From: Rhodococcus oxybenzonivorans
GTDB taxonomy: Bacteria; Actinomycetota; Actinomycetes; Mycobacteriales; Mycobacteriaceae
Direction of reading: 5' to 3'
Length of the DNA: 64,000 nt
Assembly: GCF_003130705.1 (NCBI RefSeq)
Contig: NZ_CP021354.1
Span: 496,001-560,000, forward strand
Below the pieces are notes generated by a model. That model ran no database searches. It saw only the letters and a list, made by a program, of their open reading frames with translations, and was not told where the DNA came from. The position numbers and the translations under genes were made by a program. This document shows, one piece after another, positions 1 to 64,000 of the stretch. The stretch's first letter is position 1; every line of letters begins with the position of its first letter.

Positions 1-1047
1 AGCGGCAACGTAGGTTCGGAGATGATCAAACGAATCAGCGCCCACCGAGACCTGGAACTCGTAGGCTTGCACTGCTATTCGCCCGATAAGATCGGCCGGG
101 ACGCCGGCGAGATCGCCGGACTCGAGCCGATCGGGGTGACGGCGACCGGAACGATCGAGGAGATCATCGCCGCACAACCCGATGTGCTGACCTTCCATGG
201 AGTGTTTCCCGACGAGGCGCTCTACGAACGCGTCCTGGAGGCGGGCATCAATATCGTCACCACCGCAGATTTCATCACCGGTCATCATCGCGACAGAAAC
301 CATCCACACCCGTCAGGGAGGAAGGTCACCGAGGTTCTCGAGGCAGCCTGTCAGCGTGGCGGGTCCACCTTTTACGGCACTGGAATGAACCCGGGACTCT
401 GTCAGATCCTCGGAGTTGTCCACTCCGCGGATGTGGCCGAGATCGAGAACGTCACCGTGATCGAGTCGGTAGATGTGTCCTGTCACCACTCGGTCGAAAC
501 GTGGAAGGAAGTCGGTTACGGCAAACCGATCGACGACCCCAGCATCGCGGGATCCCTGGAGAAGTACACCCGCGTGTTCTCCGACAGCGTGTACATGATG
601 GCTGACTGTTTCGACCTCGAGCTCGACGAGGTGACGTTCACCTACGAGCTCGGCGCCTGCACGAAGGACGTCGACCTGGGCTGGTATCGGATGCCCAAAG
701 GGTCTCTGGGTGCCAACTACGTCAAGTACCAGGGCATGGTCGACGGTGTACCCCGCATCGAGTCCCACCTCGAGTGGCAGATGACACCACACACAGATCC
801 GAGCTGGAACATCAAGGGCTGCTACATCACCCAGATCACCGGCGACCCGAATATCTACAGCAAACACATGATATTTCCCAAACCCGGTGTACGCCTCGAT
901 AACCCGGAAGACTTTGCATCCATCGGTATGACCGTTACCGGACTGCCGGCATTGAACTCCCTCCGGAGTATCGTCGCGGCGGCGCCAGGGATCAGAACAA
1001 GTGCCGACATGCCACTGCGCGGATTCGCCGGCCGCTTTGTGAGATAG
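1..1047 (+). CDS. Dihydrodipicolinate reductase-like NAD(P)-binding dehydrogenase (5' end missing)
   Basis: The reading frame is open from base 1, so the gene starts outside the window. The first residues in frame read SGNVGSEMIKR, the end of a Rossmann GxxGxxG nucleotide-binding loop. The remaining 348 residues match the layout of the dihydrodipicolinate-reductase-like family that includes 2,4-diaminopentanoate dehydrogenase: an N-terminal Rossmann fold, then FYGTGMNPGL at the domain junction and a C-terminal substrate domain. Substrates in this family are amino or keto acids, and the exact one cannot be told here. The first ATG in the window (22) is internal and is not the real start. It is followed by a TetR remnant on the other strand. 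Confidence 0.75.
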   Translation, partial: SGNVGSEMIKRISAHRDLELVGLHCYSPDKIGRDAGEIAGLEPIGVTATGTIEEIIAAQPDVLTFHGVFPDEALYERVLEAGINIVTTADFITGHHRDRNHPHPSGRKVTEVLEAACQRGGSTFYGTGMNPGLCQILGVVHSADVAEIENVTVIESVDVSCHHSVETWKEVGYGKPIDDPSIAGSLEKYTRVFSDSVYMMADCFDLELDEVTFTYELGACTKDVDLGWYRMPKGSLGANYVKYQGMVDGVPRIESHLEWQMTPHTDPSWNIKGCYITQITGDPNIYSKHMIFPKPGVRLDNPEDFASIGMTVTGLPALNSLRSIVAAAPGIRTSADMPLRGFAGRFVR

Positions 1048-1102
1048 CGACCTTCCGCGAGGCTCCCTCGCGGGCGCGGCGCACCTCAGGCCTGATCGCG
1101 GC

Positions 1103-1345
1103 TCACGCCAGACCATGGAGGTGTTCGGCGATCATGCGCTGCGCCGTTTCCGCGGTATCGGTTTCGCTGAGCAGGGCGTGCATCGCGGCCCCGTCGACGA
1201 GTGCGTGCAGTCGCATCGCCTCGGCATCGATGTCGCGCTTCGGTGCGACATACCCGTGCGCGGCAAGCCCGGCCAGGATCGATGCGCATCCGGCGCGTAG
1301 TTCACGCGACGCCGTCGGCCCGGAACCCTCCGAAAGCGGCTGACT
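1103..1345 (-). pseudogene. 3' remnant of a TetR/AcrR-family regulator
   Basis: Read on the minus strand, the 81 codons from 1345 to the stop at 1103 give a C-terminal helix pair typical of TetR ligand-binding domains: ELRAGCASILAGL, then EAMRLHALVDGAAMHALLSE, then AQRMIAEHLHGLA. An in-frame TAA lies just upstream (1348-1346), and no helix-turn-helix half can be found further upstream, where the retron-like unit lies. The gene has therefore lost its DNA-binding half. The break is within about 20 bases of the first paired repeat of the retron-like RNA. It could instead be a short free-standing ORF, but it has no start codon at the right place. Confidence 0.6.
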
Positions 1346-1363
1346 TTATGGCATTCTCACGAG

Positions 1364-1537
1364 GTGCGACGGTGCAGGGGTGAGAGTGGGGTGGCCGGTA
1401 CGCCGGCTGCGACCACGTCAGGGGTAACCCCTGGCTCGGCATTGTTCACCGGAGGCACCGTCCGACGCACGGCCGCACGCTCCGCGTGCTTCGGCGCGCC
1501 GCAGACGACAGGTATCGGTCGCCTCTCACCGTCGCAC
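1364..1537 (+). ncRNA. Candidate retron msr-msd non-coding RNA
   Basis: An 11-base segment at 1364-1374 is perfectly complementary to 1527-1537, as the a1/a2 repeats of a retron RNA are. Between them lie two short hairpins (stem 1394-1398/1403-1407, loop TACG; stem 1419-1424/1428-1433, loop TAA). A longer fold follows: 1452-1460 pairs with 1516-1525 around an inner hairpin at 1475-1489. The right-hand repeat ends two bases before the ATG of the reverse transcriptase. The order a1, small hairpins, long hairpin, a2, RT is the known retron layout. Ends, priming guanosine and transcription are inferred, not seen. Confidence 0.5.
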
Positions 1538-1539
1538 GC

Positions 1540-2781
1540 ATGACACGGCGTCGCGCCCTGTCCTCGGCTGTGGCGCGTCGCCTGGCCGCGGTGGCGACGT
1601 CGGGTTCCTGGACGCGAGCCGCGATCGCCCAGCGGTTCGAGGAGATCGGCACCCCGGACGCCGACCGGATCGCAACACGATTGTTCGACCTTCTGCCCAC
1701 TCCTCCGGTGGAGGGGGTCGACAGCGTGTACCGGTTGCTGTCGGAACTGCCGCACATCGACGAGCCGGCTCCGGTGGTAGAGCAACCTGACCACGAGTGG
1801 AGGTTCGACGTTCCGAAGTGGACCCACACGGTCGCGGTGGCGCAGGCGGTCGGTCTCACCCCGGCGGAATTGGACTGGTTCGCCGATCCGGGTGAGTGGC
1901 TGCGGAACAAGGCGCCTACCCTGCAGCACTACCGCTACCGAATCCGGTCGGACCACCGATTGCTGGAAGCACCCAAGGAACGGCTCCGCGAGGTGCAGCG
2001 CCGAATCCTGACGGCTCTCCTCGATCGAGTACCTCCGCATGCCGCCGCGCACGGCTTCGTGCGCGGGCGCAGCGTTCACACGTTCGCTGCACCGCATGCG
2101 GGTCGAGATATGGTGGTGCGGATCGATCTGCGCGCGTTCTTTCCGTCGATTTCCCAGGCTCGGGTGCGGGCGGTTTTCGACTCGCTCGGATATCCGCCGC
2201 GTGTGTCGCGTGTGCTGACGGGACTCTGCACCACCTCCACTCCACCGGACGTTCTCGCGAGGCTTCCATTCGACACGGCGAGCCGATTACGGGGGTCACA
2301 CCTGCCGCAGGGGGCGCCGACGTCGCCGGCCCTCGCGAATCTCGTCACGTATCGGCTCGATCGACGGCTGACCGGATTGGCGCGGTCATCCCGAGCCGAA
2401 TACACGCGGTACGCCGACGATCTCGCGTTCTCCGGCGTCGACCTCGCGGCGGACCGCCTGATCTCCGCCGTCGGCCGGATCGCGGCGGACGAAGGGTTCT
2501 CGGTACATCCGCGAAAGACGCGGATCATGCGAGCGCACCGACGGCAGCACCTGGCGGGACTCGTGATCAACTCGCACGCGCAGGTCGTCCGCACGGAGTA
2601 CGACCAACTGCGTGCGCTGCTCTTCAACTCGCTGCGCACCGGCCCGGATCTGCAGAACCGGGACGGGCGGTCGCACTTTCGTGAGTACGTCTACGGGCGC
2701 ATCGCCTGGATCGGCGAGTCGAACCCCAACCGCAAGCGTGCGCTGCTCGCCCTCGCCGACCGGATCGAGTGGACGGGGTGA
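1540..2781 (+). CDS. Retron-like reverse transcriptase
   Basis: A protein of 413 residues from the ATG at 1540. An in-frame GTG at 1486 is less likely because it falls inside a hairpin of the RNA candidate. The first 120 or so residues have no domain I recognise. The RT domain then shows HGFVRGRSVHTFAAPH (a variant of the retron NAxxH box), VVRIDLRAFFPSIS (catalytic Asp), LPQGAPTSPALANLV, YTRYADDLAFSG (catalytic YADD) and VHPRKTRIM...LAGLVIN (variant of the VTG box). No maturase or endonuclease domain follows, which argues against a group II intron. Retron RTs reverse-transcribe the adjacent RNA and usually serve anti-phage defence with an effector; none is fused here. Confidence 0.8.
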   Translation: MTRRRALSSAVARRLAAVATSGSWTRAAIAQRFEEIGTPDADRIATRLFDLLPTPPVEGVDSVYRLLSELPHIDEPAPVVEQPDHEWRFDVPKWTHTVAVAQAVGLTPAELDWFADPGEWLRNKAPTLQHYRYRIRSDHRLLEAPKERLREVQRRILTALLDRVPPHAAAHGFVRGRSVHTFAAPHAGRDMVVRIDLRAFFPSISQARVRAVFDSLGYPPRVSRVLTGLCTTSTPPDVLARLPFDTASRLRGSHLPQGAPTSPALANLVTYRLDRRLTGLARSSRAEYTRYADDLAFSGVDLAADRLISAVGRIAADEGFSVHPRKTRIMRAHRRQHLAGLVINSHAQVVRTEYDQLRALLFNSLRTGPDLQNRDGRSHFREYVYGRIAWIGESNPNRKRALLALADRIEWTG

Positions 2782-2866
2782 ACCGACCCTTGCGGCGACA
2801 ACGCGGCAGTTGTTCGATGGAGGGAGGCGCACCATGTGTTCGGGCGTGCCGGCGAGGAGAACGCTG

Positions 2867-3151
2867 ATGCTGTACGTCGCGCTGTTCGGATTCATCCTGT
2901 GGGTCCTCTGTTTCGCCGATGCGATCACCACCGAGGAAAACGAGGTCCGGAATCTGTCGAAAGACGGCTGGCTGGTGGTGGTGTTGCTCCTGCCGATCGT
3001 CGGCTCGATCCTCTGGCTGGTAGCGGGGCGGCCGGAGAAGTACCCCGGTGAGCGCCTGCCCGAAGACCCGGAGGAGGCGGAGTTCGTCCGCCGATGTCGT
3101 GAACGTGCCGAGGAGCAGCGCCGAGAGAACCGGCGGCGTCCGCAGGAGTAA
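2867..3151 (+). CDS. Small two-helix membrane protein, PLDc_N domain
   Basis: A 94-residue protein with two hydrophobic helices (LYVALFGFILWVLCFADAI and WLVVVLLLPIVGSILWLVAG) followed by the GRP turn and a charged tail rich in Glu and Arg. This is the phospholipase-D-nuclease N-terminal (PLDc_N) fold, a membrane anchor with no known enzyme activity. The ATG at 2867 has GAGGAGA six bases upstream; an ATG at 2834 preceded by a purine-rich GGAGGGAGG would add 11 residues. It follows the reverse transcriptase by 85 bases on the same strand. Such proteins are common stand-alone genes in Rhodococcus, so a role in the retron is only a possibility. Confidence 0.7.
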   Translation: MLYVALFGFILWVLCFADAITTEENEVRNLSKDGWLVVVLLLPIVGSILWLVAGRPEKYPGERLPEDPEEAEFVRRCRERAEEQRRENRRRPQE

Positions 3152-3175
3152 CTTCGCCGCTCACCGGGACTCCGG

Positions 3176-3685
3176 CTACAGCGGCCGGGGCAACCCGGGT
3201 GCGACGGTGCGGGCGAGGATCCCCAGAGTGGCGCGCAGGGCAGTGTCGGAGATCACCGGGAAGATTCCGGCGTCCCGCCAAACGGGGTCGATGGAGGACC
3301 AGTCGTAGAACGAGGTGACCATCGTGCCCTCCTCGATCGGCTCGAGACGGTAGCCGTACACGTGGCCGATCTGCGGGCGAATCCGGCCGAGGACCTTCCA
3401 GGAGATCTCGCGGTCGGGAACGAAGGTCTCGATCGTCACGGTCACGTCGTATAGCCCCAGATCCACGTCGTTCAGCGCGTCACGGTCCATGTGGACGACG
3501 ACGCTGTCACCTGCCGCGGTCACGGGTTCGCCCTCGGCGGACATCAACATGCCGGAACTGTCGATGGCTACGTGCCCGTTCGGGTCACACAGCACGCTGA
3601 AGATGTCCGCCGGTTTTGCCGCGATCGCCCGCTGAACTTCCAGTCGTTCGCGTACCGGAACGGTTTCGTTCGTGTCGCTCGTCAT
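3176..3685 (-). CDS. SRPBCC-fold (polyketide cyclase/START-like) protein
   Basis: 169 residues with the SRPBCC pattern: VQRAIAAKPADIFSVLCDP at the N-terminus (first strand and helix), then ISWKVLGR, the usual WTSFYDW-like segment read here as VTSFYDWSSIDP, and a long C-terminal helix ending in ATLGILARTV. These small cup-shaped proteins bind hydrophobic ligands and act in lipid or polyketide handling or as stress proteins. No catalytic signature can be assigned. It lies 107 bases downstream of rmlC on the same strand and could be read through from it. Confidence 0.7.
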   Translation of the reverse strand: MTSDTNETVPVRERLEVQRAIAAKPADIFSVLCDPNGHVAIDSSGMLMSAEGEPVTAAGDSVVVHMDRDALNDVDLGLYDVTVTIETFVPDREISWKVLGRIRPQIGHVYGYRLEPIEEGTMVTSFYDWSSIDPVWRDAGIFPVISDTALRATLGILARTVAPGLPRPL

Positions 3686-3792
3686 CCAGGCATCTTCTCA
3701 CCCCTGGACGGTGCCGCGCTGACAACCGGTTGCCGTTCCGGCCCCTACCCGCGTGAGGGTGGACTAGTGCCGATCCGGCGGCAAACCCGACC

Positions 3793-4383
3793 TCAGGAGC
3801 TCGCATAGACCGGCAGGACCCCGGCCTCGGCTGCCTGCGTCAGCGTCGGCGCGGCCGAATCCTTTCCGGACAGCTGGAAGTTCAGCGGCGAGCCGTCACG
3901 TCCGACGGCGGGCCAGTCGATGGCGAGTTCGGGGTCGAAGGGATGGACGTCGTGGTCGAGTTCGGGGGTGTACTCGAGGGAGCACAAGTACATCACCGTG
4001 GACGCGTCCTCGAGCGACAGAATTGCGTGGCCCAGACCCGCGGGGAGATACACGGCGCGACGGTCCACATCGTCGATCATCACGGAATCCCACTGCCCGA
4101 AGGTGGGAGAGCCCACGCGCACGTCGACGATGACGTCGAGGAACGCACCTTTGACGCAGGTGACGTACTTTGCCTGACCCGGTGGGGTGTCGGTGAAGTG
4201 GATGCCCCGCAGCACGCCGGCGGCGGACACCGAGCAGTTGGCCTGCGCGAGGTCGAGTCTGTGTCCGACAGCCGCCTCGAACTCGGAGCCCTTGAACCAC
4301 TCCAGGAACACGCCGCGGTCGTCACCGAACTGTCGTGGCGTGATCTCCCACGCCCCGGGGATCGTCAGCTCCCGATATTCCAC
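3793..4383 (-). CDS. rmlC: dTDP-4-dehydrorhamnose 3,5-epimerase
   Basis: 196 residues, close to the usual family length, from a GTG at 4383. The protein shows the cupin features of RmlC: FxDDRGVFLEWFK near the N-terminus, VLRGIHFTDTPPGQAKYVTCVKGAFLDVIVDVR with the catalytic His in RGIHF, and VYLPAGLGHAILSLEDAS. It epimerises dTDP-4-keto-6-deoxyglucose, the third step to dTDP-rhamnose, which forms the rhamnose linker between peptidoglycan and arabinogalactan. One base separates the rmlA stop from this start, so the two are very likely translationally coupled. Confidence 0.95.
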   Translation of the reverse strand: MEYRELTIPGAWEITPRQFGDDRGVFLEWFKGSEFEAAVGHRLDLAQANCSVSAAGVLRGIHFTDTPPGQAKYVTCVKGAFLDVIVDVRVGSPTFGQWDSVMIDDVDRRAVYLPAGLGHAILSLEDASTVMYLCSLEYTPELDHDVHPFDPELAIDWPAVGRDGSPLNFQLSGKDSAAPTLTQAAEAGVLPVYASS

Positions 4384-4384
4384 G

Positions 4385-6328
<1,944 letters not shown>

Positions 6329-6393
6329 TCCTTCGCTCCCGACATCCGCCGGGTGGAAGCCCTGTCCCACGAGTGACGGGTACGCCCGTCCGG

Positions 6394-7350
6394 CTACCGC
6401 CCGGCTCTCGCTGCGACGGCGAGGCGGGTGTCCTCCGCGATCAGATCGGTATTGACCGCCGCCGCAGCATTGAGTCCCGCTGCAGCGGAGGCGATTACCT
6501 GTCCCTTGAGGTCCGCCACGTTTCCCGCGACCCACACGCCCGGAATGGCCGTGGCGCCCGTGGCATCCGAGGCGATATAGGTGCCCACCACGTGTCCGCC
6601 CATCTGCTGCTCCACGGGCTCCAGTCCGAGTGTGGTCAGTACGTCGGCACGCGCGGTGAACACCGGCGCGACTACCACTGCGGCGCAGGCGAATTCCTCA
6701 CCGGAGTGCAACCGGACACCGGTGAGGCGATCCTCGGCCACCGTGAGGCCCGACAGCTTTCCGTCGACCACGGAGATGTCCCGGGCGGCGAGTTGCTCGT
6801 ACTCCTCACCCGTCGGCTCGATCGCGTCGTTGAGGAACAGCGTCACCTTGTCGGTCCATTGCCGCCACATCAATGCCTGGTGAACCGAGAAGGGACTGCT
6901 CGCCAGGACGCCGATCGGCTGGTCCCGCACCTCCCACCCGTGGCAGTACGGGCAGTGGAGCACATCGCGGCCCCATCGTTCGGACACGCCGGGAATGTCG
7001 GGCAGCTCGTCCACCAACCCCGTGGTCACCAGCAGTCGCCGGGCCGAGACCGAACGTCCGTCGGCAAGGGTGACCCGGAAGCTGTCGTCCTCGACGGTCT
7101 GGGCGGAGGTGACGGTGCCGGTCACCACCTCGCCTCCGTAGGAAGCGACCTCGCCGCGGCCGATGTCGAGCAATTCGGCCGGGGGAGTGCTCTCGCGGCC
7201 CAGGTAATTGTGGATGTGCCCCGCCGGGGCGTTGCGGGGGGCGCCGGCATCGATCACCAGCACCGACCGCCGCGCCCGGGACAGGGCCAGCGCCCCACTC
7301 AGTCCTGCTGCGCCACCACCGACGATCACCACGTCGTATTTGTCCTTCAC
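6394..7350 (-). CDS. Thioredoxin-reductase-like FAD/NAD(P)-dependent oxidoreductase
   Basis: 318 residues from a GTG at 7350, chosen because AAAGGAGG sits just upstream. The N-terminal FAD loop is DVVIVGGGAAGLSGAL; LLVTTGLVDELPDIPG and HCPYCHGWEVRD follow. The CPYC pair is placed like the redox-active CxxC of thioredoxin reductases. A C-terminal segment, AIPGVWVAGNVADLKGQVIASAAAGLNAA, closes the FAD site. The substrate is not clear: this subfamily includes thioredoxin-reductase-like enzymes without a known thioredoxin. It is divergent from an XRE-cupin regulator that probably controls it through the palindrome at 7419-7433. Confidence 0.85.
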   Translation of the reverse strand: MKDKYDVVIVGGGAAGLSGALALSRARRSVLVIDAGAPRNAPAGHIHNYLGRESTPPAELLDIGRGEVASYGGEVVTGTVTSAQTVEDDSFRVTLADGRSVSARRLLVTTGLVDELPDIPGVSERWGRDVLHCPYCHGWEVRDQPIGVLASSPFSVHQALMWRQWTDKVTLFLNDAIEPTGEEYEQLAARDISVVDGKLSGLTVAEDRLTGVRLHSGEEFACAAVVVAPVFTARADVLTTLGLEPVEQQMGGHVVGTYIASDATGATAIPGVWVAGNVADLKGQVIASAAAGLNAAAAVNTDLIAEDTRLAVAARAGR

Positions 7351-7418
7351 TGCGTCCTCCTTTGTTCGGCCTTCGTAATCGAACTGTCCAGTACTCCGTG
7401 CAGCATTGACAAACTCTT

Positions 7419-7433
7419 TTGCCGGGATGGCAA
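7419..7433. promoter_or_regulatory. Palindromic operator candidate between the oxidoreductase and XRE-cupin regulator
   Basis: TTGCC-GGGAT-GGCAA is a perfect inverted repeat with five-base arms and a five-base spacer. It lies 10 bases upstream of the regulator ATG and just downstream of a TTGACA hexamer (7406-7411) that could be its -35 box. The position fits repression of both divergent genes by the XRE protein; binding is inferred. Confidence 0.4.
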
Positions 7434-7442
7434 GATGAGGGT

Positions 7443-8048
7443 ATGAGCGACGACATTCCCGACCTCGGCGGTGTCCTCGACGCCGTGGGTCCCCGACTGA
7501 AGGCACTCCGTCAGCAACGCGGCGCAACGCTGGCGCAGCTGTCCGACGCCACCGGCATCTCGGTGAGCACCCTGTCCCGCCTCGAGTCCGGTCAGCGCAA
7601 ACCCACGCTCGAGCTGATGCTGCTCCTCGCCCGAGCGCACCAGCTTCCACTCGACGAACTCGTCGACGCGCCCGCCACCGGTGACCCGCGGGTCCACCTG
7701 CGGCCGATCGAGCGTTTCGGCACGAAGATCATTCCCCTCACCCGCAGACCGGGCGGAATCCAGGCGTTCAAGCATGTCATCCCGGCGCGGGAGCCGTCGC
7801 CGAGCGAACCGCAGTTGCAAGTCCACGAGGGATACGAATGGCTCTACGTCCTCTCGGGGCGGCTTCGCCTACTGCTCGGGGAACACGATGTGATCCTCAC
7901 CGCGGGTGAGGTGGCCGAGTTCGACACGCATGTACCGCACTGGTTCGGCAACCCTGGCCCCGAGCCGGTCGAAATCCTGAGCCTTTTCGGGCCGCAGGGG
8001 GAGCGGGCCCACGTCCGAGCCCGGCCCGCAGGTGATGCGGCGCTCTGA
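7443..8048 (+). CDS. XRE-family transcriptional regulator with C-terminal cupin domain
   Basis: 201 residues from the ATG at 7443. Residues 15-70 are a helix-turn-helix of the XRE type (LKALRQQRGATLAQLSDATG, then ISVSTLSRLESGQRKPTLE). Residues 110-190 form a cupin barrel (VHEGYEWLYVLSGRLRLLLGE and FDTHVPHWFGNPG), which in this family senses a small ligand. It is divergent from the oxidoreductase gene, the usual arrangement for a regulator and its target. A TTG at 7419 would extend the protein into the operator and is less likely. Confidence 0.9.
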   Translation: MSDDIPDLGGVLDAVGPRLKALRQQRGATLAQLSDATGISVSTLSRLESGQRKPTLELMLLLARAHQLPLDELVDAPATGDPRVHLRPIERFGTKIIPLTRRPGGIQAFKHVIPAREPSPSEPQLQVHEGYEWLYVLSGRLRLLLGEHDVILTAGEVAEFDTHVPHWFGNPGPEPVEILSLFGPQGERAHVRARPAGDAAL

Positions 8049-8129
8049 CCGGCACGACCGCGCGCACCACCCCAGCCGGAAAGGTGGGCTGAGCCGCGGC
8101 GAAGGTCTCGATCGCGATACCCTGCCCGG

Positions 8130-10004
8130 GTGGATACAGCGAACGCCTCCGTTTCCGACGTCGAGCTGACCGAGCACCGGGCGGTGTCCGATCGACTCGT
8201 CGCGCAGCGAGGACCGTTCACGGGCACCTCACCGATCGTCAACGACGATCTGTACGCAGTGGTCAAGCGCGGCGGGTCTACCCGCACCCGATTTGCACTG
8301 CATCTGCACGCCGGCGCCACAGTCCATACCAACACCTTCTTCGGCCGGTTCCCGGCGAGCTACTGGCAGCGATGGACCACTGCGGCCGAGGTCACGGCCA
8401 CAGCGCGGATCGACGCCGCAGACCACTGCCGGGCGCAGCTCCTGGCCTCCGACATCGGCGGGCACCGACGCATCATTGCCGCCGAGGTGATTACCGGCTC
8501 CGGCACGGTCACCCTCACCGCGAAACTCGACAAGTTCGCCGACGGCGGCGCCTTGTGGCTGCAGTTCGATGCGCTCGAGGGCGGCGTCACCGTTGCCGAC
8601 ATCGAATGGACGGTGGCCTCGCCCGAGACCGTCCGGCCGGTGGCCATCGCGATCTGTACCTTCAACCGGGCCGACGACTGCGCCAACACCGTCGCCGCTC
8701 TCGCGTCCGACGAGCGGGTGCTCTCTTCCCTCGACGCGGTGTACGTCGTCGACCAGGGCACCGATCCGGTGGAGACCCGCGAACTGTTCCAGCAGGTCGC
8801 CCCGAAGTTCGGCGACCGGCTGCACTACCTTCGCCAGGCCAATCTCGGCGGCGCGGGCGGGTTCAGTCGGGGACTCTACGAGGCGTCCGCCGCGGGTCCG
8901 CATGCCGATGTCCTTCTGATGGACGACGACGTTCTGTGTGAGCCGGAGAGCGTGCTGCGACTGAGCGCCTTCGCGAACATGACCACCGACCCGGCGCTGA
9001 TCGGCGCCCAGATGCTGTTCTTGTACAACCCGAACTACCTGTTGGCGTCCGGGGAACGCGCCGATCTCACGACGCTGCGGCGCGGGCTACCGACCGACAA
9101 ATATGGAGTCCGCAACAGCAACGTTCTGAAGAAACTGCCCGAGCGACGCATCGATGCCGAGTACAACGGCTGGTGGTCGTGCCTCATCCCGGCCGAAGTG
9201 GTCCGGCAAATCGGGATGCCGCTGCCCGTCTTCTTCCAGTGGGACGACGTCGAATACAGCTTGCGGGCCGGCCGGGCGGGCATCCCGACGATCACCCTGC
9301 CGTCGACCGGGGTCTGGCACGCCGATTTCTATTGGAAGGATGTCGACGGCTTCGCGCACTACTTCAGTACCCGCAATGGGCTGATCACCGCTGCCCTCGA
9401 CCCCGGTTTCGCGCCGACATCCCTGGCCAAGCAGCTCAGCCGGGAAATCAGTCATTCGATCGTGAGCTTGCAATACGGTCTCGCGCACACGCAGCTGCGG
9501 GCGATCGAGGGCTTCCTCGAAGGCCCGAATGCCCTCGCAGATGGTGGGCAGGCAGCTCTCGCCATGATCAACAAGGAGCGCACCCGGTTCCCGGAGACCA
9601 TCACCAGGCCGGTGTCCGAGCTCCCGGCGGGCGTCCGGTTCCGTCGCGCCGATCCGCCTCCGAAGGCGGGCTGGGACGATCTGGTGCTCGCGAAACGAGC
9701 CGCCGCCCACCTTCGCGGACGCCTCGAGCGCGGGCCCGTCGCGATCTCCTACGAGGACGCGCGGTGGTGGCATGTCGGACGGTTCGACCACGTGTATGTC
9801 ACGGACGCGTCGCAAGCCGGTGTGCGCGAACGCAAATACGACAGGGAGCTCGCTGCCGAGATGGGTGGCCGCCTCGCCGGAGTGATGAAACGATTCCGGG
9901 CGGAGGCGCCGACCGTCGCGGAGGCGTTCCGTGCCGAGATGCCCACCCTCACCAGCCGTGAAAACTGGACCCGGCTCTACGAGATGAACCAAGCGTCATC
10001 GTGA
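8130..10004 (+). CDS. glfT2: Galactofuranosyltransferase GlfT2 (galactan polymerase)
   Basis: 624 residues from a GTG at 8130, near the 637 of the mycobacterial enzyme. An N-terminal beta-sandwich (about 1-160) precedes a GT-A glycosyltransferase domain beginning VAIAICTFNRADDC. The metal-binding LLMDDDV is at residues 263-269, NGWWSCLIP and FFQWDDVEYSLRAGRAG carry the acceptor site and catalytic Asp (372/373), and WHADFYW holds the metal-binding His397. It alternately adds beta-1,5 and beta-1,6 galactofuranose from UDP-Galf to build arabinogalactan. Its last bases overlap the convergent methyltransferase gene by nine. Confidence 0.95.
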   Translation: MDTANASVSDVELTEHRAVSDRLVAQRGPFTGTSPIVNDDLYAVVKRGGSTRTRFALHLHAGATVHTNTFFGRFPASYWQRWTTAAEVTATARIDAADHCRAQLLASDIGGHRRIIAAEVITGSGTVTLTAKLDKFADGGALWLQFDALEGGVTVADIEWTVASPETVRPVAIAICTFNRADDCANTVAALASDERVLSSLDAVYVVDQGTDPVETRELFQQVAPKFGDRLHYLRQANLGGAGGFSRGLYEASAAGPHADVLLMDDDVLCEPESVLRLSAFANMTTDPALIGAQMLFLYNPNYLLASGERADLTTLRRGLPTDKYGVRNSNVLKKLPERRIDAEYNGWWSCLIPAEVVRQIGMPLPVFFQWDDVEYSLRAGRAGIPTITLPSTGVWHADFYWKDVDGFAHYFSTRNGLITAALDPGFAPTSLAKQLSREISHSIVSLQYGLAHTQLRAIEGFLEGPNALADGGQAALAMINKERTRFPETITRPVSELPAGVRFRRADPPPKAGWDDLVLAKRAAAHLRGRLERGPVAISYEDARWWHVGRFDHVYVTDASQAGVRERKYDRELAAEMGGRLAGVMKRFRAEAPTVAEAFRAEMPTLTSRENWTRLYEMNQASS

Positions 10005-10868
10005 TATCGGTTCGGTGATGCGCACGACCACCTGCTCGTGGTTGGCCGTGTAACCGAGGTACTCGAAACCGATTTCCGTGCGGTCGACGAATTCCTTCCA
10101 CGCCCGGTATTCGTGTTCCTGCCAACCCGGATAGTTGAAGAATTCATCGAAGACGATCACCGTTCCGGCGACAAGCCGGAGGCCGATCCGGTCCAGCACC
10201 GTCTTGGTCGACGAATACAGGTCGGCGTCGAGGTGCACGAAAGATACAGGGTCCGGATGTGTGTCGAGGAAGTCGGCGAGCGTGTCCTCGAAGAGTCCCG
10301 GGACCAGCTGGGCGCCGCGTACCTGGGGCATCTTCTCCTGGGCGAACTCGCCCGCCGGGAAACCGGTTCGCCAGGTCTGCGGTAGCCCCGAGAACACGTC
10401 GAAGCCGAAAACCTCGTGCTGTGCATCCTTGAGCTGTTCGGCGATGATCCGCAGGGTGGTTCCCGACGCGACACCGAACTCGAGCGCCATTCCGGGAATC
10501 TGCACCTGGGACAGTCCGTACCGCAGCGTGTCGTGGGGATTCCAGAACACGGGAGCTTTCGGCATGTGCTCGAGCACGAACGCCGCCGATTGGTTGGTGG
10601 CTCCGACATCGAGGGCCTGCGTGATGTCGCGACGGGCCTGCTGTTCGAGTTCGCCGAGTCTTTGCTGAACGTCGGATACCTCCATTCGAGCATCCGACAG
10701 TTCCGACAGGACGCGCGAGAGTTCCTGATTGGTGGCGGACAGCTCGGCCAGCGTCTGATCGTGCTGGTTCTCGTGCAACTCGCGAGAACGCCGATCCGAT
10801 TCGGCCACCACCTCATACACGGCGCGCTGAAGCTTGAGTCTGGCCTTTCGCCGAAATCCCTCGAACAT
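9996..10868 (-). CDS. TylF-type SAM-dependent methyltransferase with N-terminal coiled coil
   Basis: 290 residues. Residues 25-85 are charged and heptad-like (RRSRELHENQHDQTLAEL, LSELSDARMEVSDVQQRLGEL), a likely coiled coil. The catalytic domain follows: MALEFGVASGTTLRIIAEQL (SAM site), VFGFDVFSGLPQTWRTGF, FVHLDADLYSSTKTVLD, and VIVFDEFFNYPGWQEHEYRAW. The D-A-D and D-E-F-F motifs are those of metal-dependent macrocin-O-methyltransferase (TylF) relatives. Being tail to tail with glfT2 and near other envelope genes suggests a glycan or lipid substrate, but this is inference. Confidence 0.8.
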   Translation of the reverse strand: MFEGFRRKARLKLQRAVYEVVAESDRRSRELHENQHDQTLAELSATNQELSRVLSELSDARMEVSDVQQRLGELEQQARRDITQALDVGATNQSAAFVLEHMPKAPVFWNPHDTLRYGLSQVQIPGMALEFGVASGTTLRIIAEQLKDAQHEVFGFDVFSGLPQTWRTGFPAGEFAQEKMPQVRGAQLVPGLFEDTLADFLDTHPDPVSFVHLDADLYSSTKTVLDRIGLRLVAGTVIVFDEFFNYPGWQEHEYRAWKEFVDRTEIGFEYLGYTANHEQVVVRITEPISR

Positions 10869-10931
10869 GTATCCATGCTGCCAGGTCGCATCCCGGCTCA
10901 GGGCCGAACCGGGATGCGCGTTGGGCAGGTG

Positions 10932-11966
10932 TCAGTGACCGCGGGTTCGATACATCCGGCGATGCCCGCGGGCGATGATCTTCCACTCCCGTTCCCGCTC
11001 GGCGCGTAGCCGGGCATCGGCCCGTGACGCGATCCAGCCGTTCTCGCGAATCAACTTGCGGTAGCTTGCAAGTCGTCGTTCGGGAAGATCACCGCGCTCG
11101 ACCGCGGCCAGCACGGCACAACCCGGCTCCGTATCGTGGGAGCAATCCCGGAACCGGCACTGCGCGGCCCAGTCGTCGATCTCGGGGAACGCCTTGTCGA
11201 TGCCGTCCGCCGCGTCCCACATGCCGACACCGCGCAGGCCCGGCGTATCGATCAGGGCGCCACCCTGGGGAAGCGGCAGCAGTTCTCGGTGCGAGGTGGT
11301 GTGCCTACCTTTGTGATCGCCCTCGCGAACACGGCCCGTGGCGAGCAGATCCGCGCCGAGCAACGCGTTGGCGAGCGTCGACTTGCCCGCACCGGACGGT
11401 CCGATCAGAGCGATGGTGCCGTCGATCAATGCGGTGAGAGCAGCGACGCCGTCGCCGGTCTCGGCGCTCACTGCCATCACCACCGAACCGGGCGAGACTG
11501 CAGTCACGGCGGTGACTGCGGTGGAAACATTCTCGGCAGCATCGGCTTTGGTGAGAGCGACCACCGGCCTCGCGCCGCTCTCCCAAGCCAGTGCCAGCAG
11601 TCGTTCGATGCGGCCGAGATCGAGGTCGGTGTCGAGAGCGGAGGCGATGACCACCGTGTCGACGTTCGCGGCGAGCACGTGGCCGTCGGATCTGCCGGAG
11701 GCGGCGGACCGGACTATGGCGCTGCGCCGCGGGAGCAGGTCGGCGACAACGGTCGTATCACCGCTCGCACGGACAGTGACCCAGTCGCCGGTGCAGAGCG
11801 CATGCTCGCCGTTCTCGGCACGAATGATGTCCGAAGACGTTGCGACGTCGCAACGTCCGCGGTCGACGCGGATCACGCGCCCGGGCTCGGAACCCTCGGT
11901 CGTGTGGTCGTCGAAGGGAAGGGTGTCGTTCCAGCCGTAAGCCAGGAGTTGTCCAGGGTTGAACAT
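10932..11966 (-). CDS. rsgA: Ribosome small-subunit biogenesis GTPase RsgA
   Basis: 344 residues with the circularly permuted GTPase order: VALTKADA (G4, residues 137-143) comes before LIGPSGAGKSTLAN (G1, 187-200) and LIDTPGLRG (G3). KGRHTTSHRELLPLP supplies the G2 threonines. A C-terminal zinc knuckle C270-x4-C275-x-H277-x5-C283 is intact. An N-terminal OB-fold segment spans about 25-80. RsgA matures the 30S subunit and its GTPase is triggered by the ribosome. It stands alone on the minus strand, 193 bases downstream of glfT1. Confidence 0.92.
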   Translation of the reverse strand: MFNPGQLLAYGWNDTLPFDDHTTEGSEPGRVIRVDRGRCDVATSSDIIRAENGEHALCTGDWVTVRASGDTTVVADLLPRRSAIVRSAASGRSDGHVLAANVDTVVIASALDTDLDLGRIERLLALAWESGARPVVALTKADAAENVSTAVTAVTAVSPGSVVMAVSAETGDGVAALTALIDGTIALIGPSGAGKSTLANALLGADLLATGRVREGDHKGRHTTSHRELLPLPQGGALIDTPGLRGVGMWDAADGIDKAFPEIDDWAAQCRFRDCSHDTEPGCAVLAAVERGDLPERRLASYRKLIRENGWIASRADARLRAEREREWKIIARGHRRMYRTRGH

Positions 11967-12159
11967 GATGGGTGGAATCCTCGGGTCGGTGAAGTGCCGA
12001 CCGGACCACGATCAGGGTTCGGTCAGGCGAAGGAAGGGGGAGTGTGGACGCACGCGGCGTCGACCGACGAGACAATCATCGGACACTCACTCCTTCGCGA
12101 CACTTTCCGGACCGTTCGGGAATCAGGATCGCACCCGACAGAACGTCGGGCAACCGATT

Positions 12160-13071
12160 TTACGGCCGCTCGAAGCGCTCCCGGCGTCCCAGCTTCCGCA
12201 GTCGCATCCATTCACGCAGTCCCTGCACGTCGCGCCGCGTGACGAGGAAGTACCACCCGAACCGCACCCATTCCTGGGGAAGCAGCTTCCGCATTCCCGG
12301 CTGCGACAGCAGGTATCCCCGGTTGCGGTAGGTGAAGTAGCGCTTGACCTCGTTGTCCGGGTACTGCGTATGCATCCGGCCGCCGAGGATCGGTTTGAAC
12401 TCCTCAGCGCCGTTCGGGTGTACGTACGCCGTCTGCAGGCACGTTCCGAAGGGCAGCCCGGACCGCACCAGCCGGCGATGGACCTCCACCTCGTCGCCGC
12501 GTACGAACAGGCGCAGATCCGGAACCCCGACCGCGTCGATCGTGGACGCACGGAACAGTGCGCCGTTGAACAGGGAGGCGATGCCCGGCAGCAGATCGGC
12601 GGAGTCGTCACCGTCCTTGTGTAGTTCCGAACGAAGCCGCCGCCATTCCACCCCACGGCGCAGCGGAAACGCCAGGCGGTCGGGGTCGTCGATGTCGCAG
12701 ACGACGGGCGACACTTCGGCCAGCCCGTGCCGGTTCGCGCAGTCGAGCAGGGTCTCGAGCACCTCGTCGCCCTCGGGGCGGCCGTCGTCGTCGGCCAGCC
12801 ATACCCAGTCGGCGCCCAGCGACAACGCATAGAGAATGCCGAGTGCGAAGCCTCCCGCACCACCGAGGTTGTGCCGCGACCCCAGGTAGCTGGTCGGAAT
12901 ACCCGCAGACTCGACGAGGGTCCGCACCTCGTCCTCGGCGGCATTGTCGACGACCACCAGATGATCGAGCGGCCGCGTCTGCGACGCCAGCACCTTCAGC
13001 GACTGCGCGAGCAGTTCCCGGCGCTTGTGCGTGACGACGACGCCGATGATCCGCTCGACGGGAGCGCTCAC
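12160..13071 (-). CDS. glfT1: Galactofuranosyltransferase GlfT1 (galactan initiation)
   Basis: 303 residues, matching the 304 of mycobacterial Rv3782. A GT2-type start (IIGVVVTHKRRELLAQSL) leads to VVVDNAA, NLGGAGGFALG and WLADDDG with the metal-binding DDD at 94-96. FVRGDEVEVHRRLVRSG and YFTYRNRGYLL follow. GlfT1 adds the first galactofuranose residues to the rhamnosyl-GlcNAc lipid linker, after which GlfT2 elongates. Its start overlaps the wzt stop by four bases (ATGA), so it is translationally coupled in the wzm-wzt-glfT1 operon, the same gene trio as Rv3783-Rv3781-Rv3782. Confidence 0.93.
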   Translation of the reverse strand: MSAPVERIIGVVVTHKRRELLAQSLKVLASQTRPLDHLVVVDNAAEDEVRTLVESAGIPTSYLGSRHNLGGAGGFALGILYALSLGADWVWLADDDGRPEGDEVLETLLDCANRHGLAEVSPVVCDIDDPDRLAFPLRRGVEWRRLRSELHKDGDDSADLLPGIASLFNGALFRASTIDAVGVPDLRLFVRGDEVEVHRRLVRSGLPFGTCLQTAYVHPNGAEEFKPILGGRMHTQYPDNEVKRYFTYRNRGYLLSQPGMRKLLPQEWVRFGWYFLVTRRDVQGLREWMRLRKLGRRERFERP

Positions 13072-14009
13072 GCGGACTCCGCCTCCGTGCCTGTGCCTGT
13101 GCCCGTGCCTGTGCTCGTGCCCGCACCTGTCCCTGTACGAACGGGACCTTCGTTCGGTCCAGCGCTACCAGCGTCCCGTGCGTACGAACGCGAGGGAGCA
13201 GTCAAGCCGGCCTTCTCCCGTTCGAGCTCGTAGATCACGTGCCGGACGTGGTCGGCTGCGTCATACCCCTCGTACGCCCGGACGACGTCCTCGATGCCAC
13301 CCTGCTGGCGAATCCGGCCGTGATCGATCCACATCGCGGTGTCGCAGAGCTGGGCGAGGAACTCGTTGGAATGGCTGGCGAACACCAGAATCCCGGACCG
13401 TTCGACGAGCGCCTGCAACCGGACCCGGGCCTTCTTCATGAACTCCGCGTCGACGGCGCCGATGCCCTCGTCGAGGAGAAGGATCTCGGGGTCGATGCTG
13501 GTCACCACGCCCATCGCGACACGCACGCGCATCCCGGTGGAGTAGGTGCGCAGCGGCATCGACAGGTACTCGCCCAGCTCCGTGAACTCGGCGATCTCAT
13601 CCATCTTCGCGAGCATCTGCTTACGGGTCTGACCGAGGAACAGTCCGCGGATGATGATGTTCTCGTAGCCGGAGATCTCGGGGTCCATGCCGACACCGAG
13701 GTCGAAGACCGGCGCCACGCGGCCGCGGATGCTCGCGCTGCCCCTGGTGGGCTCGTAGATGCCCGACAGCAGTCGCAACAGCGTCGACTTTCCGGCGCCG
13801 TTGTGGCCGACCAGCCCGATCCGGTCACCCTCCTTCAGCGACAACGTGATGTCGCGCAGGGCCTCGACCACCACCACGTCGGAACTGTTCCGGCCGATGG
13901 AGCCGCCGGCCTTGCCGAGGAAGGCCTTCTTCAGCGACCGCGACTTGGCGTCGAAAATGGGGAAGTCGACACAGGCATCCCGCGTCTCGATACTCACGTG
14001 CTCCGTCAT
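13068..14009 (-). CDS. wzt: Galactan exporter ATP-binding subunit Wzt (RfbE)
   Basis: 313 residues. The ABC ATPase is complete: GLVGHNGAGKSTLLRLLSG (Walker A), YSTGMRVRVAMGV as a polysaccharide-exporter signature, EILLLDEGIGAVD (Walker B) and VFASHSNEF (His switch). It energises transport of lipid-linked galactan across the membrane with Wzm. The last 50 residues are odd: after the ATPase the chain ends in a Thr-Gly run, GTGTGTGTGTE, encoded by six-base repeats. Two 29-bp tandem units straddle the start codon. It is the middle gene of wzm-wzt-glfT1. Confidence 0.92.
   Translation of the reverse strand: MTEHVSIETRDACVDFPIFDAKSRSLKKAFLGKAGGSIGRNSSDVVVVEALRDITLSLKEGDRIGLVGHNGAGKSTLLRLLSGIYEPTRGSASIRGRVAPVFDLGVGMDPEISGYENIIIRGLFLGQTRKQMLAKMDEIAEFTELGEYLSMPLRTYSTGMRVRVAMGVVTSIDPEILLLDEGIGAVDAEFMKKARVRLQALVERSGILVFASHSNEFLAQLCDTAMWIDHGRIRQQGGIEDVVRAYEGYDAADHVRHVIYELEREKAGLTAPSRSYARDAGSAGPNEGPVRTGTGAGTSTGTGTGTGTEAESA
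13087..13134. repeat. Hexanucleotide repeat encoding the Thr-Gly tail of Wzt
   Basis: Eight six-base units, most of them GTGCCT or GTGCCC on the plus strand, lie in frame near the 3' end of wzt and encode alternating Gly and Thr. The array ends about 15 bases before the wzt stop and glfT1 start. Loss or gain of whole units would keep both frames open, so tail length may vary between strains. Confidence 0.8.
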
Positions 14010-14069
14010 TGCCGCTCGCTTCGCTCAACCGTTGTCATTGCCCCTCGCTTCGCTCAACCGTTGTCATTG
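14005..14069. repeat. 29-bp tandem repeat spanning the wzt start codon
   Basis: Two units, 14005-14033 and 14034-14062, differ at one base, and a seven-base part of a third follows (14063-14069). Each unit contains CAT, so on the minus strand there are three ATGs in a row, 29 bases apart. From the first ATG (14067) and from the second (14038), ten-codon ORFs (MTTVERSEGQ and MTTVERSERQ) end in a TGA that overlaps the next ATG as ATGA. The last ATG is the wzt start. The first mini-ORF begins 12 bases after the wzm stop. Confidence 0.85.
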
Positions 14070-14079
14070 CTCGAGACCC

Positions 14080-14958
14080 CTAAACCCAGTAGGGCACGCG
14101 GGCCCGGTACTTGCGAAGCGCGAGGATGGCGGCAGCCCACCCGACAACGGTGATGGCCAGCACGATGTACCAGTGGTACGCCTGCTGGTCCTGTCCGATC
14201 ATCGGCGCCCGGACGATGTCGAGATAGTGGAACAACGGGTTCAGTTCGGCGAGCTTGACCCGCTCGGCGGCCTGACCACCCTGCGCCTCGAGGCTCTGGG
14301 TGGTCCACATGATCGGGGTCAGCACGAACAGCAGCAGCGTCAGGCTGGAGAGAATCGGCGCGATGTCCCGGTAACGGGTGGAGAAGATGCCGAACATGAT
14401 CGACACCCACGCCGCGTTGAGAACGATCAGCCCCAGGGCAGGGATCGCGGCCAGCGAAGTCCACGTCAAGTCGCGCCACACGCCGAATGCCACGAGCATG
14501 ATCACGTAGATCAACAGGTTGTGGGCGAACAGCAGCAACTGTCGCCACACCAGCCGATACACGTGCACGCTCAGTGCCGACGGCAACTGCTTGATCAGGC
14601 CCTCGTTGGCGATGAAGACCTCGGAGCCCTCGAGGATGCTGGCACTGATCAGGTTCCAGACGATCAGTCCCACCGTGACGTACGGAAGGAACTCCGGCAG
14701 CGGGATGTCCAGGAGCGCGGCGTACAGGATTCCGATGGCCGCAGCCTGCACGCCGGTGGCGATCGTGATCCAGAACGGGCCGATCACCGACCGGCGGTAC
14801 CGCTGCTTGATGTCCTGCCAGCCGAGGCTCAGCCACAGCTCTCGCTGAGCGAAGCCGTCCCGGAGGTCCTTGAACGCACGACGGAAGGTCTGCGAGTCGG
14901 ACACCGGGTGCGGAACGCCTGCGGCCTCGGATTCGATAGCGGATGCTGACACGGGCAC
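14080..14958 (-). CDS. wzm: Galactan exporter membrane subunit Wzm (RfbD)
   Basis: 292 residues from a GTG at 14958. After a hydrophilic 45-residue N-terminus there are about six membrane helices, in the ABC-2 permease pattern: DIKQRYRRSVIGPFWITI, then AAIGILYAALL, and IWNLISASILEGSEVF. The amphipathic region before the first helix (LWLSLGWQDIKQRYRRS) is typical of O-antigen/galactan exporters. It pairs with Wzt to flip lipid-linked galactan. First gene of the operon; a short, 63-bp leader-like gap containing the tandem repeat separates it from wzt. Confidence 0.92.
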   Translation of the reverse strand: MPVSASAIESEAAGVPHPVSDSQTFRRAFKDLRDGFAQRELWLSLGWQDIKQRYRRSVIGPFWITIATGVQAAAIGILYAALLDIPLPEFLPYVTVGLIVWNLISASILEGSEVFIANEGLIKQLPSALSVHVYRLVWRQLLLFAHNLLIYVIMLVAFGVWRDLTWTSLAAIPALGLIVLNAAWVSIMFGIFSTRYRDIAPILSSLTLLLFVLTPIMWTTQSLEAQGGQAAERVKLAELNPLFHYLDIVRAPMIGQDQQAYHWYIVLAITVVGWAAAILALRKYRARVPYWV

Positions 14959-15000
14959 CGAGCCTACCGGGAGTCGACTTCCACGCTGCGCCGCCCGTTG

Positions 15001-15582
15001 CTACAGGTACTGGCCGGTACCGCTCGATTGGTGCCCCTCGCCGTGGTTCTGCGGCTGGTGCGGGTTGCCGATGCTGATGCCCGGCGGGAGGGCGCCCTGA
15101 CGCATCATCTCCAGCTGCGAGCGTGCCGCCATCTGCTGGGCGAAGAGCGCGGTCTGGATTCCGTGGAACAAGCCTTCCAGCCAGCCGACCAGCTGGGCCT
15201 GCGCGATGCGGAGCTCCGCGTCCGACGGGACGGTGTCGTCGGTGAAGGGCAACGTGAGGCGCTCGAGCTCGTCCCGCAACTCGGGGGCGAGCCCCTGCTC
15301 GAGCTCGCTGATCGACGACTTGTGGATGTCTTTGAGCCGGGTGCGGCTGGCGTCGTCGAGAGGTGCCGCCCGCACCTCCTCGAGGAGCTGCTTGATCATC
15401 GTCCCGATCCGCATGACCTTGGCGGGCTGCTCGACCATGTCGGCCACCGACTCCGGTTTCGCATTGTCCTCGGCGCCGGCTTCGGCGTCGGCGGATCGCT
15501 TCGCGGCCTCTTCGACGGGTACGGCCACAGGCTGACCGTCGGGGCCGATCACGAGGACGTGTTCATTCTCCGAGTTCGTCAT
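15001..15582 (-). CDS. bpa: Bacterial proteasome activator Bpa
   Basis: 193 residues from the ATG at 15582. It has the DUF2587 layout: a disordered acidic N-terminus (about 1-45), a helical core ([60 protein letters not shown]), and the C-terminal GQYL that docks on the 20S proteasome and opens its gate without ATP. The mycobacterial homologue is Rv3780, also next to the wzt/glfT1/wzm genes. It directs unfolded proteins to the proteasome independently of Pup. An upstream in-frame start would add 28 residues without support. Confidence 0.93.
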
Positions 15583-15715
15583 GACTCCATCTTGTCTGTT
15601 CGCGCTCGGGCATGCGCGCGTGCGTTCGATTTCTCCACATTCAGGGCTTGTTGCACACCACAACAAGAGGCGGCTGGCTTCGACCGTATTGACTCAGGGT
15701 CTTAGAGTGTCGGGC

Positions 15716-16918
15716 ATGGCTTACGACGTTGCCCGCGTACGGGGACTGATCCCGTCACTCGGCGACGGTTGGATCCATCTCGATCCTCAGGCCGGCATGC
15801 AGATCCCCGACGCGGTGTCGCGCACCGTTTCGACGGCGTTCCGGGCGTCCGCCTCCTCGTCGACCGGCCGTCACGTGTCCAGCCGGCGGAGCGCTGCAGT
15901 GCTCGACGCCGCCCGCGCCGCCGTCGCCGACCTGGTCGGTGGTGATCCTGCCGGGGTGGTCCTCGGACCCGACCGCGCCGTCCTGCTCGCCTGGCTGGCC
16001 GAGTCGTTGAGTACACGACTCGGACTCGGAACCGGGCTGGTTCTCTCCCGTCTCGACGAAGAAGCGAACGTGGCGCCCTGGCTCCGCGTGGCCGGCCGCT
16101 ACGGCGCCCAGGTCCGCTGGGCCGAGGTCGAGATCGAGACCTGCGAACTCCCGAGCTGGCAGTTCCAGGACCTCATCACCACCACCACCCGCCTCGTCGC
16201 CCTCACCGCGGCATCCCCGATCGTCGGCTCCGCGCCCGACGTCCGAGTCGCCGCAGATCGCGTCCACGAGGTGGGCGGCCTGATGGTCGTCGATGCCATC
16301 GGCGCCGCGCCCTACGCCCACGTCGACATCAACGAACTCGGAGCCGACGTCGTCGCTGTCGGAGCCACCTCCTGGGGTGGACCGCAGGTCGGCGCACTCG
16401 TCTTCCGCGACCCCACCCTCCTCGACCGCATCCCCGCGGTCTCGCTCAACCCCTATGCGCGCGGCGTCGAACGACTCGAGGTCGGGGGGCACCAGTTCGC
16501 CCTGCTCGCCGGGCTCACCACCTCGATCGACTTTCTCGCCGGACTCGACGAATCCGCCACCGGATCACGCCGGGAAAAGCTCGAGACGTCCATCAGCTCG
16601 TTGCAGAACTACCAGGACACCCTCTTCGACCACCTCATGTCGTCGCTCAAGAGACTCCCGCAGATCATGGTCATCGGCCGGTCACCCAGCCGGGTGCCCA
16701 CCCTCAGCTTCACCGTCGCCGGAGTCTCCGCCGACAAGGTGGCGTCCCACCTGGCCGACAAACGCATCGCCACAGTCAGCGGCGTCCACGGTGGCTCCCG
16801 TCTCCTCGACGCCCTCGGCGTCAACGACGAAGGCGGCGCGGTCACCATCGGCCTCGCCCCGTACACCACGCGGTACGAGATCGATCAGCTCGTCGGCGAA
16901 CTCGCTTCGCTGGGCTGA
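15716..16918 (+). CDS. Cysteine-desulfurase-like class V aminotransferase-fold protein
   Basis: 400 residues from the ATG at 15716. The fold type I pattern is clear: [55 protein letters not shown] and, at the C-terminus, [16 protein letters not shown]. Where class V enzymes carry the PLP-binding lysine (normally an H-K pair before a Gly-rich turn) this protein reads [15 protein letters not shown], so Trp replaces Lys. The mycobacterial neighbour in the same place is Rv3778c. Without the lysine, ordinary PLP chemistry is doubtful; it may be non-catalytic or use PLP differently. Divergent from bpa. Confidence 0.75.
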
Positions 16919-16955
16919 CGTACGCCCTGCCCTTGCACCGTCCCGGTCCGCCCCG

Positions 16956-16986
16956 CCGCTGACCCGATGGGGTACTCGGTCAGCGG
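16956..16986. terminator. Hairpin between convergent genes
   Basis: CCGCTGACC (16956-16964) pairs perfectly with GGTCAGCGG (16978-16986). It sits between the convergent stops of the desulfurase-like gene and the quinone reductase. There is no T-run, so it would work as a bidirectional hairpin or need another factor. Confidence 0.45.
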
Positions 16987-17003
16987 GAGGCGGCGCGAGG
17001 GCG

Positions 17004-17999
17004 TCAGTGTCGCGGAATGGTGAGAATCACTTTGCCGACGGTCTCCGGGGAGTCGAGCAGCTCGTGGCCGCGCGGCGCCTCGGTGATCGGCAGTTCGGCC
17101 GACACCACGGGTTGTATCGCGCCCTCGGTGATCAGTGGCCACAGGCGGTTCCGGACGTCGGCGACAATCTCCGCCTTGCTCTCGCGCCCGTTCTCCGGAC
17201 GGCCGCGTAGACCGGTGGCAGTGATGTTGCCGCGCTTCGCGAACAGTCGGGTGAGATCGAGCTCGCCTTTGCGTCCGCCCTGGAAGCCGATGATGACGAG
17301 CCGTCCGTCCGACGCCAGCGCGTCGATGTTGCGGCCGAGGTACGAGCCGCCCATGTTGTCGAGAATCACATCGGCGCCGTGTCCGTCCGTCGCCTTCTTT
17401 ACTTCTTCGGCGAAGTCGGCTTCGCGGTAGTTGACGAGGATGTCGGCACCCAGCTCCCGGCAGCGTTCCAGTTTTGCCTCGGATCCCGCCGTGACTGCCA
17501 CCCGCGCGCCCAACGCGACACCCACCTGGATGGCATGTGTGCCGATGCCGCCGCCACCGCCGTGCACCAGCAGAACGTCACCGCGCGACAACCCTGCCCG
17601 CATCACCACGTTCGACCACACCGTGCAGGCAACCTCGGGCAGGGAAGCGGCGACGAGCAGATCGACGCCCTTCGGCACCGGGAGTAGCTGGGTCGCGGGG
17701 ACGGCCACACGTTCTGCGTAACCGCCACCGGCGAGCAGAGCGCACACGTGGTCGCCGACGGACCACTCCGAGACGCCGTCGCCGACCTCGGCGACGATGC
17801 CGGAACATTCGAGGCCGAGAATGTCGCTGGCACCGGGCGGCGGCGGGTAGAAGCCCTGGCGTTGGGTGAGATCTGCGCGGTTGACGGCGGTAGCCGCCAC
17901 ATCGATGAGAACGTGGCCGGGTAGCAGTTCAGGATCGGGCTGCTCCGCCCATCGCATGACTTCCGGACCACCCGGCTGATCGATCGTGATCGCATACAT
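17004..17999 (-). CDS. Zinc-free NADPH:quinone oxidoreductase (MDR superfamily)
   Basis: 331 residues from the ATG at 17999. The medium-chain dehydrogenase features are: VLIDVAATAVNRADLTQRQG, LGLECSGIVAEVGDGV, ALLAGGGYAERVAVP, and the NADPH loop VLLVHGGGGGIGTHAIQ. NYREADFAEEVKKATDGHGADVI and VIIGFQGG follow. The zinc-ligand cysteines of alcohol dehydrogenases are absent, as in quinone oxidoreductases (PIG3/QorB-like). It would reduce quinones or reactive carbonyls. Divergent from the MarR gene at 18123, which may regulate it. The mycobacterial counterpart in this position is Rv3777. Confidence 0.88.
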   Translation of the reverse strand: MYAITIDQPGGPEVMRWAEQPDPELLPGHVLIDVAATAVNRADLTQRQGFYPPPPGASDILGLECSGIVAEVGDGVSEWSVGDHVCALLAGGGYAERVAVPATQLLPVPKGVDLLVAASLPEVACTVWSNVVMRAGLSRGDVLLVHGGGGGIGTHAIQVGVALGARVAVTAGSEAKLERCRELGADILVNYREADFAEEVKKATDGHGADVILDNMGGSYLGRNIDALASDGRLVIIGFQGGRKGELDLTRLFAKRGNITATGLRGRPENGRESKAEIVADVRNRLWPLITEGAIQPVVSAELPITEAPRGHELLDSPETVGKVILTIPRH

Positions 18000-18108
18000 G
18001 AAGGACGACGTTAGCGAATCGAGGCGACGCACGGTCACTGCATGCGATCCCGCTTGACGGACCGAGGGATTGGGGCCCCGACGCTACTGGAAAGTAACGT
18101 CAGACTAC

Positions 18109-18114
18109 TAGAAT
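18109..18114 (+). promoter_or_regulatory. Candidate -10 box for a leaderless MarR transcript
   Basis: TAGAAT lies eight bases before the MarR GTG at 18123. A start of transcription seven or so bases downstream would coincide with the start codon, and no Shine-Dalgarno is visible, so the mRNA may be leaderless, which is common in actinobacteria. Confidence 0.35.
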
Positions 18115-18122
18115 ATGAACCT

Positions 18123-18605
18123 GTGACAGCAGAAACCTCCGACGCCGAAGTCGAGACCAATTGGTTGACCCCGGCCGAGATGCGCGCATGGCGCGGCTAT
18201 ATGGACGGCAACCAGCGGCTCATGGACGTCCTCAACAGGGATCTGCAGGAAAAGCACGATCTGTCGCTCGCCGATTACCGAATTCTCGTGCTGCTGTCCG
18301 AATCGCCCGACGGTTCACTACGGATGTCCGATCTCGCCGACGGGGTCCTGTCCTCGCGCAGTCGCCTCACGCATCAGATCCGGCGCATGGAAGCGCAAGG
18401 CATGGTCACCCGGGACACCTGTCTGGAGGACGGCCGGGGTGTTCTCGCCGTCATCACGGATGAAGGTCGCGCGCGACTGGCCGAGGCGGCACCCACCCAC
18501 GTAGCCGGGGTCCGGCGCAACCTCGTCGATCAGCTCACCAAATCGCAGCTCAAAGTACTCGCCGAGGTGTTCGAGCGGGTAGACAAAGCCATCGGCGACC
18601 GCTGA
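18123..18605 (+). CDS. MarR-family transcriptional regulator
   Basis: 160 residues from a GTG at 18123. The winged-helix core is easy to see: LADYRILVLLSESPDGSLRMSDLADGV, then SSRSRLTHQIRRMEAQGMV (recognition helix), and the wing TRDTCLEDGRGVLAVITDEGRARL. Terminal helices form the dimer interface. MarR proteins usually repress a neighbouring gene and are released by phenolic or oxidative ligands; the divergent quinone reductase is the obvious target. An upstream GTG/ATG in frame exists but lies in the promoter. Confidence 0.88.
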   Translation: MTAETSDAEVETNWLTPAEMRAWRGYMDGNQRLMDVLNRDLQEKHDLSLADYRILVLLSESPDGSLRMSDLADGVLSSRSRLTHQIRRMEAQGMVTRDTCLEDGRGVLAVITDEGRARLAEAAPTHVAGVRRNLVDQLTKSQLKVLAEVFERVDKAIGDR

Positions 18606-18647
18606 CCGGTTGCAGCCGCCGACACCGTTACCGATAGGATCGCGCAC

Positions 18648-18734
18648 GGAAGCGTGGCAGAGCGGCCGAATGCACTCGCCTTGAAAGCGAGCGTGGCGTT
18701 AAACCCACCGGGGGTTCAAATCCCTCCGCTTCCG
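18648..18734 (+). tRNA. tRNA-Ser (anticodon TGA)
   Basis: The acceptor stem GGAAGCG (18648-18654) pairs with CGCTTCC (18727-18733), followed by discriminator G. The anticodon loop reads CTTGAAA, so the anticodon is TGA (Ser, UCA codons). The long variable arm (GCGTGGCG...CACCGGGG region) and GGTTCAAATCC T-loop are those of a class II tRNA. The CCA end is not encoded. Confidence 0.95.
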
Positions 18735-18746
18735 CCGAAGAAACGG

Positions 18747-18786
18747 CCCCGGCCCGGCACCACACGTGCCGGGTCGGGGTCTTTTC
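18747..18786 (+). terminator. Intrinsic terminator after tRNA-Ser
   Basis: A 14-bp GC-rich stem (18747-18760 with 18766-18779, one G-T pair) is followed by TCTTTTCT. It ends the tRNA transcript and may also stop the convergent TfoX operon. Confidence 0.8.
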
Positions 18787-18794
18787 TCATTCCT

Positions 18795-19172
18795 CTACCC
18801 GCGAGGGCGTGCAGCCTTCCGCGCTTTGGGCGCCTTCGGCGGCAGTTCCGCCACCTCCGCGAGCGCGCGTTCGAGCCACCGCCTGGCCTGATCCGGGGTG
18901 TCGCGCCAGTGGTCCGGCAGGGCGAGGTATTCGCGCATCGGCTTTTCTCCGGGTCCGAACGGGCCGACGCCGTCCGCAGACGACAGCTCGTCGTTCGCCT
19001 GCTCGCTGAGGAGCCGGACCCCGACGCTCGGTCCGAGAAGTCCCGCGAACATGTTGCCGTTGACGAAGGCGCCGAGGTTGCCGAACATCGGCTTCACTTG
19101 GACACCGGGTCGGTCGGGAATCAGCGACCGGAAGAATTCCTTGTCCGCTTCGGTCGGCTTCGGCATCTCCAT
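18795..19172 (-). CDS. TfoX N-terminal-domain protein
   Basis: 125 residues from the ATG at 19172, with AAAGGA just upstream. It shows the TfoX-N pattern: FFRSLIPDRPGVQVKPMFGNLGAFVNGNMFAGLLG, a VRL strand, then FGPGEKPMREYLALP and a helical end with a Lys/Arg-rich tail (PPKAPKARKAARPRG). In Gram-negative bacteria TfoX acts in competence; in actinobacteria the single-domain form has no established role. Last gene of the ArsR-led operon (ArsR, SRPBCC-DinB, VOC, TfoX), whose genes are spaced by under 30 bases. Confidence 0.82.
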   Translation of the reverse strand: MEMPKPTEADKEFFRSLIPDRPGVQVKPMFGNLGAFVNGNMFAGLLGPSVGVRLLSEQANDELSSADGVGPFGPGEKPMREYLALPDHWRDTPDQARRWLERALAEVAELPPKAPKARKAARPRG

Positions 19173-19198
19173 GGACAGTCCTTTCGCAGCGCCCGGAT

Positions 19199-19990
19199 CT
19201 ACTGTTCCGGGCGCTCTTCGGGGGTCATGATGCTGAAGACGGCGCCCTGGGGGTCGGCGACTCCGGCCATCCGTCCGACCGTCGGAATGTCCATGGCCTC
19301 TTCGACGATCGCGCCGCCGAGTTCGACCACTCTTGCGGCGCTGGCGTCGACGTCCTCCACTGCGAAATACACGCGCCAATGGTTCGGCGTATTCGGATGG
19401 AGCGGTGCACCGGCGCCGCCGACCTGCTCGTCACCGACCTGGAACAGGGTGTAGGTGTAGTCGGGTCCCATGGACATCTGTGTGGTGGTGGTCCCGAGGA
19501 TGCTGTTGTAGAAGCGGACCGCCGTGTCGACGTCGGTGGTGTTCAGTTCGTTCCAGAGGCAGGCCCCCGGGTCTCCGACGAGGCCGGCGCCGATGTGCTG
19601 TTTCGCTTGCCACAGCCCGACGCTCGCCCCGGTCGGGTCGGTGACGAAGGTCATGCGGCCGGCTTCCCCCACGTCGAACGCCGGCATCAGAACCTGGCCG
19701 CCGGCGCCGGGGACCTTCGCGACCGTCTCGTCGACGTCGTCGACTGCGATGTAGGTGTTCCAATTCGCCGGCGCCCCGGACTGGGCCGCGTCGAGTTGTA
19801 GTGGCGCAATGGCGGCGACGTTCTCACCGCGCACGGTCGCCATCGAGTAGACAGGGCCTTCGGGCATCGGCCGGTCGTCGTATTTCCAGCCGAGCAGTTC
19901 CGCGTAGAACTTCTTGGCCGCGTCCTGATCGCTGGTCTGGAGATCTACCCAGCTCGGTGTTCCCTGAGGGTATTTCGTTTTGATCGGCAT
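19199..19990 (-). CDS. Two-domain VOC (glyoxalase/bleomycin-resistance-like) protein
   Basis: 263 residues, two vicinal-oxygen-chelate modules in tandem. Module 1 starts SWVDLQTSDQDAAKKFYAEL and ends with FVTDPTGASVGLWQ; module 2 starts LWNELNTTDVDTAVRFYNSIL and ends with VADPQGAVFSIM. The DPxG turns and FY helices are typical. Such tandem VOC proteins are often carbonyl- or drug-linked and sit with ArsR and AHSA1 genes. Here it follows the SRPBCC-DinB gene by 23 bases and precedes TfoX by 26. Confidence 0.85.
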   Translation of the reverse strand: MPIKTKYPQGTPSWVDLQTSDQDAAKKFYAELLGWKYDDRPMPEGPVYSMATVRGENVAAIAPLQLDAAQSGAPANWNTYIAVDDVDETVAKVPGAGGQVLMPAFDVGEAGRMTFVTDPTGASVGLWQAKQHIGAGLVGDPGACLWNELNTTDVDTAVRFYNSILGTTTTQMSMGPDYTYTLFQVGDEQVGGAGAPLHPNTPNHWRVYFAVEDVDASAARVVELGGAIVEEAMDIPTVGRMAGVADPQGAVFSIMTPEERPEQ

Positions 19991-20013
19991 GGCAGTTCCT
20001 TTCGGTGAGGAGA

Positions 20014-20982
20014 TCAGGCCGTCGGGAGTGGGCGACCGGTGAAGGCGATCAAACGCTCGAAGGGGTCGGCGGTGTGCCCGGCAGGTACCGGGTCGGCGAA
20101 TCCGACGGTACCCCGGGCTTCCGGCCGGATGATGGTGTGCGCCAGTCCGAGTACGTACTCGGAGAGTGCAGGATCGACGGTGACGTTCCGGTCGACGGCT
20201 GCTGCGAAATCCCAGGCGTGCACCAAGAATTCGATGGACAATATTCCTACGGCGATAGGTGCCGGGACTGTGTTCCCCCCGATGAGCACGGTCCCGTCCA
20301 GTCCGCGGCGCCGCCACGCTTCCAATGCCTGTTGGGCTTCGTCGGCGATCCTGGTTTCTACCGGTTTCCCCGGTTCGTCGTCAATCTTCGGACCGGCGGC
20401 GGAGCCGATGGTCGTGATCGATCCGGCGAGGTGGTCGGCGAGCTGCGCGACGGTGAACTCGGTGCACACCGTCTGGGCGGACATGTCGTCGGCAGTGAGA
20501 TCGCGTAGCGCCCGCTGCACGACTGCCAGAGTTGCCTCTGCGCTCGACAATTCGTCGAGAGGCTGCGGGAGCGCCGCCCATTCGTCGGGTCCGGCGTCGC
20601 CCACGACGGCGGCTGCGGCGAGGCGATCGAGGTAGTGGGTCCAGCCCTCGGCGTGGCGGGCTGCCTGTTCGTCGCTCAGTCCTTCGTGAACCAGTCGCAC
20701 TTCGGTTCCACCTGCGGTAGGAGTGACGGTCGAGGTGCCGGGCGGAAGGTCTTCGCTCTCTTCCCAACCCCACGTGAAGACAATTCGCCGACCGGGGTCG
20801 ACTTCCTGGAATGTTCCTGCGGCCGAGTGTCCGGGCACGACGGTCCAGCGGTATCCGCCGCCCGTTCGGAGATCGACCCGCGCTGCGACCGTCTGCCACC
20901 TGCGTAACCGTTCGGGCTCGGTGACGAGTGCGAAGGTGGCGTCCGGGTCGAGCGGAACGACAACGGTTTTGTCGAATGGCAT
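20014..20982 (-). CDS. Fusion of AHSA1-type SRPBCC domain and TIGR03086/DinB-like domain
   Basis: 322 residues. Residues 1-130 are an AHSA1-like SRPBCC domain (VVPLDPDATFALVTEPERLRRWQ, RIVFTWGWEE, TEVRLVHEGL). After a short linker, residues 150-322 match the TIGR03086/maleylpyruvate-isomerase (DinB four-helix) family: CTEFTVAQLADHLAGSI, EFLVHAWDFAAAVDRN and a C-terminal helix with FERLIAFTGR. DinB-like proteins of this kind often need mycothiol and a metal. The start ATG overlaps the ArsR stop by one base (TGATG), so both are coupled. Confidence 0.82.
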   Translation of the reverse strand: MPFDKTVVVPLDPDATFALVTEPERLRRWQTVAARVDLRTGGGYRWTVVPGHSAAGTFQEVDPGRRIVFTWGWEESEDLPPGTSTVTPTAGGTEVRLVHEGLSDEQAARHAEGWTHYLDRLAAAAVVGDAGPDEWAALPQPLDELSSAEATLAVVQRALRDLTADDMSAQTVCTEFTVAQLADHLAGSITTIGSAAGPKIDDEPGKPVETRIADEAQQALEAWRRRGLDGTVLIGGNTVPAPIAVGILSIEFLVHAWDFAAAVDRNVTVDPALSEYVLGLAHTIIRPEARGTVGFADPVPAGHTADPFERLIAFTGRPLPTA

Positions 20983-21296
20983 CAGCGGTCTCCTTTGGAA
21001 GCTGCTTCCTCGGTGGCGTCCGCGACGAGCCGGTCGAGTTCGTCGATCCAGAACGAATCGAACAGCGTGCGGAGTTGGGCAAGGCCCTGTGGATCGAGCC
21101 GGTAGTACCTGAAACGTCCGTCTTTACGTGCGGTGACCAGCCCCGCGTCCATGAGCACCCGAAGATGTTGAGAAATGGCCGACCGGCTCGCGGAAAAGTG
21201 CGCCGCAAGCGTGTTGACGGTCTGTTCCCCAGATATCAGCAGATGCATCAAGCGTCTCCGGGTTGGCTCGGCTGCAACTTCCAACTGGTCGAGCAC
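20982..21296 (-). CDS. ArsR-family transcriptional regulator
   Basis: 104 residues from a GTG at 21296; a longer ORF goes up to 21359 but would place the operator palindrome inside the coding region. Winged helix: QLEVAAEPTRRRLMHLLISGE, NTLAAHFSASRSAISQHLRVLMDAGLV (recognition helix), and wing TARKDGRFRYYRLDP. No CxC metal motif is present in helix 3, so it belongs to the SdpR-like group usually encoded ahead of AHSA1-type proteins. It is the first gene of the operon it very likely controls. Confidence 0.88.
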   Translation of the reverse strand: MLDQLEVAAEPTRRRLMHLLISGEQTVNTLAAHFSASRSAISQHLRVLMDAGLVTARKDGRFRYYRLDPQGLAQLRTLFDSFWIDELDRLVADATEEAASKGDR

Positions 21297-21304
21297 GTCC
21301 AATA

Positions 21305-21322
21305 CGTTAGTCGCGGCTAACG
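21305..21322. promoter_or_regulatory. Palindromic operator candidate for the ArsR operon
   Basis: CGTTAG-TCGCGG-CTAACG has perfect six-base arms. It lies nine bases upstream of the chosen ArsR start. A symmetric site here is what an autoregulating ArsR dimer would need. Confidence 0.5.
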
Positions 21323-21371
21323 CGTTGTGCAATGGGTCACACGGTGCCGATGTCGCCACGAGTCGACCGGA

Positions 21372-22061
21372 TCACCGGTCGGTCGCGGGCTCGTGCACCT
21401 CGATTCCGAACTCGCCGAACAGTGCGCTGGTGGCGCCGTCGGTGGCTCCCGTGATCAGTGAGTTCGTGAGCATGCCGACGTCGAATCCGTTTCGGCCGCC
21501 GGTTACGATCTGCAGTGCCTGGATTCCGCCGTCGAGCGCGACGCTCTGTGCTGCAGCGACTGCGGCTTGTTCGAGAACCGCAATGATCAGATCCCGAATG
21601 ATCATGCGGATGGTGACCTGCGTTGCTGCTTCCGCCGCCATTGCACCTGCAGCGCTCACGCCGAGCGTCGGTACCGCTGCAGCGGCCATCGCCACGAGCT
21701 CCGCCAGCAATACGGCCAGTGCCGCAATGATCGACAATTTCGCGTACTCGACCTCGGTCGCCGTCGACTCGCACATCGCGGACAGGTTCTCGCAGAGTGC
21801 CGCGAGATCGTGGAGGGCGCCGGCGTCTCCGCCGTACTTCTGCCAGTGCTGCGACATGGCAGTGGCGATGTCGCCTTCGACGGCGGACAACGCGTCGCGC
21901 AGTGCGGCGTCACCGTCCGCCGCGAGGTTCTTCAGCCCCGTGGAGGCTGTGCCCCAGGCGTCGGCCAGTCGGCGCAGTGACGTCTCGTCGGCCGCGGGCC
22001 AACTGGAACCGGACGCCAGCCAGGCCACCGGCTTCACGACCTCGGGAAGTTCGATGCCCAT
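21372..22061 (-). CDS. WXG100-like (CpnT N-terminal-type) protein without a toxin domain
   Basis: 229 residues. The start resembles the N-terminal secretion domain of CpnT-type polymorphic toxins (IELPEVVKPVAWLASGSSWPAADETSLRRLADAWG), followed by a long helical region and two hydrophobic stretches (LSIIAALAVLLAELVAMAAAAV and MIIRDLIIAVLEQAAVAAAQ). In toxins this part is followed by a variable C-terminal enzyme; here the chain ends at EVHEPATDR with nothing after it, and no immunity gene follows. It is last of a three-gene ESX-type cassette and its start overlaps the WXG100 stop by one base. Confidence 0.65.
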   Translation of the reverse strand: MGIELPEVVKPVAWLASGSSWPAADETSLRRLADAWGTASTGLKNLAADGDAALRDALSAVEGDIATAMSQHWQKYGGDAGALHDLAALCENLSAMCESTATEVEYAKLSIIAALAVLLAELVAMAAAAVPTLGVSAAGAMAAEAATQVTIRMIIRDLIIAVLEQAAVAAAQSVALDGGIQALQIVTGGRNGFDVGMLTNSLITGATDGATSALFGEFGIEVHEPATDR

Positions 22062-22375
22062 CAGAAAGCCTCGCCCAGTCGCCGTGAGAACCGCGTATCC
22101 GTTGCTTCGAAAGATTCGGCCGTCGCTCGCATCCCGTCACCGATCGCGGAGAACAGCGCGACGATAGACAAGGCGGCGTGGACCGCTGACTCCGCCGCGG
22201 GAACGTAGTGCCGGGCGAATGCCGTCCCATCCTCGTCGGAGCCCCACGCAGTTCTTTCGGCGTCCAGCGTGCTCGTCAGCTCGGTCAGCAGGGCGTCGGC
22301 TGTGTCCGCGAGTGCATCGAATCGTGGCGCCACGGTCCGGAGATGGTGAGGGTCGACCCACAGTGCTCGACTCAT
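22061..22375 (-). CDS. WXG100/ESX-type small helical protein
   Basis: 104 residues from the ATG at 22375, overlapping the YbaB stop as ATGA. The sequence is a helical hairpin: HLRTVAPRFDALADTADALLTELTSTLD, then the turn TAWGSDEDGTAFARHYVP carrying W-G in place of W-x-G, then AALSIVALFSAIGDGMRATAESF. Type VII secretion substrates of this size have such a turn. It sits between YbaB and the WXG100-like gene, an order repeated in polymorphic-toxin loci of mycolata. Confidence 0.7.
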   Translation of the reverse strand: MSRALWVDPHHLRTVAPRFDALADTADALLTELTSTLDAERTAWGSDEDGTAFARHYVPAAESAVHAALSIVALFSAIGDGMRATAESFEATDTRFSRRLGEAF

Positions 22376-22830
22376 CGGTCCGCTCCGCGCAGAATCGAGG
22401 CGTTCCATCCGGGTTCGTCGGCGGAAGGCGGCGGGTCACCCGGGCGCGGAGCATCCGGCATCAGTTCGGAGAGGGTAGGCAGGTCGGCGCGGGCGTCGAA
22501 TACGGGTGCCAGGACCTGGGCAGTTCGCTCGCGTACATCCGCCAAGGCCAGACGTGCCGCTTCTGCCATCGAGGACGCCAGCGCCTCGGGGCTGGTGCGC
22601 CTGAACGCGTCCGGCGACAGTTCGACCGCCGTCACGTTTCCGCCGGCATCGACGCAGACCCGGACCACTCCGTTGCCCGAGGTACCCGAGCCCTTCGTGC
22701 GCTCGACCTCGGACTTGGCCTGGGCCAGGCTGTCGGCCTGCCGTCGCACGGCGTCCAGCATCGAATCGATCTGGTGACGCAATTCTTCGTTGCGGGCACG
22801 CAGTTCGTGGCGTGCGGCCTGGTCGACCAT
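22372..22830 (-). CDS. YbaB/EbfC-family protein
   Basis: 152 residues. The YbaB fold is seen as a first helix pair (ARNEELRHQIDSMLDAVRRQADSLAQAKSEVE), a beta hairpin (VVRVCVDAGGNVTAVELSP) and a last helix (ALASSMAEAARLALADVRERTAQVL). These are DNA-binding or nucleoid-associated proteins, but in type VII toxin loci of actinobacteria they recur as the first gene, with a role that may be chaperone- or secretion-linked. First gene of the cassette YbaB, WXG100, WXG100-like. Confidence 0.75.
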   Translation of the reverse strand: MVDQAARHELRARNEELRHQIDSMLDAVRRQADSLAQAKSEVERTKGSGTSGNGVVRVCVDAGGNVTAVELSPDAFRRTSPEALASSMAEAARLALADVRERTAQVLAPVFDARADLPTLSELMPDAPRPGDPPPSADEPGWNASILRGADR

Positions 22831-23049
22831 CGAGTTCCTCCTCCATGCGGTCAGCTCGGCGTCAGTGCCTGCTCACGAGGTTGGACGCAGCGATCCCGCA
22901 ATCGGTTCCCCTCGCTCTCATATCGGTCTGGCCACAAGCGCACGCACCCGAATCACACAGCAATCACAAAACCTTTAAGCTCTGCTTGACCGGCCGCACT
23001 TTGTACTGTGCAATCGGGATTCACACGGTCCGGGAAGAGGGATTTCTTT

Positions 23050-24057
23050 ATGCGTCGCCTAGCATTCGCTGCTGTCGGAGTGGCAGTGTCACTGACCCTG
23101 TCTGGGCCGGCGTTCACTGCTACGGCCGATCCGACGCCTTCTCCGGCGGCCCCCCGGGCGAGCAGTGCTGCCAGTGTCGACAAAATTGTGAAGATCACCC
23201 CTACCCGCAGTGCGATCTTCGTGAACTCGCCCGCCATGAACCGGGTGATTCAGGTGCAGGTGCTTCATCCGGCCGGTAGCGGTGCGCGCCCGTCGCTGTA
23301 TCTGCTCGACGGGGTGAGCGCAGGCGCCGAGTCCGACTTCCGGGAAAGTACCTGGACGCAGAAGACGGACGTGGTCCAGTTCTTCGCCGACAAGAAGGTG
23401 AACGTGGTCCTGCCCGTGGGCGGCACCGCGAGCTACTACACCGACTGGCATCTGCCGGACCCCACCCTCGGGGTCAACAAGTGGGAAACCTTCCTCGCTG
23501 ACGAACTGCCACCGATCATCGATGCCCAGTTCAGCGGAAACGGAACCAACGCAGTTGCCGGCGTGTCCATGGGTGCCATGGGTGCGGCCAACCTCGTGAC
23601 CCGCCACCCGCACCTCTTCCGTGGCCTCGCCGCCTACAGCGGTTGCCTCGACAACACTCAGCCCAGTTCACGTGATTCGGTCCGCGGCACGGTCGCTTTC
23701 AAGGGCGGAAATCCGGCCAACATGTGGGGACCGGACTTCGACCCGGCCTGGGCGGCCCACGACCCGACGGTCAATGCCGAAGCCCTGCGCGGCAAGCAGA
23801 TCTACATCTCGACGGGTAACGGCCTTCCCGGACCGTACGAGATGGCGACAGGGGGAGACCTGGCCTCGACCATCGCGGTCGGCGGGCCCCTCGAAGCGGC
23901 GGCGAACCTCTGCACGCAGACGTTCCAGCAGCGGCTGAACGCGCTCGCCATTCCCGCCACCTTCGTCTACCGCAACTCGGGCACGCATTCGTGGCCGTAC
24001 TGGCAGGACGAGCTCCGCACGTCGTGGCCGGTGCTCAGGGGCGCGCTCGGCATCTGA
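23050..24057 (+). CDS. Secreted mycolyltransferase / antigen-85-family esterase
   Basis: 335 residues with a signal peptide (MRRLAFAAVGVAVSLTLSGPAF, cleavage near ATA-DP). The alpha/beta-hydrolase shows SLYLLDGVSAGAESDF, FADKKVNVVLPVGGTASYYTDW, AGVSMGAMGAANLV (nucleophilic Ser) and GTHSWPYWQDEL (catalytic His). YTDW and the HSWxYW end are hallmarks of Ag85/corynomycolyl esterases, which move mycolic acids between trehalose and arabinogalactan outside the membrane. The gene stands alone; its stop abuts the convergent nucleotidase stop with no gap. Confidence 0.92.
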   Translation: MRRLAFAAVGVAVSLTLSGPAFTATADPTPSPAAPRASSAASVDKIVKITPTRSAIFVNSPAMNRVIQVQVLHPAGSGARPSLYLLDGVSAGAESDFRESTWTQKTDVVQFFADKKVNVVLPVGGTASYYTDWHLPDPTLGVNKWETFLADELPPIIDAQFSGNGTNAVAGVSMGAMGAANLVTRHPHLFRGLAAYSGCLDNTQPSSRDSVRGTVAFKGGNPANMWGPDFDPAWAAHDPTVNAEALRGKQIYISTGNGLPGPYEMATGGDLASTIAVGGPLEAAANLCTQTFQQRLNALAIPATFVYRNSGTHSWPYWQDELRTSWPVLRGALGI

Positions 24058-25755
24058 TCAGGGCCGGCCGACCACTGCAATCCGATCGGTTCTCGGAGGT
24101 GACACGGGCGAGCCCGCGCCGAGGTAGGTGATGAAGGCGTCGAGATCGCAACCCGCGTGGACAGCCTCCGTGTGGGTGCGGAAGGCATCGAACCCGTCCC
24201 CGCCGTCGGCGAGGAACCTGTTGACCGCGACACGGTAGACACCCTCCGGCGACACCGGTTCTCCGTTCACGCGGATATCCGAGATGCGGTCGCCGACAGT
24301 CGCCGACCGATCCATCGTGTACGTCAGCGAACTCGACGGCGACAGGATTCGCTCGGTGACGCTGCCATCCCCGCGGGGCTGGAATTGTTGCTCGAGCACG
24401 CTGCGGAGGGTGGCGCCCGGAAGCGTCAGAACCTCGAGCGAGTTACCGAAGGGCTGGACGGCATACACCTGACCATAGGTGACGGCGTCTCCGACCAGGT
24501 CTGCGCGGAGACCGCCGGGATTGGTGAGTGCAACCTGAGCGCCGAACGCTGTTCCGGCGGCCAGCTGGGCATCGGCGACAGCGTTGCCCAGCGGAGACTC
24601 GCCGCTGGCGGTCGTCTCCCGGGTGAGGTCGTGCTGCAGCGACGCCACCCACGTTCGGCTGACCTCGCCCGCCCGTTCGCCCGCTCGGTCGACAAGCAAC
24701 CGAGTGTCGGGGTCGGGAGGTATGTCGTGCGTGACCACCTGATTGAACGAGGACGTGCGATCCCGCAGGAGGTCGCGGGTGGCGCGGTCGATCGCCACGT
24801 CGACCACCGAGACGATACGGCCGTGCGAGGCGCCCTGCATCAGCACCCGCGGGTTTCCGGCCGGGTCGGGAAAGGTGCAGTTGTACTGCTGGTGCCCGTC
24901 GGCCGTGAAGATGACGTCCACCTTCGGGGAGGCGCGCAAGGCCACGTCGTGGGTGCGGCGGGATTCCACGTCGCACTCGTCCGGCCGATTGTCCTGGTCG
25001 ACTTCGGTCTCTCGGTGCATGAGGAGGGCGACGGCCCGCACCCCGAAGAAGTCGAGTAGGTCTGCCGTCCGGTTCACGGCAGCGAGCTCGTCCGTGAACC
25101 GCAGCCCGTCCGCACCACCCGACGTCACCATGTGTGCGGTATCGGCGGGCATCGTCGCGATCACCCCTATCGGGATGCCCTCGACGTAGTTCACCGCGAA
25201 AGGCAACGTCGCGGGTGCGCCGTCCTCGAACTGCAGGTTCGCAGCCAACAACGGGAAATTGGCGCCCTCGAACGTGTCGTCGAAACGGCAACCGTCCATG
25301 GGGTGACAGCCGCCGCGCTGGAGTCGCAGGAACTCGGCGTACCCCTCGTCGAGCTCGTGATTGCCGATGGCGGAGGCGTCGACGCCCATCCGGTTGAGTA
25401 GCTGCACCGTCGGCTCGTCGTGAAAAGCAGCTGATTCGAGAGCTGACGATCCCCAGTTGTCGCCCACCGAGTACAGCAACGAGTGCGGGGATTGACCACG
25501 GAGTTGATCGACGTAGGCCGCGAGATACGCGGCGCCGCCCGCGGACACCCGTGATTCGTCCGCCTGCTTCACCTCACTACGAACGCCGAGGGGAGGCATG
25601 AGACTGCCGTGCAGGTCGTTGAAGGCGAGGAACCGCAACGACACCGGCGGCTCCTGCGCCTGCACGTCGGGAAGGCCGACGGTCACGGAGGTGGCGAGTG
25701 TCAACGACACCGCGGCGGCCACGACAGCACTCCGGACCGCGACGCGATGGCGCAT
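24058..25755 (-). CDS. Secreted 5'-nucleotidase/metallophosphatase
   Basis: 565 residues with a signal peptide (VAVRSAVVAAAVSLTLATSVTVGLP). The metallophosphatase core has FLAFNDLHGSL (D-x-H), SVGDNWGSSALES (G-D), IGNHELDEGYAEF (G-N-H-E) and ADGHQQYNC. The C-terminal 5_nucleotid_C domain shows ESPLGNAVADAQLAAG, TNPGGLRADL and FLADGGDGFDAF. Such enzymes strip phosphate from extracellular nucleotides or nucleotide sugars. Usual length; convergent with the mycolyltransferase. Confidence 0.9.
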   Translation of the reverse strand: MRHRVAVRSAVVAAAVSLTLATSVTVGLPDVQAQEPPVSLRFLAFNDLHGSLMPPLGVRSEVKQADESRVSAGGAAYLAAYVDQLRGQSPHSLLYSVGDNWGSSALESAAFHDEPTVQLLNRMGVDASAIGNHELDEGYAEFLRLQRGGCHPMDGCRFDDTFEGANFPLLAANLQFEDGAPATLPFAVNYVEGIPIGVIATMPADTAHMVTSGGADGLRFTDELAAVNRTADLLDFFGVRAVALLMHRETEVDQDNRPDECDVESRRTHDVALRASPKVDVIFTADGHQQYNCTFPDPAGNPRVLMQGASHGRIVSVVDVAIDRATRDLLRDRTSSFNQVVTHDIPPDPDTRLLVDRAGERAGEVSRTWVASLQHDLTRETTASGESPLGNAVADAQLAAGTAFGAQVALTNPGGLRADLVGDAVTYGQVYAVQPFGNSLEVLTLPGATLRSVLEQQFQPRGDGSVTERILSPSSSLTYTMDRSATVGDRISDIRVNGEPVSPEGVYRVAVNRFLADGGDGFDAFRTHTEAVHAGCDLDAFITYLGAGSPVSPPRTDRIAVVGRP

Positions 25756-25845
25756 TGTGGGTGGCTCCCTTCGGCAAACCGCATTGAGTCTGCCAAGGGG
25801 GAATCACGGGAGCTATACCTGCACGTAACGTTTACATCTCAGGAC

Positions 25846-26922
25846 TTACGCGCGAACACCGACCTTGGCGATCGAGCGAGCCTCCGCGCTCGTCGCGAAG
25901 GCAAGGAATGCGTCGTTCTCGTTGGGGTCGCCGATGGTGATCCGCACCCCGTCGTCGCCGTAGGGCCGAAGCAGAACACCCGCTTCTGCGCTGGCCGCGC
26001 CGAACGGTCGGGATTCTGTTCCCAGCGGGAGATAGACGAAGTTTGCCGCAGATTCCGGTACGTCATATCCGGCGTCGAGGAGGGCGTCACGGACGCGGTT
26101 CCGTTCGGCGACGACGCTGTCGGTGCGGGCGAGCAATTCGTCGGCGGCGGCCAACGATGCGATGGCGGCGGCCTGCGCGACGGTGTTGACGGCGAAAGCG
26201 ATGTGAACCTTGCCGAGCGCGGTGACGATCGTCCGATCGGCCACGGCGTAACCCACGCGGAGACCCGCCAGCCCGTAGGCCTTCGAGAATGTGCGCAGCA
26301 CGACGACGTTGGGGCGCCCACGAAACAGCTCGATGCCGTCTGCGTCGGATCTGTTGTACTCGAAGTAGGCCTCGTCGAGTGCCACGACGACACGATCGGG
26401 TACGGCGTCGAGGAACCGTTCGAGTTCGGCCTTCGTCAGGGCATTACCCGTCGGGTTGTTCGGATTGCAGACGAAGATCAGGCGCGTGCGGTCGGTGACG
26501 GCGGCCGCCATGGCGTCGAGGTCGTGGCCGAGGTCGGCGGTCAGCGGAACCGTCACGGGAACGGCGCCGGCTACCTGGGTCACCACGGGGTACGCCTCGA
26601 AGGAGCGCCACGCGAAGATCACCTCGTCACCATCCTGGCAGGTGACTTGAACGAGTTCCTGGCACAGGCTGACCGAACCATTGCCTGCGGCGATGTTGTC
26701 GGTGGGGACGCCGAGGTGGCCTGCCAGCGCCTCGATCAAGGCCACGTGACCGTTGTCCGGATACCTGTTGGCGTTGCCCGCTGCTGCCGCGATGGCGTCC
26801 CGGACACTCGGCAGCGGACCGAGAGTGGTCTCGTTGCTCGCCAGCTTGATCGCACCCGGAAAGTTCTTACCGGGTACGTAGGCCGGGATCGTGTCGAGGT
26901 CTGCCCTTGTTCGCGGAGTCAC
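25846..26922 (-). CDS. pat: Aromatic amino acid / histidinol-phosphate-type aminotransferase
   Basis: 358 residues from a GTG at 26922. A fold type I enzyme of the HisC family: IKLASNETTLGPLPSV, NRYPDNGHVALIEAL, GNGSVSLCQELVQV, FVCNPNNPTGNAL, VVALDEAYFEY and FSKAYGLAGLRVGY, with the PLP lysine in FSKAYG. The mycobacterial gene at the same place (Rv3772) makes aromatic amino acids from their keto acids, so this is more likely Pat than the histidine enzyme. The tyrA gene lies 12 kb away. Its start faces the DLH-fold gene across 60 bases. Confidence 0.85.
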   Translation of the reverse strand: MTPRTRADLDTIPAYVPGKNFPGAIKLASNETTLGPLPSVRDAIAAAAGNANRYPDNGHVALIEALAGHLGVPTDNIAAGNGSVSLCQELVQVTCQDGDEVIFAWRSFEAYPVVTQVAGAVPVTVPLTADLGHDLDAMAAAVTDRTRLIFVCNPNNPTGNALTKAELERFLDAVPDRVVVALDEAYFEYNRSDADGIELFRGRPNVVVLRTFSKAYGLAGLRVGYAVADRTIVTALGKVHIAFAVNTVAQAAAIASLAAADELLARTDSVVAERNRVRDALLDAGYDVPESAANFVYLPLGTESRPFGAASAEAGVLLRPYGDDGVRITIGDPNENDAFLAFATSAEARSIAKVGVRA

Positions 26923-26982
26923 CAGGCGATTATGCGCCTCCGATCCGGTGCGTCGACGGCCAGTCCGTGCCAAGGTGGGGAC

Positions 26983-27708
26983 ATGTCGGGAATCTTCAGG
27001 GACACCGCGGTCCTGCAGACGGTCGGCGGCGCACCGGCCGATCCGCAGGCGCGGGTTCCGCTCACCGTGGCAGAGCCGGACGGCCCCGCACGTGGCGCGA
27101 TTGTGGTGCTGCACGAGTCGCGTGTGTTCAGCGAGCCGCTCCTCGACTTGATGCGCTCACTGGCCGAGGAAGGGTGGGTGGCGGCGGCCCCGCACCTCTT
27201 CCACGGTCGTCCCGCGCACAGCGCAACCGAGGTCTTCGGCGAGTCGCTGTTCGCCGACTTCGACGCCACCGTGCACTGGCTGACGAGCCGCGGAGTCCTC
27301 TCCGATTGTGTCGGGGTTCTCGGTTTCGACGACGCCGGTACTGCCGCGCTGCTCGTCGCCACCAACCGGCCGATCGGAGCCGCTGTCAGTGTCTCCGCCC
27401 GCGGCATCGTCGAGCCGTTGTCGGACGATGCCCCCGCCCTGATCGACGCGGCGCCGTTGCTGCAGGCTCCGTGGCTCGGTTTGTACGGCGAGGACGATCC
27501 GTCCACCCCGCCGGAGCACGTCGAGCAGCTGCGGGACGCGACGGGAAAGGCATCGGTTGCGGCCCTCGTCGTCAGCTACGCCGGACTGGCGCACCGGGCG
27601 GACGAACCACCCCAGGTGCCCGACGGGCAGGACGACGCCCCCGGCGTCGAGAACATCGTCGACGCTCAACGCAGAATCTTCGACTGGTTCGACAGCAACC
27701 TGAGATAG
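26983..27708 (+). CDS. Dienelactone-hydrolase-fold protein lacking the usual nucleophile
   Basis: 241 residues from the ATG at 26983. The DLH pattern runs ARGAIVVLHESRVFSEPLLDLMRSLAEEGWVAAAPHLFHG, then VLGFDDAGTAALL where a G-x-C-x-G-G nucleophile elbow is expected, LGLYGEDDPSTPPEHVEQL, and SYAGLAHRADEPP with the likely catalytic His. The residue at the elbow is Asp, not Cys or Ser. Either hydrolysis proceeds with an Asp nucleophile as in haloalkane-type enzymes or the protein is non-catalytic. It is divergent from pat. Confidence 0.8.
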   Translation: MSGIFRDTAVLQTVGGAPADPQARVPLTVAEPDGPARGAIVVLHESRVFSEPLLDLMRSLAEEGWVAAAPHLFHGRPAHSATEVFGESLFADFDATVHWLTSRGVLSDCVGVLGFDDAGTAALLVATNRPIGAAVSVSARGIVEPLSDDAPALIDAAPLLQAPWLGLYGEDDPSTPPEHVEQLRDATGKASVAALVVSYAGLAHRADEPPQVPDGQDDAPGVENIVDAQRRIFDWFDSNLR

Positions 27709-27801
27709 CCCGCTCGCCGCTCTGACCAGCCGTTTTGTCTTGTCGTGGAAAGGTGTGTAATCTTTCGCTCCGGCGGTCCGAAGGGATCGGAACCACCCCA
27801 G

Positions 27802-27893
27802 GGAGGCGTGCCAGAGCGGCCGAATGGGACTCACTGCTAATGAGTTGTCCCTTTTACGAGGGACCGGAGGTTCAAATCCTCTCGCCTCCGCCA
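27802..27893 (+). tRNA. tRNA-Ser (anticodon GCT)
   Basis: GGAGGCG (27802-27808) pairs with CGCCTCC (27883-27889); the discriminator is G and CCA is encoded (27891-27893). Anticodon loop CTGCTAA gives GCT, reading AGC/AGU serine codons. The long variable arm (TTGTCCC..GGGACCG) marks a class II tRNA. Confidence 0.95.
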
Positions 27894-27933
27894 CGCCGGT
27901 GCTAGTTGCCGGTACAGCTATAACTGAAGACTT

Positions 27934-28006
27934 GCGCCCGTAGCTCAACGGATAGAGCACTTGACTACGGATCAAGAGGTTAGGGGTTCGAATCCCTTCG
28001 GGCGCA
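27934..28006 (+). tRNA. tRNA-Arg (anticodon ACG)
   Basis: GCGCCCG (27934-27940) pairs with CGGGCGC (27999-28005); A is the discriminator and no CCA is encoded. The anticodon loop TTACGGA-type segment reads CTACGGA with anticodon ACG. A34 of this tRNA is the substrate of the adenosine deaminase encoded by tadA at 40980. Confidence 0.95.
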
Positions 28007-28010
28007 CAAC

Positions 28011-28045
28011 AGAAACCCCCTCACCATAGTGGTGAGGGGGTTTCT
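28011..28045. terminator. Bidirectional intrinsic terminator after tRNA-Arg
   Basis: A perfect 16-bp stem (28011-28026 with 28030-28045) around a three-base loop, with A-rich and T-rich ends on both sides. It can stop the tRNA transcript and the oppositely oriented SnoaL-like gene. Confidence 0.85.
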
Positions 28046-28073
28046 CGTGTCTGCGGTCGCACTCGAGGCGGCG

Positions 28074-28433
28074 TCAGGCGGTCGGCGGCACGAACTCCGG
28101 CTGGTCGAGCAGGCGAAGCCACGACCCGTCGGGCTGGCGACGCACCACTTGGGCGCGCGCCCCCGAACCGTCCTTGGGCAGGGTGGCGGTGAGAGCGATG
28201 TCCTCGCTGATCAGGGTGGGTAGGGGAGTTTCCGGCTCGAAGTGCGGCGCATGGGCGAGGACGGATTCCCACAACTGCCGGATCGCCTCGCGGCCGACGG
28301 TCCGACTTCCGGGCGGATAGGCCATAACGGCGTTCTCTTCGTACAGTGCCGCGACTCCGACTGCGTCGCCGGCGTTGCTCCGCTCGACGAACAGGCGGGT
28401 CAGGTCCTCGGGTTTCATGGCCTTCTCGTACAC
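28074..28433 (-). CDS. SnoaL-like (NTF2-fold) protein
   Basis: 119 residues from a GTG at 28433 that has GAGAGGA five bases upstream; an ATG at 28418 is the alternative. The NTF2 pattern is LTRLFVERSNAGDAVGVAALYEENAVMAYPPGSRTVGREAIRQLWESV, then LISEDIALTATLPKDGSGARAQVV and the final beta sheet SWLRLLDQPEF. These proteins bind or transform small hydrophobic molecules, and no catalytic residue can be assigned. Divergent from the LysR gene at 28534, so probably controlled by it. Confidence 0.8.
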   Translation of the reverse strand: MYEKAMKPEDLTRLFVERSNAGDAVGVAALYEENAVMAYPPGSRTVGREAIRQLWESVLAHAPHFEPETPLPTLISEDIALTATLPKDGSGARAQVVRRQPDGSWLRLLDQPEFVPPTA

Positions 28434-28516
28434 AGCAGTCCTCTCGTTCGGATCGTTCGAAGTAATCCCAGCGTCGTGTCCGGAGAAGCGGAAGTCCAAC
28501 AGATAGTTCTGCTTAC

Positions 28517-28524
28517 TTCTAGAA
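28517..28524. promoter_or_regulatory. Short palindrome at the LysR start
   Basis: TTCTAGAA is a perfect eight-base palindrome nine bases upstream of the lysR ATG, in the 100-base gap shared with the divergent SnoaL gene. It could be part of a LysR-type site; the full T-N11-A element is not clear. Confidence 0.3.
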
Positions 28525-28533
28525 TCAGAGGTT

Positions 28534-29439
28534 ATGGAACTGCGTCAGCTCGAGTACTTCGTCGCCGTGGCAGAAGAGGCCAATTTCACGCGGGCCGCGT
28601 TGCGTGTGCATATCAGTCAGCCGGGTATCAGCGCGCAGATTCGCCAACTCGAGCACGACCTCGGGACCACGCTCATCGACCGCTCGACTCGGACGGCCAC
28701 GTTGACGGCGGCGGGAGAGGCCGCGCTCGTTCATGCCAGAGAGGCGCTGGCCGCCGCCGCTGCGGTGCGCAACGCCGTCGACGCCGTGAACCAGCTGGTT
28801 CGTGGACGCCTGGTGGTCGGCATGGTCACCGCGTGTACCGTCACCGGTCTGTTCGATGCGTTGGCGACGTTCCACGACGCGCACCCCGGCGTCGAGATCA
28901 CCCTTCTCGAAGAGAGCTCGGATCAGCTGGTCGATCGAGTCCGTGGCGGCGACATAGACCTGGCACTCGTCGGCACGGCCACCGCACCGCCCGACGGGCT
29001 CGAGGCCTTTCCGATCATTCGCGAACGGTTGGTGGCGGCCGTGCCGCCGAATCACCCACTCGCGGGTCGAACCGGCGTGGCACTGACCGAACTCTGCGAC
29101 CATGCGATCGTATGTATGCCCGCCGGAACAGGAATCCGGACCGTCTTCGACCAGGCGTGTGCCGCGTCGGATATCCGGCCCGATATCGCGTTGCAGGCCA
29201 GCGCCCCGGACACGGTCGCGGATCTTGCGCTCCGCGGACTCGGGGTCGCGATCCTCAGCGAATCGATGGCCGCCGCCTTCGATGGGCTGACGGCGCTCGT
29301 CCTCGACGACGTCGAGATCCCGGCGGTGCTGGCACTGGTGTGGAAAAGCGCTGCGAGTCCTGCAGTTCGCGAACTGGTCAGGCACACCCGACGTGCGTTC
29401 GCTGAGGCAGAAGCGCCGCAGATTCCCGCGCCGCGGTAG
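28534..29439 (+). CDS. LysR-family transcriptional regulator
   Basis: 301 residues, standard length. The helix-turn-helix is textbook: MELRQLEYFVAVAEEANFTRAALRVHISQPGISAQIRQLEHDLG, then TLIDRSTRTATLTAAGEAALVHAREAL. The effector domain starts at about residue 92 with LVVGMVTACTVTGLFDAL. An effector binds in the cleft and alters promoter bending. The divergent SnoaL-like gene is the likely target. Confidence 0.92.
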   Translation: MELRQLEYFVAVAEEANFTRAALRVHISQPGISAQIRQLEHDLGTTLIDRSTRTATLTAAGEAALVHAREALAAAAAVRNAVDAVNQLVRGRLVVGMVTACTVTGLFDALATFHDAHPGVEITLLEESSDQLVDRVRGGDIDLALVGTATAPPDGLEAFPIIRERLVAAVPPNHPLAGRTGVALTELCDHAIVCMPAGTGIRTVFDQACAASDIRPDIALQASAPDTVADLALRGLGVAILSESMAAAFDGLTALVLDDVEIPAVLALVWKSAASPAVRELVRHTRRAFAEAEAPQIPAPR

Positions 29440-29448
29440 CGGCCGGGC

Positions 29449-29781
29449 TCACGAGCCCAGAAGCTTCGCCTTCGCTGCGGCGAACTCTTCGTCGGTGAGA
29501 ACGCCGGCATCCTTCAAGCGCGCGAGTTCCTGAATACGCGACACGAGGTCGTCGCCGCCCGCGGAGGTGGGGGCCGGTGGCGGTGCCTGCGCCGCCTGCT
29601 GTTCGGCGTACGCCTGCTGGGCAGCCTGGTCGGCGCGAGCCTGTTGCTCCGCATCCTTGTTGGCTGCGCGGCGGTTCATCGCGTTGGACGTCGCCTGTGC
29701 AGTGCCGGTGATCACCGCGGTCCTGGCCACCACACCGAGCAGGCCGGGCCGTCCCACACGACGTGGACCTCGAAACACCAT
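29449..29781 (-). CDS. SHOCT-domain protein
   Basis: 110 residues. A hydrophobic Gly-rich N-terminus (RRVGRPGLLGVVARTAVITGTAQATSNAMNRR) is followed by an Ala/Gln-rich helical linker and a Pro-rich spacer, and the C-terminus is a SHOCT motif (VSRIQELARLKDAGVLTDEEFAAAKAKLLGS). SHOCT is a short interaction or oligomerisation domain. The neighbour on the same strand is a DUF6325 protein, a pair seen often in actinobacteria; the pair probably acts together. Confidence 0.85.
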   Translation of the reverse strand: MVFRGPRRVGRPGLLGVVARTAVITGTAQATSNAMNRRAANKDAEQQARADQAAQQAYAEQQAAQAPPPAPTSAGGDDLVSRIQELARLKDAGVLTDEEFAAAKAKLLGS

Positions 29782-29805
29782 GTGCGTACTCCGTTCTCTG
29801 AGATG

Positions 29806-30234
29806 TCAGGTCGCCGCGGCGATCGCGGCCTCGACCACGTCGCGGGGAATGTGCAGATGGAGTGCCACCTCGCCGCCGGCTTCACGGGAAGCGGCGGCCA
29901 GCTTGCGCGCCCACGTCTGCTCGTACACCAAGGCAACCGCCGACGTGCCCGGTTCGAGTGATTCGCGGACCACATCGAGGTCTTCGTCGCTGATGAGCTC
30001 CTTGGCTTCGATGGACAATGCGGCGAGACCGACATTGTCGAGCTCTTCGTCAACCTCCACCTGTCGCAGCGTCCCGTCCTCCGACTTGGCGAGGAAGACG
30101 AGGTCGAGGATGGTGACGGTGCCCCGCTCGACGAGCTCTCGGAACGACTCGATCACCGCGGGGTCGGCTCGATCCCCAGGGAATGTCAGGAACAGGAACG
30201 CGACCGGTCCGACGTCAGCAGCTGTATTCGTCAT
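29806..30234 (-). CDS. DUF6325-family protein
   Basis: 142 residues from the ATG at 30234 with GGGAGAG upstream. The sequence matches the family layout: VGPVAFLFLTFPGDRADPAVIESFRELVERGTVTILDLVFLAKSEDG, then an acidic helical middle (LSIEAKELISDEDLDVVRESLEPG) and TSAVALVYEQTWARKLAAASREAGG. The function is unknown; proteins of this kind are usually stress-induced and next to SHOCT genes. It is followed by SHOCT after 24 bases, suggesting one transcript. Confidence 0.8.
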   Translation of the reverse strand: MTNTAADVGPVAFLFLTFPGDRADPAVIESFRELVERGTVTILDLVFLAKSEDGTLRQVEVDEELDNVGLAALSIEAKELISDEDLDVVRESLEPGTSAVALVYEQTWARKLAAASREAGGEVALHLHIPRDVVEAAIAAAT

Positions 30235-30351
30235 GTCTCTCCCTGTGCCGGGGATGTTCTGATAACGATGATCGCGACAGGCGGCAGGGTGCGCATCATC
30301 CACGACGGGTGATGTCGGCAGGCCCGGCCTCTGCGAGGCTCGTCGATAGCG

Positions 30352-30624
30352 TTGTCGGATGAAATGCCGGAAGAGACGGGGTGGTGCATGCCTTCACTCG
30401 GTGCCTCAGCGTTCGTGGCGCTGATCATCGCAGTGCGGTCAGTGCCAGTGTTCGTCGCGGGAAGATTCGACCACGGGGCCGCCCGCAACGAACCACCGTT
30501 CACCGTCCGTGAACGCACTCGGCTGGCGCTGTACGCCGGCACCGGACTGCCCGGGACCGGGCCGGTCGGGCCCGCCGAGGCGACCGACCGTGCAACGACG
30601 AGTGATGACAAACCGAGGAGCTGA
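30352..30624 (+). CDS. Small protein, possible fragment of a cation/proton antiporter
   Basis: 90 residues from an ATG or GTG near 30352. A single hydrophobic stretch (ASAFVALIIAVRSVPVFVAGRF) is followed by RERTRLALYAGTGLPGTG. The hydrophobic segment and the ALYAGTGLP turn are similar to the cytoplasmic loop and next helix of Na+/H+ antiporters, but the rest is missing and the tail is low complexity. It may be a decayed fragment. The stop lies three bases before the MFS start and its last codons hold the MFS ribosome-binding site, so it could also be a leader peptide. Confidence 0.4.
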   Translation: MSDEMPEETGWCMPSLGASAFVALIIAVRSVPVFVAGRFDHGAARNEPPFTVRERTRLALYAGTGLPGTGPVGPAEATDRATTSDDKPRS

Positions 30625-30627
30625 CCG

Positions 30628-32196
30628 GTGACCAGAACCGCATCGACACAGGCGCCGGCCCGGGCAACGCTTATCCTGGCGACACTGATACTCGTTGCCG
30701 CCGTAGCGAACTTGAATCTCTCGGTGGCCAATGTCGCGTTGCCCGACATCGGTCGCGCCTTCGATGCGAGTCAGACCCAGCTGAACCTGGTCGCGGTGGC
30801 GTACTCCTTGGGTCTGGCGGCCTCGGTGCTCTATCTCGGTGCGCTCGGCGACCGGTACGGGCGCAAGCAGATGCTGGTGCTGGGAATGGCGCTGTCATTG
30901 CCGGCGTCGGCGATTGCCGGGTTCGCGGGCAGTGTCGAAATACTGTTTCTCGCACGCGTTCTCGGAGGGATCTCCGCGGGTCTCGCCTTCCCCACCACGC
31001 TGGCCATCATCACCGCCCTGTGGTCGGGTCCACCGCGCACCAAGGCCATTGCACTGTGGTCGGCTCTCGGCGGGGCGATCTCGTCGCTCGGCCCGATCGT
31101 GTCGGGTGCGCTCCTCGAGCACTTTCACTGGGGCTCGGTGTTTTTCGTGACGCTTCCCCTCGCCGGCCTCGCTCTCGTCTGCGCCGCCGTCTGGGTGCCC
31201 GCCCACGTCAACGAGACCACCGACCCGGTCGACAACCTCGGCGGTGTCATTTCAGTGGTCTTCATCGCAGCGCTCATCCTCGCGATCAACTTCGCGCCGG
31301 TCGACGGCGCCGGGGCGACGGCCATCGGGCTGGGCGTGATCGCCTTGGCGGCCGGTGCGGCGTTCTTCCTGCAGCAGCGTCGCGCGGCGCACCCGTTGTT
31401 CGACCTCCACGTGGCGGCGAGGCCCACATTCTGGGTCGCCGCCGTGGGCGGGGTGATCGTGTTCGGTGCGCTGATGGGGGCCATGTTCATCGGACAGCAG
31501 TTTCTGCAGAATGTCCTCGGGTACTCCACGCTGGCTGCGGGATCTGCGATCATTCCGGCCGCTGTCGCGATGGTGATCGTCGCGCCCCGTTCGGCGAAAC
31601 TCGTCGAATCGCGTGGTGCGCGCTTCACCCTCCTGCTCGGATACCTGTTCGTGGTCCTCGGGTTACTTGTCGCGTTGTTGTTGTGGAACGAGAACGCCCA
31701 TTACCTCGAGGTGGGGGTGGCGTACGCGTTCGTCGGAATCGGTGTCGGGTTCGCGGGCACGCCGGCGTCGCGTTCGCTCACCGGATCGGTGCCGGTGTCG
31801 CGGGCGGGGATGGCGTCCGGCACCTCCGACCTTCAGCGTGACCTCGGCGGTGCGATCATGCAGTCGATTCTCGGCGCGGTACTCACCGCCGGGTACGCCA
31901 AGTCGCTGTCGTCGGCGATCGCGGCGTCACCTGATGCGAGTCAGGTGACGCCCGAAACGCAAGCGGCGCTGACGAAGTCGTATTCCAGTGCAGAAGTGCT
32001 GGCCGAACGGTATCCGCAATACGCGGACCAGATCATCGCTGCCGCCCGCAACGCCTTTCTCGACGGGGACACCAAGGCGTACCTCGCCGCAATCCTGGTG
32101 GTGGGCGCGGGCGCTGTGGTGGTGTTCTTCTTCTATCCGCACCGGGAGGAGGAGAAGCGATTGATGGCGGAGTACGCGGAACAGCGCGGCACGTAG
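30628..32196 (+). CDS. MFS drug exporter, DHA2/EmrB-QacA type
   Basis: 522 residues from a GTG at 30628 with GAGGAGC upstream. About 14 membrane helices. The first helix ends NLNLSVANVALPDIGRAF; motif A is LGALGDRYGRKQML; motif C-like segments appear in LEHFHWGSVFFVTLPLAGLALVCAAVWVPA. It would export drugs, dyes or a metabolite with protons. The C-terminal 40 residues after the last helix are charged. No TetR regulator is adjacent. An intergenic hairpin of repeat family A follows. Confidence 0.9.
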   Translation: MTRTASTQAPARATLILATLILVAAVANLNLSVANVALPDIGRAFDASQTQLNLVAVAYSLGLAASVLYLGALGDRYGRKQMLVLGMALSLPASAIAGFAGSVEILFLARVLGGISAGLAFPTTLAIITALWSGPPRTKAIALWSALGGAISSLGPIVSGALLEHFHWGSVFFVTLPLAGLALVCAAVWVPAHVNETTDPVDNLGGVISVVFIAALILAINFAPVDGAGATAIGLGVIALAAGAAFFLQQRRAAHPLFDLHVAARPTFWVAAVGGVIVFGALMGAMFIGQQFLQNVLGYSTLAAGSAIIPAAVAMVIVAPRSAKLVESRGARFTLLLGYLFVVLGLLVALLLWNENAHYLEVGVAYAFVGIGVGFAGTPASRSLTGSVPVSRAGMASGTSDLQRDLGGAIMQSILGAVLTAGYAKSLSSAIAASPDASQVTPETQAALTKSYSSAEVLAERYPQYADQIIAAARNAFLDGDTKAYLAAILVVGAGAVVVFFFYPHREEEKRLMAEYAEQRGT

Positions 32197-32201
32197 GACG
32201 C

Positions 32202-32240
32202 ATGTACCTTTCGGCGCGGTGGAAGCGTCGAAAGGTACAT
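32202..32240. repeat. Dispersed hairpin repeat, family A, copy 1
   Basis: Twelve-base perfect arms (32202-32213 and 32229-32240) close over a 15-base loop. The right part GAAGCGWCGAAAGGTAC is shared with a second copy at 60167-60217. It lies five bases after the MFS stop and could serve as a terminator. Confidence 0.8.
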
Positions 32241-32301
32241 TCGCCCGGTGTCAGCGGGGTAAATTCCCGACAATCGGCACATCGACGAGGGGACCAGCAC
32301 G

Positions 32302-33609
32302 ATGACAGCTCGGGTCGTGACCAAGGCGAATCGTAAGCGAGGGCTGGTCGCGGCCGCGGCCGTGCTGCTGGTCGCCACGGCAGCGTGCTCGGACGACTCC
32401 TCCACCGGATCGACCACGTCGGTGACGCAGACGACGCAGGCGGGCACGTCGGCGGCCGGGGATGGCACGCAGATCGATTCCGTTGTCGCGCAGCGTCTCG
32501 ACGAGGCCATCGAGAATACGATGGCGAGGGCCTCGATACCCGGGGTGATGGTCGGAGTATGGGGCGCCGACGGCAACTACGTGAAAGCGTTCGGTGTTGC
32601 CGACAAGTCATCGGGAGCCCCGATGGAAACCGACTTCTACAGCAGGATTGGCAGTGTGACAAAGACTTTCACTGTCACCGGCGTACTGCAGTTGGTCGAC
32701 GAGGGAAAGGTCGGCCTCGACGACCCCATCGGGAAGTACATCGACGGTGTTCCCCTGGGGGATCAAATCACGATCCGCCAGCTGGCGCGGATGCAGAGCG
32801 GATTGGCGAATTACTCGGCCAGCGAGGACTTCCAGAAGGCCCTGATCGCCGACCCGAAAGCGAACTTCACGCCCCAGCAGCTGCTCGACTACGCATACGC
32901 ACAGCCCGCGACCTTCCCGCCGGGGCAGGGATTCGAGTACTCCAACACCAACACGACGCTGCTGGGACTGGTCGTCGAAAAGGTCAGTGGAATGTCGCTT
33001 GCCGACTATGTGACGCAGAAGATCATCGACCCGCTCGAGATGGCCGACACGAGCTTCCCGAACTCGAACGCCATCCCCGAACCGCATCCGCAGGGCTACA
33101 CCGAGCAAACGGCGGACGGCAAGGAAACAACGGCCACCGACTGGAACCCGTCCTGGGGGTGGGCCGCGGGTGCCATGATCTCCACCCTCGAGGACCTGCA
33201 CATCTGGGCCCCCGCGTTGGCCACGGGAACGCTGCTGCAACCGGCGACCCAGGAGCAGCGACTGCAGACGGTGACCGCGCCGGGTCTGTCGACCGATGTC
33301 GGGTACGGCCTGGGCATCTTCGACATCGCCGGCTGGATCGGGCACAACGGCAGCATCCCCGGCTATCAGACGGTCAGCGTGTATCTGCCGGAGAAGGAAA
33401 TGACGCTCGCGATCATGATCAACACCGACGTCCCCTACGAGGGCAGCGAGCCGAGTACAGCGCTGGCTACTGCCATTACGGAGATCATCTCACCCGATCA
33501 CGTCTACCGGTTGCGCGCCGACGTGCAGGATCCCAGTGCCACGTCTACGCCCTCGACTACGCCGGGGACGCCGCAGCCGTCGACGTCCGCCCCGGCTCCC
33601 ACCAGCTGA
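32302..33609 (+). CDS. Beta-lactamase-family serine hydrolase, lipoprotein
   Basis: 435 residues. The N-terminus is a lipoprotein signal (GLVAAAAVLLVATAACSDD, Cys29). The penicillin-binding fold has SVTK (Ser118-x-x-Lys121), YSNTNT (Tyr-x-Asn) and HNGSIPGY (His-x-Gly), all three motifs of class C beta-lactamase and DD-peptidase relatives. The last 40 residues are Thr/Ser/Pro-rich. Likely a D-alanyl-D-alanine carboxypeptidase or esterase at the outer face of the membrane; substrate not known. Confidence 0.88.
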   Translation: MTARVVTKANRKRGLVAAAAVLLVATAACSDDSSTGSTTSVTQTTQAGTSAAGDGTQIDSVVAQRLDEAIENTMARASIPGVMVGVWGADGNYVKAFGVADKSSGAPMETDFYSRIGSVTKTFTVTGVLQLVDEGKVGLDDPIGKYIDGVPLGDQITIRQLARMQSGLANYSASEDFQKALIADPKANFTPQQLLDYAYAQPATFPPGQGFEYSNTNTTLLGLVVEKVSGMSLADYVTQKIIDPLEMADTSFPNSNAIPEPHPQGYTEQTADGKETTATDWNPSWGWAAGAMISTLEDLHIWAPALATGTLLQPATQEQRLQTVTAPGLSTDVGYGLGIFDIAGWIGHNGSIPGYQTVSVYLPEKEMTLAIMINTDVPYEGSEPSTALATAITEIISPDHVYRLRADVQDPSATSTPSTTPGTPQPSTSAPAPTS

Positions 33610-33668
33610 TCGCAACCACGACACCGAGATCCCCGGACCCGTCGTCCGCCGGCGCGTACGGTGGTGCC

Positions 33669-34475
33669 GTGACGATTCTGGTGACCGGGGCTACCGGGAA
33701 CATCGGCAGGATGCTCGTCGATCATCTCCTCGCGCGGGGTGCGACCGATGTCCGGGCACTGACCAACCATCCAGAGAAGGCGCACCTGCCCGAGGGAGTC
33801 GAGGTCGCGCACGGCTATCTCCGTAGGCTCGACACCCTTCCCGCCGCATTCGACGGCGTCGAGTCCGTGTATCTGGCGCCGACACCAGACACGGTCGAGG
33901 ATGTGCTCGCCGTGGCGACGCGTGCCGGAGTCCGACACGTCGTCGACCTGTCCGGTCCGCACGACGGACATTGGGGTGACGTGGCGCGGGCGGTCGAGGC
34001 GTCCGGCATACCGTGGACCCACCTGTGGCCCGGCGAATTCATGGAAAACGCAGGAATACTCGCGCCGCAGATCAAGGACACCGGGGTGGTTCGCGAGCCG
34101 TTCCCGACGGCGGGCAATGCCCCCATCGCCATGGACGACATTGCCGAGGTGGCGGCGGTGACGCTGCTCGAGGACGGACACATCGGCAAGTCGTACGAGC
34201 TGACGGGTCCGGAGACGTTACTTCGCGCGGAGCTGGTTCGCCGGCTGGGTGCGGCCCTCGGCCGCAACATCGAGTACCGGCAGGTCTCGTTCGAGGAGGC
34301 GGTCGAAGTCCTCACCCCCGCGATGGGCGAGTACGCGCGGTGGTATCTCGAAGGCATGGCGACCCTCGTCGACCATCCCCAGCAGTCCAATTCTGTATTC
34401 GAGGACATCGTCGGCCGAGCGGCCACCACCTTCACCCGGTGGGCGGCGGAGCACGTCCACGAGTTCGGCGGATAA
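33669..34475 (+). CDS. NmrA-like NAD(P)-binding protein
   Basis: 268 residues from a GTG at 33669. Rossmann start TILVTGATGNIGRMLVDHLL, then TDVRALTNHPEKAHLPEGVEVAHGYLRRLDTL and GVRHVVDLSGPH, ending in a helical region (TPAMGEYARWYLEGMATLV). The Tyr-xxx-Lys pair of active short-chain dehydrogenases is not seen, as usual in NmrA-type proteins that sense NADP(H) or reduce small quinones (QOR2-like). Stands 59 bases after the serine hydrolase on the same strand. Confidence 0.85.
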   Translation: MTILVTGATGNIGRMLVDHLLARGATDVRALTNHPEKAHLPEGVEVAHGYLRRLDTLPAAFDGVESVYLAPTPDTVEDVLAVATRAGVRHVVDLSGPHDGHWGDVARAVEASGIPWTHLWPGEFMENAGILAPQIKDTGVVREPFPTAGNAPIAMDDIAEVAAVTLLEDGHIGKSYELTGPETLLRAELVRRLGAALGRNIEYRQVSFEEAVEVLTPAMGEYARWYLEGMATLVDHPQQSNSVFEDIVGRAATTFTRWAAEHVHEFGG

Positions 34476-34511
34476 GTATCTGGGATCCCGATCGGTTGTC
34501 CCGTCACCGGA

Positions 34512-34769
34512 TCAGCGTGAGGGGGTAAGAGTCACAACGGATATGGGGCGCATCGTCTTTTTCTGGCAGTCGCTGTAGCGGCGTTCATGGTGGCCCACAT
34601 GCGGTCGTAGTCGGGATCGCCGGGCAGATAGTCGGCACCGGCCATAGGTCAATGCAGACGTTCGGGGCGCACCCGACTTGCAACCCACCGTGTGCAACAA
34701 CAGAGTCGGCACACCGAAACAGCAGACGATGGCCGAGCCATCCGCCGCATTGACGAACAGATCGGCCAT
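34512..34769 (-). pseudogene. Decayed deazaflavin (F420)-dependent nitroreductase gene
   Basis: From 34769 the minus strand reads MADLFVNAADGSAIVCCF then GVPTLLLHTVGCKSGAPRTS and ALTY, the core of a Ddn-type nitroreductase. Within 34640 or so the frame shifts: the other frame continues GADYLPGDPDYDRMWATMNAAT, and the original frame resumes as QKKTMRPISVVTLTPSR to the stop at 34512. The middle of the gene is lost and the N-terminus is short. This stretch of 351 bases between NmrA-like and methyltransferase genes therefore holds a broken gene. Confidence 0.7.
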
Positions 34770-34826
34770 CGTTCCTCGTTCCGGGGCAAGGGAGCTACAT
34801 ATTGCCCCGCAGTAGAGGGACGGCGG

Positions 34827-35483
34827 TCAGTGACGCCGGACGGCGTGCAGGACCGCGTCCTTGATGGTGACGAGGTTTCCGTCCGGGTCGGTGATCTCGC
34901 GCGCCGGGGCCGCGCACACGAGAATTTCCCAGTTCTCGGGGTCCAGCACGGCGGCCACCTGTTCGGCGGTGAACATGATGTCCGGCACATCGGGCCTGCC
35001 CACCGAGGCGTGCATATCGGTGGGGTGATGACCCACGATCAGCAGGTGCCCGCCTGGCCGCACGGCCGCGGCCAGGCGACGGTGCAGCTCGCCGCGGGCC
35101 GGCTCCGGCAGTTGCATGAATTGCGCGGACACCAGATCGAACTGTCCGGCGGGCGGCTCCCACGATCGAATGTCGACCTGCTGCCACGTGGTGTGGTCCG
35201 CGATCGCAGCGCCGGCCTCTGCTGCCTGTGCGGCGGCGCGCTCGAGCGCCACGGTCGATACGTCGACTCCCGTGGCGTCCCAGCCGTTCGAGGCCAGCCA
35301 GATGACGTCCGCCCCCTCGCCGCACCCGACGTCCAGAGCGCGGCCCGGGGTCAGCGTCGCTGTCTGTTCCACCAGGCGCTGGTTGGGGTTCCCGCTCCAC
35401 ACCGCGCCGGTCGAGCTGTACCGCTCGTCCCAGAACTCTTGGCTGTAGAAATCGCTGGGGTCGTGCTCATGTACGTGCGTCAT
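34827..35483 (-). CDS. Class I SAM-dependent methyltransferase
   Basis: 218 residues. N-terminal FYSQEFWDERYSSTGAVWSGNPNQRLVE, then motif I ALDVGCGEGADVIWLASNG, motif post-I VTGVDVS-type (TGVDVSTVALERAAAQAA), and LLIVGHHPTDM near motif III. The family (Methyltransf_25/TehB-like) includes tellurite-resistance and small-molecule methyltransferases. The substrate is not clear. The nitroreductase pseudogene lies directly downstream. Confidence 0.85.
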   Translation of the reverse strand: MTHVHEHDPSDFYSQEFWDERYSSTGAVWSGNPNQRLVEQTATLTPGRALDVGCGEGADVIWLASNGWDATGVDVSTVALERAAAQAAEAGAAIADHTTWQQVDIRSWEPPAGQFDLVSAQFMQLPEPARGELHRRLAAAVRPGGHLLIVGHHPTDMHASVGRPDVPDIMFTAEQVAAVLDPENWEILVCAAPAREITDPDGNLVTIKDAVLHAVRRH

Positions 35484-35549
35484 GGCTCCACTGTGCGGGC
35501 ACCCGGCGCTAGATGAAAGTTATGTTGCCGAACCGGCAAGGCGCGGCGA

Positions 35550-35816
35550 CTACGAGGCCTGGAACGTGAAGATGCGGCAACCGCTCATGTTCGCCGAAGA
35601 GGCGACCCCGTCGGCGCGCGCGTAGTCGCCCTTGGCCGACAGGTTGTTGGCGAGTGCTGCCTGATCGTCACAGAAAGCCTGATCCGCCGGGTCGGTCACG
35701 GGATTGCTGATGTAGGTGTCGCCCGGTGCGGCCGCCGCGAACGGGCCGACACCGAACAGAGGTACGGCAGCCGCTGCGAGCGCAATGGAGGCCGCCGCGA
35801 AGAACTGGCGGATCAT
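35550..35816 (-). CDS. Small secreted protein of unknown function
   Basis: 88 residues from the ATG at 35816 with GGAGGAGC upstream. A signal peptide (IRQFFAAASIALAAAAVPLFGVGPFAAAAP) is followed by a mature part of about 58 residues with two cysteines (AFCDDQ and SGCRIF) that could form a disulfide. The TYISNPVTDPADQAFCDDQ segment resembles DUF732-like secreted proteins of mycolata, but I am not certain. It is not in an operon. Confidence 0.7.
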   Translation of the reverse strand: MIRQFFAAASIALAAAAVPLFGVGPFAAAAPGDTYISNPVTDPADQAFCDDQAALANNLSAKGDYARADGVASSANMSGCRIFTFQAS

Positions 35817-35924
35817 GATGCTCCTCCGGGAGTAAGGCGTGGGATTTTTCCGATGACCCCATCCTGCACCGAACTTTCCCGGGCAGCCATACCCCCGAGG
35901 GTGCAAAATTTCGCATCGAGTGGT

Positions 35925-36338
35925 TCAGGGCAGTTCGACGGTGCCCAAAGCCTCTTGCACGCGGTCGGCGGCCTCGATGGGGTCCTCGTGCTCCCAGATG
36001 CGCACCACCGTCCAGCCGGACTCGATGAGGCGAGCATCGGTATCTCGGTCGCGGGTGACGTTCCCGGCGAGTTTGTCGGCCCACCACTGGGCGTTGTTCT
36101 TCGGGAAGGTGGCGTGCTTCGGGCAGCTGTGCCAGAAACAGCCGTCCACGTACACCGCCACCTTGCGGCGTGGAAACACGAGATCGGCGCGTCGCCTGAT
36201 GCCCTTCATCGGGGCCCGGTCCACGTAGTATCGGACCCCGCGGCGGTGCAGCTCCCGCCGCAACCCCAATTCGGGAGCGGTATCTCGCCGCCGCTGCGCC
36301 CGCATCCGGGCGCTGGTGGCGGGATCGGTGGAGGGCAT
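35925..36338 (-). CDS. vsr: Very short patch repair endonuclease
   Basis: 137 residues. The Vsr pattern is intact: MRAQRRRDTAPELGLRREL, GVRYYVDRAPMKGIRRRADLVFPRRKVAVYVDGCFWHSCPKH (catalytic Asp in RADLVF and zinc/active-site Cys-His in FWHSCP), NAQWWADKLAGN and VVRIWEHED. Vsr nicks T:G mismatches that arise by deamination of 5-methylcytosine, guided by MutL. It sits 19 bases after a cytosine methyltransferase, as expected, since such an enzyme would create the mismatches. Confidence 0.92.
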   Translation of the reverse strand: MPSTDPATSARMRAQRRRDTAPELGLRRELHRRGVRYYVDRAPMKGIRRRADLVFPRRKVAVYVDGCFWHSCPKHATFPKNNAQWWADKLAGNVTRDRDTDARLIESGWTVVRIWEHEDPIEAADRVQEALGTVELP

Positions 36339-36357
36339 GGCGAACGCCTGGTGTCCG

Positions 36358-37536
36358 TCAGGCCGCAGCCTGCGGAAACCCGCCCATACGGTCGAGATGA
36401 CTTTCGACGTCGTCGATGAAGCCCGGAATGAAACGCAGGTTGCCCATCCGCGCCCGTTTGAGGAAACCTGCGGTCGCGCGGGCGGACAACAGCCGGGTGT
36501 CCTCGAGAAACCCGCTGAGATCCTCGTAGGGTTCTTGGACCGGCCACGTCGACATGTGCACCCGAAATGCCTGCCGGTTCATCCCCCACGCCGCAGCGGG
36601 CCACGCGTCGCCGGGATTCAGGGGAGTCTCGACGCTGCGCTCGTAGGCGTCCGGCGCCACCAGACGTCCACCCACCCACGACGCCATCCGCACGCTCACG
36701 GCGTTGCCGACCAGTTTCCACCGATTGCTGTTGCGCAGGCCCGGGACGAGCGCGGCCGGAGCGGTCCAGTCGGGATCGAATCCCTGGAGCCGTTCGGCGT
36801 CGATCAGCCCCGGAGTGACGATTTCGCCCGACGGCAACCGCACGGCCGGTGGACTGGCGATCCCGACGGAAGAGCCACCTTTGAGCGTCGGGACCGCATT
36901 GACCGCCCAGCCGAGTCCACGGGTGCCCTCGGTCCAGTAGAAGCCGCAGGGATAGTCGGCCGGATCACCCACCGGGCGCTCCCCGGCATCCTCACCGAAC
37001 AGCACCGGACGAGGGTCGTCGGTACGCGAAGCGAGCATCAGGACCCGCTGACGTCGCTGCGGAAGTCCGAAGGCCCGGGCATCGACCACCCGGTACGCCC
37101 ACATGTACCCGAGGTCCTCGAGGGCGTCGGTGATATGCCTCATAGCGGCGCCCCGACCGAGCTGCAACATGAACGGAACGTTCTCGATGAGCAGCCAGCG
37201 GGGACCCTTGCGGCGTTTGACCAGTCGGAACACCTCGTCCACCAGACTCGAACGCGAGCCGGTGATCCCGGCCGTCCGCCCCGCCTGGGACAGGTCCTGG
37301 CAGGGGAAACCGGCGGCGACCAATTCGATGTCCTGGGGGAGTGACCGCAGCTTCGTGACGTCGGAATGCACCGGCACATCCTGGAATCGGGTACGCAGAA
37401 CCGCCTGGGCGCCCGGATCGATCTCACAGAGCAGTTCGGTGTTCCAGCCGTGCTCTCGGAGACCCAACTCGAGCCCGCCGATACCGGCGAACAGGCCCAC
37501 CATGCTCCCGGTTGACGTCACGGCACCCTTCCTCAC
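36358..37536 (-). CDS. Orphan DNA (cytosine-5) methyltransferase
   Basis: 392 residues with the C5-methyltransferase motifs in order: VGLFAGIGGLELGL (I), AAGFPCQDLSQAG (IV, catalytic Cys in PCQ), IENVPFM (VI, Glu), QRRQRVLML (VIII), and LVGNAVSVRMASWV (X). The region after motif VIII is the target-recognition part, about 60 residues, with a 90-residue extension after X. No restriction endonuclease is adjacent, so it is probably a solitary modification enzyme with Vsr, similar in plan to dcm-vsr of E. coli. The recognition site cannot be read. Confidence 0.9.
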   Translation of the reverse strand: MRKGAVTSTGSMVGLFAGIGGLELGLREHGWNTELLCEIDPGAQAVLRTRFQDVPVHSDVTKLRSLPQDIELVAAGFPCQDLSQAGRTAGITGSRSSLVDEVFRLVKRRKGPRWLLIENVPFMLQLGRGAAMRHITDALEDLGYMWAYRVVDARAFGLPQRRQRVLMLASRTDDPRPVLFGEDAGERPVGDPADYPCGFYWTEGTRGLGWAVNAVPTLKGGSSVGIASPPAVRLPSGEIVTPGLIDAERLQGFDPDWTAPAALVPGLRNSNRWKLVGNAVSVRMASWVGGRLVAPDAYERSVETPLNPGDAWPAAAWGMNRQAFRVHMSTWPVQEPYEDLSGFLEDTRLLSARATAGFLKRARMGNLRFIPGFIDDVESHLDRMGGFPQAAA

Positions 37537-37588
37537 GAACCAGTCACCCGAGAACGTTACTCGAGATCTGCACCGACTTTGACCAACG

Positions 37589-37636
37589 ACCCGTGAGTAC
37601 TTGTTAACAGCGGGGCGTTAACAAGTACTCACGGGT
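37589..37636. repeat. Dispersed hairpin repeat, family B, copy 1
   Basis: Perfect 20-base arms (37589-37608 and 37617-37636) with an eight-base loop. It contains a CCGTGAGT/ACTCACGG pair shared with copies at 39369-39418 and 53335-53380. It lies in the promoter region between the methylase start and the next gene, so here it is not a simple terminator. Confidence 0.85.
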
Positions 37637-37683
37637 GGCGGAGCCACCTAGACTTCGGGTGGGTGGGCACGCAGGGAGGCGCG

Positions 37684-38778
37684 ATGATTCCCGGGTTTCG
37701 CGAGAGGTCGCTGTTTCTGCGCGACGCCCAGGGCAGCGGTCTCGTCGAGGCGTTCGTCATCATCGGCATCCTCACGATCCTGCTCACCCGCGCCTACTTG
37801 CACCTGACGGGCTATCCCCAGGTCGGCGGGTCCTCTCTGCACATCGCGCATGTGCTCTGGGGCGGGCTCGGCATGATCGTGGCTCTGGTGACGGTGTTCT
37901 CGTTCCTCGGCCGGAAACCGCGCATGGTGGCCGTCGTCGTGGGCGGCATCGGTTTCGGCTTGTTCCTCGACGAGATCGGCAAGTTCGTCACCAAGACCAA
38001 CGACTACTTCTACCGCCCGTCCGTCGCCATCATGTACGTGGTGATCGTGGTGTTGCTGCTGCTCAATCGGTGGCTGCACGACGTGCGCCCGCCCACCGTC
38101 ACCGAAGACGTCGCCAACGCGGCCGCCATCGCCCTCGGCGGCCTCGACCGCGGGCTGGACCGGGTGCGGCGAGAGCAGGCCCTCGCTCAGCTCCGGCGCG
38201 CGGGGGAGGCGGGGGCGGATGCGTCGACAGTCGCGTGCGTTGCCGATCTGCTCGACCGCTGTCCCGATCGGCAAGGCCGAGTGGTGCCGTCGGTGCGCGA
38301 ACTCGCGCGACGTGCGACACCCGAGTTCGCGAAGGGCCCGGGAATGCTGTGGACGGCTGCGGTCGGGCTGACCGTCTTCTCCACGCTCGGTCTGATCAGC
38401 GCAGTGATCACCCTCGACGACGACCTGCGCGGCGCAGGAGCGGACATCACCACCGTCGGTCAGCTCGTCGGTTCGGCCATCGCATTCGTGCTGTGCTGGA
38501 GCGCGACGGTGCGACTGCGCAACGGCAAGATGTGGCCGTTGCAGTTCCTGCGGTCCGCGGCGCTCGTCACCGTGCTGCTCACGGAGGTCTTCGATTTCGT
38601 GGCCCAAGAATTCGGCGCGCTGCTCAACGTGGCCGTCGGACTGGGCGCCCTGATCGTGTTCTCCGCGCGCATCGCGGCGATGGATCGGGCCCGTGCAGCC
38701 GACCTCGGCAACTCTGCTGCAACGAAACTCGGCCCATTGCCACCCCGCGAGCCGTCGTCGATTACCGTAGACAGGTGA
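37684..38778 (+). CDS. Membrane protein of unknown function
   Basis: 364 residues from the ATG at 37684 with GGGAGG upstream. About three helices in the first 130 residues (LVEAFVIIGILTILLTRAY, LWGGLGMIVALVTVFSFLG, and IMYVVIVVLLLLNRWL), a soluble middle of about 100 residues rich in Arg and Asp, then about four helices in the C-terminal half (LWTAAVGLTVFSTLGLISA, VGQLVGSAIAFVLCW). I do not recognise a family. The stop overlaps the start of the glycolipid-binding gene (GTGA), so both are coupled. Confidence 0.8.
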   Translation: MIPGFRERSLFLRDAQGSGLVEAFVIIGILTILLTRAYLHLTGYPQVGGSSLHIAHVLWGGLGMIVALVTVFSFLGRKPRMVAVVVGGIGFGLFLDEIGKFVTKTNDYFYRPSVAIMYVVIVVLLLLNRWLHDVRPPTVTEDVANAAAIALGGLDRGLDRVRREQALAQLRRAGEAGADASTVACVADLLDRCPDRQGRVVPSVRELARRATPEFAKGPGMLWTAAVGLTVFSTLGLISAVITLDDDLRGAGADITTVGQLVGSAIAFVLCWSATVRLRNGKMWPLQFLRSAALVTVLLTEVFDFVAQEFGALLNVAVGLGALIVFSARIAAMDRARAADLGNSAATKLGPLPPREPSSITVDR

Positions 38779-39362
38779 GCATCCAAGACTCCGGTGCCCC
38801 GTCCTGGCCTGCAGTACTGACGTGGCGGGCGGAAAACGCACCCCGTATGGAATCTGTGCGTGTCCAGCTCAGCGGTGACCGCATCAAGGCTGCCGGCCGC
38901 ATCATCGGCGGCGCATGTCCCGAGCACCCCGCGTTCAGCGCCTCCTACGACCTCGTCACCGACGAAAGCGGCGTCACCCGCCGGCTGTCGTTGCGCACCT
39001 CTGTCGCCGCAGGTGAGCGGCAGATGTCGATCAGCCGCGACGAGGAAGGCACGTGGATGGTGCAGCACGGTGCCCAACATCAGCGCTCCACATTCGACGG
39101 TGCCCTCGACGTGGACATGGTGCTCAGCCCCTTCTTCAACACTCTGCCGATCCGGCGGTACGGGATGCACCTCGGCTCCGAGGACATTCAGGTGCCCGTC
39201 GTCTACGTCAACCTCCTCGACCTCCGGGTCGAGGGCGCCATCCTCACCTACAGCAGCGGTCCGGACGGGATTCACGTCCTGTCTCCGGTGTCCAGCTCGT
39301 CGGTCACCGTCGACGCCGAAGGGCTCATCCTCAACTACCCGGGGCTGGCGGAACGGATTTAG
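38775..39362 (+). CDS. Putative glycolipid-binding protein (PF06475 type)
   Basis: 195 residues from a GTG at 38775. The pattern matches putative glycolipid-binding proteins: WPAVLTWRAENAPRMESVRVQL, GDRIKAAGRIIGG, FSASYDLVTDESGVTRRLSLRT, GTWMVQHGAQHQRS, DVDMVLSPFFNTLPIRRYG. A beta-rich fold that binds glycolipid headgroups is known for the family only by inference. It overlaps the upstream membrane protein by four bases, so they may act together. The B3 hairpin repeat begins seven bases after its stop. Confidence 0.75.
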   Translation: MSIQDSGAPSWPAVLTWRAENAPRMESVRVQLSGDRIKAAGRIIGGACPEHPAFSASYDLVTDESGVTRRLSLRTSVAAGERQMSISRDEEGTWMVQHGAQHQRSTFDGALDVDMVLSPFFNTLPIRRYGMHLGSEDIQVPVVYVNLLDLRVEGAILTYSSGPDGIHVLSPVSSSSVTVDAEGLILNYPGLAERI

Positions 39363-39368
39363 GCGCCT

Positions 39369-39418
39369 CGCGCCCGTGCGCGGTTAACGAGTCTCTGCAC
39401 TCGTCGAGCACTCACAGG
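39369..39418. repeat. Dispersed hairpin repeat, family B, copy 3 (degraded)
   Basis: The sequence aligns with copy 2 at most positions (CGCGCCCGTG, GGTTA, GAGTCTCTG, ACTCAC) but several arm bases no longer pair. It lies between the convergent glycolipid-binding and tyrA genes. Confidence 0.65.
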
Positions 39419-40380
39419 CGGCGGAGCCGACCCCCGCGGCGGCCCGCGTCGCGCATCGCCTCGATCCAGCCGTCGTCGCCGGGCACGATGCCGGTGATGT
39501 CCCAGGTCTCCTGATTGTCGTATCGGGTGCGGGCGGCATGTCCGGCGTCGACGAGCGTCGCAGTGGACGACTCCTCGGCCAGTTCGGTCCGTGCGCTCTG
39601 CAGCAGTTCCAGCGCCTCGTCGAGGGCGATGAGCAGCGCACTCCGGTTTCCCTCGCACATTGCCCGGACCAGACCGGGTGCGCTTCCGGCGACGCGAGTT
39701 CCGTCCCGGAACGACCCCGCGGCCAGCCCCAGCGCCAGCGGCCCACCCGCCGCGCCGGTCACGGCGAGGGTTTCGGCGAGCAGATGCGGGAGGTGCGAAA
39801 TCCGGGCCACCGCCCGATCGTGTTCGGCGGATTCGGCGGGCACGACGACGGAACCGCAGTCCACGGCGAGCTGCGCCACCTGCATCCAGATTCCGGGGTC
39901 GACGCCGTCGTCGGTGCCGACCACCCACACCGCCTCCCGGAACAGGTCGGCGCTGCCGACGCTCCACCCCGACGCCGACGTTCCGGCCATCGGGTGCCCG
40001 CCCACGTACCGGTCGGCGAGTCCTTGACGGGCCGCCGCGGCCGCGACTTCAGCTTTGACACTGACCACATCGGTGATCGGGCAGTTCGGGGCGTAGAGGG
40101 CGATCGCGGTCAGCGTGGCTGCCACGGCGGGGACGGGTACGGCGATCACGATGAGCGCCGATTCCGCCGACGCCCTCTGGAGCACCGCGACCAGATCGGT
40201 GTCGGCGTCGAATCCGTCGGCCCGCGCGGCCTCGACGGACTGCGCGGAGCGATTGTGGCCCCACGCGTCGCGGCCCGCCCGTACTGCGGCACGGAGGAGG
40301 GATCCGCCGATCAAACCGAGGCCCAGGACGCACACCGGAGGTGCGGAAGCGGTATCTGACACCTGCTCAGGTTGGCACAT
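39412..40380 (-). CDS. tyrA: Prephenate dehydrogenase
   Basis: 322 residues from the ATG at 40380. N-terminal NAD loop VCVLGLGLIGGSLLRAAVRAG; ALIVIAVPVPAVAATL; GHPMAGTSASGWSVGSADLF with the substrate-binding His and Ser; and ISHLPHLLAETLAVTG with the catalytic His in SHLPH. It oxidatively decarboxylates prephenate to 4-hydroxyphenylpyruvate, a substrate of Pat. In mycobacteria tyrA (Rv3754) also lies next to tadA and its partner, in the same divergent arrangement as here. Confidence 0.92.
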   Translation of the reverse strand: MCQPEQVSDTASAPPVCVLGLGLIGGSLLRAAVRAGRDAWGHNRSAQSVEAARADGFDADTDLVAVLQRASAESALIVIAVPVPAVAATLTAIALYAPNCPITDVVSVKAEVAAAAARQGLADRYVGGHPMAGTSASGWSVGSADLFREAVWVVGTDDGVDPGIWMQVAQLAVDCGSVVVPAESAEHDRAVARISHLPHLLAETLAVTGAAGGPLALGLAAGSFRDGTRVAGSAPGLVRAMCEGNRSALLIALDEALELLQSARTELAEESSTATLVDAGHAARTRYDNQETWDITGIVPGDDGWIEAMRDAGRRGGRLRRL

Positions 40381-40429
40381 TCGTGTACGGACTTCATTTA
40401 CCGGCACCCCGCGGGCTACCGTTGCGCTC

Positions 40430-40969
40430 ATGGGTGCACAGCGCGCGGGAAACAACAGCGCCTCGTCGGATCGGGCTGAGGATCTGGAGGGCTTCGGTGT
40501 CGCGGTAGTACACGAGGACGGCCGATGGAAGGTCAAGGCCCTCAGCTCGGCTGCTCTGACCAGTTTGAGCGCCGCGGAGGAGGAATTACGGTCCCTCCGC
40601 AGCGCGGGCGCGTTCTTCGGTCTGCTGGACGTGGACGACGAGTTTTTCATCGTTCTGCGGCCGGCGCCGTCGGGCACGCGACTGCTGCTGTCCGACGCGA
40701 CCGCCGCCATCGATTACGACATCGCAGCGGATGTCCTGGATGCGCTGAACATCGAGGTGCCGGACATCGACCCGGACGACCTCGACGACGTCGAGCCGTG
40801 GGAGGAGGGTGATCTCTCGCTCCTCGCCGACCTCGGGCTCCCCGAACCGGTGCTGGCCGTGATCACCGCCGAAACCGACCTGTACCCGGACGAGCAGCTG
40901 GGCATGATCGCTCAGCGGCTCGGCTTCACCACGGAGCTGTCGGGGGTTCTCGACAAACTTCCGCGATAG
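40430..40969 (+). CDS. tRNA adenosine deaminase-associated protein
   Basis: 179 residues from the ATG at 40430. The family pattern is GFGVAVVHEDGRWKVKALS, EEELRSLRSAGAFFGLLDVDDEFFIVLRP and the acidic C-terminal half (PDDLDDVEPWEEGD, LYPDEQLGMIAQRLGF). The homologue in mycobacteria is Rv3753c and it occurs beside tadA in actinobacteria, but its function is unknown; a helper for the deaminase is inferred from context. Followed by tadA after ten bases. Confidence 0.85.
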   Translation: MGAQRAGNNSASSDRAEDLEGFGVAVVHEDGRWKVKALSSAALTSLSAAEEELRSLRSAGAFFGLLDVDDEFFIVLRPAPSGTRLLLSDATAAIDYDIAADVLDALNIEVPDIDPDDLDDVEPWEEGDLSLLADLGLPEPVLAVITAETDLYPDEQLGMIAQRLGFTTELSGVLDKLPR

Positions 40970-40979
40970 TTCTCGTCCG

Positions 40980-41438
40980 GTGACACTCCAGGACGACGAG
41001 CGGATGATCCGCGTGGCGATCGAGGCTGCGCGCGCCGCCACCGACGCCGATGTACCAGTGGGCGCCGTGGTGTTCGACGCCGATGGGGTCGAGGTGTCGC
41101 GGGCCGTCAACTCACGCGAGGCGATGTCGGACCCGACAGCACATGCGGAGATCATGGCGCTCCGGGAGGCGGCCAGGGTCTACGGCGACGGGTGGCGCCT
41201 CGAGGGCACGACGCTGGCCGTGACCCTCGAGCCGTGCACGATGTGCGCCGGAGCGCTGGTGCTCGCGCGGGTGTCGCGTGTCGTCTTCGGCGCGTGGGAA
41301 CCGAAAACGGGAGCAGTCGGCTCCCTCTGGGACGTCGTCCGCGACCGCCGACTCACCCATCGGCCGCAGGTCCGTGGGGGTGTTCTCGAAGACGAGTGTG
41401 CTGGGATCCTCGAGGATTTCTTCCGAGAACGGCGCTGA
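40980..41438 (+). CDS. tadA: tRNA-specific adenosine deaminase
   Basis: 152 residues from a GTG at 40980. The cytidine-deaminase-fold motifs are TAHAEIMAL (His-Ala-Glu zinc and proton shuttle) and LEPCTMCAGALVLARV (P-C-x-x-C zinc ligands). It converts A34 to inosine in tRNA-Arg(ACG), whose gene is at 27934-28006. Probably transcribed with the associated protein upstream. Confidence 0.92.
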   Translation: MTLQDDERMIRVAIEAARAATDADVPVGAVVFDADGVEVSRAVNSREAMSDPTAHAEIMALREAARVYGDGWRLEGTTLAVTLEPCTMCAGALVLARVSRVVFGAWEPKTGAVGSLWDVVRDRRLTHRPQVRGGVLEDECAGILEDFFRERR

Positions 41439-41441
41439 CCG

Positions 41442-41465
41442 GTTTCAAACGTTTTCGTGGGGTAC
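41442..41465 (+). promoter_or_regulatory. SigB/SigF-like promoter upstream of CsbD
   Basis: GTTTCA at 41442 and GGGTAC at 41460 are 12 bases apart, matching the GTTT(AA)-N12-14-GGGTA pattern of general-stress sigma factors. It lies 112 bases before the CsbD ATG. CsbD is stress-induced in Bacillus, which supports the call. A related box precedes the DUF3618 operon at 45060. Confidence 0.45.
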
Positions 41466-41576
41466 TCGACAGTGTGTAGCCGGGTCGGCACGATCCGTGC
41501 TTCTCTGGAGACAGGCGTCGAACGAGGCGCCGCCGGGCCCGGCACCGGGTCCGAAACGGATTCACGGAGGTATCTC

Positions 41577-41768
41577 ATGGGAATCGCAGACAAAGCATCG
41601 AACAAGGCCGAAGACCTCAAGGGTCAGGCGAAGGAAACCACCGGCAAGGCCACCAACGACAAGGACCTTCGCGACGAGGGCAAGGCCGATCAGGCATCGT
41701 CCGCCGTCAAGGACGCCGGTGAGAAGGCCAAGGACGCCGCGTCCAACCTCAAGGACAAGCTCACGTAA
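41577..41768 (+). CDS. CsbD-family stress protein
   Basis: 63 residues from the ATG at 41577, with GGAGG upstream. The sequence is almost entirely Lys, Asp, Glu, Ala and Gly (KASNKAEDLKGQAKETTGKA, GKADQASSAVKDAGEKAKDAASNLK), the amphipathic pattern of CsbD. A hydrophilic, possibly disordered stress protein whose action is not known. A likely stress promoter lies upstream. Confidence 0.9.
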   Translation: MGIADKASNKAEDLKGQAKETTGKATNDKDLRDEGKADQASSAVKDAGEKAKDAASNLKDKLT

Positions 41769-41824
41769 AGCGGCTCCACCTGGCGATTTCAGGCTCGGGC
41801 GTCACATCCGGTAAAGTCACCGGC

Positions 41825-41915
41825 GGTGGCGTGTCCGAGCGGCCTAAGGAGCACGCCTCGAAAGCGTGTGACGGGTAACCCCCGTCCGAGGGTTCAAATC
41901 CCTCCGCCACCGCCA
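41825..41915 (+). tRNA. tRNA-Ser (anticodon CGA)
   Basis: GGTGGCG (41825-41831) pairs with CGCCACC (41905-41911); G is the discriminator and CCA is encoded (41913-41915). Anticodon loop CTCGAAA gives CGA, reading UCG. The variable arm and GGTTCAAATCC loop are those of a class II serine tRNA. Confidence 0.95.
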
Positions 41916-41920
41916 AGGGC

Positions 41921-41963
41921 AAAGCCCCTGATCCGGTCCTCGAGACCGGGTCAGGGGCTTTCT
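41921..41963. terminator. Intrinsic terminator after tRNA-Ser
   Basis: AAAGCCCCTGA (41921-41931) pairs with TCAGGGGCTTT (41951-41961), and inner CCGGTC/GACCGG adds six pairs. The T-run at the end on both strands makes it work for the tRNA and the convergent membrane gene. Confidence 0.8.
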
Positions 41964-41968
41964 CGCGT

Positions 41969-43126
41969 TTACGGGCCTGTTGCTGCGGGTGCGCCGGCGG
42001 AAGCAGTGTCGCTGCCTGCGGTATTTCTGCGCGGCACGGTGAATGTGGCGACGACGCACAGGACCGCGACCGCGAAGCAGGCGAGTGTGTACCAGAGGTT
42101 GCCCACCGGGTCGCCGTTGTCCGTGACGCCGTCGACCGCCCCGAAGTAGTCGGGCAACGCCGTGGCCCAGAGCAGCGCCATCACGCTCAGGTACACCACG
42201 CTGTAGCGCTGGACGAAGTAGTTGGTGTACGTGGGATCATCCGTGTTCTCCCCACGCAGCCGTAACCATTGACGGACGAGAATCCAGATCGCGACGACGG
42301 TGACGACGAGAAGTTCCGCTGCGTAGAGAACGGCGCGGGCGGTGGTGCTGCCCATTCCGAAGACCGTCGCCGGGAGCGGCAGGATGAACGTGCCCAGTGA
42401 CGCCAGGACACCGATGACGACTGTGCGCCACACCAGTTCGGGACCGGAGAAGCGCCGGCCCTCGTCGACGTGACGGCCGACGAAGAACTGCACGCAGAAC
42501 GCCAGCGACATCGGCCACAGCGCAGCGAACACGACGACACTCGGCAGTGGCACGGAATCGAACAGCGGTTGATTGATCGGATTCTCGGTCGACCACTCCC
42601 ACCACCGCAGTTGCGGTCCGAGATGGTCGAAGATCTCGTAGAAGGCGTGGTGGACGAAGCCCACGCAGACTGCGCCGGCGAGCACTCCGTACCGACGGAA
42701 GACACCGAGCATTCTGACGATCTCGAAGGCCATGGTGGCCATCAGCGGGTAGATCGCGATGATGTACAGCGGGAGTCGGCCCCAGAGAAAGTCCACGGTG
42801 AACACGTTGTGCGCGAACATCGTGTCCACGTGGTCCTCGATGCCGAAGGCGGCGGGGAAGTACAGCGGCGGCTCGATGATGAACAGGTAAGCGGTTGCGC
42901 CGAACCAGAGCACCAGGTTGGTGGGATCGCCCATCCGTCGCAAGCGCACGATCGCGACGACGAGCGCGAGCACAGAGCCGAGAACGATGGTGAGCTCGAG
43001 GACAGGCAGTGTCCAGTTTTCCAACGCCAGCGGGTTGCGGACCTCGACGAGCCCACCGGCTTCCTGGCACGAGAAGCCGAGCGCCGACGCGAGTTGGTCG
43101 AATGTGGGTGAGCAATGATCGGCCAT
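41969..43126 (-). CDS. Polytopic membrane protein of unknown function
   Basis: 385 residues from the ATG at 43126, which overlaps the stop of the upstream gene (TGATG). About nine or ten helices: LELTIVLGSVLALVVAIVRL, LVLWFGATAYLFIIEPPLYF, PLYIIAIYPLMATMAFEIV, and so on. GFVHHAFYEIFDH and LFDSVPLPSVVVF are notable loops. I do not recognise the family; it recurs with the PF10118 protein, and both are likely under the TetR at 44275. Not a known transporter class. Confidence 0.75.
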   Translation of the reverse strand: MADHCSPTFDQLASALGFSCQEAGGLVEVRNPLALENWTLPVLELTIVLGSVLALVVAIVRLRRMGDPTNLVLWFGATAYLFIIEPPLYFPAAFGIEDHVDTMFAHNVFTVDFLWGRLPLYIIAIYPLMATMAFEIVRMLGVFRRYGVLAGAVCVGFVHHAFYEIFDHLGPQLRWWEWSTENPINQPLFDSVPLPSVVVFAALWPMSLAFCVQFFVGRHVDEGRRFSGPELVWRTVVIGVLASLGTFILPLPATVFGMGSTTARAVLYAAELLVVTVVAIWILVRQWLRLRGENTDDPTYTNYFVQRYSVVYLSVMALLWATALPDYFGAVDGVTDNGDPVGNLWYTLACFAVAVLCVVATFTVPRRNTAGSDTASAGAPAATGP

Positions 43127-44064
43127 CAGCGCGCCTCCGAAGACGCGACCGTGTCGGCGGAATACCAGTGCGTGACATCGTAGCCGGCCTCGTAGCGCTC
43201 GAACCACACGTCGGCGAGTGCGGGCAGCTTCTCGTGATCCGGGTTGTGCCGCGGCAGCTGGCTGCGGATGATGCCCACCAACGCGGTGAGTTGCTTGCCG
43301 AGCGGGAGATCGTCGAACGCGCGCATCATCGGGCCGTTGTCCTCGGCGTGCAGCAGGGGCAATCGCTTGCGCAGGTTCTGCTGACGCCGGTACGAGGCGA
43401 ACATCGACAGCGCATCGACCTTGCGATCCTCGAGCGGGACATGCCGATTGAAGCCTTCGCAGGCGATCCGGATCACTTTCAGCACGTGCCGGAAGATCGA
43501 CGGGGCCATCCGCATCCGGTACATGTCACTCCCGACAACGGAATCGAAGATGATGAGCGCAGAACTTCGGTGTTCTACTTCCTCGACGAAGTGCCAGATG
43601 AACAGGGACGCGACCCGGTCGTCTCCGGGCCGGAACAGAGTGGAATCGTTGTCGAGCATCAGCTTGAACACCGGAGTGAAGGTCGCTTCCAAGTCGGCGG
43701 TGTACGCCAGTCGATAGTTCAGCGGGGTCTGGGCGGTGAGCCGGTCGAATTCTCCGATCACGTCGTCCAGGGTCTCCTGAAGTCCCGGGTATCGATCGAT
43801 CAGTGCCTTGACGTGCTGGCGGTGAGCCGTCGAGTGCTGCCCTTCCTGCCGCATGAAGGCGTCCGCCTCCTCGGCAACGGCGGAATCGGTGATCAGCGGC
43901 TTGGTTTGGAGAATCATTTTCACGATCATCTTCTCGAAGCCGATCGCCAGGAACGAGACCGCGTTGGCCATGCTCGAGAAGGCCGGATTCTCCTCGTTCC
44001 ACACGAACGGCACGTCGTAATCCGCGAACGCGAAGCGCATCTTTCGGACTTGTAGATCGGTCAC
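43126..44064 (-). CDS. Predicted metal-dependent hydrolase (PF10118, ferritin-like)
   Basis: 312 residues. Helix pairs carry two conserved clusters, EEADAFMRQEGQHSTAHRQHV (E-x2-H type) and FIWHFVEEVEHRSSALIIF, which resemble the E/H ligands of diiron carboxylate proteins. The PF10118 group is annotated as metal-dependent hydrolase, but direct data are scarce. The start at 44064 lies 210 bases from the divergent TetR gene with a palindrome in between. Coupled by TGATG to the membrane protein that follows. Confidence 0.78.
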   Translation of the reverse strand: MTDLQVRKMRFAFADYDVPFVWNEENPAFSSMANAVSFLAIGFEKMIVKMILQTKPLITDSAVAEEADAFMRQEGQHSTAHRQHVKALIDRYPGLQETLDDVIGEFDRLTAQTPLNYRLAYTADLEATFTPVFKLMLDNDSTLFRPGDDRVASLFIWHFVEEVEHRSSALIIFDSVVGSDMYRMRMAPSIFRHVLKVIRIACEGFNRHVPLEDRKVDALSMFASYRRQQNLRKRLPLLHAEDNGPMMRAFDDLPLGKQLTALVGIIRSQLPRHNPDHEKLPALADVWFERYEAGYDVTHWYSADTVASSEAR

Positions 44065-44117
44065 TGTGCGATACCTCGTCTTTCGAAACGGGCTGGGTGG
44101 AACCCTCAGTGGCGACG

Positions 44118-44147
44118 ATCATACATACGGCGGCGCATCTGTATGAT
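44118..44147. promoter_or_regulatory. Operator candidate for the TetR regulator at 44275
   Basis: ATCATACA (44118-44125) and TGTATGAT (44140-44147) are perfect eight-base arms separated by 14 bases. It lies in the middle of the 210-base gap between the PF10118 gene and the TetR gene, where a TetR dimer would repress both. Confidence 0.6.
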
Positions 44148-44274
44148 TACTTTCGAGGCTCAGGTTCGAAATGGCGGCGGGGCTCTGTGGTAGCGTCGCC
44201 GTTCATCTGGATGGGCGCGCTCCCGCCGTGGTTCCGCGCGCCCGACGGACAGAACTCGACCCGAGGAAGCGGCA

Positions 44275-44940
44275 GTGGCACGAAGGCGCGGCTGGGGCGG
44301 TAGTCCACCCGGCGACGATGACGAAGCGTCCCGCCGAATCGTTGCCGCCGCAGTCGAATTGATCGGACAAACGGGTTCGGCAATCAGCATCGCCGATGTG
44401 GCTGAGTCGCTCGGCGTCATCCGCCAGACGGTCTACCGATACTTTCCCAGCGCCGACGCACTGATGAGGGCGGCCGCCATCGCGTCCGTCGACGGATTTC
44501 TCGATCGCCTGACCCGGCAGGTGAAAGGCATCGACGATCCGGTCGACGCGATGATCGAGGCCGTGGTGTACACGCTGACCGAGGTGCGTCGCACACCCCA
44601 CCTCGGCATACTGCTGTCGAGCTCGTACTCGAACGTCGATCCCGAGGGCATCACCTCGCACGAGGCGCGCACCTTCGGGATGACGATGATCAAGCGCTTC
44701 GACGTCGACTGGGAGGGTTGCGGGTACGACGACCCCGCTCTCGCGGATCTCGTCGAGTACCTCCTTCGAACCATGCAGTCGTTCTTCGTTTCCCCGGGAA
44801 ACCCGCCGAGGAGCGACGATGAGATGCGGCGGTATCTCCGACGCTGGATGGGGCCTGCGATCGCCCCGCAGCAGCCCGTCGCACCGACTCGACGTGCTGC
44901 CGACAGCAATGCCCGCGGCGGCTCTCAGCTCATGCAGTAG
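44275..44940 (+). CDS. TetR-family transcriptional regulator
   Basis: 221 residues from a GTG at 44275. The DNA-binding half is SRRIVAAAVELIGQTGSAISIADVAESLGVIRQTVYRYFPSADALMRAA. The ligand half is unspecific. The last 30 residues are disordered. Divergent from the PF10118/membrane-protein pair; the palindrome at 44118-44147 is the likely operator. An ATG further downstream could be used but would lose the first helix. Confidence 0.9.
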   Translation: MARRRGWGGSPPGDDDEASRRIVAAAVELIGQTGSAISIADVAESLGVIRQTVYRYFPSADALMRAAAIASVDGFLDRLTRQVKGIDDPVDAMIEAVVYTLTEVRRTPHLGILLSSSYSNVDPEGITSHEARTFGMTMIKRFDVDWEGCGYDDPALADLVEYLLRTMQSFFVSPGNPPRSDDEMRRYLRRWMGPAIAPQQPVAPTRRAADSNARGGSQLMQ

Positions 44941-45059
44941 CAAGGGTGGCTGCTTCGTGCGCGTTGCCGGGTTCGGCGCCGCATGATCTCACCTTTCGCC
45001 GGTGAATTCTCTGTACGCCGACATATTTCCCGAGATCCTGGATCGATGTGCCGCTGCCT

Positions 45060-45084
45060 GTTTCGGGTCGAGGGCGTGGGGTAA
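45060..45084 (+). promoter_or_regulatory. SigB/SigF-like promoter of the DUF3618 operon
   Basis: GTTTCG (45060) and GGGTAA (45079) are 13 bases apart, the same pattern as before CsbD. Transcription would begin about 65 bases before the ATG at 45154. The rest of the 213-base gap between the TetR stop and this operon shows a strong ribosome-binding site (GCAGGAGGC) and nothing else that I see. Confidence 0.45.
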
Positions 45085-45153
45085 CTGCAACAACACGTCC
45101 GCTTCGTACGGACCGACGCGTACACACGTTCACGCAGGAGGCAGGGCCAACAC

Positions 45154-46053
45154 ATGACTATTCCCGGTGGTAACCCCACACAAGACCAAGCGGGTGCCTG
45201 GGCCGATCCCGCAACGCACACGCCCACAACACGCACACAGGACGAGTCGACGACGGACGTCGCGAAGCAGCAGGCGAGTGAGGTCGCGAGTGATGCGGCC
45301 GGGGCGGGTAAGCACGTCGCCGGTGTCGCAGGTGAACAAGCGCAGAATGTCGCCGGCGAGGCGACGCAGCAGGCTAAAGACCTTCTGCAGCAAACACGGA
45401 GCGAATTGACGGATCAGGCGGCTACGCAGCAGAAGCGAGTGGCGTCGGGTCTTCGGGCCCTCGGCGACGAGTTCGGATCGATGGCGAGGAACTCGGACCA
45501 GTCCGGGATGGCGACCGATCTCACGAAGCAGGTCGCCGAAAAAACACACGCCATCGCCTCGTGGCTGGAGGACCGCGAACCCGGGCACGTTCTCGATGAA
45601 GTGACACGTTTCGCGCGGCGCAAACCGGGCACCTTCCTCGCTCTCGCCGCCGGCGCCGGGTTGCTCGCCGGTCGACTGGGCCGCTCGTTGATGGCGGCGA
45701 ACGACGACAGCGGTGACGCCGCGCCGAACCGTGCCCGCGCAGGTCAGGGTGAACAGTGGCCGCCGGAGGTTCCGGATGCGGGAGCGCTCCCTCCGGAGCC
45801 GCAGCGTCTGTACGACGCGCCGCCGCAGTACCCGCCCTCCCAATATCCACCTTCGCCACAGCCCGGCTACACCCAGCAGCCGGGGTACTCGCAGCAGCCC
45901 GGATACACGGAACCGGGGTACGCCCAACCCGGATACACCGGGCAGCCCGGCTACACCCAGCAGCCGGGGTACTCGCAGCAGCCCGGATACACGCAAGAAT
46001 CCGGCTACCCCGAGACCGGGTACCCGCCGGCAGGCCCGGACGTGACGCGATGA
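45154..46053 (+). CDS. Membrane-associated protein with Ala-rich helices and PGY repeats
   Basis: 299 residues. Residues 30-120 are Ala/Gln-rich amphipathic helices (DVAKQQASEVASDAAGAGKH, AGEQAQNVAGEATQQAKDLL), one short hydrophobic segment follows (GTFLALAAGAGLLAGRLG), and residues 225-290 are a run of PGY and Gln repeats (PGYTQQPGYSQQPGY). The helical half resembles late-embryogenesis-like stress proteins found with DUF3618 genes. First gene of an operon with holin-like and DUF3618 genes, probably shaping the envelope under stress. Confidence 0.75.
   Translation: MTIPGGNPTQDQAGAWADPATHTPTTRTQDESTTDVAKQQASEVASDAAGAGKHVAGVAGEQAQNVAGEATQQAKDLLQQTRSELTDQAATQQKRVASGLRALGDEFGSMARNSDQSGMATDLTKQVAEKTHAIASWLEDREPGHVLDEVTRFARRKPGTFLALAAGAGLLAGRLGRSLMAANDDSGDAAPNRARAGQGEQWPPEVPDAGALPPEPQRLYDAPPQYPPSQYPPSPQPGYTQQPGYSQQPGYTEPGYAQPGYTGQPGYTQQPGYSQQPGYTQESGYPETGYPPAGPDVTR
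45859..45993. repeat. 51-bp perfect direct repeats inside the PGY-repeat gene
   Basis: 45859-45909 and 45943-45993 are identical (51 bases, offset 84 bases or 28 codons), keeping the frame. This indicates recent duplication and possible length variation of the PGY tail. Confidence 0.85.
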
Positions 46054-46475
46054 GCGCACCCTACGGATCCCACACCGGAGGGAACGGCACAGAGCCGCCC
46101 TCCATCGGCGAGTTGCTGTCGAACGTCAGCGAAGATCTCACCGTCCTGATGCGTCAAGAAGTGGCGCTCGCGAAAGCCGAAGCGACGCAGACCGCCAATC
46201 GCGTCGGTAAGGGCGCGGGCATGCTGGCCGGCGCCGCGGTAGCCGCGCACTTTGCGGTGCTCTTCCTGTCCGTTGCCGCATGGTGGAGCCTCGGCAATGC
46301 GATCGGACGCGGCTGGTCCGCGCTGGTCGTCATGCTCGTGTGGGCGATCATCGCCGCCGTTCTGGCCGTACTCGGCCGCGCGGCACTGAAGAAGGCGCGT
46401 GGCCTCCCGCAGACCACCGACACCGCCAAGAAAATTCCCGACGCGCTCACCCCTCACCCCCAGGAGTCGCCATGA
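46050..46475 (+). CDS. Phage-holin-superfamily (DUF1469-type) membrane protein
   Basis: 141 residues from the ATG at 46050, overlapping the previous stop (ATGA). The pattern is IGELLSNVSEDLTVLMRQEVALAKAEATQTANRVGKGAGMLAGAAVAAHFAVLFLSVAAWW then WSALVVMLVWAIIAAVLAVLGRAAL, two membrane helices pairs. Despite the family name it is not a phage lysis protein; chromosomal copies beside DUF3618 are envelope-associated in mycolata. Confidence 0.85.
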   Translation: MSAPYGSHTGGNGTEPPSIGELLSNVSEDLTVLMRQEVALAKAEATQTANRVGKGAGMLAGAAVAAHFAVLFLSVAAWWSLGNAIGRGWSALVVMLVWAIIAAVLAVLGRAALKKARGLPQTTDTAKKIPDALTPHPQESP

Positions 46476-47059
46476 CCACCAGCCAGGAACCCGACCGTAT
46501 CCGCGCCGACATCGAACGCACCCGCCGTAATCTCAGCGCCGACGTGGACACCCTCGCTCGGGAAGCGAACCCCACCACCATTGCGAAGAGAAAGGTGGGC
46601 AGGATGACCAGCGCGGTCGGCGGCGTGCGCGACCGCGTGATGGGGTCCGCGCAGGACGCCGGCTCCAGCCTCGCCGACGCGCAGAGTTCCGCCGCCGACG
46701 CCGCTCAGTCAGCTCCGCGCGCGGTGCGCCAGCACACGCAGGGCAACCCGTTGGCGGCCGGGCTGATCGCCTTCGGTGCCGGGTTGCTGGTGGCGTCGAT
46801 GCTTCCCGCGAGTGAGCGCGAACAGGAGGCCGCTCTCGCGGTGAAGGAGAAGGCCGAGCCCCTCACGCAGGAACTGACCGATGTAGCGAAGGATGCAGCC
46901 CAGAACCTGAAGGTGCCTGCCCAGAACGCCACCCAGGCGGTCAAGGAGACGGTGACCGAGGCCGCGGACACCGTGAAGGCGGAGGGAACGTCCGCCGCTC
47001 AGGATGTGCAGGGCCGTGCGGCCGATGCGAAGGACACGGTCCGAGAACAGCAACGCTGA
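46472..47059 (+). CDS. DUF3618-family protein
   Basis: 195 residues from the ATG at 46472, overlapping the previous stop by four bases. N-terminal DUF3618 pattern PDRIRADIERTRRNLSADVDTLAREANPTTIAKRKVGRMTSAVGG, a hydrophobic segment (GNPLAAGLIAFGAGLLVASMLP), then Ala/Lys/Glu amphipathic repeats (KEKAEPLTQELTDVAKDAAQ). The family is common in mycolata and is thought to lie at the membrane. Last gene of the three-gene operon. Confidence 0.85.
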   Translation: MTTSQEPDRIRADIERTRRNLSADVDTLAREANPTTIAKRKVGRMTSAVGGVRDRVMGSAQDAGSSLADAQSSAADAAQSAPRAVRQHTQGNPLAAGLIAFGAGLLVASMLPASEREQEAALAVKEKAEPLTQELTDVAKDAAQNLKVPAQNATQAVKETVTEAADTVKAEGTSAAQDVQGRAADAKDTVREQQR

Positions 47060-47194
47060 CCCGGAATACCGTCGCCCCGTTCGGGTTCCCACCCGAGCGG
47101 GGCGCGCGTATGTCCGGATTGGTTCGGCGATGCACCAGCGACCCCACCGCGCGAACCGAGTGACAGCCATTGAAGCTGCAACTACCCTGTCTGC

Positions 47195-47881
47195 ATGAAG
47201 AAGCTGTGGTGGGCCATCGGCGGAGTCGTTGCCGTTCTCGTGCTCGCGGTCCTGGTCGGCCCGTGGGCATACGGTCGGTTCATCGCCGAGGACGACGCCC
47301 CGGCGGCGTCGGTGTCGACCGAGGGCGCCCAGGCGGCTTCCGGGTCGGTCGACGGGCAGTGGACGGTCGTACCCGGTAAGGCGCCGAACCAGACCGCCGC
47401 GGGATACACCGTCCACGAAATCCTTAACGGCGCGAGCGTGACGGTGGTCGGTTCCACAGGTGAAGTCGCCGGTTCGGCCACCGTCGAGGGCGAGAAGCTG
47501 ACCGCCGGAGAGGTGAGCGTGCAGGTCGCCGCCATCACCACCGATCAGTCGCGTCGAGACGCTCAGTTCCGCGGCAATGTGATGGACACCGACACCCATC
47601 CGACAGCCACATTCACCGTCGACGAGCCGGTCGACCTGTCCGGGCTTCCCGAAGACGGTTCAGTGGGGACGGTGACCGCCCAAGGCACCCTGACGCTCAA
47701 GGGACAGTCGCGTCCGGTCACGGTGGACATCGAGGTGCTGCGTTCCGGCGACGACCTCATCGCCTCGGGCAGCATCCCGGTCACCTGGACGGACTTCGGA
47801 GTGCAGCCGCCGTCACTGGGCTTCGTGACCGTGGACGGCCGCGGCACCGTGGACTTCCTGATCAGCCTGGCACGCTCCTGA
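47195..47881 (+). CDS. YceI-family lipid-binding protein, membrane-anchored
   Basis: 228 residues. An N-terminal membrane anchor (KLWWAIGGVVAVLVLAVLVGPWAYG) is followed by a YceI barrel: GQWTVVPGKAPNQTAAGYTVHEIL, DQSRRDAQFRGNVMDTDTHPTATFTV, TLTLKGQSRPVTVDIEV and WTDFGVQPPSLGFVTVDGRGTVDFLISLA. YceI proteins bind isoprenoid or other lipids. Its last 69 bases overlap, tail to tail, the sterol-desaturase-like gene on the other strand. Confidence 0.88.
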   Translation: MKKLWWAIGGVVAVLVLAVLVGPWAYGRFIAEDDAPAASVSTEGAQAASGSVDGQWTVVPGKAPNQTAAGYTVHEILNGASVTVVGSTGEVAGSATVEGEKLTAGEVSVQVAAITTDQSRRDAQFRGNVMDTDTHPTATFTVDEPVDLSGLPEDGSVGTVTAQGTLTLKGQSRPVTVDIEVLRSGDDLIASGSIPVTWTDFGVQPPSLGFVTVDGRGTVDFLISLARS

Positions 47882-48781
47882 CGGCGCCCATCCGGGCGGC
47901 CCGAACGCGTAGCCGACTTTGTCTCGCCACGACCGCGCGTTGCGCCAGTCCCGCCCGATCGCGGCGTACTCATGAGTCTGCAGCTTCCAGATGTTGTACG
48001 TCCCGACCGGCTTGGTGAGCCCATAAGTGGGGCGGTGTGTTTCGGCCCGGAAGGTGCCGAACATCCTGTCCCACACGATGAGGATTCCGGCGTAGTTGCG
48101 GTCGAGATACTCGGGGTCGCAGCCGTGATGAACCCGGTGATGAGAGGGAGTGTTGAACACGAATTCGATCGGCCGGGGAAGCTTGTCGATTCGCTCGGTG
48201 TGCACGAAGAACTGGTAGACGAGGTTCACGGAGAAGCCGATGAAGACCATCCACGGTGGAATGCCGATGAGCGGCAGTGGAATCCACATCACGATCTCGC
48301 CGCTGTTGTTCCACTTCTGCCGTAACGCGGTGGCGAAGTTGAAGTACTCACTGGAGTGATGCGCCTGATGGGTGGCCCAGATCAGCCGGATGCGATGGGC
48401 CATCCGATGGTAGGCGTAGAAGAGGAGGTCCACTCCGACCAGCAGGATCACCCAGGTGTACCAGGCGTCCGCCGGTAAATGCCACGGTGCGAGATACACC
48501 CAGATCGCGGAGTAACCGACGAGTGCCAACAGCTTCCATGCCGCCGTCGTCGCGATGGAGACCGCGCCCATCGACACGCTTGCACGGGCGTCGCGGCGCT
48601 CGTATCCACCGGGTGCCGGACGGGACCTGCCGTCGGGCCCGATCGCCGCGTCCTCGAGGTGGCGGGCGGCCAGCCACTCGATGGTGAGGAACACCACGAA
48701 CGCGGGAACGGCGAGCGTCACAGGTTCGTGAAGTGGCTCGAACAGGGCCGAACTCCACGCCGACATCACGGTGTCCCACAT
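47813..48781 (-). CDS. Fatty acid hydroxylase / sterol desaturase-family protein
   Basis: 322 residues. Several helices (LAVPAFVVFLTIEWLAA, ALVGYSAIWVYLAPWHLP, TWVILLVGVDLLFYAY) and the diiron histidine clusters HRMAH, HQAHHSS and HHRVHHG at the usual spacing. Such enzymes hydroxylate or desaturate lipids and need electrons from another protein. The last 23 residues are coded antisense to the yceI end and are poor in hydrophobic residues; a shorter version ending earlier is not possible because no earlier stop exists. Confidence 0.85.
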   Translation of the reverse strand: MWDTVMSAWSSALFEPLHEPVTLAVPAFVVFLTIEWLAARHLEDAAIGPDGRSRPAPGGYERRDARASVSMGAVSIATTAAWKLLALVGYSAIWVYLAPWHLPADAWYTWVILLVGVDLLFYAYHRMAHRIRLIWATHQAHHSSEYFNFATALRQKWNNSGEIVMWIPLPLIGIPPWMVFIGFSVNLVYQFFVHTERIDKLPRPIEFVFNTPSHHRVHHGCDPEYLDRNYAGILIVWDRMFGTFRAETHRPTYGLTKPVGTYNIWKLQTHEYAAIGRDWRNARSWRDKVGYAFGPPGWAPSGACQADQEVHGAAAVHGHEAQ

Positions 48782-48891
48782 GCGTTCCTCCGCAGAGTAC
48801 GATCGTCCAGCTCACGGTACGTGATGGCGGTCACTCACGGACCCTCGGTGCGCGTTTGCTCCTTTTCATACTCAGGTGATAGGAATTTGGT

Positions 48892-49389
48892 GTGCACATC
48901 ACCGCCAAGGTGGACTACGCCGTGCGGACGCTCATCGAATTGGCCGCGGCCGGGCCCTCACCGTCCAAAGCCGAGTTTCTCGCGCACGCGCAGACCATTC
49001 CGCACAAATTCCTCGAAGCCGTGCTCGCCGACCTCCGGCGTGGGGGACTGGTGAACAGCAGGCGCGGCCCCGACGGCGGCTACTGGCTGGCCCGTCCGGC
49101 GTCCGACATCTCCATCGCCGACGTGATTCGTACCGTCGAGGGCCCGCTGGCCTCGGTGCGCGGCGAGAGGCCCGAGGACGTGGAATACGGCGGGCCGGCG
49201 GCCAAGCTGCAAGACGTGTGGATCGCCGTGCGAGTGAACCTGCGTGCGGTACTCGAGAACGTGAGTGTGGCCGACATCGCGGAGCAGCGGCTCCCGGACT
49301 TCCTCACCGCACTCACCGCGGATCCCGGCGCGTGGGAGCGCCGCCCCCGCGCGGCTGCACCGGCGGACGAGGACGCACAGCGGGGCTGA
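48892..49389 (+). CDS. Rrf2-family transcriptional regulator
   Basis: 165 residues from a GTG at 48892. N-terminal MHITAKVDYAVRTLIELAAAG, then AEFLAHAQTIPHKFLEAVLADLRRGGLVNSRRGPDGGYWLARP, the standard Rrf2 helix-turn-helix and wing. The three cysteines that bind an iron-sulfur cluster in IscR and NsrR are not present, so it is a cluster-free member (CymR or YwnA-like). Divergent from the sterol-desaturase gene across 110 bases. Confidence 0.88.
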   Translation: MHITAKVDYAVRTLIELAAAGPSPSKAEFLAHAQTIPHKFLEAVLADLRRGGLVNSRRGPDGGYWLARPASDISIADVIRTVEGPLASVRGERPEDVEYGGPAAKLQDVWIAVRVNLRAVLENVSVADIAEQRLPDFLTALTADPGAWERRPRAAAPADEDAQRG

Positions 49390-49399
49390 TCGTGCGGGA

Positions 49400-50215
49400 T
49401 CAGGGCTTGCGCGCGAGATACCCGAACATTGTCACGGACATGTGAAAGTCGCCGGTGCGGGCGCCGGACTCCAGCTGCTCGAGAAGGGCTCTCCGTTCGG
49501 CGGGGGAGATCGCACCTTCGGCCACCGCCGCATCCATCATCATTGTGACCAGCGGACCCGTGGCGTCGCCGGGTTCCTGCATCAGTGCCTGCGAACCTGT
49601 GTGCTCGACGACGAGTCCGGCCTGCGTCAACTGACCCGGCAGAAGCCGGCCCGAATACGGATTCGCGGTGTGCGTCAGCATCACGTCGGTGATGCGCGCG
49701 AGAACATCGGGATCACCCGGGTGCAGTATCGCCGTTCCCCAGTCGCTGTCGAGGATCACGGCTCTTCCGCCCGGTTTCACGACGCGCGCCACTTCCGCTG
49801 CCGCTCGTTCCGGCTCGGTCAAGTGCTGGAAGACCCGCTCGCAGCGCACGGCGTCCAGACTGCCCGTTGCGAAGGGTAGGGAATAGGCGGTGCCGACGAC
49901 GAACTGCGCCGTCGACCGCGCCGCCTCCGTCCGTTCGCGCGCGAGGAGCACCATTCCGGGATTCGGGTCCAGCCCGATCGCTCGCCCCGCCGCGCCGACG
50001 GCACCAGCCATTGCTCGCGTCTCCGATCCGGTTCCGGAGCCGATGTCGAGCGTGTGTTCGCCCGGTTCGAGGTGGAGGGCGTCGTGGGCCCAGGCGCGCA
50101 GACGCCGGATTCCCGGCCGCTCGGCCTGGATGTCGAGGACGGAGGCGAGTTGTTCGAGGGCGTCTCGGTCTATCTCGTCGGACCGGAACGACAGCGGCAC
50201 GGCCGAATCTGCCAT
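49400..50215 (-). CDS. Class I methyltransferase (UbiE-like)
   Basis: 271 residues from the ATG at 50215. Motif I is HTLDIGSGTGSETRAMAGAVG, then AIGLDPNPGMVLLARE, SLDAVRCERVFQHLTEPERAAAEVARVVKPGGRAVILDSDW, and a C-terminal helical cap that ends in MSVTMFGYLARKP. The pattern is that of UbiE/Coq5-type small-molecule methyltransferases. Divergent from the TetR gene at 50336; both may respond to the same operator at 50291. An ORF of 834 codons upstream in frame has no support. Confidence 0.85.
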   Translation of the reverse strand: MADSAVPLSFRSDEIDRDALEQLASVLDIQAERPGIRRLRAWAHDALHLEPGEHTLDIGSGTGSETRAMAGAVGAAGRAIGLDPNPGMVLLARERTEAARSTAQFVVGTAYSLPFATGSLDAVRCERVFQHLTEPERAAAEVARVVKPGGRAVILDSDWGTAILHPGDPDVLARITDVMLTHTANPYSGRLLPGQLTQAGLVVEHTGSQALMQEPGDATGPLVTMMMDAAVAEGAISPAERRALLEQLESGARTGDFHMSVTMFGYLARKP

Positions 50216-50290
50216 GAATCCACGGTAGTTCAGCGGTGACGGCGAGCACAGCCGAACGGTCGAGTGGTCAACGTCATAGAAATTGCACTC

Positions 50291-50316
50291 CTCTGCAAAA
50301 TTGCAGAGCTCTGCAA
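50291..50316. promoter_or_regulatory. Operator candidate with CTCTGCAA half-sites
   Basis: CTCTGCAA (50291-50298) and TTGCAGAG (50301-50308) form a perfect palindrome with two bases between; a third CTCTGCAA (50309-50316) follows directly. The site lies 20-45 bases before the TetR start and 75 bases from the divergent methyltransferase, an arrangement for cooperative binding of TetR dimers. Confidence 0.65.
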
Positions 50317-50335
50317 GTTCTGTAGGGTGGATGGA

Positions 50336-50938
50336 GTGATTTCGGAAATGGGACTGCGCGACCGGAAGAAAGCCGCCACTCGCGCGGCTCTCAGCGGTGC
50401 CGCCGCGCGCCTGGCCCGGGCGCTGGGCATCGAGTGCGTCACCGCCGACGCCATCGCGTCCGAGGCGGGTGTGTCGACTCGGACGTTCCACAACTACTTC
50501 TCCAGCAAGGAAGAGGCGGTACTGGCGCATTTCGAGGAGTCCGTTCACGACTGGGTGAACCTGCTCCGCGCTCGTCCGGAAGACGAGCCGATCTGGGATT
50601 CCCTCGAACACGTGGTGGTCCAGATCGTCACCGATCCCGCGAAACCCCTCGAAGAGACCGTCGTGATGATGGAGCTCGTCGAGACCAGCCCCGCGCTGCT
50701 CGCGAAGAAGCTCGAGGTGCACCTTCGGGTGACCCGCCTGGTCGGTGAGGTGATCGCCGAACGGACGGGCACCAATATCGACACCGACCTCTACCCCAAC
50801 CTGCTGCACATGGCAGTCGGCTCGGCATGCAAGGTGTCGCTCGATCTGTGGATGAGCGGCAAATCGGGTGCGAGCGGACCCGAAGAACTGGTCCGCGACG
50901 CCATGCGTCAACTCCGTCAGGGAATCCCGCAGCCGTAA
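50336..50938 (+). CDS. TetR-family regulator of the MMPL exporter
   Basis: 200 residues from a GTG at 50336; an ATG at 50348 is an alternative. DNA-binding half: RKKAATRAALSGAAARLARALGIECVTADAIASEAGVSTRTFHNYFSSKEEAV. The F-H-N-Y-F in place of the common Y-x-Y-F is usual in this group. It is followed after 48 bases by the MMPL transporter on the same strand. The CTCTGCAA sites immediately upstream suggest autoregulation. Confidence 0.88.
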   Translation: MISEMGLRDRKKAATRAALSGAAARLARALGIECVTADAIASEAGVSTRTFHNYFSSKEEAVLAHFEESVHDWVNLLRARPEDEPIWDSLEHVVVQIVTDPAKPLEETVVMMELVETSPALLAKKLEVHLRVTRLVGEVIAERTGTNIDTDLYPNLLHMAVGSACKVSLDLWMSGKSGASGPEELVRDAMRQLRQGIPQP

Positions 50939-50986
50939 CCGGTTGCGCCCGAACCCCTCGTTCCACCGACTCAGAAGGAGCCTCCA

Positions 50987-53341
50987 GTGGCCACCTATCT
51001 CTATCGGATCGGCAGATTCGCGTACCGGCGAAAAGGTGCGGTCATCAGCGTCTGGTTGGTGATCCTCGTCCTCATGGGTGTCGGGGCGGCAACCCTGTCG
51101 GGTCCCACCAAGGACTCGTTCTCCATTCCCGGCACCCCGGCGCAGCAGGCGCAGGACTTGATGGCCGAGCGCTTCCCCGAAGCGGCCGGCAACAACCCCA
51201 TGGACGCGGTGAGCGCCAGGTTCGTCTTCGCCGCACCCGAGGGGCAGACCCTGGAGAGTGAACAGAGCCGGCAGGCGATGGACGCAGTGCTCGCCAAGGT
51301 GCGGGGAATCGAACAGGTCCAGGATGCAGCCAAGGTCGATCCCGCGGTCGCTTCGGGAGCCGACGCCGCGCAGGCACTGGTCAATCCGGTCGAGGCGAAC
51401 ACGCAGCTCCTCGACATGGCGAAGTCCTCCGCCGCGGACAAGGGGATCAGCGAAGAGGCAGCCGTCGCGAACGCACAGGCGCTGTCGCCGCTCAACGCGG
51501 ATAAGACCGTCGGCTACGTCGAGGTGCCCTTCAAGGGCGACATGGGCGACGTAAACAAGGCTCTGCGCGAACAGATCTCGTCGGCGGCTGACGCCGGCCG
51601 CAATGCCGGCCTGACCGTCGAGATCAGTGGATCGGCCGCCAACGACGCCGAACCGCCGGGCGGTGCCACCGAGCTCGTCGGAATCGGTGTGGCGGCCGTG
51701 GTTCTGGCCTTGACCTTCGGCTCGCTCGTCGCAGCCGGTCTCCCCTTGATCACCGCGATCATCGGAATCATGATCGGCAGCCTCGGAATCACCGTGGCCA
51801 CCGGGTTCACCGACCTGAGTTCGATGACGCCCACCCTGGCCATCATGATCGGCCTCGCAGTCGCCATCGACTACTCCCTGTTCATCGTGTCGCGTTTCCG
51901 ACACGAACTCTCCCTCACGTCGGACCGCTCGGAAGCGGCGGGACGCGCCGTCGGCACGGCCGGTTCCGCCGTGGTGTTCGCCGGTCTCACGGTCATCATC
52001 GCGCTCATCGCGCTGCGCGTCGTCGGAATCCCGTTCCTCACGGACATGGGTGCGGCCGCCGCGTTCACGGTGCTCATCGCCGTCATGATCGCGCTCACAC
52101 TGCTGCCGGCCATCCTCGGGTTGTTCGGGCGCAAGGCATTTGCCGGAAAGATTCCCTTTCTGCAGAGTCGTGACCTCGAAGACGACGAGGGCAAGCCGAG
52201 CTTCGCGCTGCGCTACATCAGCGCAGTGGTGCGCAGACCCGCCATTCCGTTGATCGCCGGTGTCGTGCTGCTGGGCGCACTCGCCATTCCCGCGACGGGA
52301 CTCAGCCTCGCTCTTCCGAGTGAGGGCACAGGCGACCCCGCCACCAGCTCACGGCAGGCCTACGACCTGGTGGGCGAAGGATTCGGTCCCGGCAAGAACG
52401 GGCCCCTGCTCGTCGTCGTCGACGCCAAGGACCTCACCTCCGGCACACCGGCTGCCGCGTTCGACGAGGTGGTGAACACCATCTCGGCGCAGGACGACGT
52501 GTCGAACGCTCAGATCGTGGGCGTGAACCGGGCGGGTGACACCGCGCAAATCCTGGTGACGCCGACCAGTGCACCCAGTGACCCGGCAACGATGGACCTG
52601 GTCAACAACATTCGCGGTGCGGAAACCGCACTGCACGATTCGATCGGCGTCAGCTACGGCGTCACCGGGCAGACCGCCCTCGAAGGCGACGTGTCCGAGA
52701 CGCTGCAGGATGCGCTGATTCCGTACCTCGCCGTGGTCGTGGGTCTCGCCTTCCTCCTCCTGCTGCTGGTGTTCCGCTCGATACTGGTGCCGCTGACGGC
52801 AACGCTCGGCTTCCTGCTCAGCGTCGCCGCCACCTTCGGTGCCACGGTCGCCGTGTTCCAGGAAGGCTGGGGAGGCCTCATCGCCAACCCGCAGCCGATC
52901 GTGAGCTTCATGCCGATCTTCCTGATCGGAGTGGTTTTCGGACTGGCGATGGACTACCAGGTGTTCCTGGTGACCCGGATGCGTGAGGAGTACGTCCACG
53001 GTGCGACCGCGAAGCAGGCCGTCACCGTCGGCTTCAACCACGGCGCCCGCGTCGTCAGCGCAGCGGCCGTCATCATGATGTCGGTGTTCGCCGCCTTCAT
53101 CGCCGAACCCAACTCGTTCATCAAGTCGATCGGCTTCGCTTTGGCGGTGGCGGTGTTCTTCGACGCCTTCGTGGTCAGGATGGTGATCATCCCGTCGGTC
53201 ATGGCGCTCCTCGGCGACAAGGCCTGGTGGATGCCCAAGTGGCTCGACAAGATCCTGCCCAACGTCGACATCGAGGGCGAGAAGCTGCGCCAGGCGCTCC
53301 CCGAGTCGGACGACGCGCTAGTAGGCGCTCCGCGCCCGTGA
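50987..53341 (+). CDS. MMPL/RND-superfamily exporter
   Basis: 784 residues from a GTG at 50987. Two tandem MMPL modules: an N-terminal helix (GAVISVWLVILVLMGVGA), an extracytoplasmic loop of about 160 residues, then five or six helices with AIDYSLFIVSRFRHEL (the R-x-D-type loop), a second loop and a second set with GLAMDYQVFLVTRMREEY. A proton-driven exporter of lipids or drugs; the MmpL group in mycolata exports envelope lipids. It is likely an operon with the TetR gene. Its stop codon lies within the 5' arm of repeat B copy 2. Confidence 0.92.
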   Translation: MATYLYRIGRFAYRRKGAVISVWLVILVLMGVGAATLSGPTKDSFSIPGTPAQQAQDLMAERFPEAAGNNPMDAVSARFVFAAPEGQTLESEQSRQAMDAVLAKVRGIEQVQDAAKVDPAVASGADAAQALVNPVEANTQLLDMAKSSAADKGISEEAAVANAQALSPLNADKTVGYVEVPFKGDMGDVNKALREQISSAADAGRNAGLTVEISGSAANDAEPPGGATELVGIGVAAVVLALTFGSLVAAGLPLITAIIGIMIGSLGITVATGFTDLSSMTPTLAIMIGLAVAIDYSLFIVSRFRHELSLTSDRSEAAGRAVGTAGSAVVFAGLTVIIALIALRVVGIPFLTDMGAAAAFTVLIAVMIALTLLPAILGLFGRKAFAGKIPFLQSRDLEDDEGKPSFALRYISAVVRRPAIPLIAGVVLLGALAIPATGLSLALPSEGTGDPATSSRQAYDLVGEGFGPGKNGPLLVVVDAKDLTSGTPAAAFDEVVNTISAQDDVSNAQIVGVNRAGDTAQILVTPTSAPSDPATMDLVNNIRGAETALHDSIGVSYGVTGQTALEGDVSETLQDALIPYLAVVVGLAFLLLLLVFRSILVPLTATLGFLLSVAATFGATVAVFQEGWGGLIANPQPIVSFMPIFLIGVVFGLAMDYQVFLVTRMREEYVHGATAKQAVTVGFNHGARVVSAAAVIMMSVFAAFIAEPNSFIKSIGFALAVAVFFDAFVVRMVIIPSVMALLGDKAWWMPKWLDKILPNVDIEGEKLRQALPESDDALVGAPRP

Positions 53342-53380
53342 GTGGTTAGGGAGTCTCTGGACTCCTCAACCACTCACGGG
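53335..53380. repeat. Dispersed hairpin repeat, family B, copy 2
   Basis: Arms of 21 bases (53335-53355 and 53360-53380) with two mismatches close over a four-base loop. The first seven bases include the end of the MMPL gene. It separates the MMPL gene from the ABC exporter operon. Confidence 0.8.
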
Positions 53381-53434
53381 GCCGTAGGCCCGGTAACCTT
53401 CGAAGATCATGATGACGCGTCAGGATCGCAGCCC

Positions 53435-55168
53435 ATGCTGAACCGCTTGCTCTCCACCTACCTTCGCCCGTACAAGCGGGAACTGATGCTGGTGGTCCTG
53501 TTCCAACTGGTCGCGACGGCGGCCGCGCTCTACCTCCCCAGCCTCAATGCCGACCTCATCGACAACGGGGTCACGAAGGGCGACACCGGCTACATCCTGT
53601 GGACGGGTGGGGTGATGTTGCTCGTCACCGTCGTCCAGATCGTGTGTTCCATCGGTTCCGTGTACTTCGGTGCGCGCGCGGCCATGGGCTTCGGGCGTGA
53701 CGTGCGCCGGGCAGTGATGCATCAGGTCGGTAGCTTCTCGTCCCGCGAATTCGGCCGGTTCGGTGCACCGTCGCTGATCACCCGGAACACCAACGACGTG
53801 CAGCAGGTGCAGATGCTCGTCGTGATGAGCTGCACGATTCTGGTGATGGCGCCGATCATGTGCATCGGCGGCATCGCGATGTCGATACGCGAGGACGTCG
53901 GGCTCGCGTGGATTCTCGCCGTCACCGTGCCTGTCCTCGGATTGTCCATGGGGTTCGTGATCTCGCGGATGGTGCCCGCCTTCCGTGAGATGCAGACCCG
54001 GATCGACGGTGTCAACCGCGTCCTGCGCGAGCAGATCACCGGCATCCGCGTGGTCCGGGCGTTCGTCCGTGAACGCTCCGAGATCGAACGTTTCGAGACG
54101 GCCAACGAACAACTCACCCAGACCGCCCTCCGCGTCGGCCGCCTCACCGCGATCATGTTTCCTCTGGTCATGGTGATCGCCAATATCACCAGCGTGGCCG
54201 TCATCTGGTTCGGTGGGCACGAAATCGACAGCGGCAGTATGCAGATCGGTTCGCTGACGGCGATGCTCAGCTACATCATGCAGATCCTGATGTCGGTGAT
54301 GATGGCCTCGTTCATCGCGATGATGGCACCGCGGGCGACGGTGTGTGCAGAACGCATCGGTGAGGTTCTGGCCACCGAGTCGACTGTGGTCCCGCCGGCC
54401 GAACCTGTCACCCGGATCGAGCATCCGGGGGTGGTGGAGCTGCGCGACGCGCAATTCAAATTTCCCGGCGCCGACGAACCGGTGCTCCGCGACATCAGCT
54501 TCCGGGCAGAACCGGGCAAAACCACCGCCATCATCGGCGGCACCGGATCCGGTAAGACCACGCTGCTCTCGCTGATCCCCCGCCTCATCGACGCCACGGC
54601 CGGCACCGTCACCGTCTCCGATGTCGACGTCCGGCGCCTCGACCTCGACGTTCTGCGGTCGGGGATCGGTTTGGTTCCGCAACGGCCGTATCTGTTCTCG
54701 GGCACCGTCGCCACCAATCTGCGGTACGGCAAACCCGACGCGAGCGACGAGGAGTTGTGGCACGCGCTGGAGATCGCGCAAGCCGCCGACTTCGTCCGGG
54801 CGATGCCGGAGGGCCTGGACACCCCCATCGCGCAGGGGGGCACCACCGTGTCGGGTGGGCAGCGACAGCGACTGGCCATCGCGCGGGCTCTGGTACGCCG
54901 CCCGTCGATCTACCTCTTCGACGATTCGTTCTCCGCTCTCGACCTCACCACCGACGCTCGCCTGCGCGCCGCACTCGAACCGGAAACGGCGGACGCCTGC
55001 GTGATCCTTGTGGCGCAACGGGTGTCGACCATCGTGGAGGCCGACCAGATCGTGGTGCTCGAGGACGGCGCCATCGTCGGAATCGGTACCCACGATCACC
55101 TGCTCGACACCTGCCCCTGTTACGTCGAAATCGTCGAATCCCAACGATCGATTCAGGAAGCCTTATGA
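53435..55168 (+). CDS. ABC exporter half-transporter, degenerate-site subunit
   Basis: 577 residues from the ATG at 53435. Six helices in the first 300 residues, then a nucleotide-binding domain: IIGGTGSGKTTLLSLIPR (Walker A), TVSGGQRQRLAIARALV (signature) and IYLFDDSFSALD (Walker B), where the catalytic Glu is replaced by Asp. The His-switch reads VAQRVST, with Gln for His. These changes mark the degenerate site of heterodimeric ABC exporters. It overlaps the second half-transporter by four bases (ATGA). Confidence 0.9.
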   Translation: MLNRLLSTYLRPYKRELMLVVLFQLVATAAALYLPSLNADLIDNGVTKGDTGYILWTGGVMLLVTVVQIVCSIGSVYFGARAAMGFGRDVRRAVMHQVGSFSSREFGRFGAPSLITRNTNDVQQVQMLVVMSCTILVMAPIMCIGGIAMSIREDVGLAWILAVTVPVLGLSMGFVISRMVPAFREMQTRIDGVNRVLREQITGIRVVRAFVRERSEIERFETANEQLTQTALRVGRLTAIMFPLVMVIANITSVAVIWFGGHEIDSGSMQIGSLTAMLSYIMQILMSVMMASFIAMMAPRATVCAERIGEVLATESTVVPPAEPVTRIEHPGVVELRDAQFKFPGADEPVLRDISFRAEPGKTTAIIGGTGSGKTTLLSLIPRLIDATAGTVTVSDVDVRRLDLDVLRSGIGLVPQRPYLFSGTVATNLRYGKPDASDEELWHALEIAQAADFVRAMPEGLDTPIAQGGTTVSGGQRQRLAIARALVRRPSIYLFDDSFSALDLTTDARLRAALEPETADACVILVAQRVSTIVEADQIVVLEDGAIVGIGTHDHLLDTCPCYVEIVESQRSIQEAL

Positions 55169-57120
55169 GCGATCGCACGAGCACCGCCACCGCCGAGAAG
55201 CCGGCGGGCCCCCGGATCCCGGGGCCGGTCGCGCCGGGAGCGCCCGGCTCCAAACCGCACGCTCTGTGGCCGTCCACCAAGAGGCTGCTGGGGCGGATGC
55301 GGCCACATCGCATCGCCGTGAGCACCGTCATCCTGGTCGCCGGGGTGGCGGTGGTACTCACCTCCATCGCGCCGCGCCTGCTCGGTCAGGGCACCAACAT
55401 CATCTTCGACGGCATCGTCGGCAAACAGTTGCCGGCGGGACTGTCGAAGGACCAGGCCGTCGCCGCACTGCGGGCCGACGGGCAGGGCACGTTCGCGGAC
55501 ATGGTGTCCGGCATGGCCGTGATACCCGGTGTCGGTATCGACTTCGGTGCGCTCGGTCGTGTCCTCGCGATCGTCCTCGCGTTGTACGTCGGGTCGTCGG
55601 TGTTCATGTGGCTGTCCGGGTACCTCCTCAACATCGTCGTGCAGGGAGTGGTGAAGAACCTGCGCGCCGAGGTGGAACGGAAGATCCACCGGCTTCCACT
55701 GCGCTACTTCGATTCCCATTCCCGCGGTGACCTACTCAGTCGCGTCACCAACGACATCGACAACGTGTCGCAGTCGTTGCAGCAGACCATGAGCCAGCTG
55801 ATCGTGTCGGCCATGACCGTGATCGGCATCCTGGTGATGATGATCGTGATCTCGCCGTTGCTCGCACTCATCGCCGTCCTCACCGTCCCGCTGTCGGTGC
55901 TGGTGACAGCGCAGATCGCGAAACGGTCCAAGACGCATTTCGTCGCGCAGTGGAAATCGACCGGGGCGCTCAACGCAGAGGTGGAAGAGGCCTTCACCGG
56001 CCATGAACTGGTCACCGTGTTCGGCCGCAGCCGTGAGGTGGAGGCCCGGTTCGAGGAACAGAACGAAAACCTCTACCAAGCGAGTTACCGGGCGCAGTTC
56101 ATCTCGGGCCTCATCATGCCCGCGATCATGTTCCTCGGAAACCTCAACTTCGTGGCCATCGCAGTCCTCGGCGGCATGCGGGTGGCGTCCGGCACGATGA
56201 GTCTCGGTGACGTGCAGGCGTTCATCCAGTACTCCCGCCAGTTCACGCAACCGCTCACCCAGATCGGCGCCATGGTCAACCTCATGCAGTCGGGGGTGGC
56301 GTCCGCCGAGCGGGTGTTCGCGATCCTCGACGAGGACGAGGAAGAGCCGGATCTGCTCGACGCCCGGACCCCAGAGCTGGCGAAGGGACACGTGGAGTTC
56401 TCGAACGTCTCCTTCAGCTACTCGCCGGAGAAGCCGCTGATCGAAGACCTGTCACTGGTGGCCGAGCCGGGACAGATGGTCGCGATCGTGGGGCCGACCG
56501 GCGCGGGAAAGACCACGCTGGTCAACCTCATTCTGCGGTTCTACGACCTCGACGGCGGCAGAATCCTCCTCGACGGTGTCGACATCGCCGAGATGTCTCG
56601 GGACGACCTGCGGTCCCGGATCGGCATGGTGTTGCAGGACGCCTGGTTGTTCGGGGGCAACATCCGCGACAACATCGCCTACGGCCGGCCCGATGCCACG
56701 GAGGAGGAGATCCTCGCGGCGGCACGGATCACCTACGTCGACCGGTTCGTCCACTCGCTGCCCGACGGCTACGACACCGTCATCGACGAGGAAGGCAGCA
56801 ACATCAGCGCGGGTGAGAAGCAGCTGATCACGATTGCGCGCGCCTTCATCTCGCAGCCGTCGATCCTGATCCTCGACGAGGCGACGAGTTCCGTGGACAC
56901 CCGTACCGAACTGCTGGTGCAGCACGCCACGGCGGTCCTGCGCAGCGACCGCACCAGCTTCGTGATCGCACACCGGCTGTCGACGATTCGCGACGCCGAT
57001 CTGATCGTCGTCATGGAGGACGGACGCATCGTCGAGCAAGGCAGCCATGAAGATCTGCTGATCGCCCGCGGTGCGTACTACCGGCTGTACAACAGCCAGT
57101 TCGTGGGTGCCGACGTCTGA
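55165..57120 (+). CDS. ABC exporter half-transporter, catalytic-site subunit
   Basis: 651 residues from the ATG at 55165. About 35 extra N-terminal residues rich in Pro and Gly (KPAGPRIPGPVAPGAPGSK) precede six helices. The nucleotide-binding domain has IVGPTGAGKTTLVNL (Walker A), NISAGEKQLITIARAF (unusual signature SAGEK), ILILDEATSSVD (complete Walker B with Glu) and IAHRLSTI (His switch). Together with the preceding half it forms a heterodimeric exporter for lipids, peptides or drugs. Confidence 0.9.
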   Translation: MSDRTSTATAEKPAGPRIPGPVAPGAPGSKPHALWPSTKRLLGRMRPHRIAVSTVILVAGVAVVLTSIAPRLLGQGTNIIFDGIVGKQLPAGLSKDQAVAALRADGQGTFADMVSGMAVIPGVGIDFGALGRVLAIVLALYVGSSVFMWLSGYLLNIVVQGVVKNLRAEVERKIHRLPLRYFDSHSRGDLLSRVTNDIDNVSQSLQQTMSQLIVSAMTVIGILVMMIVISPLLALIAVLTVPLSVLVTAQIAKRSKTHFVAQWKSTGALNAEVEEAFTGHELVTVFGRSREVEARFEEQNENLYQASYRAQFISGLIMPAIMFLGNLNFVAIAVLGGMRVASGTMSLGDVQAFIQYSRQFTQPLTQIGAMVNLMQSGVASAERVFAILDEDEEEPDLLDARTPELAKGHVEFSNVSFSYSPEKPLIEDLSLVAEPGQMVAIVGPTGAGKTTLVNLILRFYDLDGGRILLDGVDIAEMSRDDLRSRIGMVLQDAWLFGGNIRDNIAYGRPDATEEEILAAARITYVDRFVHSLPDGYDTVIDEEGSNISAGEKQLITIARAFISQPSILILDEATSSVDTRTELLVQHATAVLRSDRTSFVIAHRLSTIRDADLIVVMEDGRIVEQGSHEDLLIARGAYYRLYNSQFVGADV

Positions 57121-57129
57121 CCGGTCTCC

Positions 57130-60133
<3,004 letters not shown>

Positions 60134-60166
60134 GCACTTGCGGGTGGAGTGGCGCGAATCAGGAAC

Positions 60167-60217
60167 GGGTGAACGTACCTTTTGTCCGATCTGAAGCGAC
60201 GAAAGGTACGTTCATCC
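60167..60217. repeat. Dispersed hairpin repeat, family A, copy 2
   Basis: Arms of about 20 bases (60167-60186 and 60198-60217, with one G-T pair and one mismatch region) over an 11-base loop. The right part GAAGCGACGAAAGGTAC matches copy 1 at 32202-32240. It lies between the yhhQ start and the end of the RDD gene. Confidence 0.8.
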
Positions 60218-60242
60218 GCAGGCGCGACACCAGTGGCAGCGG

Positions 60243-60851
60243 TCAGCCCTGAACGACGCGCGTACCGCCGGCGAGCTCATCGTGCTTGCCCTGCTTCGTG
60301 GGGCTGCTGTTGATCGTCACACCGATGACGATGGCCGCGACCGTGCCGAGGAGCCCGAACAAAAGCCCGATCAGCGGCAGCCCGCCGAGCGCCGAAAGGA
60401 CGTAGAAGCTGTTCCGGACCAGCGACTGCTGCTGTGTGGGCAGTCCACCGTTCGGTCCTACAACCCGAAGGCCGAAGAGCTGCTTTCCCGGGGTCTGCCC
60501 GCGCGTGGTCTCCAGCAGCACGAAGTACCCGACCACTGCGGCCGCGGTGAGAAGGGCACCGACGACGCTACCGAGAACCGAACCGAGTGCCAGCGAGATG
60601 ATCGTCGTGACGATGGCGGTAGGAATCCCCACGATCAGGCCGTCGATTACGCGCGCACCCAGGCGTGGAAGCAGCTCGCCCGGGCGGGACGTGTCGAACC
60701 CGAAATCGGGCTGGGCGAACGGTGCAGTACCGAAAGCCTGCCCCGAATCGAACTGCTGCTCACTGGATTGCTGCCCGTACCGGTGCTCCCCCTGCGGCTG
60801 GGCACCGAACGGTTGGTGCACCTGGTTCGGATCGAATCCGCCAGTAGTCAT
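60243..60851 (-). CDS. RDD-family membrane protein with Gln/Pro-rich N-terminus
   Basis: 202 residues. The first 60 residues (MTTGGFDPNQVHQPFG, then Gln-rich) are low complexity. The RDD domain is RPGELLPRLGARVIDGLIVGIPTAIV with the Arg and two Asp-type residues, YFVLLETTRGQTPGKQLFGLRVV and a final pair of helices. RDD proteins are of uncertain function; some act as sodium/proton transport. The N-terminal MTTGGFDPN is nearly identical to the start of the next upstream gene (MTTGGYDPN). Confidence 0.85.
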   Translation of the reverse strand: MTTGGFDPNQVHQPFGAQPQGEHRYGQQSSEQQFDSGQAFGTAPFAQPDFGFDTSRPGELLPRLGARVIDGLIVGIPTAIVTTIISLALGSVLGSVVGALLTAAAVVGYFVLLETTRGQTPGKQLFGLRVVGPNGGLPTQQQSLVRNSFYVLSALGGLPLIGLLFGLLGTVAAIVIGVTINSSPTKQGKHDELAGGTRVVQG

Positions 60852-60946
60852 ATTTCCCCCTCGAATCTCGAGTCAGTGTGTCTCGGATGACGCCGAGCAC
60901 ATTACGCATGGCGAGAGGGGGGTTCATGTGACGGATAGCGAAACGG

Positions 60947-60988
60947 GTGAGCGCGCTTGCCGTCCATGTGGACGGGAAGCACGCTCAC
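60947..60988. terminator. Long imperfect hairpin between the DUF975-like and RDD genes
   Basis: Twenty-base arms (60947-60966 and 60969-60988) pair with two mismatches over a two-base loop. Read in the direction of transcription it ends with CCCGTTTC, so it may be a weak terminator or attenuator for the gene at 61008. Confidence 0.55.
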
Positions 60989-61007
60989 CCGCGGTGAGTT
61001 CAGGCCG

Positions 61008-62000
61008 TCAGGCCGAGACGTAACGACCGGTGAGCACGCGGTATGCGTACGTCGAGGCGATGATCGTGAGGGGAATCGTGACGAGCAGTCCCAGTCCGCA
61101 CGGAATCGCGCCGAGAATATTGATACCGACCAAAGCGAGAGCCAGCAGGAGAAGCGGTCCCACGTTCTGGGAAATGATTCCGAAGCTGGACTTGATACCG
61201 GTGACGGCGTCCTGATTCTGGTCGATCACGAACTGCAGCGTCCACCACGTCAGGAAGACGACGATCAGACCCGGAATGACGAGCAGGATGAAACCGATGG
61301 TGGACAGCACACCGACGATCAGGCTCGCGATGATGATCGCACCGACATTCGTGAACTGGAAGAACGATCCGAAGGCAGGCTTGTTGCCGTCCACCTCGTG
61401 GAGCGCTCCCCGCACGAGGGCGGCATTGATCAGGTAGCCAACCACCGTGGTGACGAGCGTTCCGATGATTCGCCACACCGTGAAGGTGTCGGAGAGGTCG
61501 GAGGACGTGCTGAAACCGCCGAAGATCAGGTTCAAGACGACCTGGATGACCGCCGCGACCAGCATGATCCCGATCCAGATGAGCGCGTTGTCCTTGAACT
61601 TGTTCCAGCCGTAGCTGATCGCGTTGCCCACTGACAGCTGTCCCGGTGTCTGGCCGGGGGCGCCGTAACCCGTTACGGGCGGAGGCGGCGGATATCCACC
61701 CGGCGGCGGACCCTGTGGAGGCGGTGGGTAATTACCCTGCGGCGGTGGGTAATTTCCGCCCTGTTGGGGTGGATAATTTCCCCCCTGCTGCGGAGGTGGG
61801 TAATTCCCGGGAGGCGGCGGGTAGTTTCCGCCGGGGGGCGGCGGATATCCGCCGGGAGGTGGTCCCTGCGGCGGCGGTGGGTAATTCCCGGGCGGTGGCG
61901 GATATCCGCCGGGAGGTGGTGGGGGATTGCCCTGCGGAGGGTATCCGCCCTGATCACCGCCCTCTGGTTTGTCGTTCGGGTCGTATCCACCAGTCGTCAT
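61008..62000 (-). CDS. Multi-spanning membrane protein with Pro/Gly/Tyr-rich N-terminus
   Basis: 330 residues. Residues 1-125 are a repeat of YPPP and GNYPPP units (for example GGYPPPPGGNYPPPPGN). The second half has about five or six helices (ALIWIGIMLVAAVIQVVLNLIF, IIGTLVTTVVGYLINAALVRG, IIIASLIVGVLSTIGFILLVIPGLIVVFLTWW, VGPLLLLALALVGINILGAIPCG). The helical part resembles DUF975-type proteins. The two-Pro-rich-tail arrangement is common in mycolata membrane proteins; function is unknown. Confidence 0.8.
   Translation of the reverse strand: MTTGGYDPNDKPEGGDQGGYPPQGNPPPPPGGYPPPPGNYPPPPQGPPPGGYPPPPGGNYPPPPGNYPPPQQGGNYPPQQGGNYPPPQGNYPPPPQGPPPGGYPPPPPVTGYGAPGQTPGQLSVGNAISYGWNKFKDNALIWIGIMLVAAVIQVVLNLIFGGFSTSSDLSDTFTVWRIIGTLVTTVVGYLINAALVRGALHEVDGNKPAFGSFFQFTNVGAIIIASLIVGVLSTIGFILLVIPGLIVVFLTWWTLQFVIDQNQDAVTGIKSSFGIISQNVGPLLLLALALVGINILGAIPCGLGLLVTIPLTIIASTYAYRVLTGRYVSA
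61670..61945. repeat. Proline-rich coding repeat
   Basis: The first third of the gene at 61008-62000 contains many copies of GGCGGTGGGTAATT-like and GGCGGCGGATATCC-like units on the plus strand, which encode YPPP-type repeats. Similar units recur at short, uneven intervals, so the length may vary by slippage. Confidence 0.7.
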
Positions 62001-62129
62001 GTGTTCCCCTCAGCAAGAATTGAGTGCTTGCGTATGACAGTGCGAATAGACACTACGTGGACGAACCTTTACTTGCCCACCTTTGGACCGCTTCTTCTCG
62101 AGGCGATTTCATGCCTTACGCTGGTAAAC

Positions 62130-62807
62130 GTGACTAATTCTGGGGGATCGGACAACTCGAATCCGGACGGCGGCCAATACCCGCCCGGCTACGGCGAGGT
62201 ACCGGGTTTGCCGCGGGACGGATACGGGGTCGACGCCTCCGGCAACCCCACGTATTCGGCACCTACCGAGAAGTATCCCGACTACCAGCAGCCGGGCGCC
62301 TACGGAACGTCGCCGGCGCCGGAAAGCCAGGGGCAGTACGGAAGCCCCAATCCCCCTGCCACGCCGAACCAGTACGGTGGCACCCATCAGTACGGCGGTT
62401 CGCCTCAGCCGTACGGGACACCCAACCCATACGCGGCACCGAACCAGTACGGCGGGCAGGCACAGTACGGCAGGCAGAATCAGTATGCCGCCCCGAACCA
62501 GTACGGTGCCCCGACTTCGGGGTACGGGCCCCCGAATGCGTATGGCGCGCCGTATGCGCAGCAGCCTGGAACCAACGGGCTGGCGATCGCCGCACTGGTC
62601 GTCTCGATCGTGGGCGGCTGCGTCTACGGTCTCGGGGCCATCGTCGGCATCATTCTCGGGGTCGTTGCACTCGGTCAGATCAAGCGGTCCGGGGAACAGG
62701 GCCGGGGACTCGCGATCGCCGGCATCGCCCTCGGCGCGGCGTACATCCTCGGGTGGATTCTGTTCTTCCTCGTCATGGTGATTGCGGCGGCGTCGTCGGG
62801 AGTGTGA
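62130..62807 (+). CDS. DUF4190-type membrane protein with QYG repeats
   Basis: 225 residues from a GTG at 62130. Residues 55-145 are QYG/NPY repeats (PNQYGGTHQYGG, NQYAAPNQYGAP). The C-terminal 75 residues are the DUF4190 pattern: LAIAALVVSIVGGCVYGLGAIVGIILGVVALGQIKRSGEQGRGLAIAGIALGAAYILGWILFFLVMVI, with two helix pairs and the IKRSG..GRG loop. It is divergent from the previous gene and convergent by 35 bases with gluQ. Confidence 0.85.
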   Translation: MTNSGGSDNSNPDGGQYPPGYGEVPGLPRDGYGVDASGNPTYSAPTEKYPDYQQPGAYGTSPAPESQGQYGSPNPPATPNQYGGTHQYGGSPQPYGTPNPYAAPNQYGGQAQYGRQNQYAAPNQYGAPTSGYGPPNAYGAPYAQQPGTNGLAIAALVVSIVGGCVYGLGAIVGIILGVVALGQIKRSGEQGRGLAIAGIALGAAYILGWILFFLVMVIAAASSGV

Positions 62808-63747
62808 TCACCCACGGCTCGCGCGGCAGCCGAGCCGGTTCGAAACGGTCGAGCAGCCCGGCCAGGTCCACTTCCTCGTCGGGCGCGGTGAGTCGCAACG
62901 AGGTGGCCAGCATGGCGAGTACCTGACGAGGGGTGCGCCCCAAAGCCTTCTGGTCGCCGAGCGTGACGGCACCGGCGCGCTTGGCCAGTCTCCGGCCTTC
63001 CTGGTCGAGGGCCAGGGGGACGTGGGCGTACTGGGGCGCCGTCAGTCCGAGCAGTCCGGCCAGGTAGGCCTGACGGGGCGCCGACGACAGCAGATCGTCG
63101 CCGCGCACCACCTGGTCGACGCCCTGGGCTGCGTCGTCGACCACCACCGCGAGGTTGTACGCGGGTGTGCCGTCACCGCGCCGCAGCACGAGGTCGTCGA
63201 CCATCCCGGAATAGCTGCCGTGTAGCAGATCGTCGATCGTGAACGACCCGACCTCGGCGCGCAGGCGCAGGGCGGGGGGACGGCCACCGGCCCGCCGGGC
63301 GTCGCGTTCTTCCGGTGTCAGGTTTCGGCAGATGCCGGGATACGCACCGTGCGGTGCGTGGGGTGCGGACGGGGCCTTCAGTATTTCCCTTCTCGTGCAG
63401 AAGCACTCGTAGGTGAGGCCGGCCGACTCGAGTCGGGTGACCGCGTCCCGGTAGTGCTCGAGCCGGTCCGACTGCACCATGAGGTCCTCGTCCCAGTCGA
63501 GGCCGAGTTCGCGGAGATCTGCCAGTTGCTGCTCGCGGGCGCCCGGGCGGACGCGGTCGAGGTCTTCGACGCGCATCAGGAAACGACGGCCGGTCGACCG
63601 CGCGAACAGCCACGCCAACAGGGCAGTGCGGAGGTTCCCGAGGTGCAGGTCTCCCGACGGGCTGGGCGCGAATCGGCCCGCACCGGCGGTGGCGTTGTTC
63701 GGCTCCGCCTGGGAGAGCGGCGTTATCGGGTGCGGCGACTGGGACAT
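62773..63747 (-). CDS. gluQ: Glutamyl-Q tRNA(Asp) synthetase
   Basis: 324 residues from the ATG at 63747. Catalytic half of GluRS: GRFAPSPSGDLHLGNLRTALLAW (HIGH-type HLGN), zinc site CFCTRREI...YPGICRNL, RRGDGTPAYNLAVVVDDAAQGVDQVVRGDDLL, and RLAKRAGAVT for KMSKS. It lacks the anticodon-binding half and the length fits GluQ. It attaches glutamate to queuosine in tRNA(Asp). The tgt and yhhQ genes are 3-4 kb away. Confidence 0.92.
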   Translation of the reverse strand: MSQSPHPITPLSQAEPNNATAGAGRFAPSPSGDLHLGNLRTALLAWLFARSTGRRFLMRVEDLDRVRPGAREQQLADLRELGLDWDEDLMVQSDRLEHYRDAVTRLESAGLTYECFCTRREILKAPSAPHAPHGAYPGICRNLTPEERDARRAGGRPPALRLRAEVGSFTIDDLLHGSYSGMVDDLVLRRGDGTPAYNLAVVVDDAAQGVDQVVRGDDLLSSAPRQAYLAGLLGLTAPQYAHVPLALDQEGRRLAKRAGAVTLGDQKALGRTPRQVLAMLATSLRLTAPDEEVDLAGLLDRFEPARLPREPWVITLPTTPPQSP

Positions 63748-63763
63748 CGGCGAGGCGGTGGGG

Positions 63764-64000
63764 TCAGCTGGCCAGTTCGATCGCCGACGTCGTCGGCACG
63801 ACCTCGGCGCCTTGCAGAACCATGGCAATCTGGATGTCGAGGGCGTGCTCGAGGTACTCCGGCGGGTACAGGCCGGGGCTTCCGAGCGCATGGAGCGCGA
63901 GGCCGTCGACGGCGGCGAGCAGCAACGCCGCGCGTGTTTCGGCCTCGTGGACGCCCATGCCGATCAACACCGCGGACAGCTTGGTACGGATGGTGAACAG
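63764..64000 (-). CDS. TetR-family regulator, C-terminal part (runs off the window)
   Basis: The frame is open from the window edge at 64000 to the stop at 63764 (78 residues): LFTIRTKLSAVLIGMGVHEAETRAALLLAAVDGLALHALG, then a helix with DIQIAMVLQG. The pattern is the ligand-binding half of TetR regulators of the same type as the remnant at 1103. The DNA-binding half lies outside. It follows gluQ at 17 bases upstream, on the same strand. Confidence 0.75.
   Translation of the reverse strand: MFTIRTKLSAVLIGMGVHEAETRAALLLAAVDGLALHALGSPGLYPPEYLEHALDIQIAMVLQGAEVVPTTSAIELAS

Follow-up and report, generated by a model that had tools for sequence, protein, structure and literature searches.

A very probable standalone retron of a poorly studied lineage in Rhodococcus oxybenzonivorans

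The locus 1357-2781 of the window (the whole 64,000-nucleotide stretch of Rhodococcus oxybenzonivorans DNA analysed here) is assigned, with a probability of roughly 0.92, as a standalone retron consisting of a structured non-coding RNA (ncRNA) and its own reverse transcriptase (RT). This reading is backed by the RNA structure and its conservation, by the family and predicted fold of the RT, and by purifying selection. The retron looks like a member of a poorly studied lineage, which lies outside the assigned types, is common among relatives and has no partner toxin found. The RT match in the genome at C1:497540 is the retron locus of the window, and here the nearest relative with a species name is Rhodococcus tibetensis, whose RT is 89% identical. 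The individual features are listed in Table 1.

Table 1. Features assigned to the retron locus, with positions in the window
Feature	Position	Strand	Details
Leader / possible promoter of the ncRNA	1309-1357	+	TATGGCATTCTCACGAG just before a1; sequence comparison
Structured ncRNA	about 1357-1541	+	RNA part of the retron
a1	1364-1383	+	Outer 1364-1374 pairs with 1527-1537; inner 1376-1383 pairs with 1519-1526 (minimum-energy fold)
Predicted branching (priming) guanosine	1384	+	Context GAGA; G at the 3' end of a1
msr hairpin 1	1386-1416	+	1386-1389/1413-1416 and 1391-1398/1403-1410, loop TACG
msr hairpin 2	1417-1435	+	GTCAGGGG-TAA-CCCCTGGC; 1417-1424 pairs with 1428-1435
Predicted msd (template)	1452-1518	+	Consensus helices 5 and 6; limits inferred from retron architecture
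msd apical loop TCC	1481-1483	+	Copied strand GGA (GNA type), closed by C-G
a2	1519-1537	+	Inner 1519-1526, outer 1527-1537; minimum-energy fold and consensus
Retron RT gene	1540-2781	+	413 aa

The non-coding RNA

As described in the initial annotation, two perfectly complementary 11-base repeats lie upstream of the RT gene. The left copy, GTGCGACGGTG (1364-1374), matches CACCGTCGCAC (1527-1537) without error when reverse-complemented, and between the right copy and the RT start codon, ATG at 1540, lie two bases. A perfect repeat of at least 11 bases with arms at least 100 apart arose in 3 out of 1000 dinucleotide-preserving shuffles of 1355-1545. The repeat forms the outer portion of an extended a1/a2 stem with an interruption, because the minimum-energy fold adds the pairing of 1376-1383 with 1519-1526, giving 19 pairs and one bulged base. 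The fold energy of 1355-1545 amounts to -98 kcal/mol vs -86.7 +/- 4.7 kcal/mol for shuffled sequences (z -2.39; 4 of 200 shuffles as good). The tetraloop and triloop hairpins described between the repeats are present, with the loops TACG and TAA. A longer fold of 1452-1460 with 1516-1525, also proposed earlier, can be drawn in the window but is not conserved, as pairing in the 19-sequence alignment described below reaches only 52.4% of its cells, which 144 of 500 shuffles match; the minimum-energy fold pairs 1519-1526 with a1 and not with 1452-1460.

Covariation was analysed in an alignment of 19 diverse upstream regions from the same order, picked from 38 (alignment A2). Its consensus comprises 41 pairs, 22 of which show double-sided (compensatory) changes, with 96.8% of the cells paired. 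This value was reached by 0 of 500 shuffles, and pairing fell to 31-50% when the partner was shifted by 1-3 columns. In alignment A6, which has 79 distinct rows including one wrong-strand match and was fitted to the covariance model described below, 36 of the 41 pairs carry double-sided changes and 95.6% of the cells are paired. The conserved a1/a2 pairing sought upstream of RT homologues is present as compensatory pairing: consensus helices 1 and 2 (a1/a2) are paired in 94.7% and 95.5% of the cells, and 12 of their 17 pairs show double-sided changes. The inner pairing of 1378-1383 with 1519-1524 is retained in the consensus of the 19 sequences.

Consensus helices 3-6, namely the msr hairpins followed by the msd hairpin, are conserved as well, with double-sided changes present. 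The order of msr hairpins and then a putative templating msd hairpin corresponds to the retron layout. In msr hairpin 1, sequence and length differ among relatives, and the consensus contains the outer five pairs alone. The most conserved element is msr hairpin 2, in which 100% of the cells are paired in both alignments. With a simple pattern, hairpins of this kind were found upstream of RTs in Actinomycetota, Acidobacteriota, Planctomycetota, Verrucomicrobiota and Gammaproteobacteria. The predicted msd has an outer stem (1466-1470/1494-1498), with one mismatch in the window sequence, and an apical stem (1475-1480/1484-1489).

The guanosine G1384 is invariant in all 19 aligned sequences, and several relatives have GAGC or AAGC at this position. 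Known branching-G contexts given in the available text of a 2019 review are TAGC, CAGA, CAGC, GAGC and ACGC (PMC6868368). From its invariance and the resemblance of its context, GAGA, to GAGC and CAGA, G1384 is the predicted branching guanosine.

A covariance model, R1, was built from the 19-sequence alignment and used with a match threshold of E <= 0.01. Of 80 additional upstream regions chosen by the author, 79 contain the RNA on the RT strand; none had been used for the model, and some are close kin of its rows. The one region without a match is L205, and L159 has an extra match on the wrong strand. In a set of 74 sources, to which the window and close relatives of the seeds belong, 41 are matched at E <= 0.01. 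The 33 sources without a match comprise 24 with type XIII-like (L016, L020-L024) or more distant RTs (L026-L043) and nine others, L004, L005, L010, L012, L014, L015, L017, L019 and L100. With simpler methods, a1/a2-like pairs and the msr hairpin can be seen in several of these nine. R1 finds no RNA in some members of the query's own RT clade, namely L004, L005, L010, L012 and L205. In the whole genome, R1 has one match, located at the retron locus (150 of 7820 candidates scored). A search of the region against Rfam gave no meaningful match even at E <= 5. No description of the RNA was found in the literature searched on retrons in Rhodococcus, Actinomycetes and mycobacteria, and the retron classification of Mestre et al. 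2020 may already contain a prediction of it.

The leader is similar to that of the R. tibetensis locus (L002) from about 1309 onwards, while the sequence farther left diverges. A TGGCA-type motif precedes a1 in many relatives among the upstream regions read. A single promoter just before a1 probably gives rise to both the ncRNA and the RT. A fragment that looks on reading like the C-terminus of a TetR-type regulator (1095-1310, - strand) abuts the leader. Its counterpart in R. tibetensis L002 is separated from the retron by about 1.7 kb of other DNA, and the lineage of the window therefore seems to have lost this intervening stretch.

A GNA loop in the copied DNA

The apical loops of the msd in 79 aligned RNAs read TCC (47), TGC (20), TTC (8) and TAC (1), with TGT, TGCC and AC occurring once each. 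From these letters, the copied strand would carry a GNA loop in 76 of 79 cases and a GNNA loop in 1 of 79. The 79 rows are related and all come from one bacterial order. The loop-closing pair is C-G in 75 of the 79 distinct rows, and within the loop the middle letter varies while the outer two are fixed. As the available text of PMC4686876 states, GNA and GNNA DNA hairpins with at least two G-C pairs are extraordinarily stable and nuclease-resistant; the GCGAAGC DNA hairpin melts at 78 °C (PMC4686876). The stability of the GNA loop is taken from this literature, because the folding program gives such a loop no bonus.

Since the copied strand keeps GNA and leaves the middle letter free, the pattern suggests selection on the DNA product. 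Alternatively, the RT may recognise the conserved TNC loop at the RNA level, and the loop would then not act as DNA. More distant members, for example L006 and L014, have different loops. The GNA pattern in the copied strand appears to be new. Should selection act on the loop in its DNA form, the pattern would be sequence evidence that evolution keeps the cDNA and not the RNA alone. As a matter of speculation, a compact, G+C-rich retron of this kind may suit DNA production in actinobacteria.

The reverse transcriptase

The RT contains an RVT_1 domain (67 bits). The motifs named in the initial annotation are all present, namely YADD at residues 291-294, FAAPH in place of NAxxH, and LAG in place of VTG. 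The profiles of PADLOC match nearly the whole protein, including the N-terminal part, with 571 bits for RT_other and 535 bits for RT_outgroup, followed by RT_XIII with 304 bits. RT_outgroup is labelled as retron, and RT_other carries no description in the library. All NCBIfam matches are below their cut-offs, with retron models in first place (best retron model 165 bits, cut-off 235) ahead of group II (48 bits, cut-off 300) and Drt2 (32 bits).

The AlphaFold model of the RT has a mean pLDDT of 88.3 and a pTM of 0.66. It predicts a helical N-terminal domain at about residues 9-69, a low-confidence linker (74-85) and the RT fold from about residue 90. The N-terminal part is a predicted four-helix domain weakly common to relatives; its block means are 84-92 (residues 11-70), and a 77-residue fragment modelled alone reaches a mean of 80.7. 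In genus g62, no start codon precedes about residue 59 in six of seven loci. A fold search of the PDB returned chains of retron complexes at ranks 1-18, group II-type RTs from rank 19 and RTs of diversity-generating type (DGR) from rank 22. The placement with group II introns or DGRs that had been named as grounds for abandoning the retron reading was not seen in the fold search.

In a tree of 49 RTs, which holds retron-like RTs only and no group II or DGR rows, the clade of the query has a support of 100/98 and stands apart from a type XIII-like group (97/91). In an alignment of 26 rows, most of those closest to the query have FAAPH or a near form together with LAG, and the NA..H and VTG boxes return in the type XIII-like relatives. 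The sequence is consistent with an RT of the retron clade in which the NAxxH and VTG motifs have drifted. It had been proposed that the variant boxes and the N-terminal part set this RT apart from well-studied retrons. Both are present, but they are widespread in the clade. The retron interpretation itself is upheld by the RNA covariation, the retron profiles and the fold matches.

Two other assignments were rejected. Type XIII membership is contradicted by the separate query clade, which, among the loci compared, lacks the upstream gene shared by the type XIII-like loci. A group II intron RT is contradicted by the score of 48 bits against a cut-off of 300 and by the retron chains leading the fold search, with intron RNA sought via Rfam only.

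Relation to known retrons

Retrons represented by RT_other and RT_outgroup in PADLOC resemble the query most. Among the typed profiles, type XIII is next, and the N-terminal extension is found in both. Two loci, L020 (Pyxidicoccus) and L022 (Acanthopleuribacter), are type XIII by profile (535-558 bits), and the Myxococcus and Pleionea loci are placed there by the tree. All seven type XIII-like loci share an upstream gene, whereas the query clade is without it among the loci compared. In L016, L020, L021, L022, L023, L024 and L031, this gene is a frame of about 560-630 residues, longer in L021, and one such frame has a SWIM zinc-finger match just below the cut-off. It is a possible candidate effector of the type XIII-like loci.

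The myxobacterial retrons Mx162 and Mx65 are described, in the available text of PMC6868368, as having an extended N-terminal region and a branching G in CAGC or GAGC. In both respects, as described, they are like the query. The DNA of Mx162 measures 162 nt, and the predicted msd of the window is much shorter at about 67 nt. In the tree of the 2019 review, as far as its available text goes, the validated retron RTs came solely from Gamma- and Deltaproteobacteria (PMC6868368).

The best PDB match of the query RT is Ec86 (Retron-Eco1), both by sequence (1.2e-28) and by fold (2.5e-19), with 26-27% identity in the fold alignment. Ec86 has an effector, as the title of entry 7v9x states, whereas no linked effector was found for the query retron. 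The logic of a1/a2 and msr/msd is presumably common to both.

Distribution and selection

Within the genus, 17 of 28 genomes carry the RT at E <= 1e-30; the corresponding figures are 96 of 301 for a family sample and 91 of 397 for an order sample, these samples being overlapping and inclusive of this genome. An RNA model is now available for a retron lineage of this extent. In public collections, an RT match was found in 9 of 72,556 plasmid records (E <= 1e-30) and in 7 of 50,697 phage records (E <= 1e-15), and there is thus little sign of plasmid or phage carriage in those collections.

The dN/dS of the RT is 0.11-0.20 against five relatives, which indicates that the RT is kept. In all five, the ncRNA is more alike than the third codon positions. 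The RNA of the window is 98.9% identical to that of R. tibetensis, with 76.2% identity at RT third codon positions, and the four further relatives show 83.5-91.4% vs 43.8-56.3%. Split RT genes, as after a frameshift, occur within the genus in G004 (L049/L062), G005 (L050/L061) and G013 (L059/L063). These copies have apparently decayed, and the split genes indicate that the retron is dispensable in places.

Neighbouring genes

Retrons typically have an effector. Some retrons without a clear effector are mentioned in the available text of PMC8867640. In flanks of up to 6 kb at 49 loci, no recurrent close partner gene other than a dnaE2-like gene, present there in some lineages, was found among the largest 25 groups. 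These consisted of syntenic groups, dnaE2-like frames and ABC-type ATPases, the last forming one group from 12 loci with varying distances to the RT. A lineage in which no effector was found would let the action of msDNA itself be studied in Rhodococcus.

The dnaE2-like gene, named from its sequence, is taken by us to resemble the DnaE2/ImuC polymerase. A strong match to it occurs in 76 of 80 RT-bearing genomes, which were chosen by the author out of 176. In 22 of the 80, the RT lies 0.2-2.6 kb downstream of the gene on the same strand (g11 8, g19 6, g62 5, and one each in g17, g44 and g9). In G102, the gene is 4.2 kb from the RT on the opposite strand, and it is also near the RT in both Kibdelosporangium loci. 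None of the eight Rhodococcus genomes checked has it near the RT; in this genome it is found at C1:4176439 vs C1:497540 for the retron. On a tree of 45 RTs, the adjacency label requires 6 changes, and 156 of 500 shuffled labels are as low. The adjacency is accordingly either recurrent, or old and often lost, because the label is no more clustered than the shuffles. A LexA-like site (at most one mismatch) was found in just 5 of 129 upstream regions. The adjacency appears to be new and is regarded as a lead. Such a gene near, and mostly directly upstream of, the retron occurs in several actinobacterial genera; the loci are L003, L011, L212, L214, L219, L118 and L108, and genomes with this arrangement include G128, G066, G037, G084, G100, G151, G115 and G162.

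Proposed mechanism and role

For the promoter, priming, cDNA, cDNA ends and role of the retron, we infer the following. After a1 has paired with a2, the RT would bind the two msr hairpins, forming a complex with the RNA. With the 2'-OH of G1384 as primer, DNA synthesis would begin at about position 1518 and proceed leftwards, and RNase H would then remove the template. The product would be a small branched RNA-DNA molecule (msDNA), its DNA capped by a very stable hairpin with a GGA loop. The likeliest role is that of a phage- or stress-sensing module, with an effector encoded elsewhere or the RT itself acting as one. The odds of defence being the role are put at about even, and the absence of a linked effector leaves this role to inference. 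An anti-phage retron with a trans-encoded or RT-fused effector, in which the N-terminal helical domain would serve as effector or adaptor, falls a little short of even odds. It is favoured by the description of retrons of known function as defence systems in the available text of PMC12548924, and by the fair confidence with which the N-terminal domain is predicted (84-92; fragment 80.7). A retron serving host physiology, whose DNA hairpin would act in DNA damage or mutagenesis and not in phage defence, is rather unlikely. In favour of such a role, 22 of 80 genomes, from more than one lineage, have a dnaE2-like gene 0.2-2.6 kb upstream of the RT, and one is also nearby in both Kibdelosporangium loci. 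However, this adjacency is seen in 0 of 8 Rhodococcus genomes, the LexA-like site in only 5 of 129 upstream regions, and the label among the 45 RTs is no more clustered than in shuffles (156 of 500 as low). The adjacency would also be accounted for by common descent or by a hot spot of insertion, as the matches are concentrated in few genera. A joint reading likewise counts as unlikely: that the retron belongs to a large effector-free lineage, which is common in the actinobacterial order and extends to other phyla, and that selection in this lineage acts on the DNA hairpin itself. The nuclease-resistant, GNA-capped msDNA would then serve as a sensor, a decoy or a cofactor of host DNA repair or mutagenesis, and not as a toxin guard. 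Such a role would account for the repeated location of the retron behind dnaE2.

Two readings dispense with an active retron altogether. According to one, the structured upstream RNA accompanies a domesticated RT of a different kind, whether derived from a group II intron, belonging to a DGR or part of a DRT-like template system. The departures of FAAPH and LAG from NAxxH and VTG and the NCBIfam matches to group II (48 bits, cut-off 300) and Drt2 (32 bits) could be read this way, but retron profiles score higher (PADLOC 571/535; NCBIfam 165 bits, below the cut-off of 235) and retron chains occupy fold ranks 1-18, ahead of group II-type chains (from 19) and DGR (22). Moreover, NA..H and VTG reappear in the type XIII-like relatives, and the a1/a2 stem, branching-G context and msr/msd layout suit retrons, which makes this reading extremely improbable. 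A decayed or selfish relic without function would be compatible with the patchy distribution (17 of 28, 96 of 301 and 91 of 397 genomes) and with the split RT genes of some relatives. Given the intact RT with YADD, the dN/dS of 0.11-0.20 and an ncRNA conserved above third positions, it is considered very improbable.

Further reverse transcriptases

On another contig of the same genome (G000:C2), RVT_1-type RTs, whole or fragmentary, are encoded at three more places (238 kb, 509 kb and 518 kb). In the plasmid collection, the Burkholderia replicons NZ_CP091309.1, NZ_CP091014.1 and NZ_CP101526.1 encode RTs that are about 50% identical to the query over residues 90-411.
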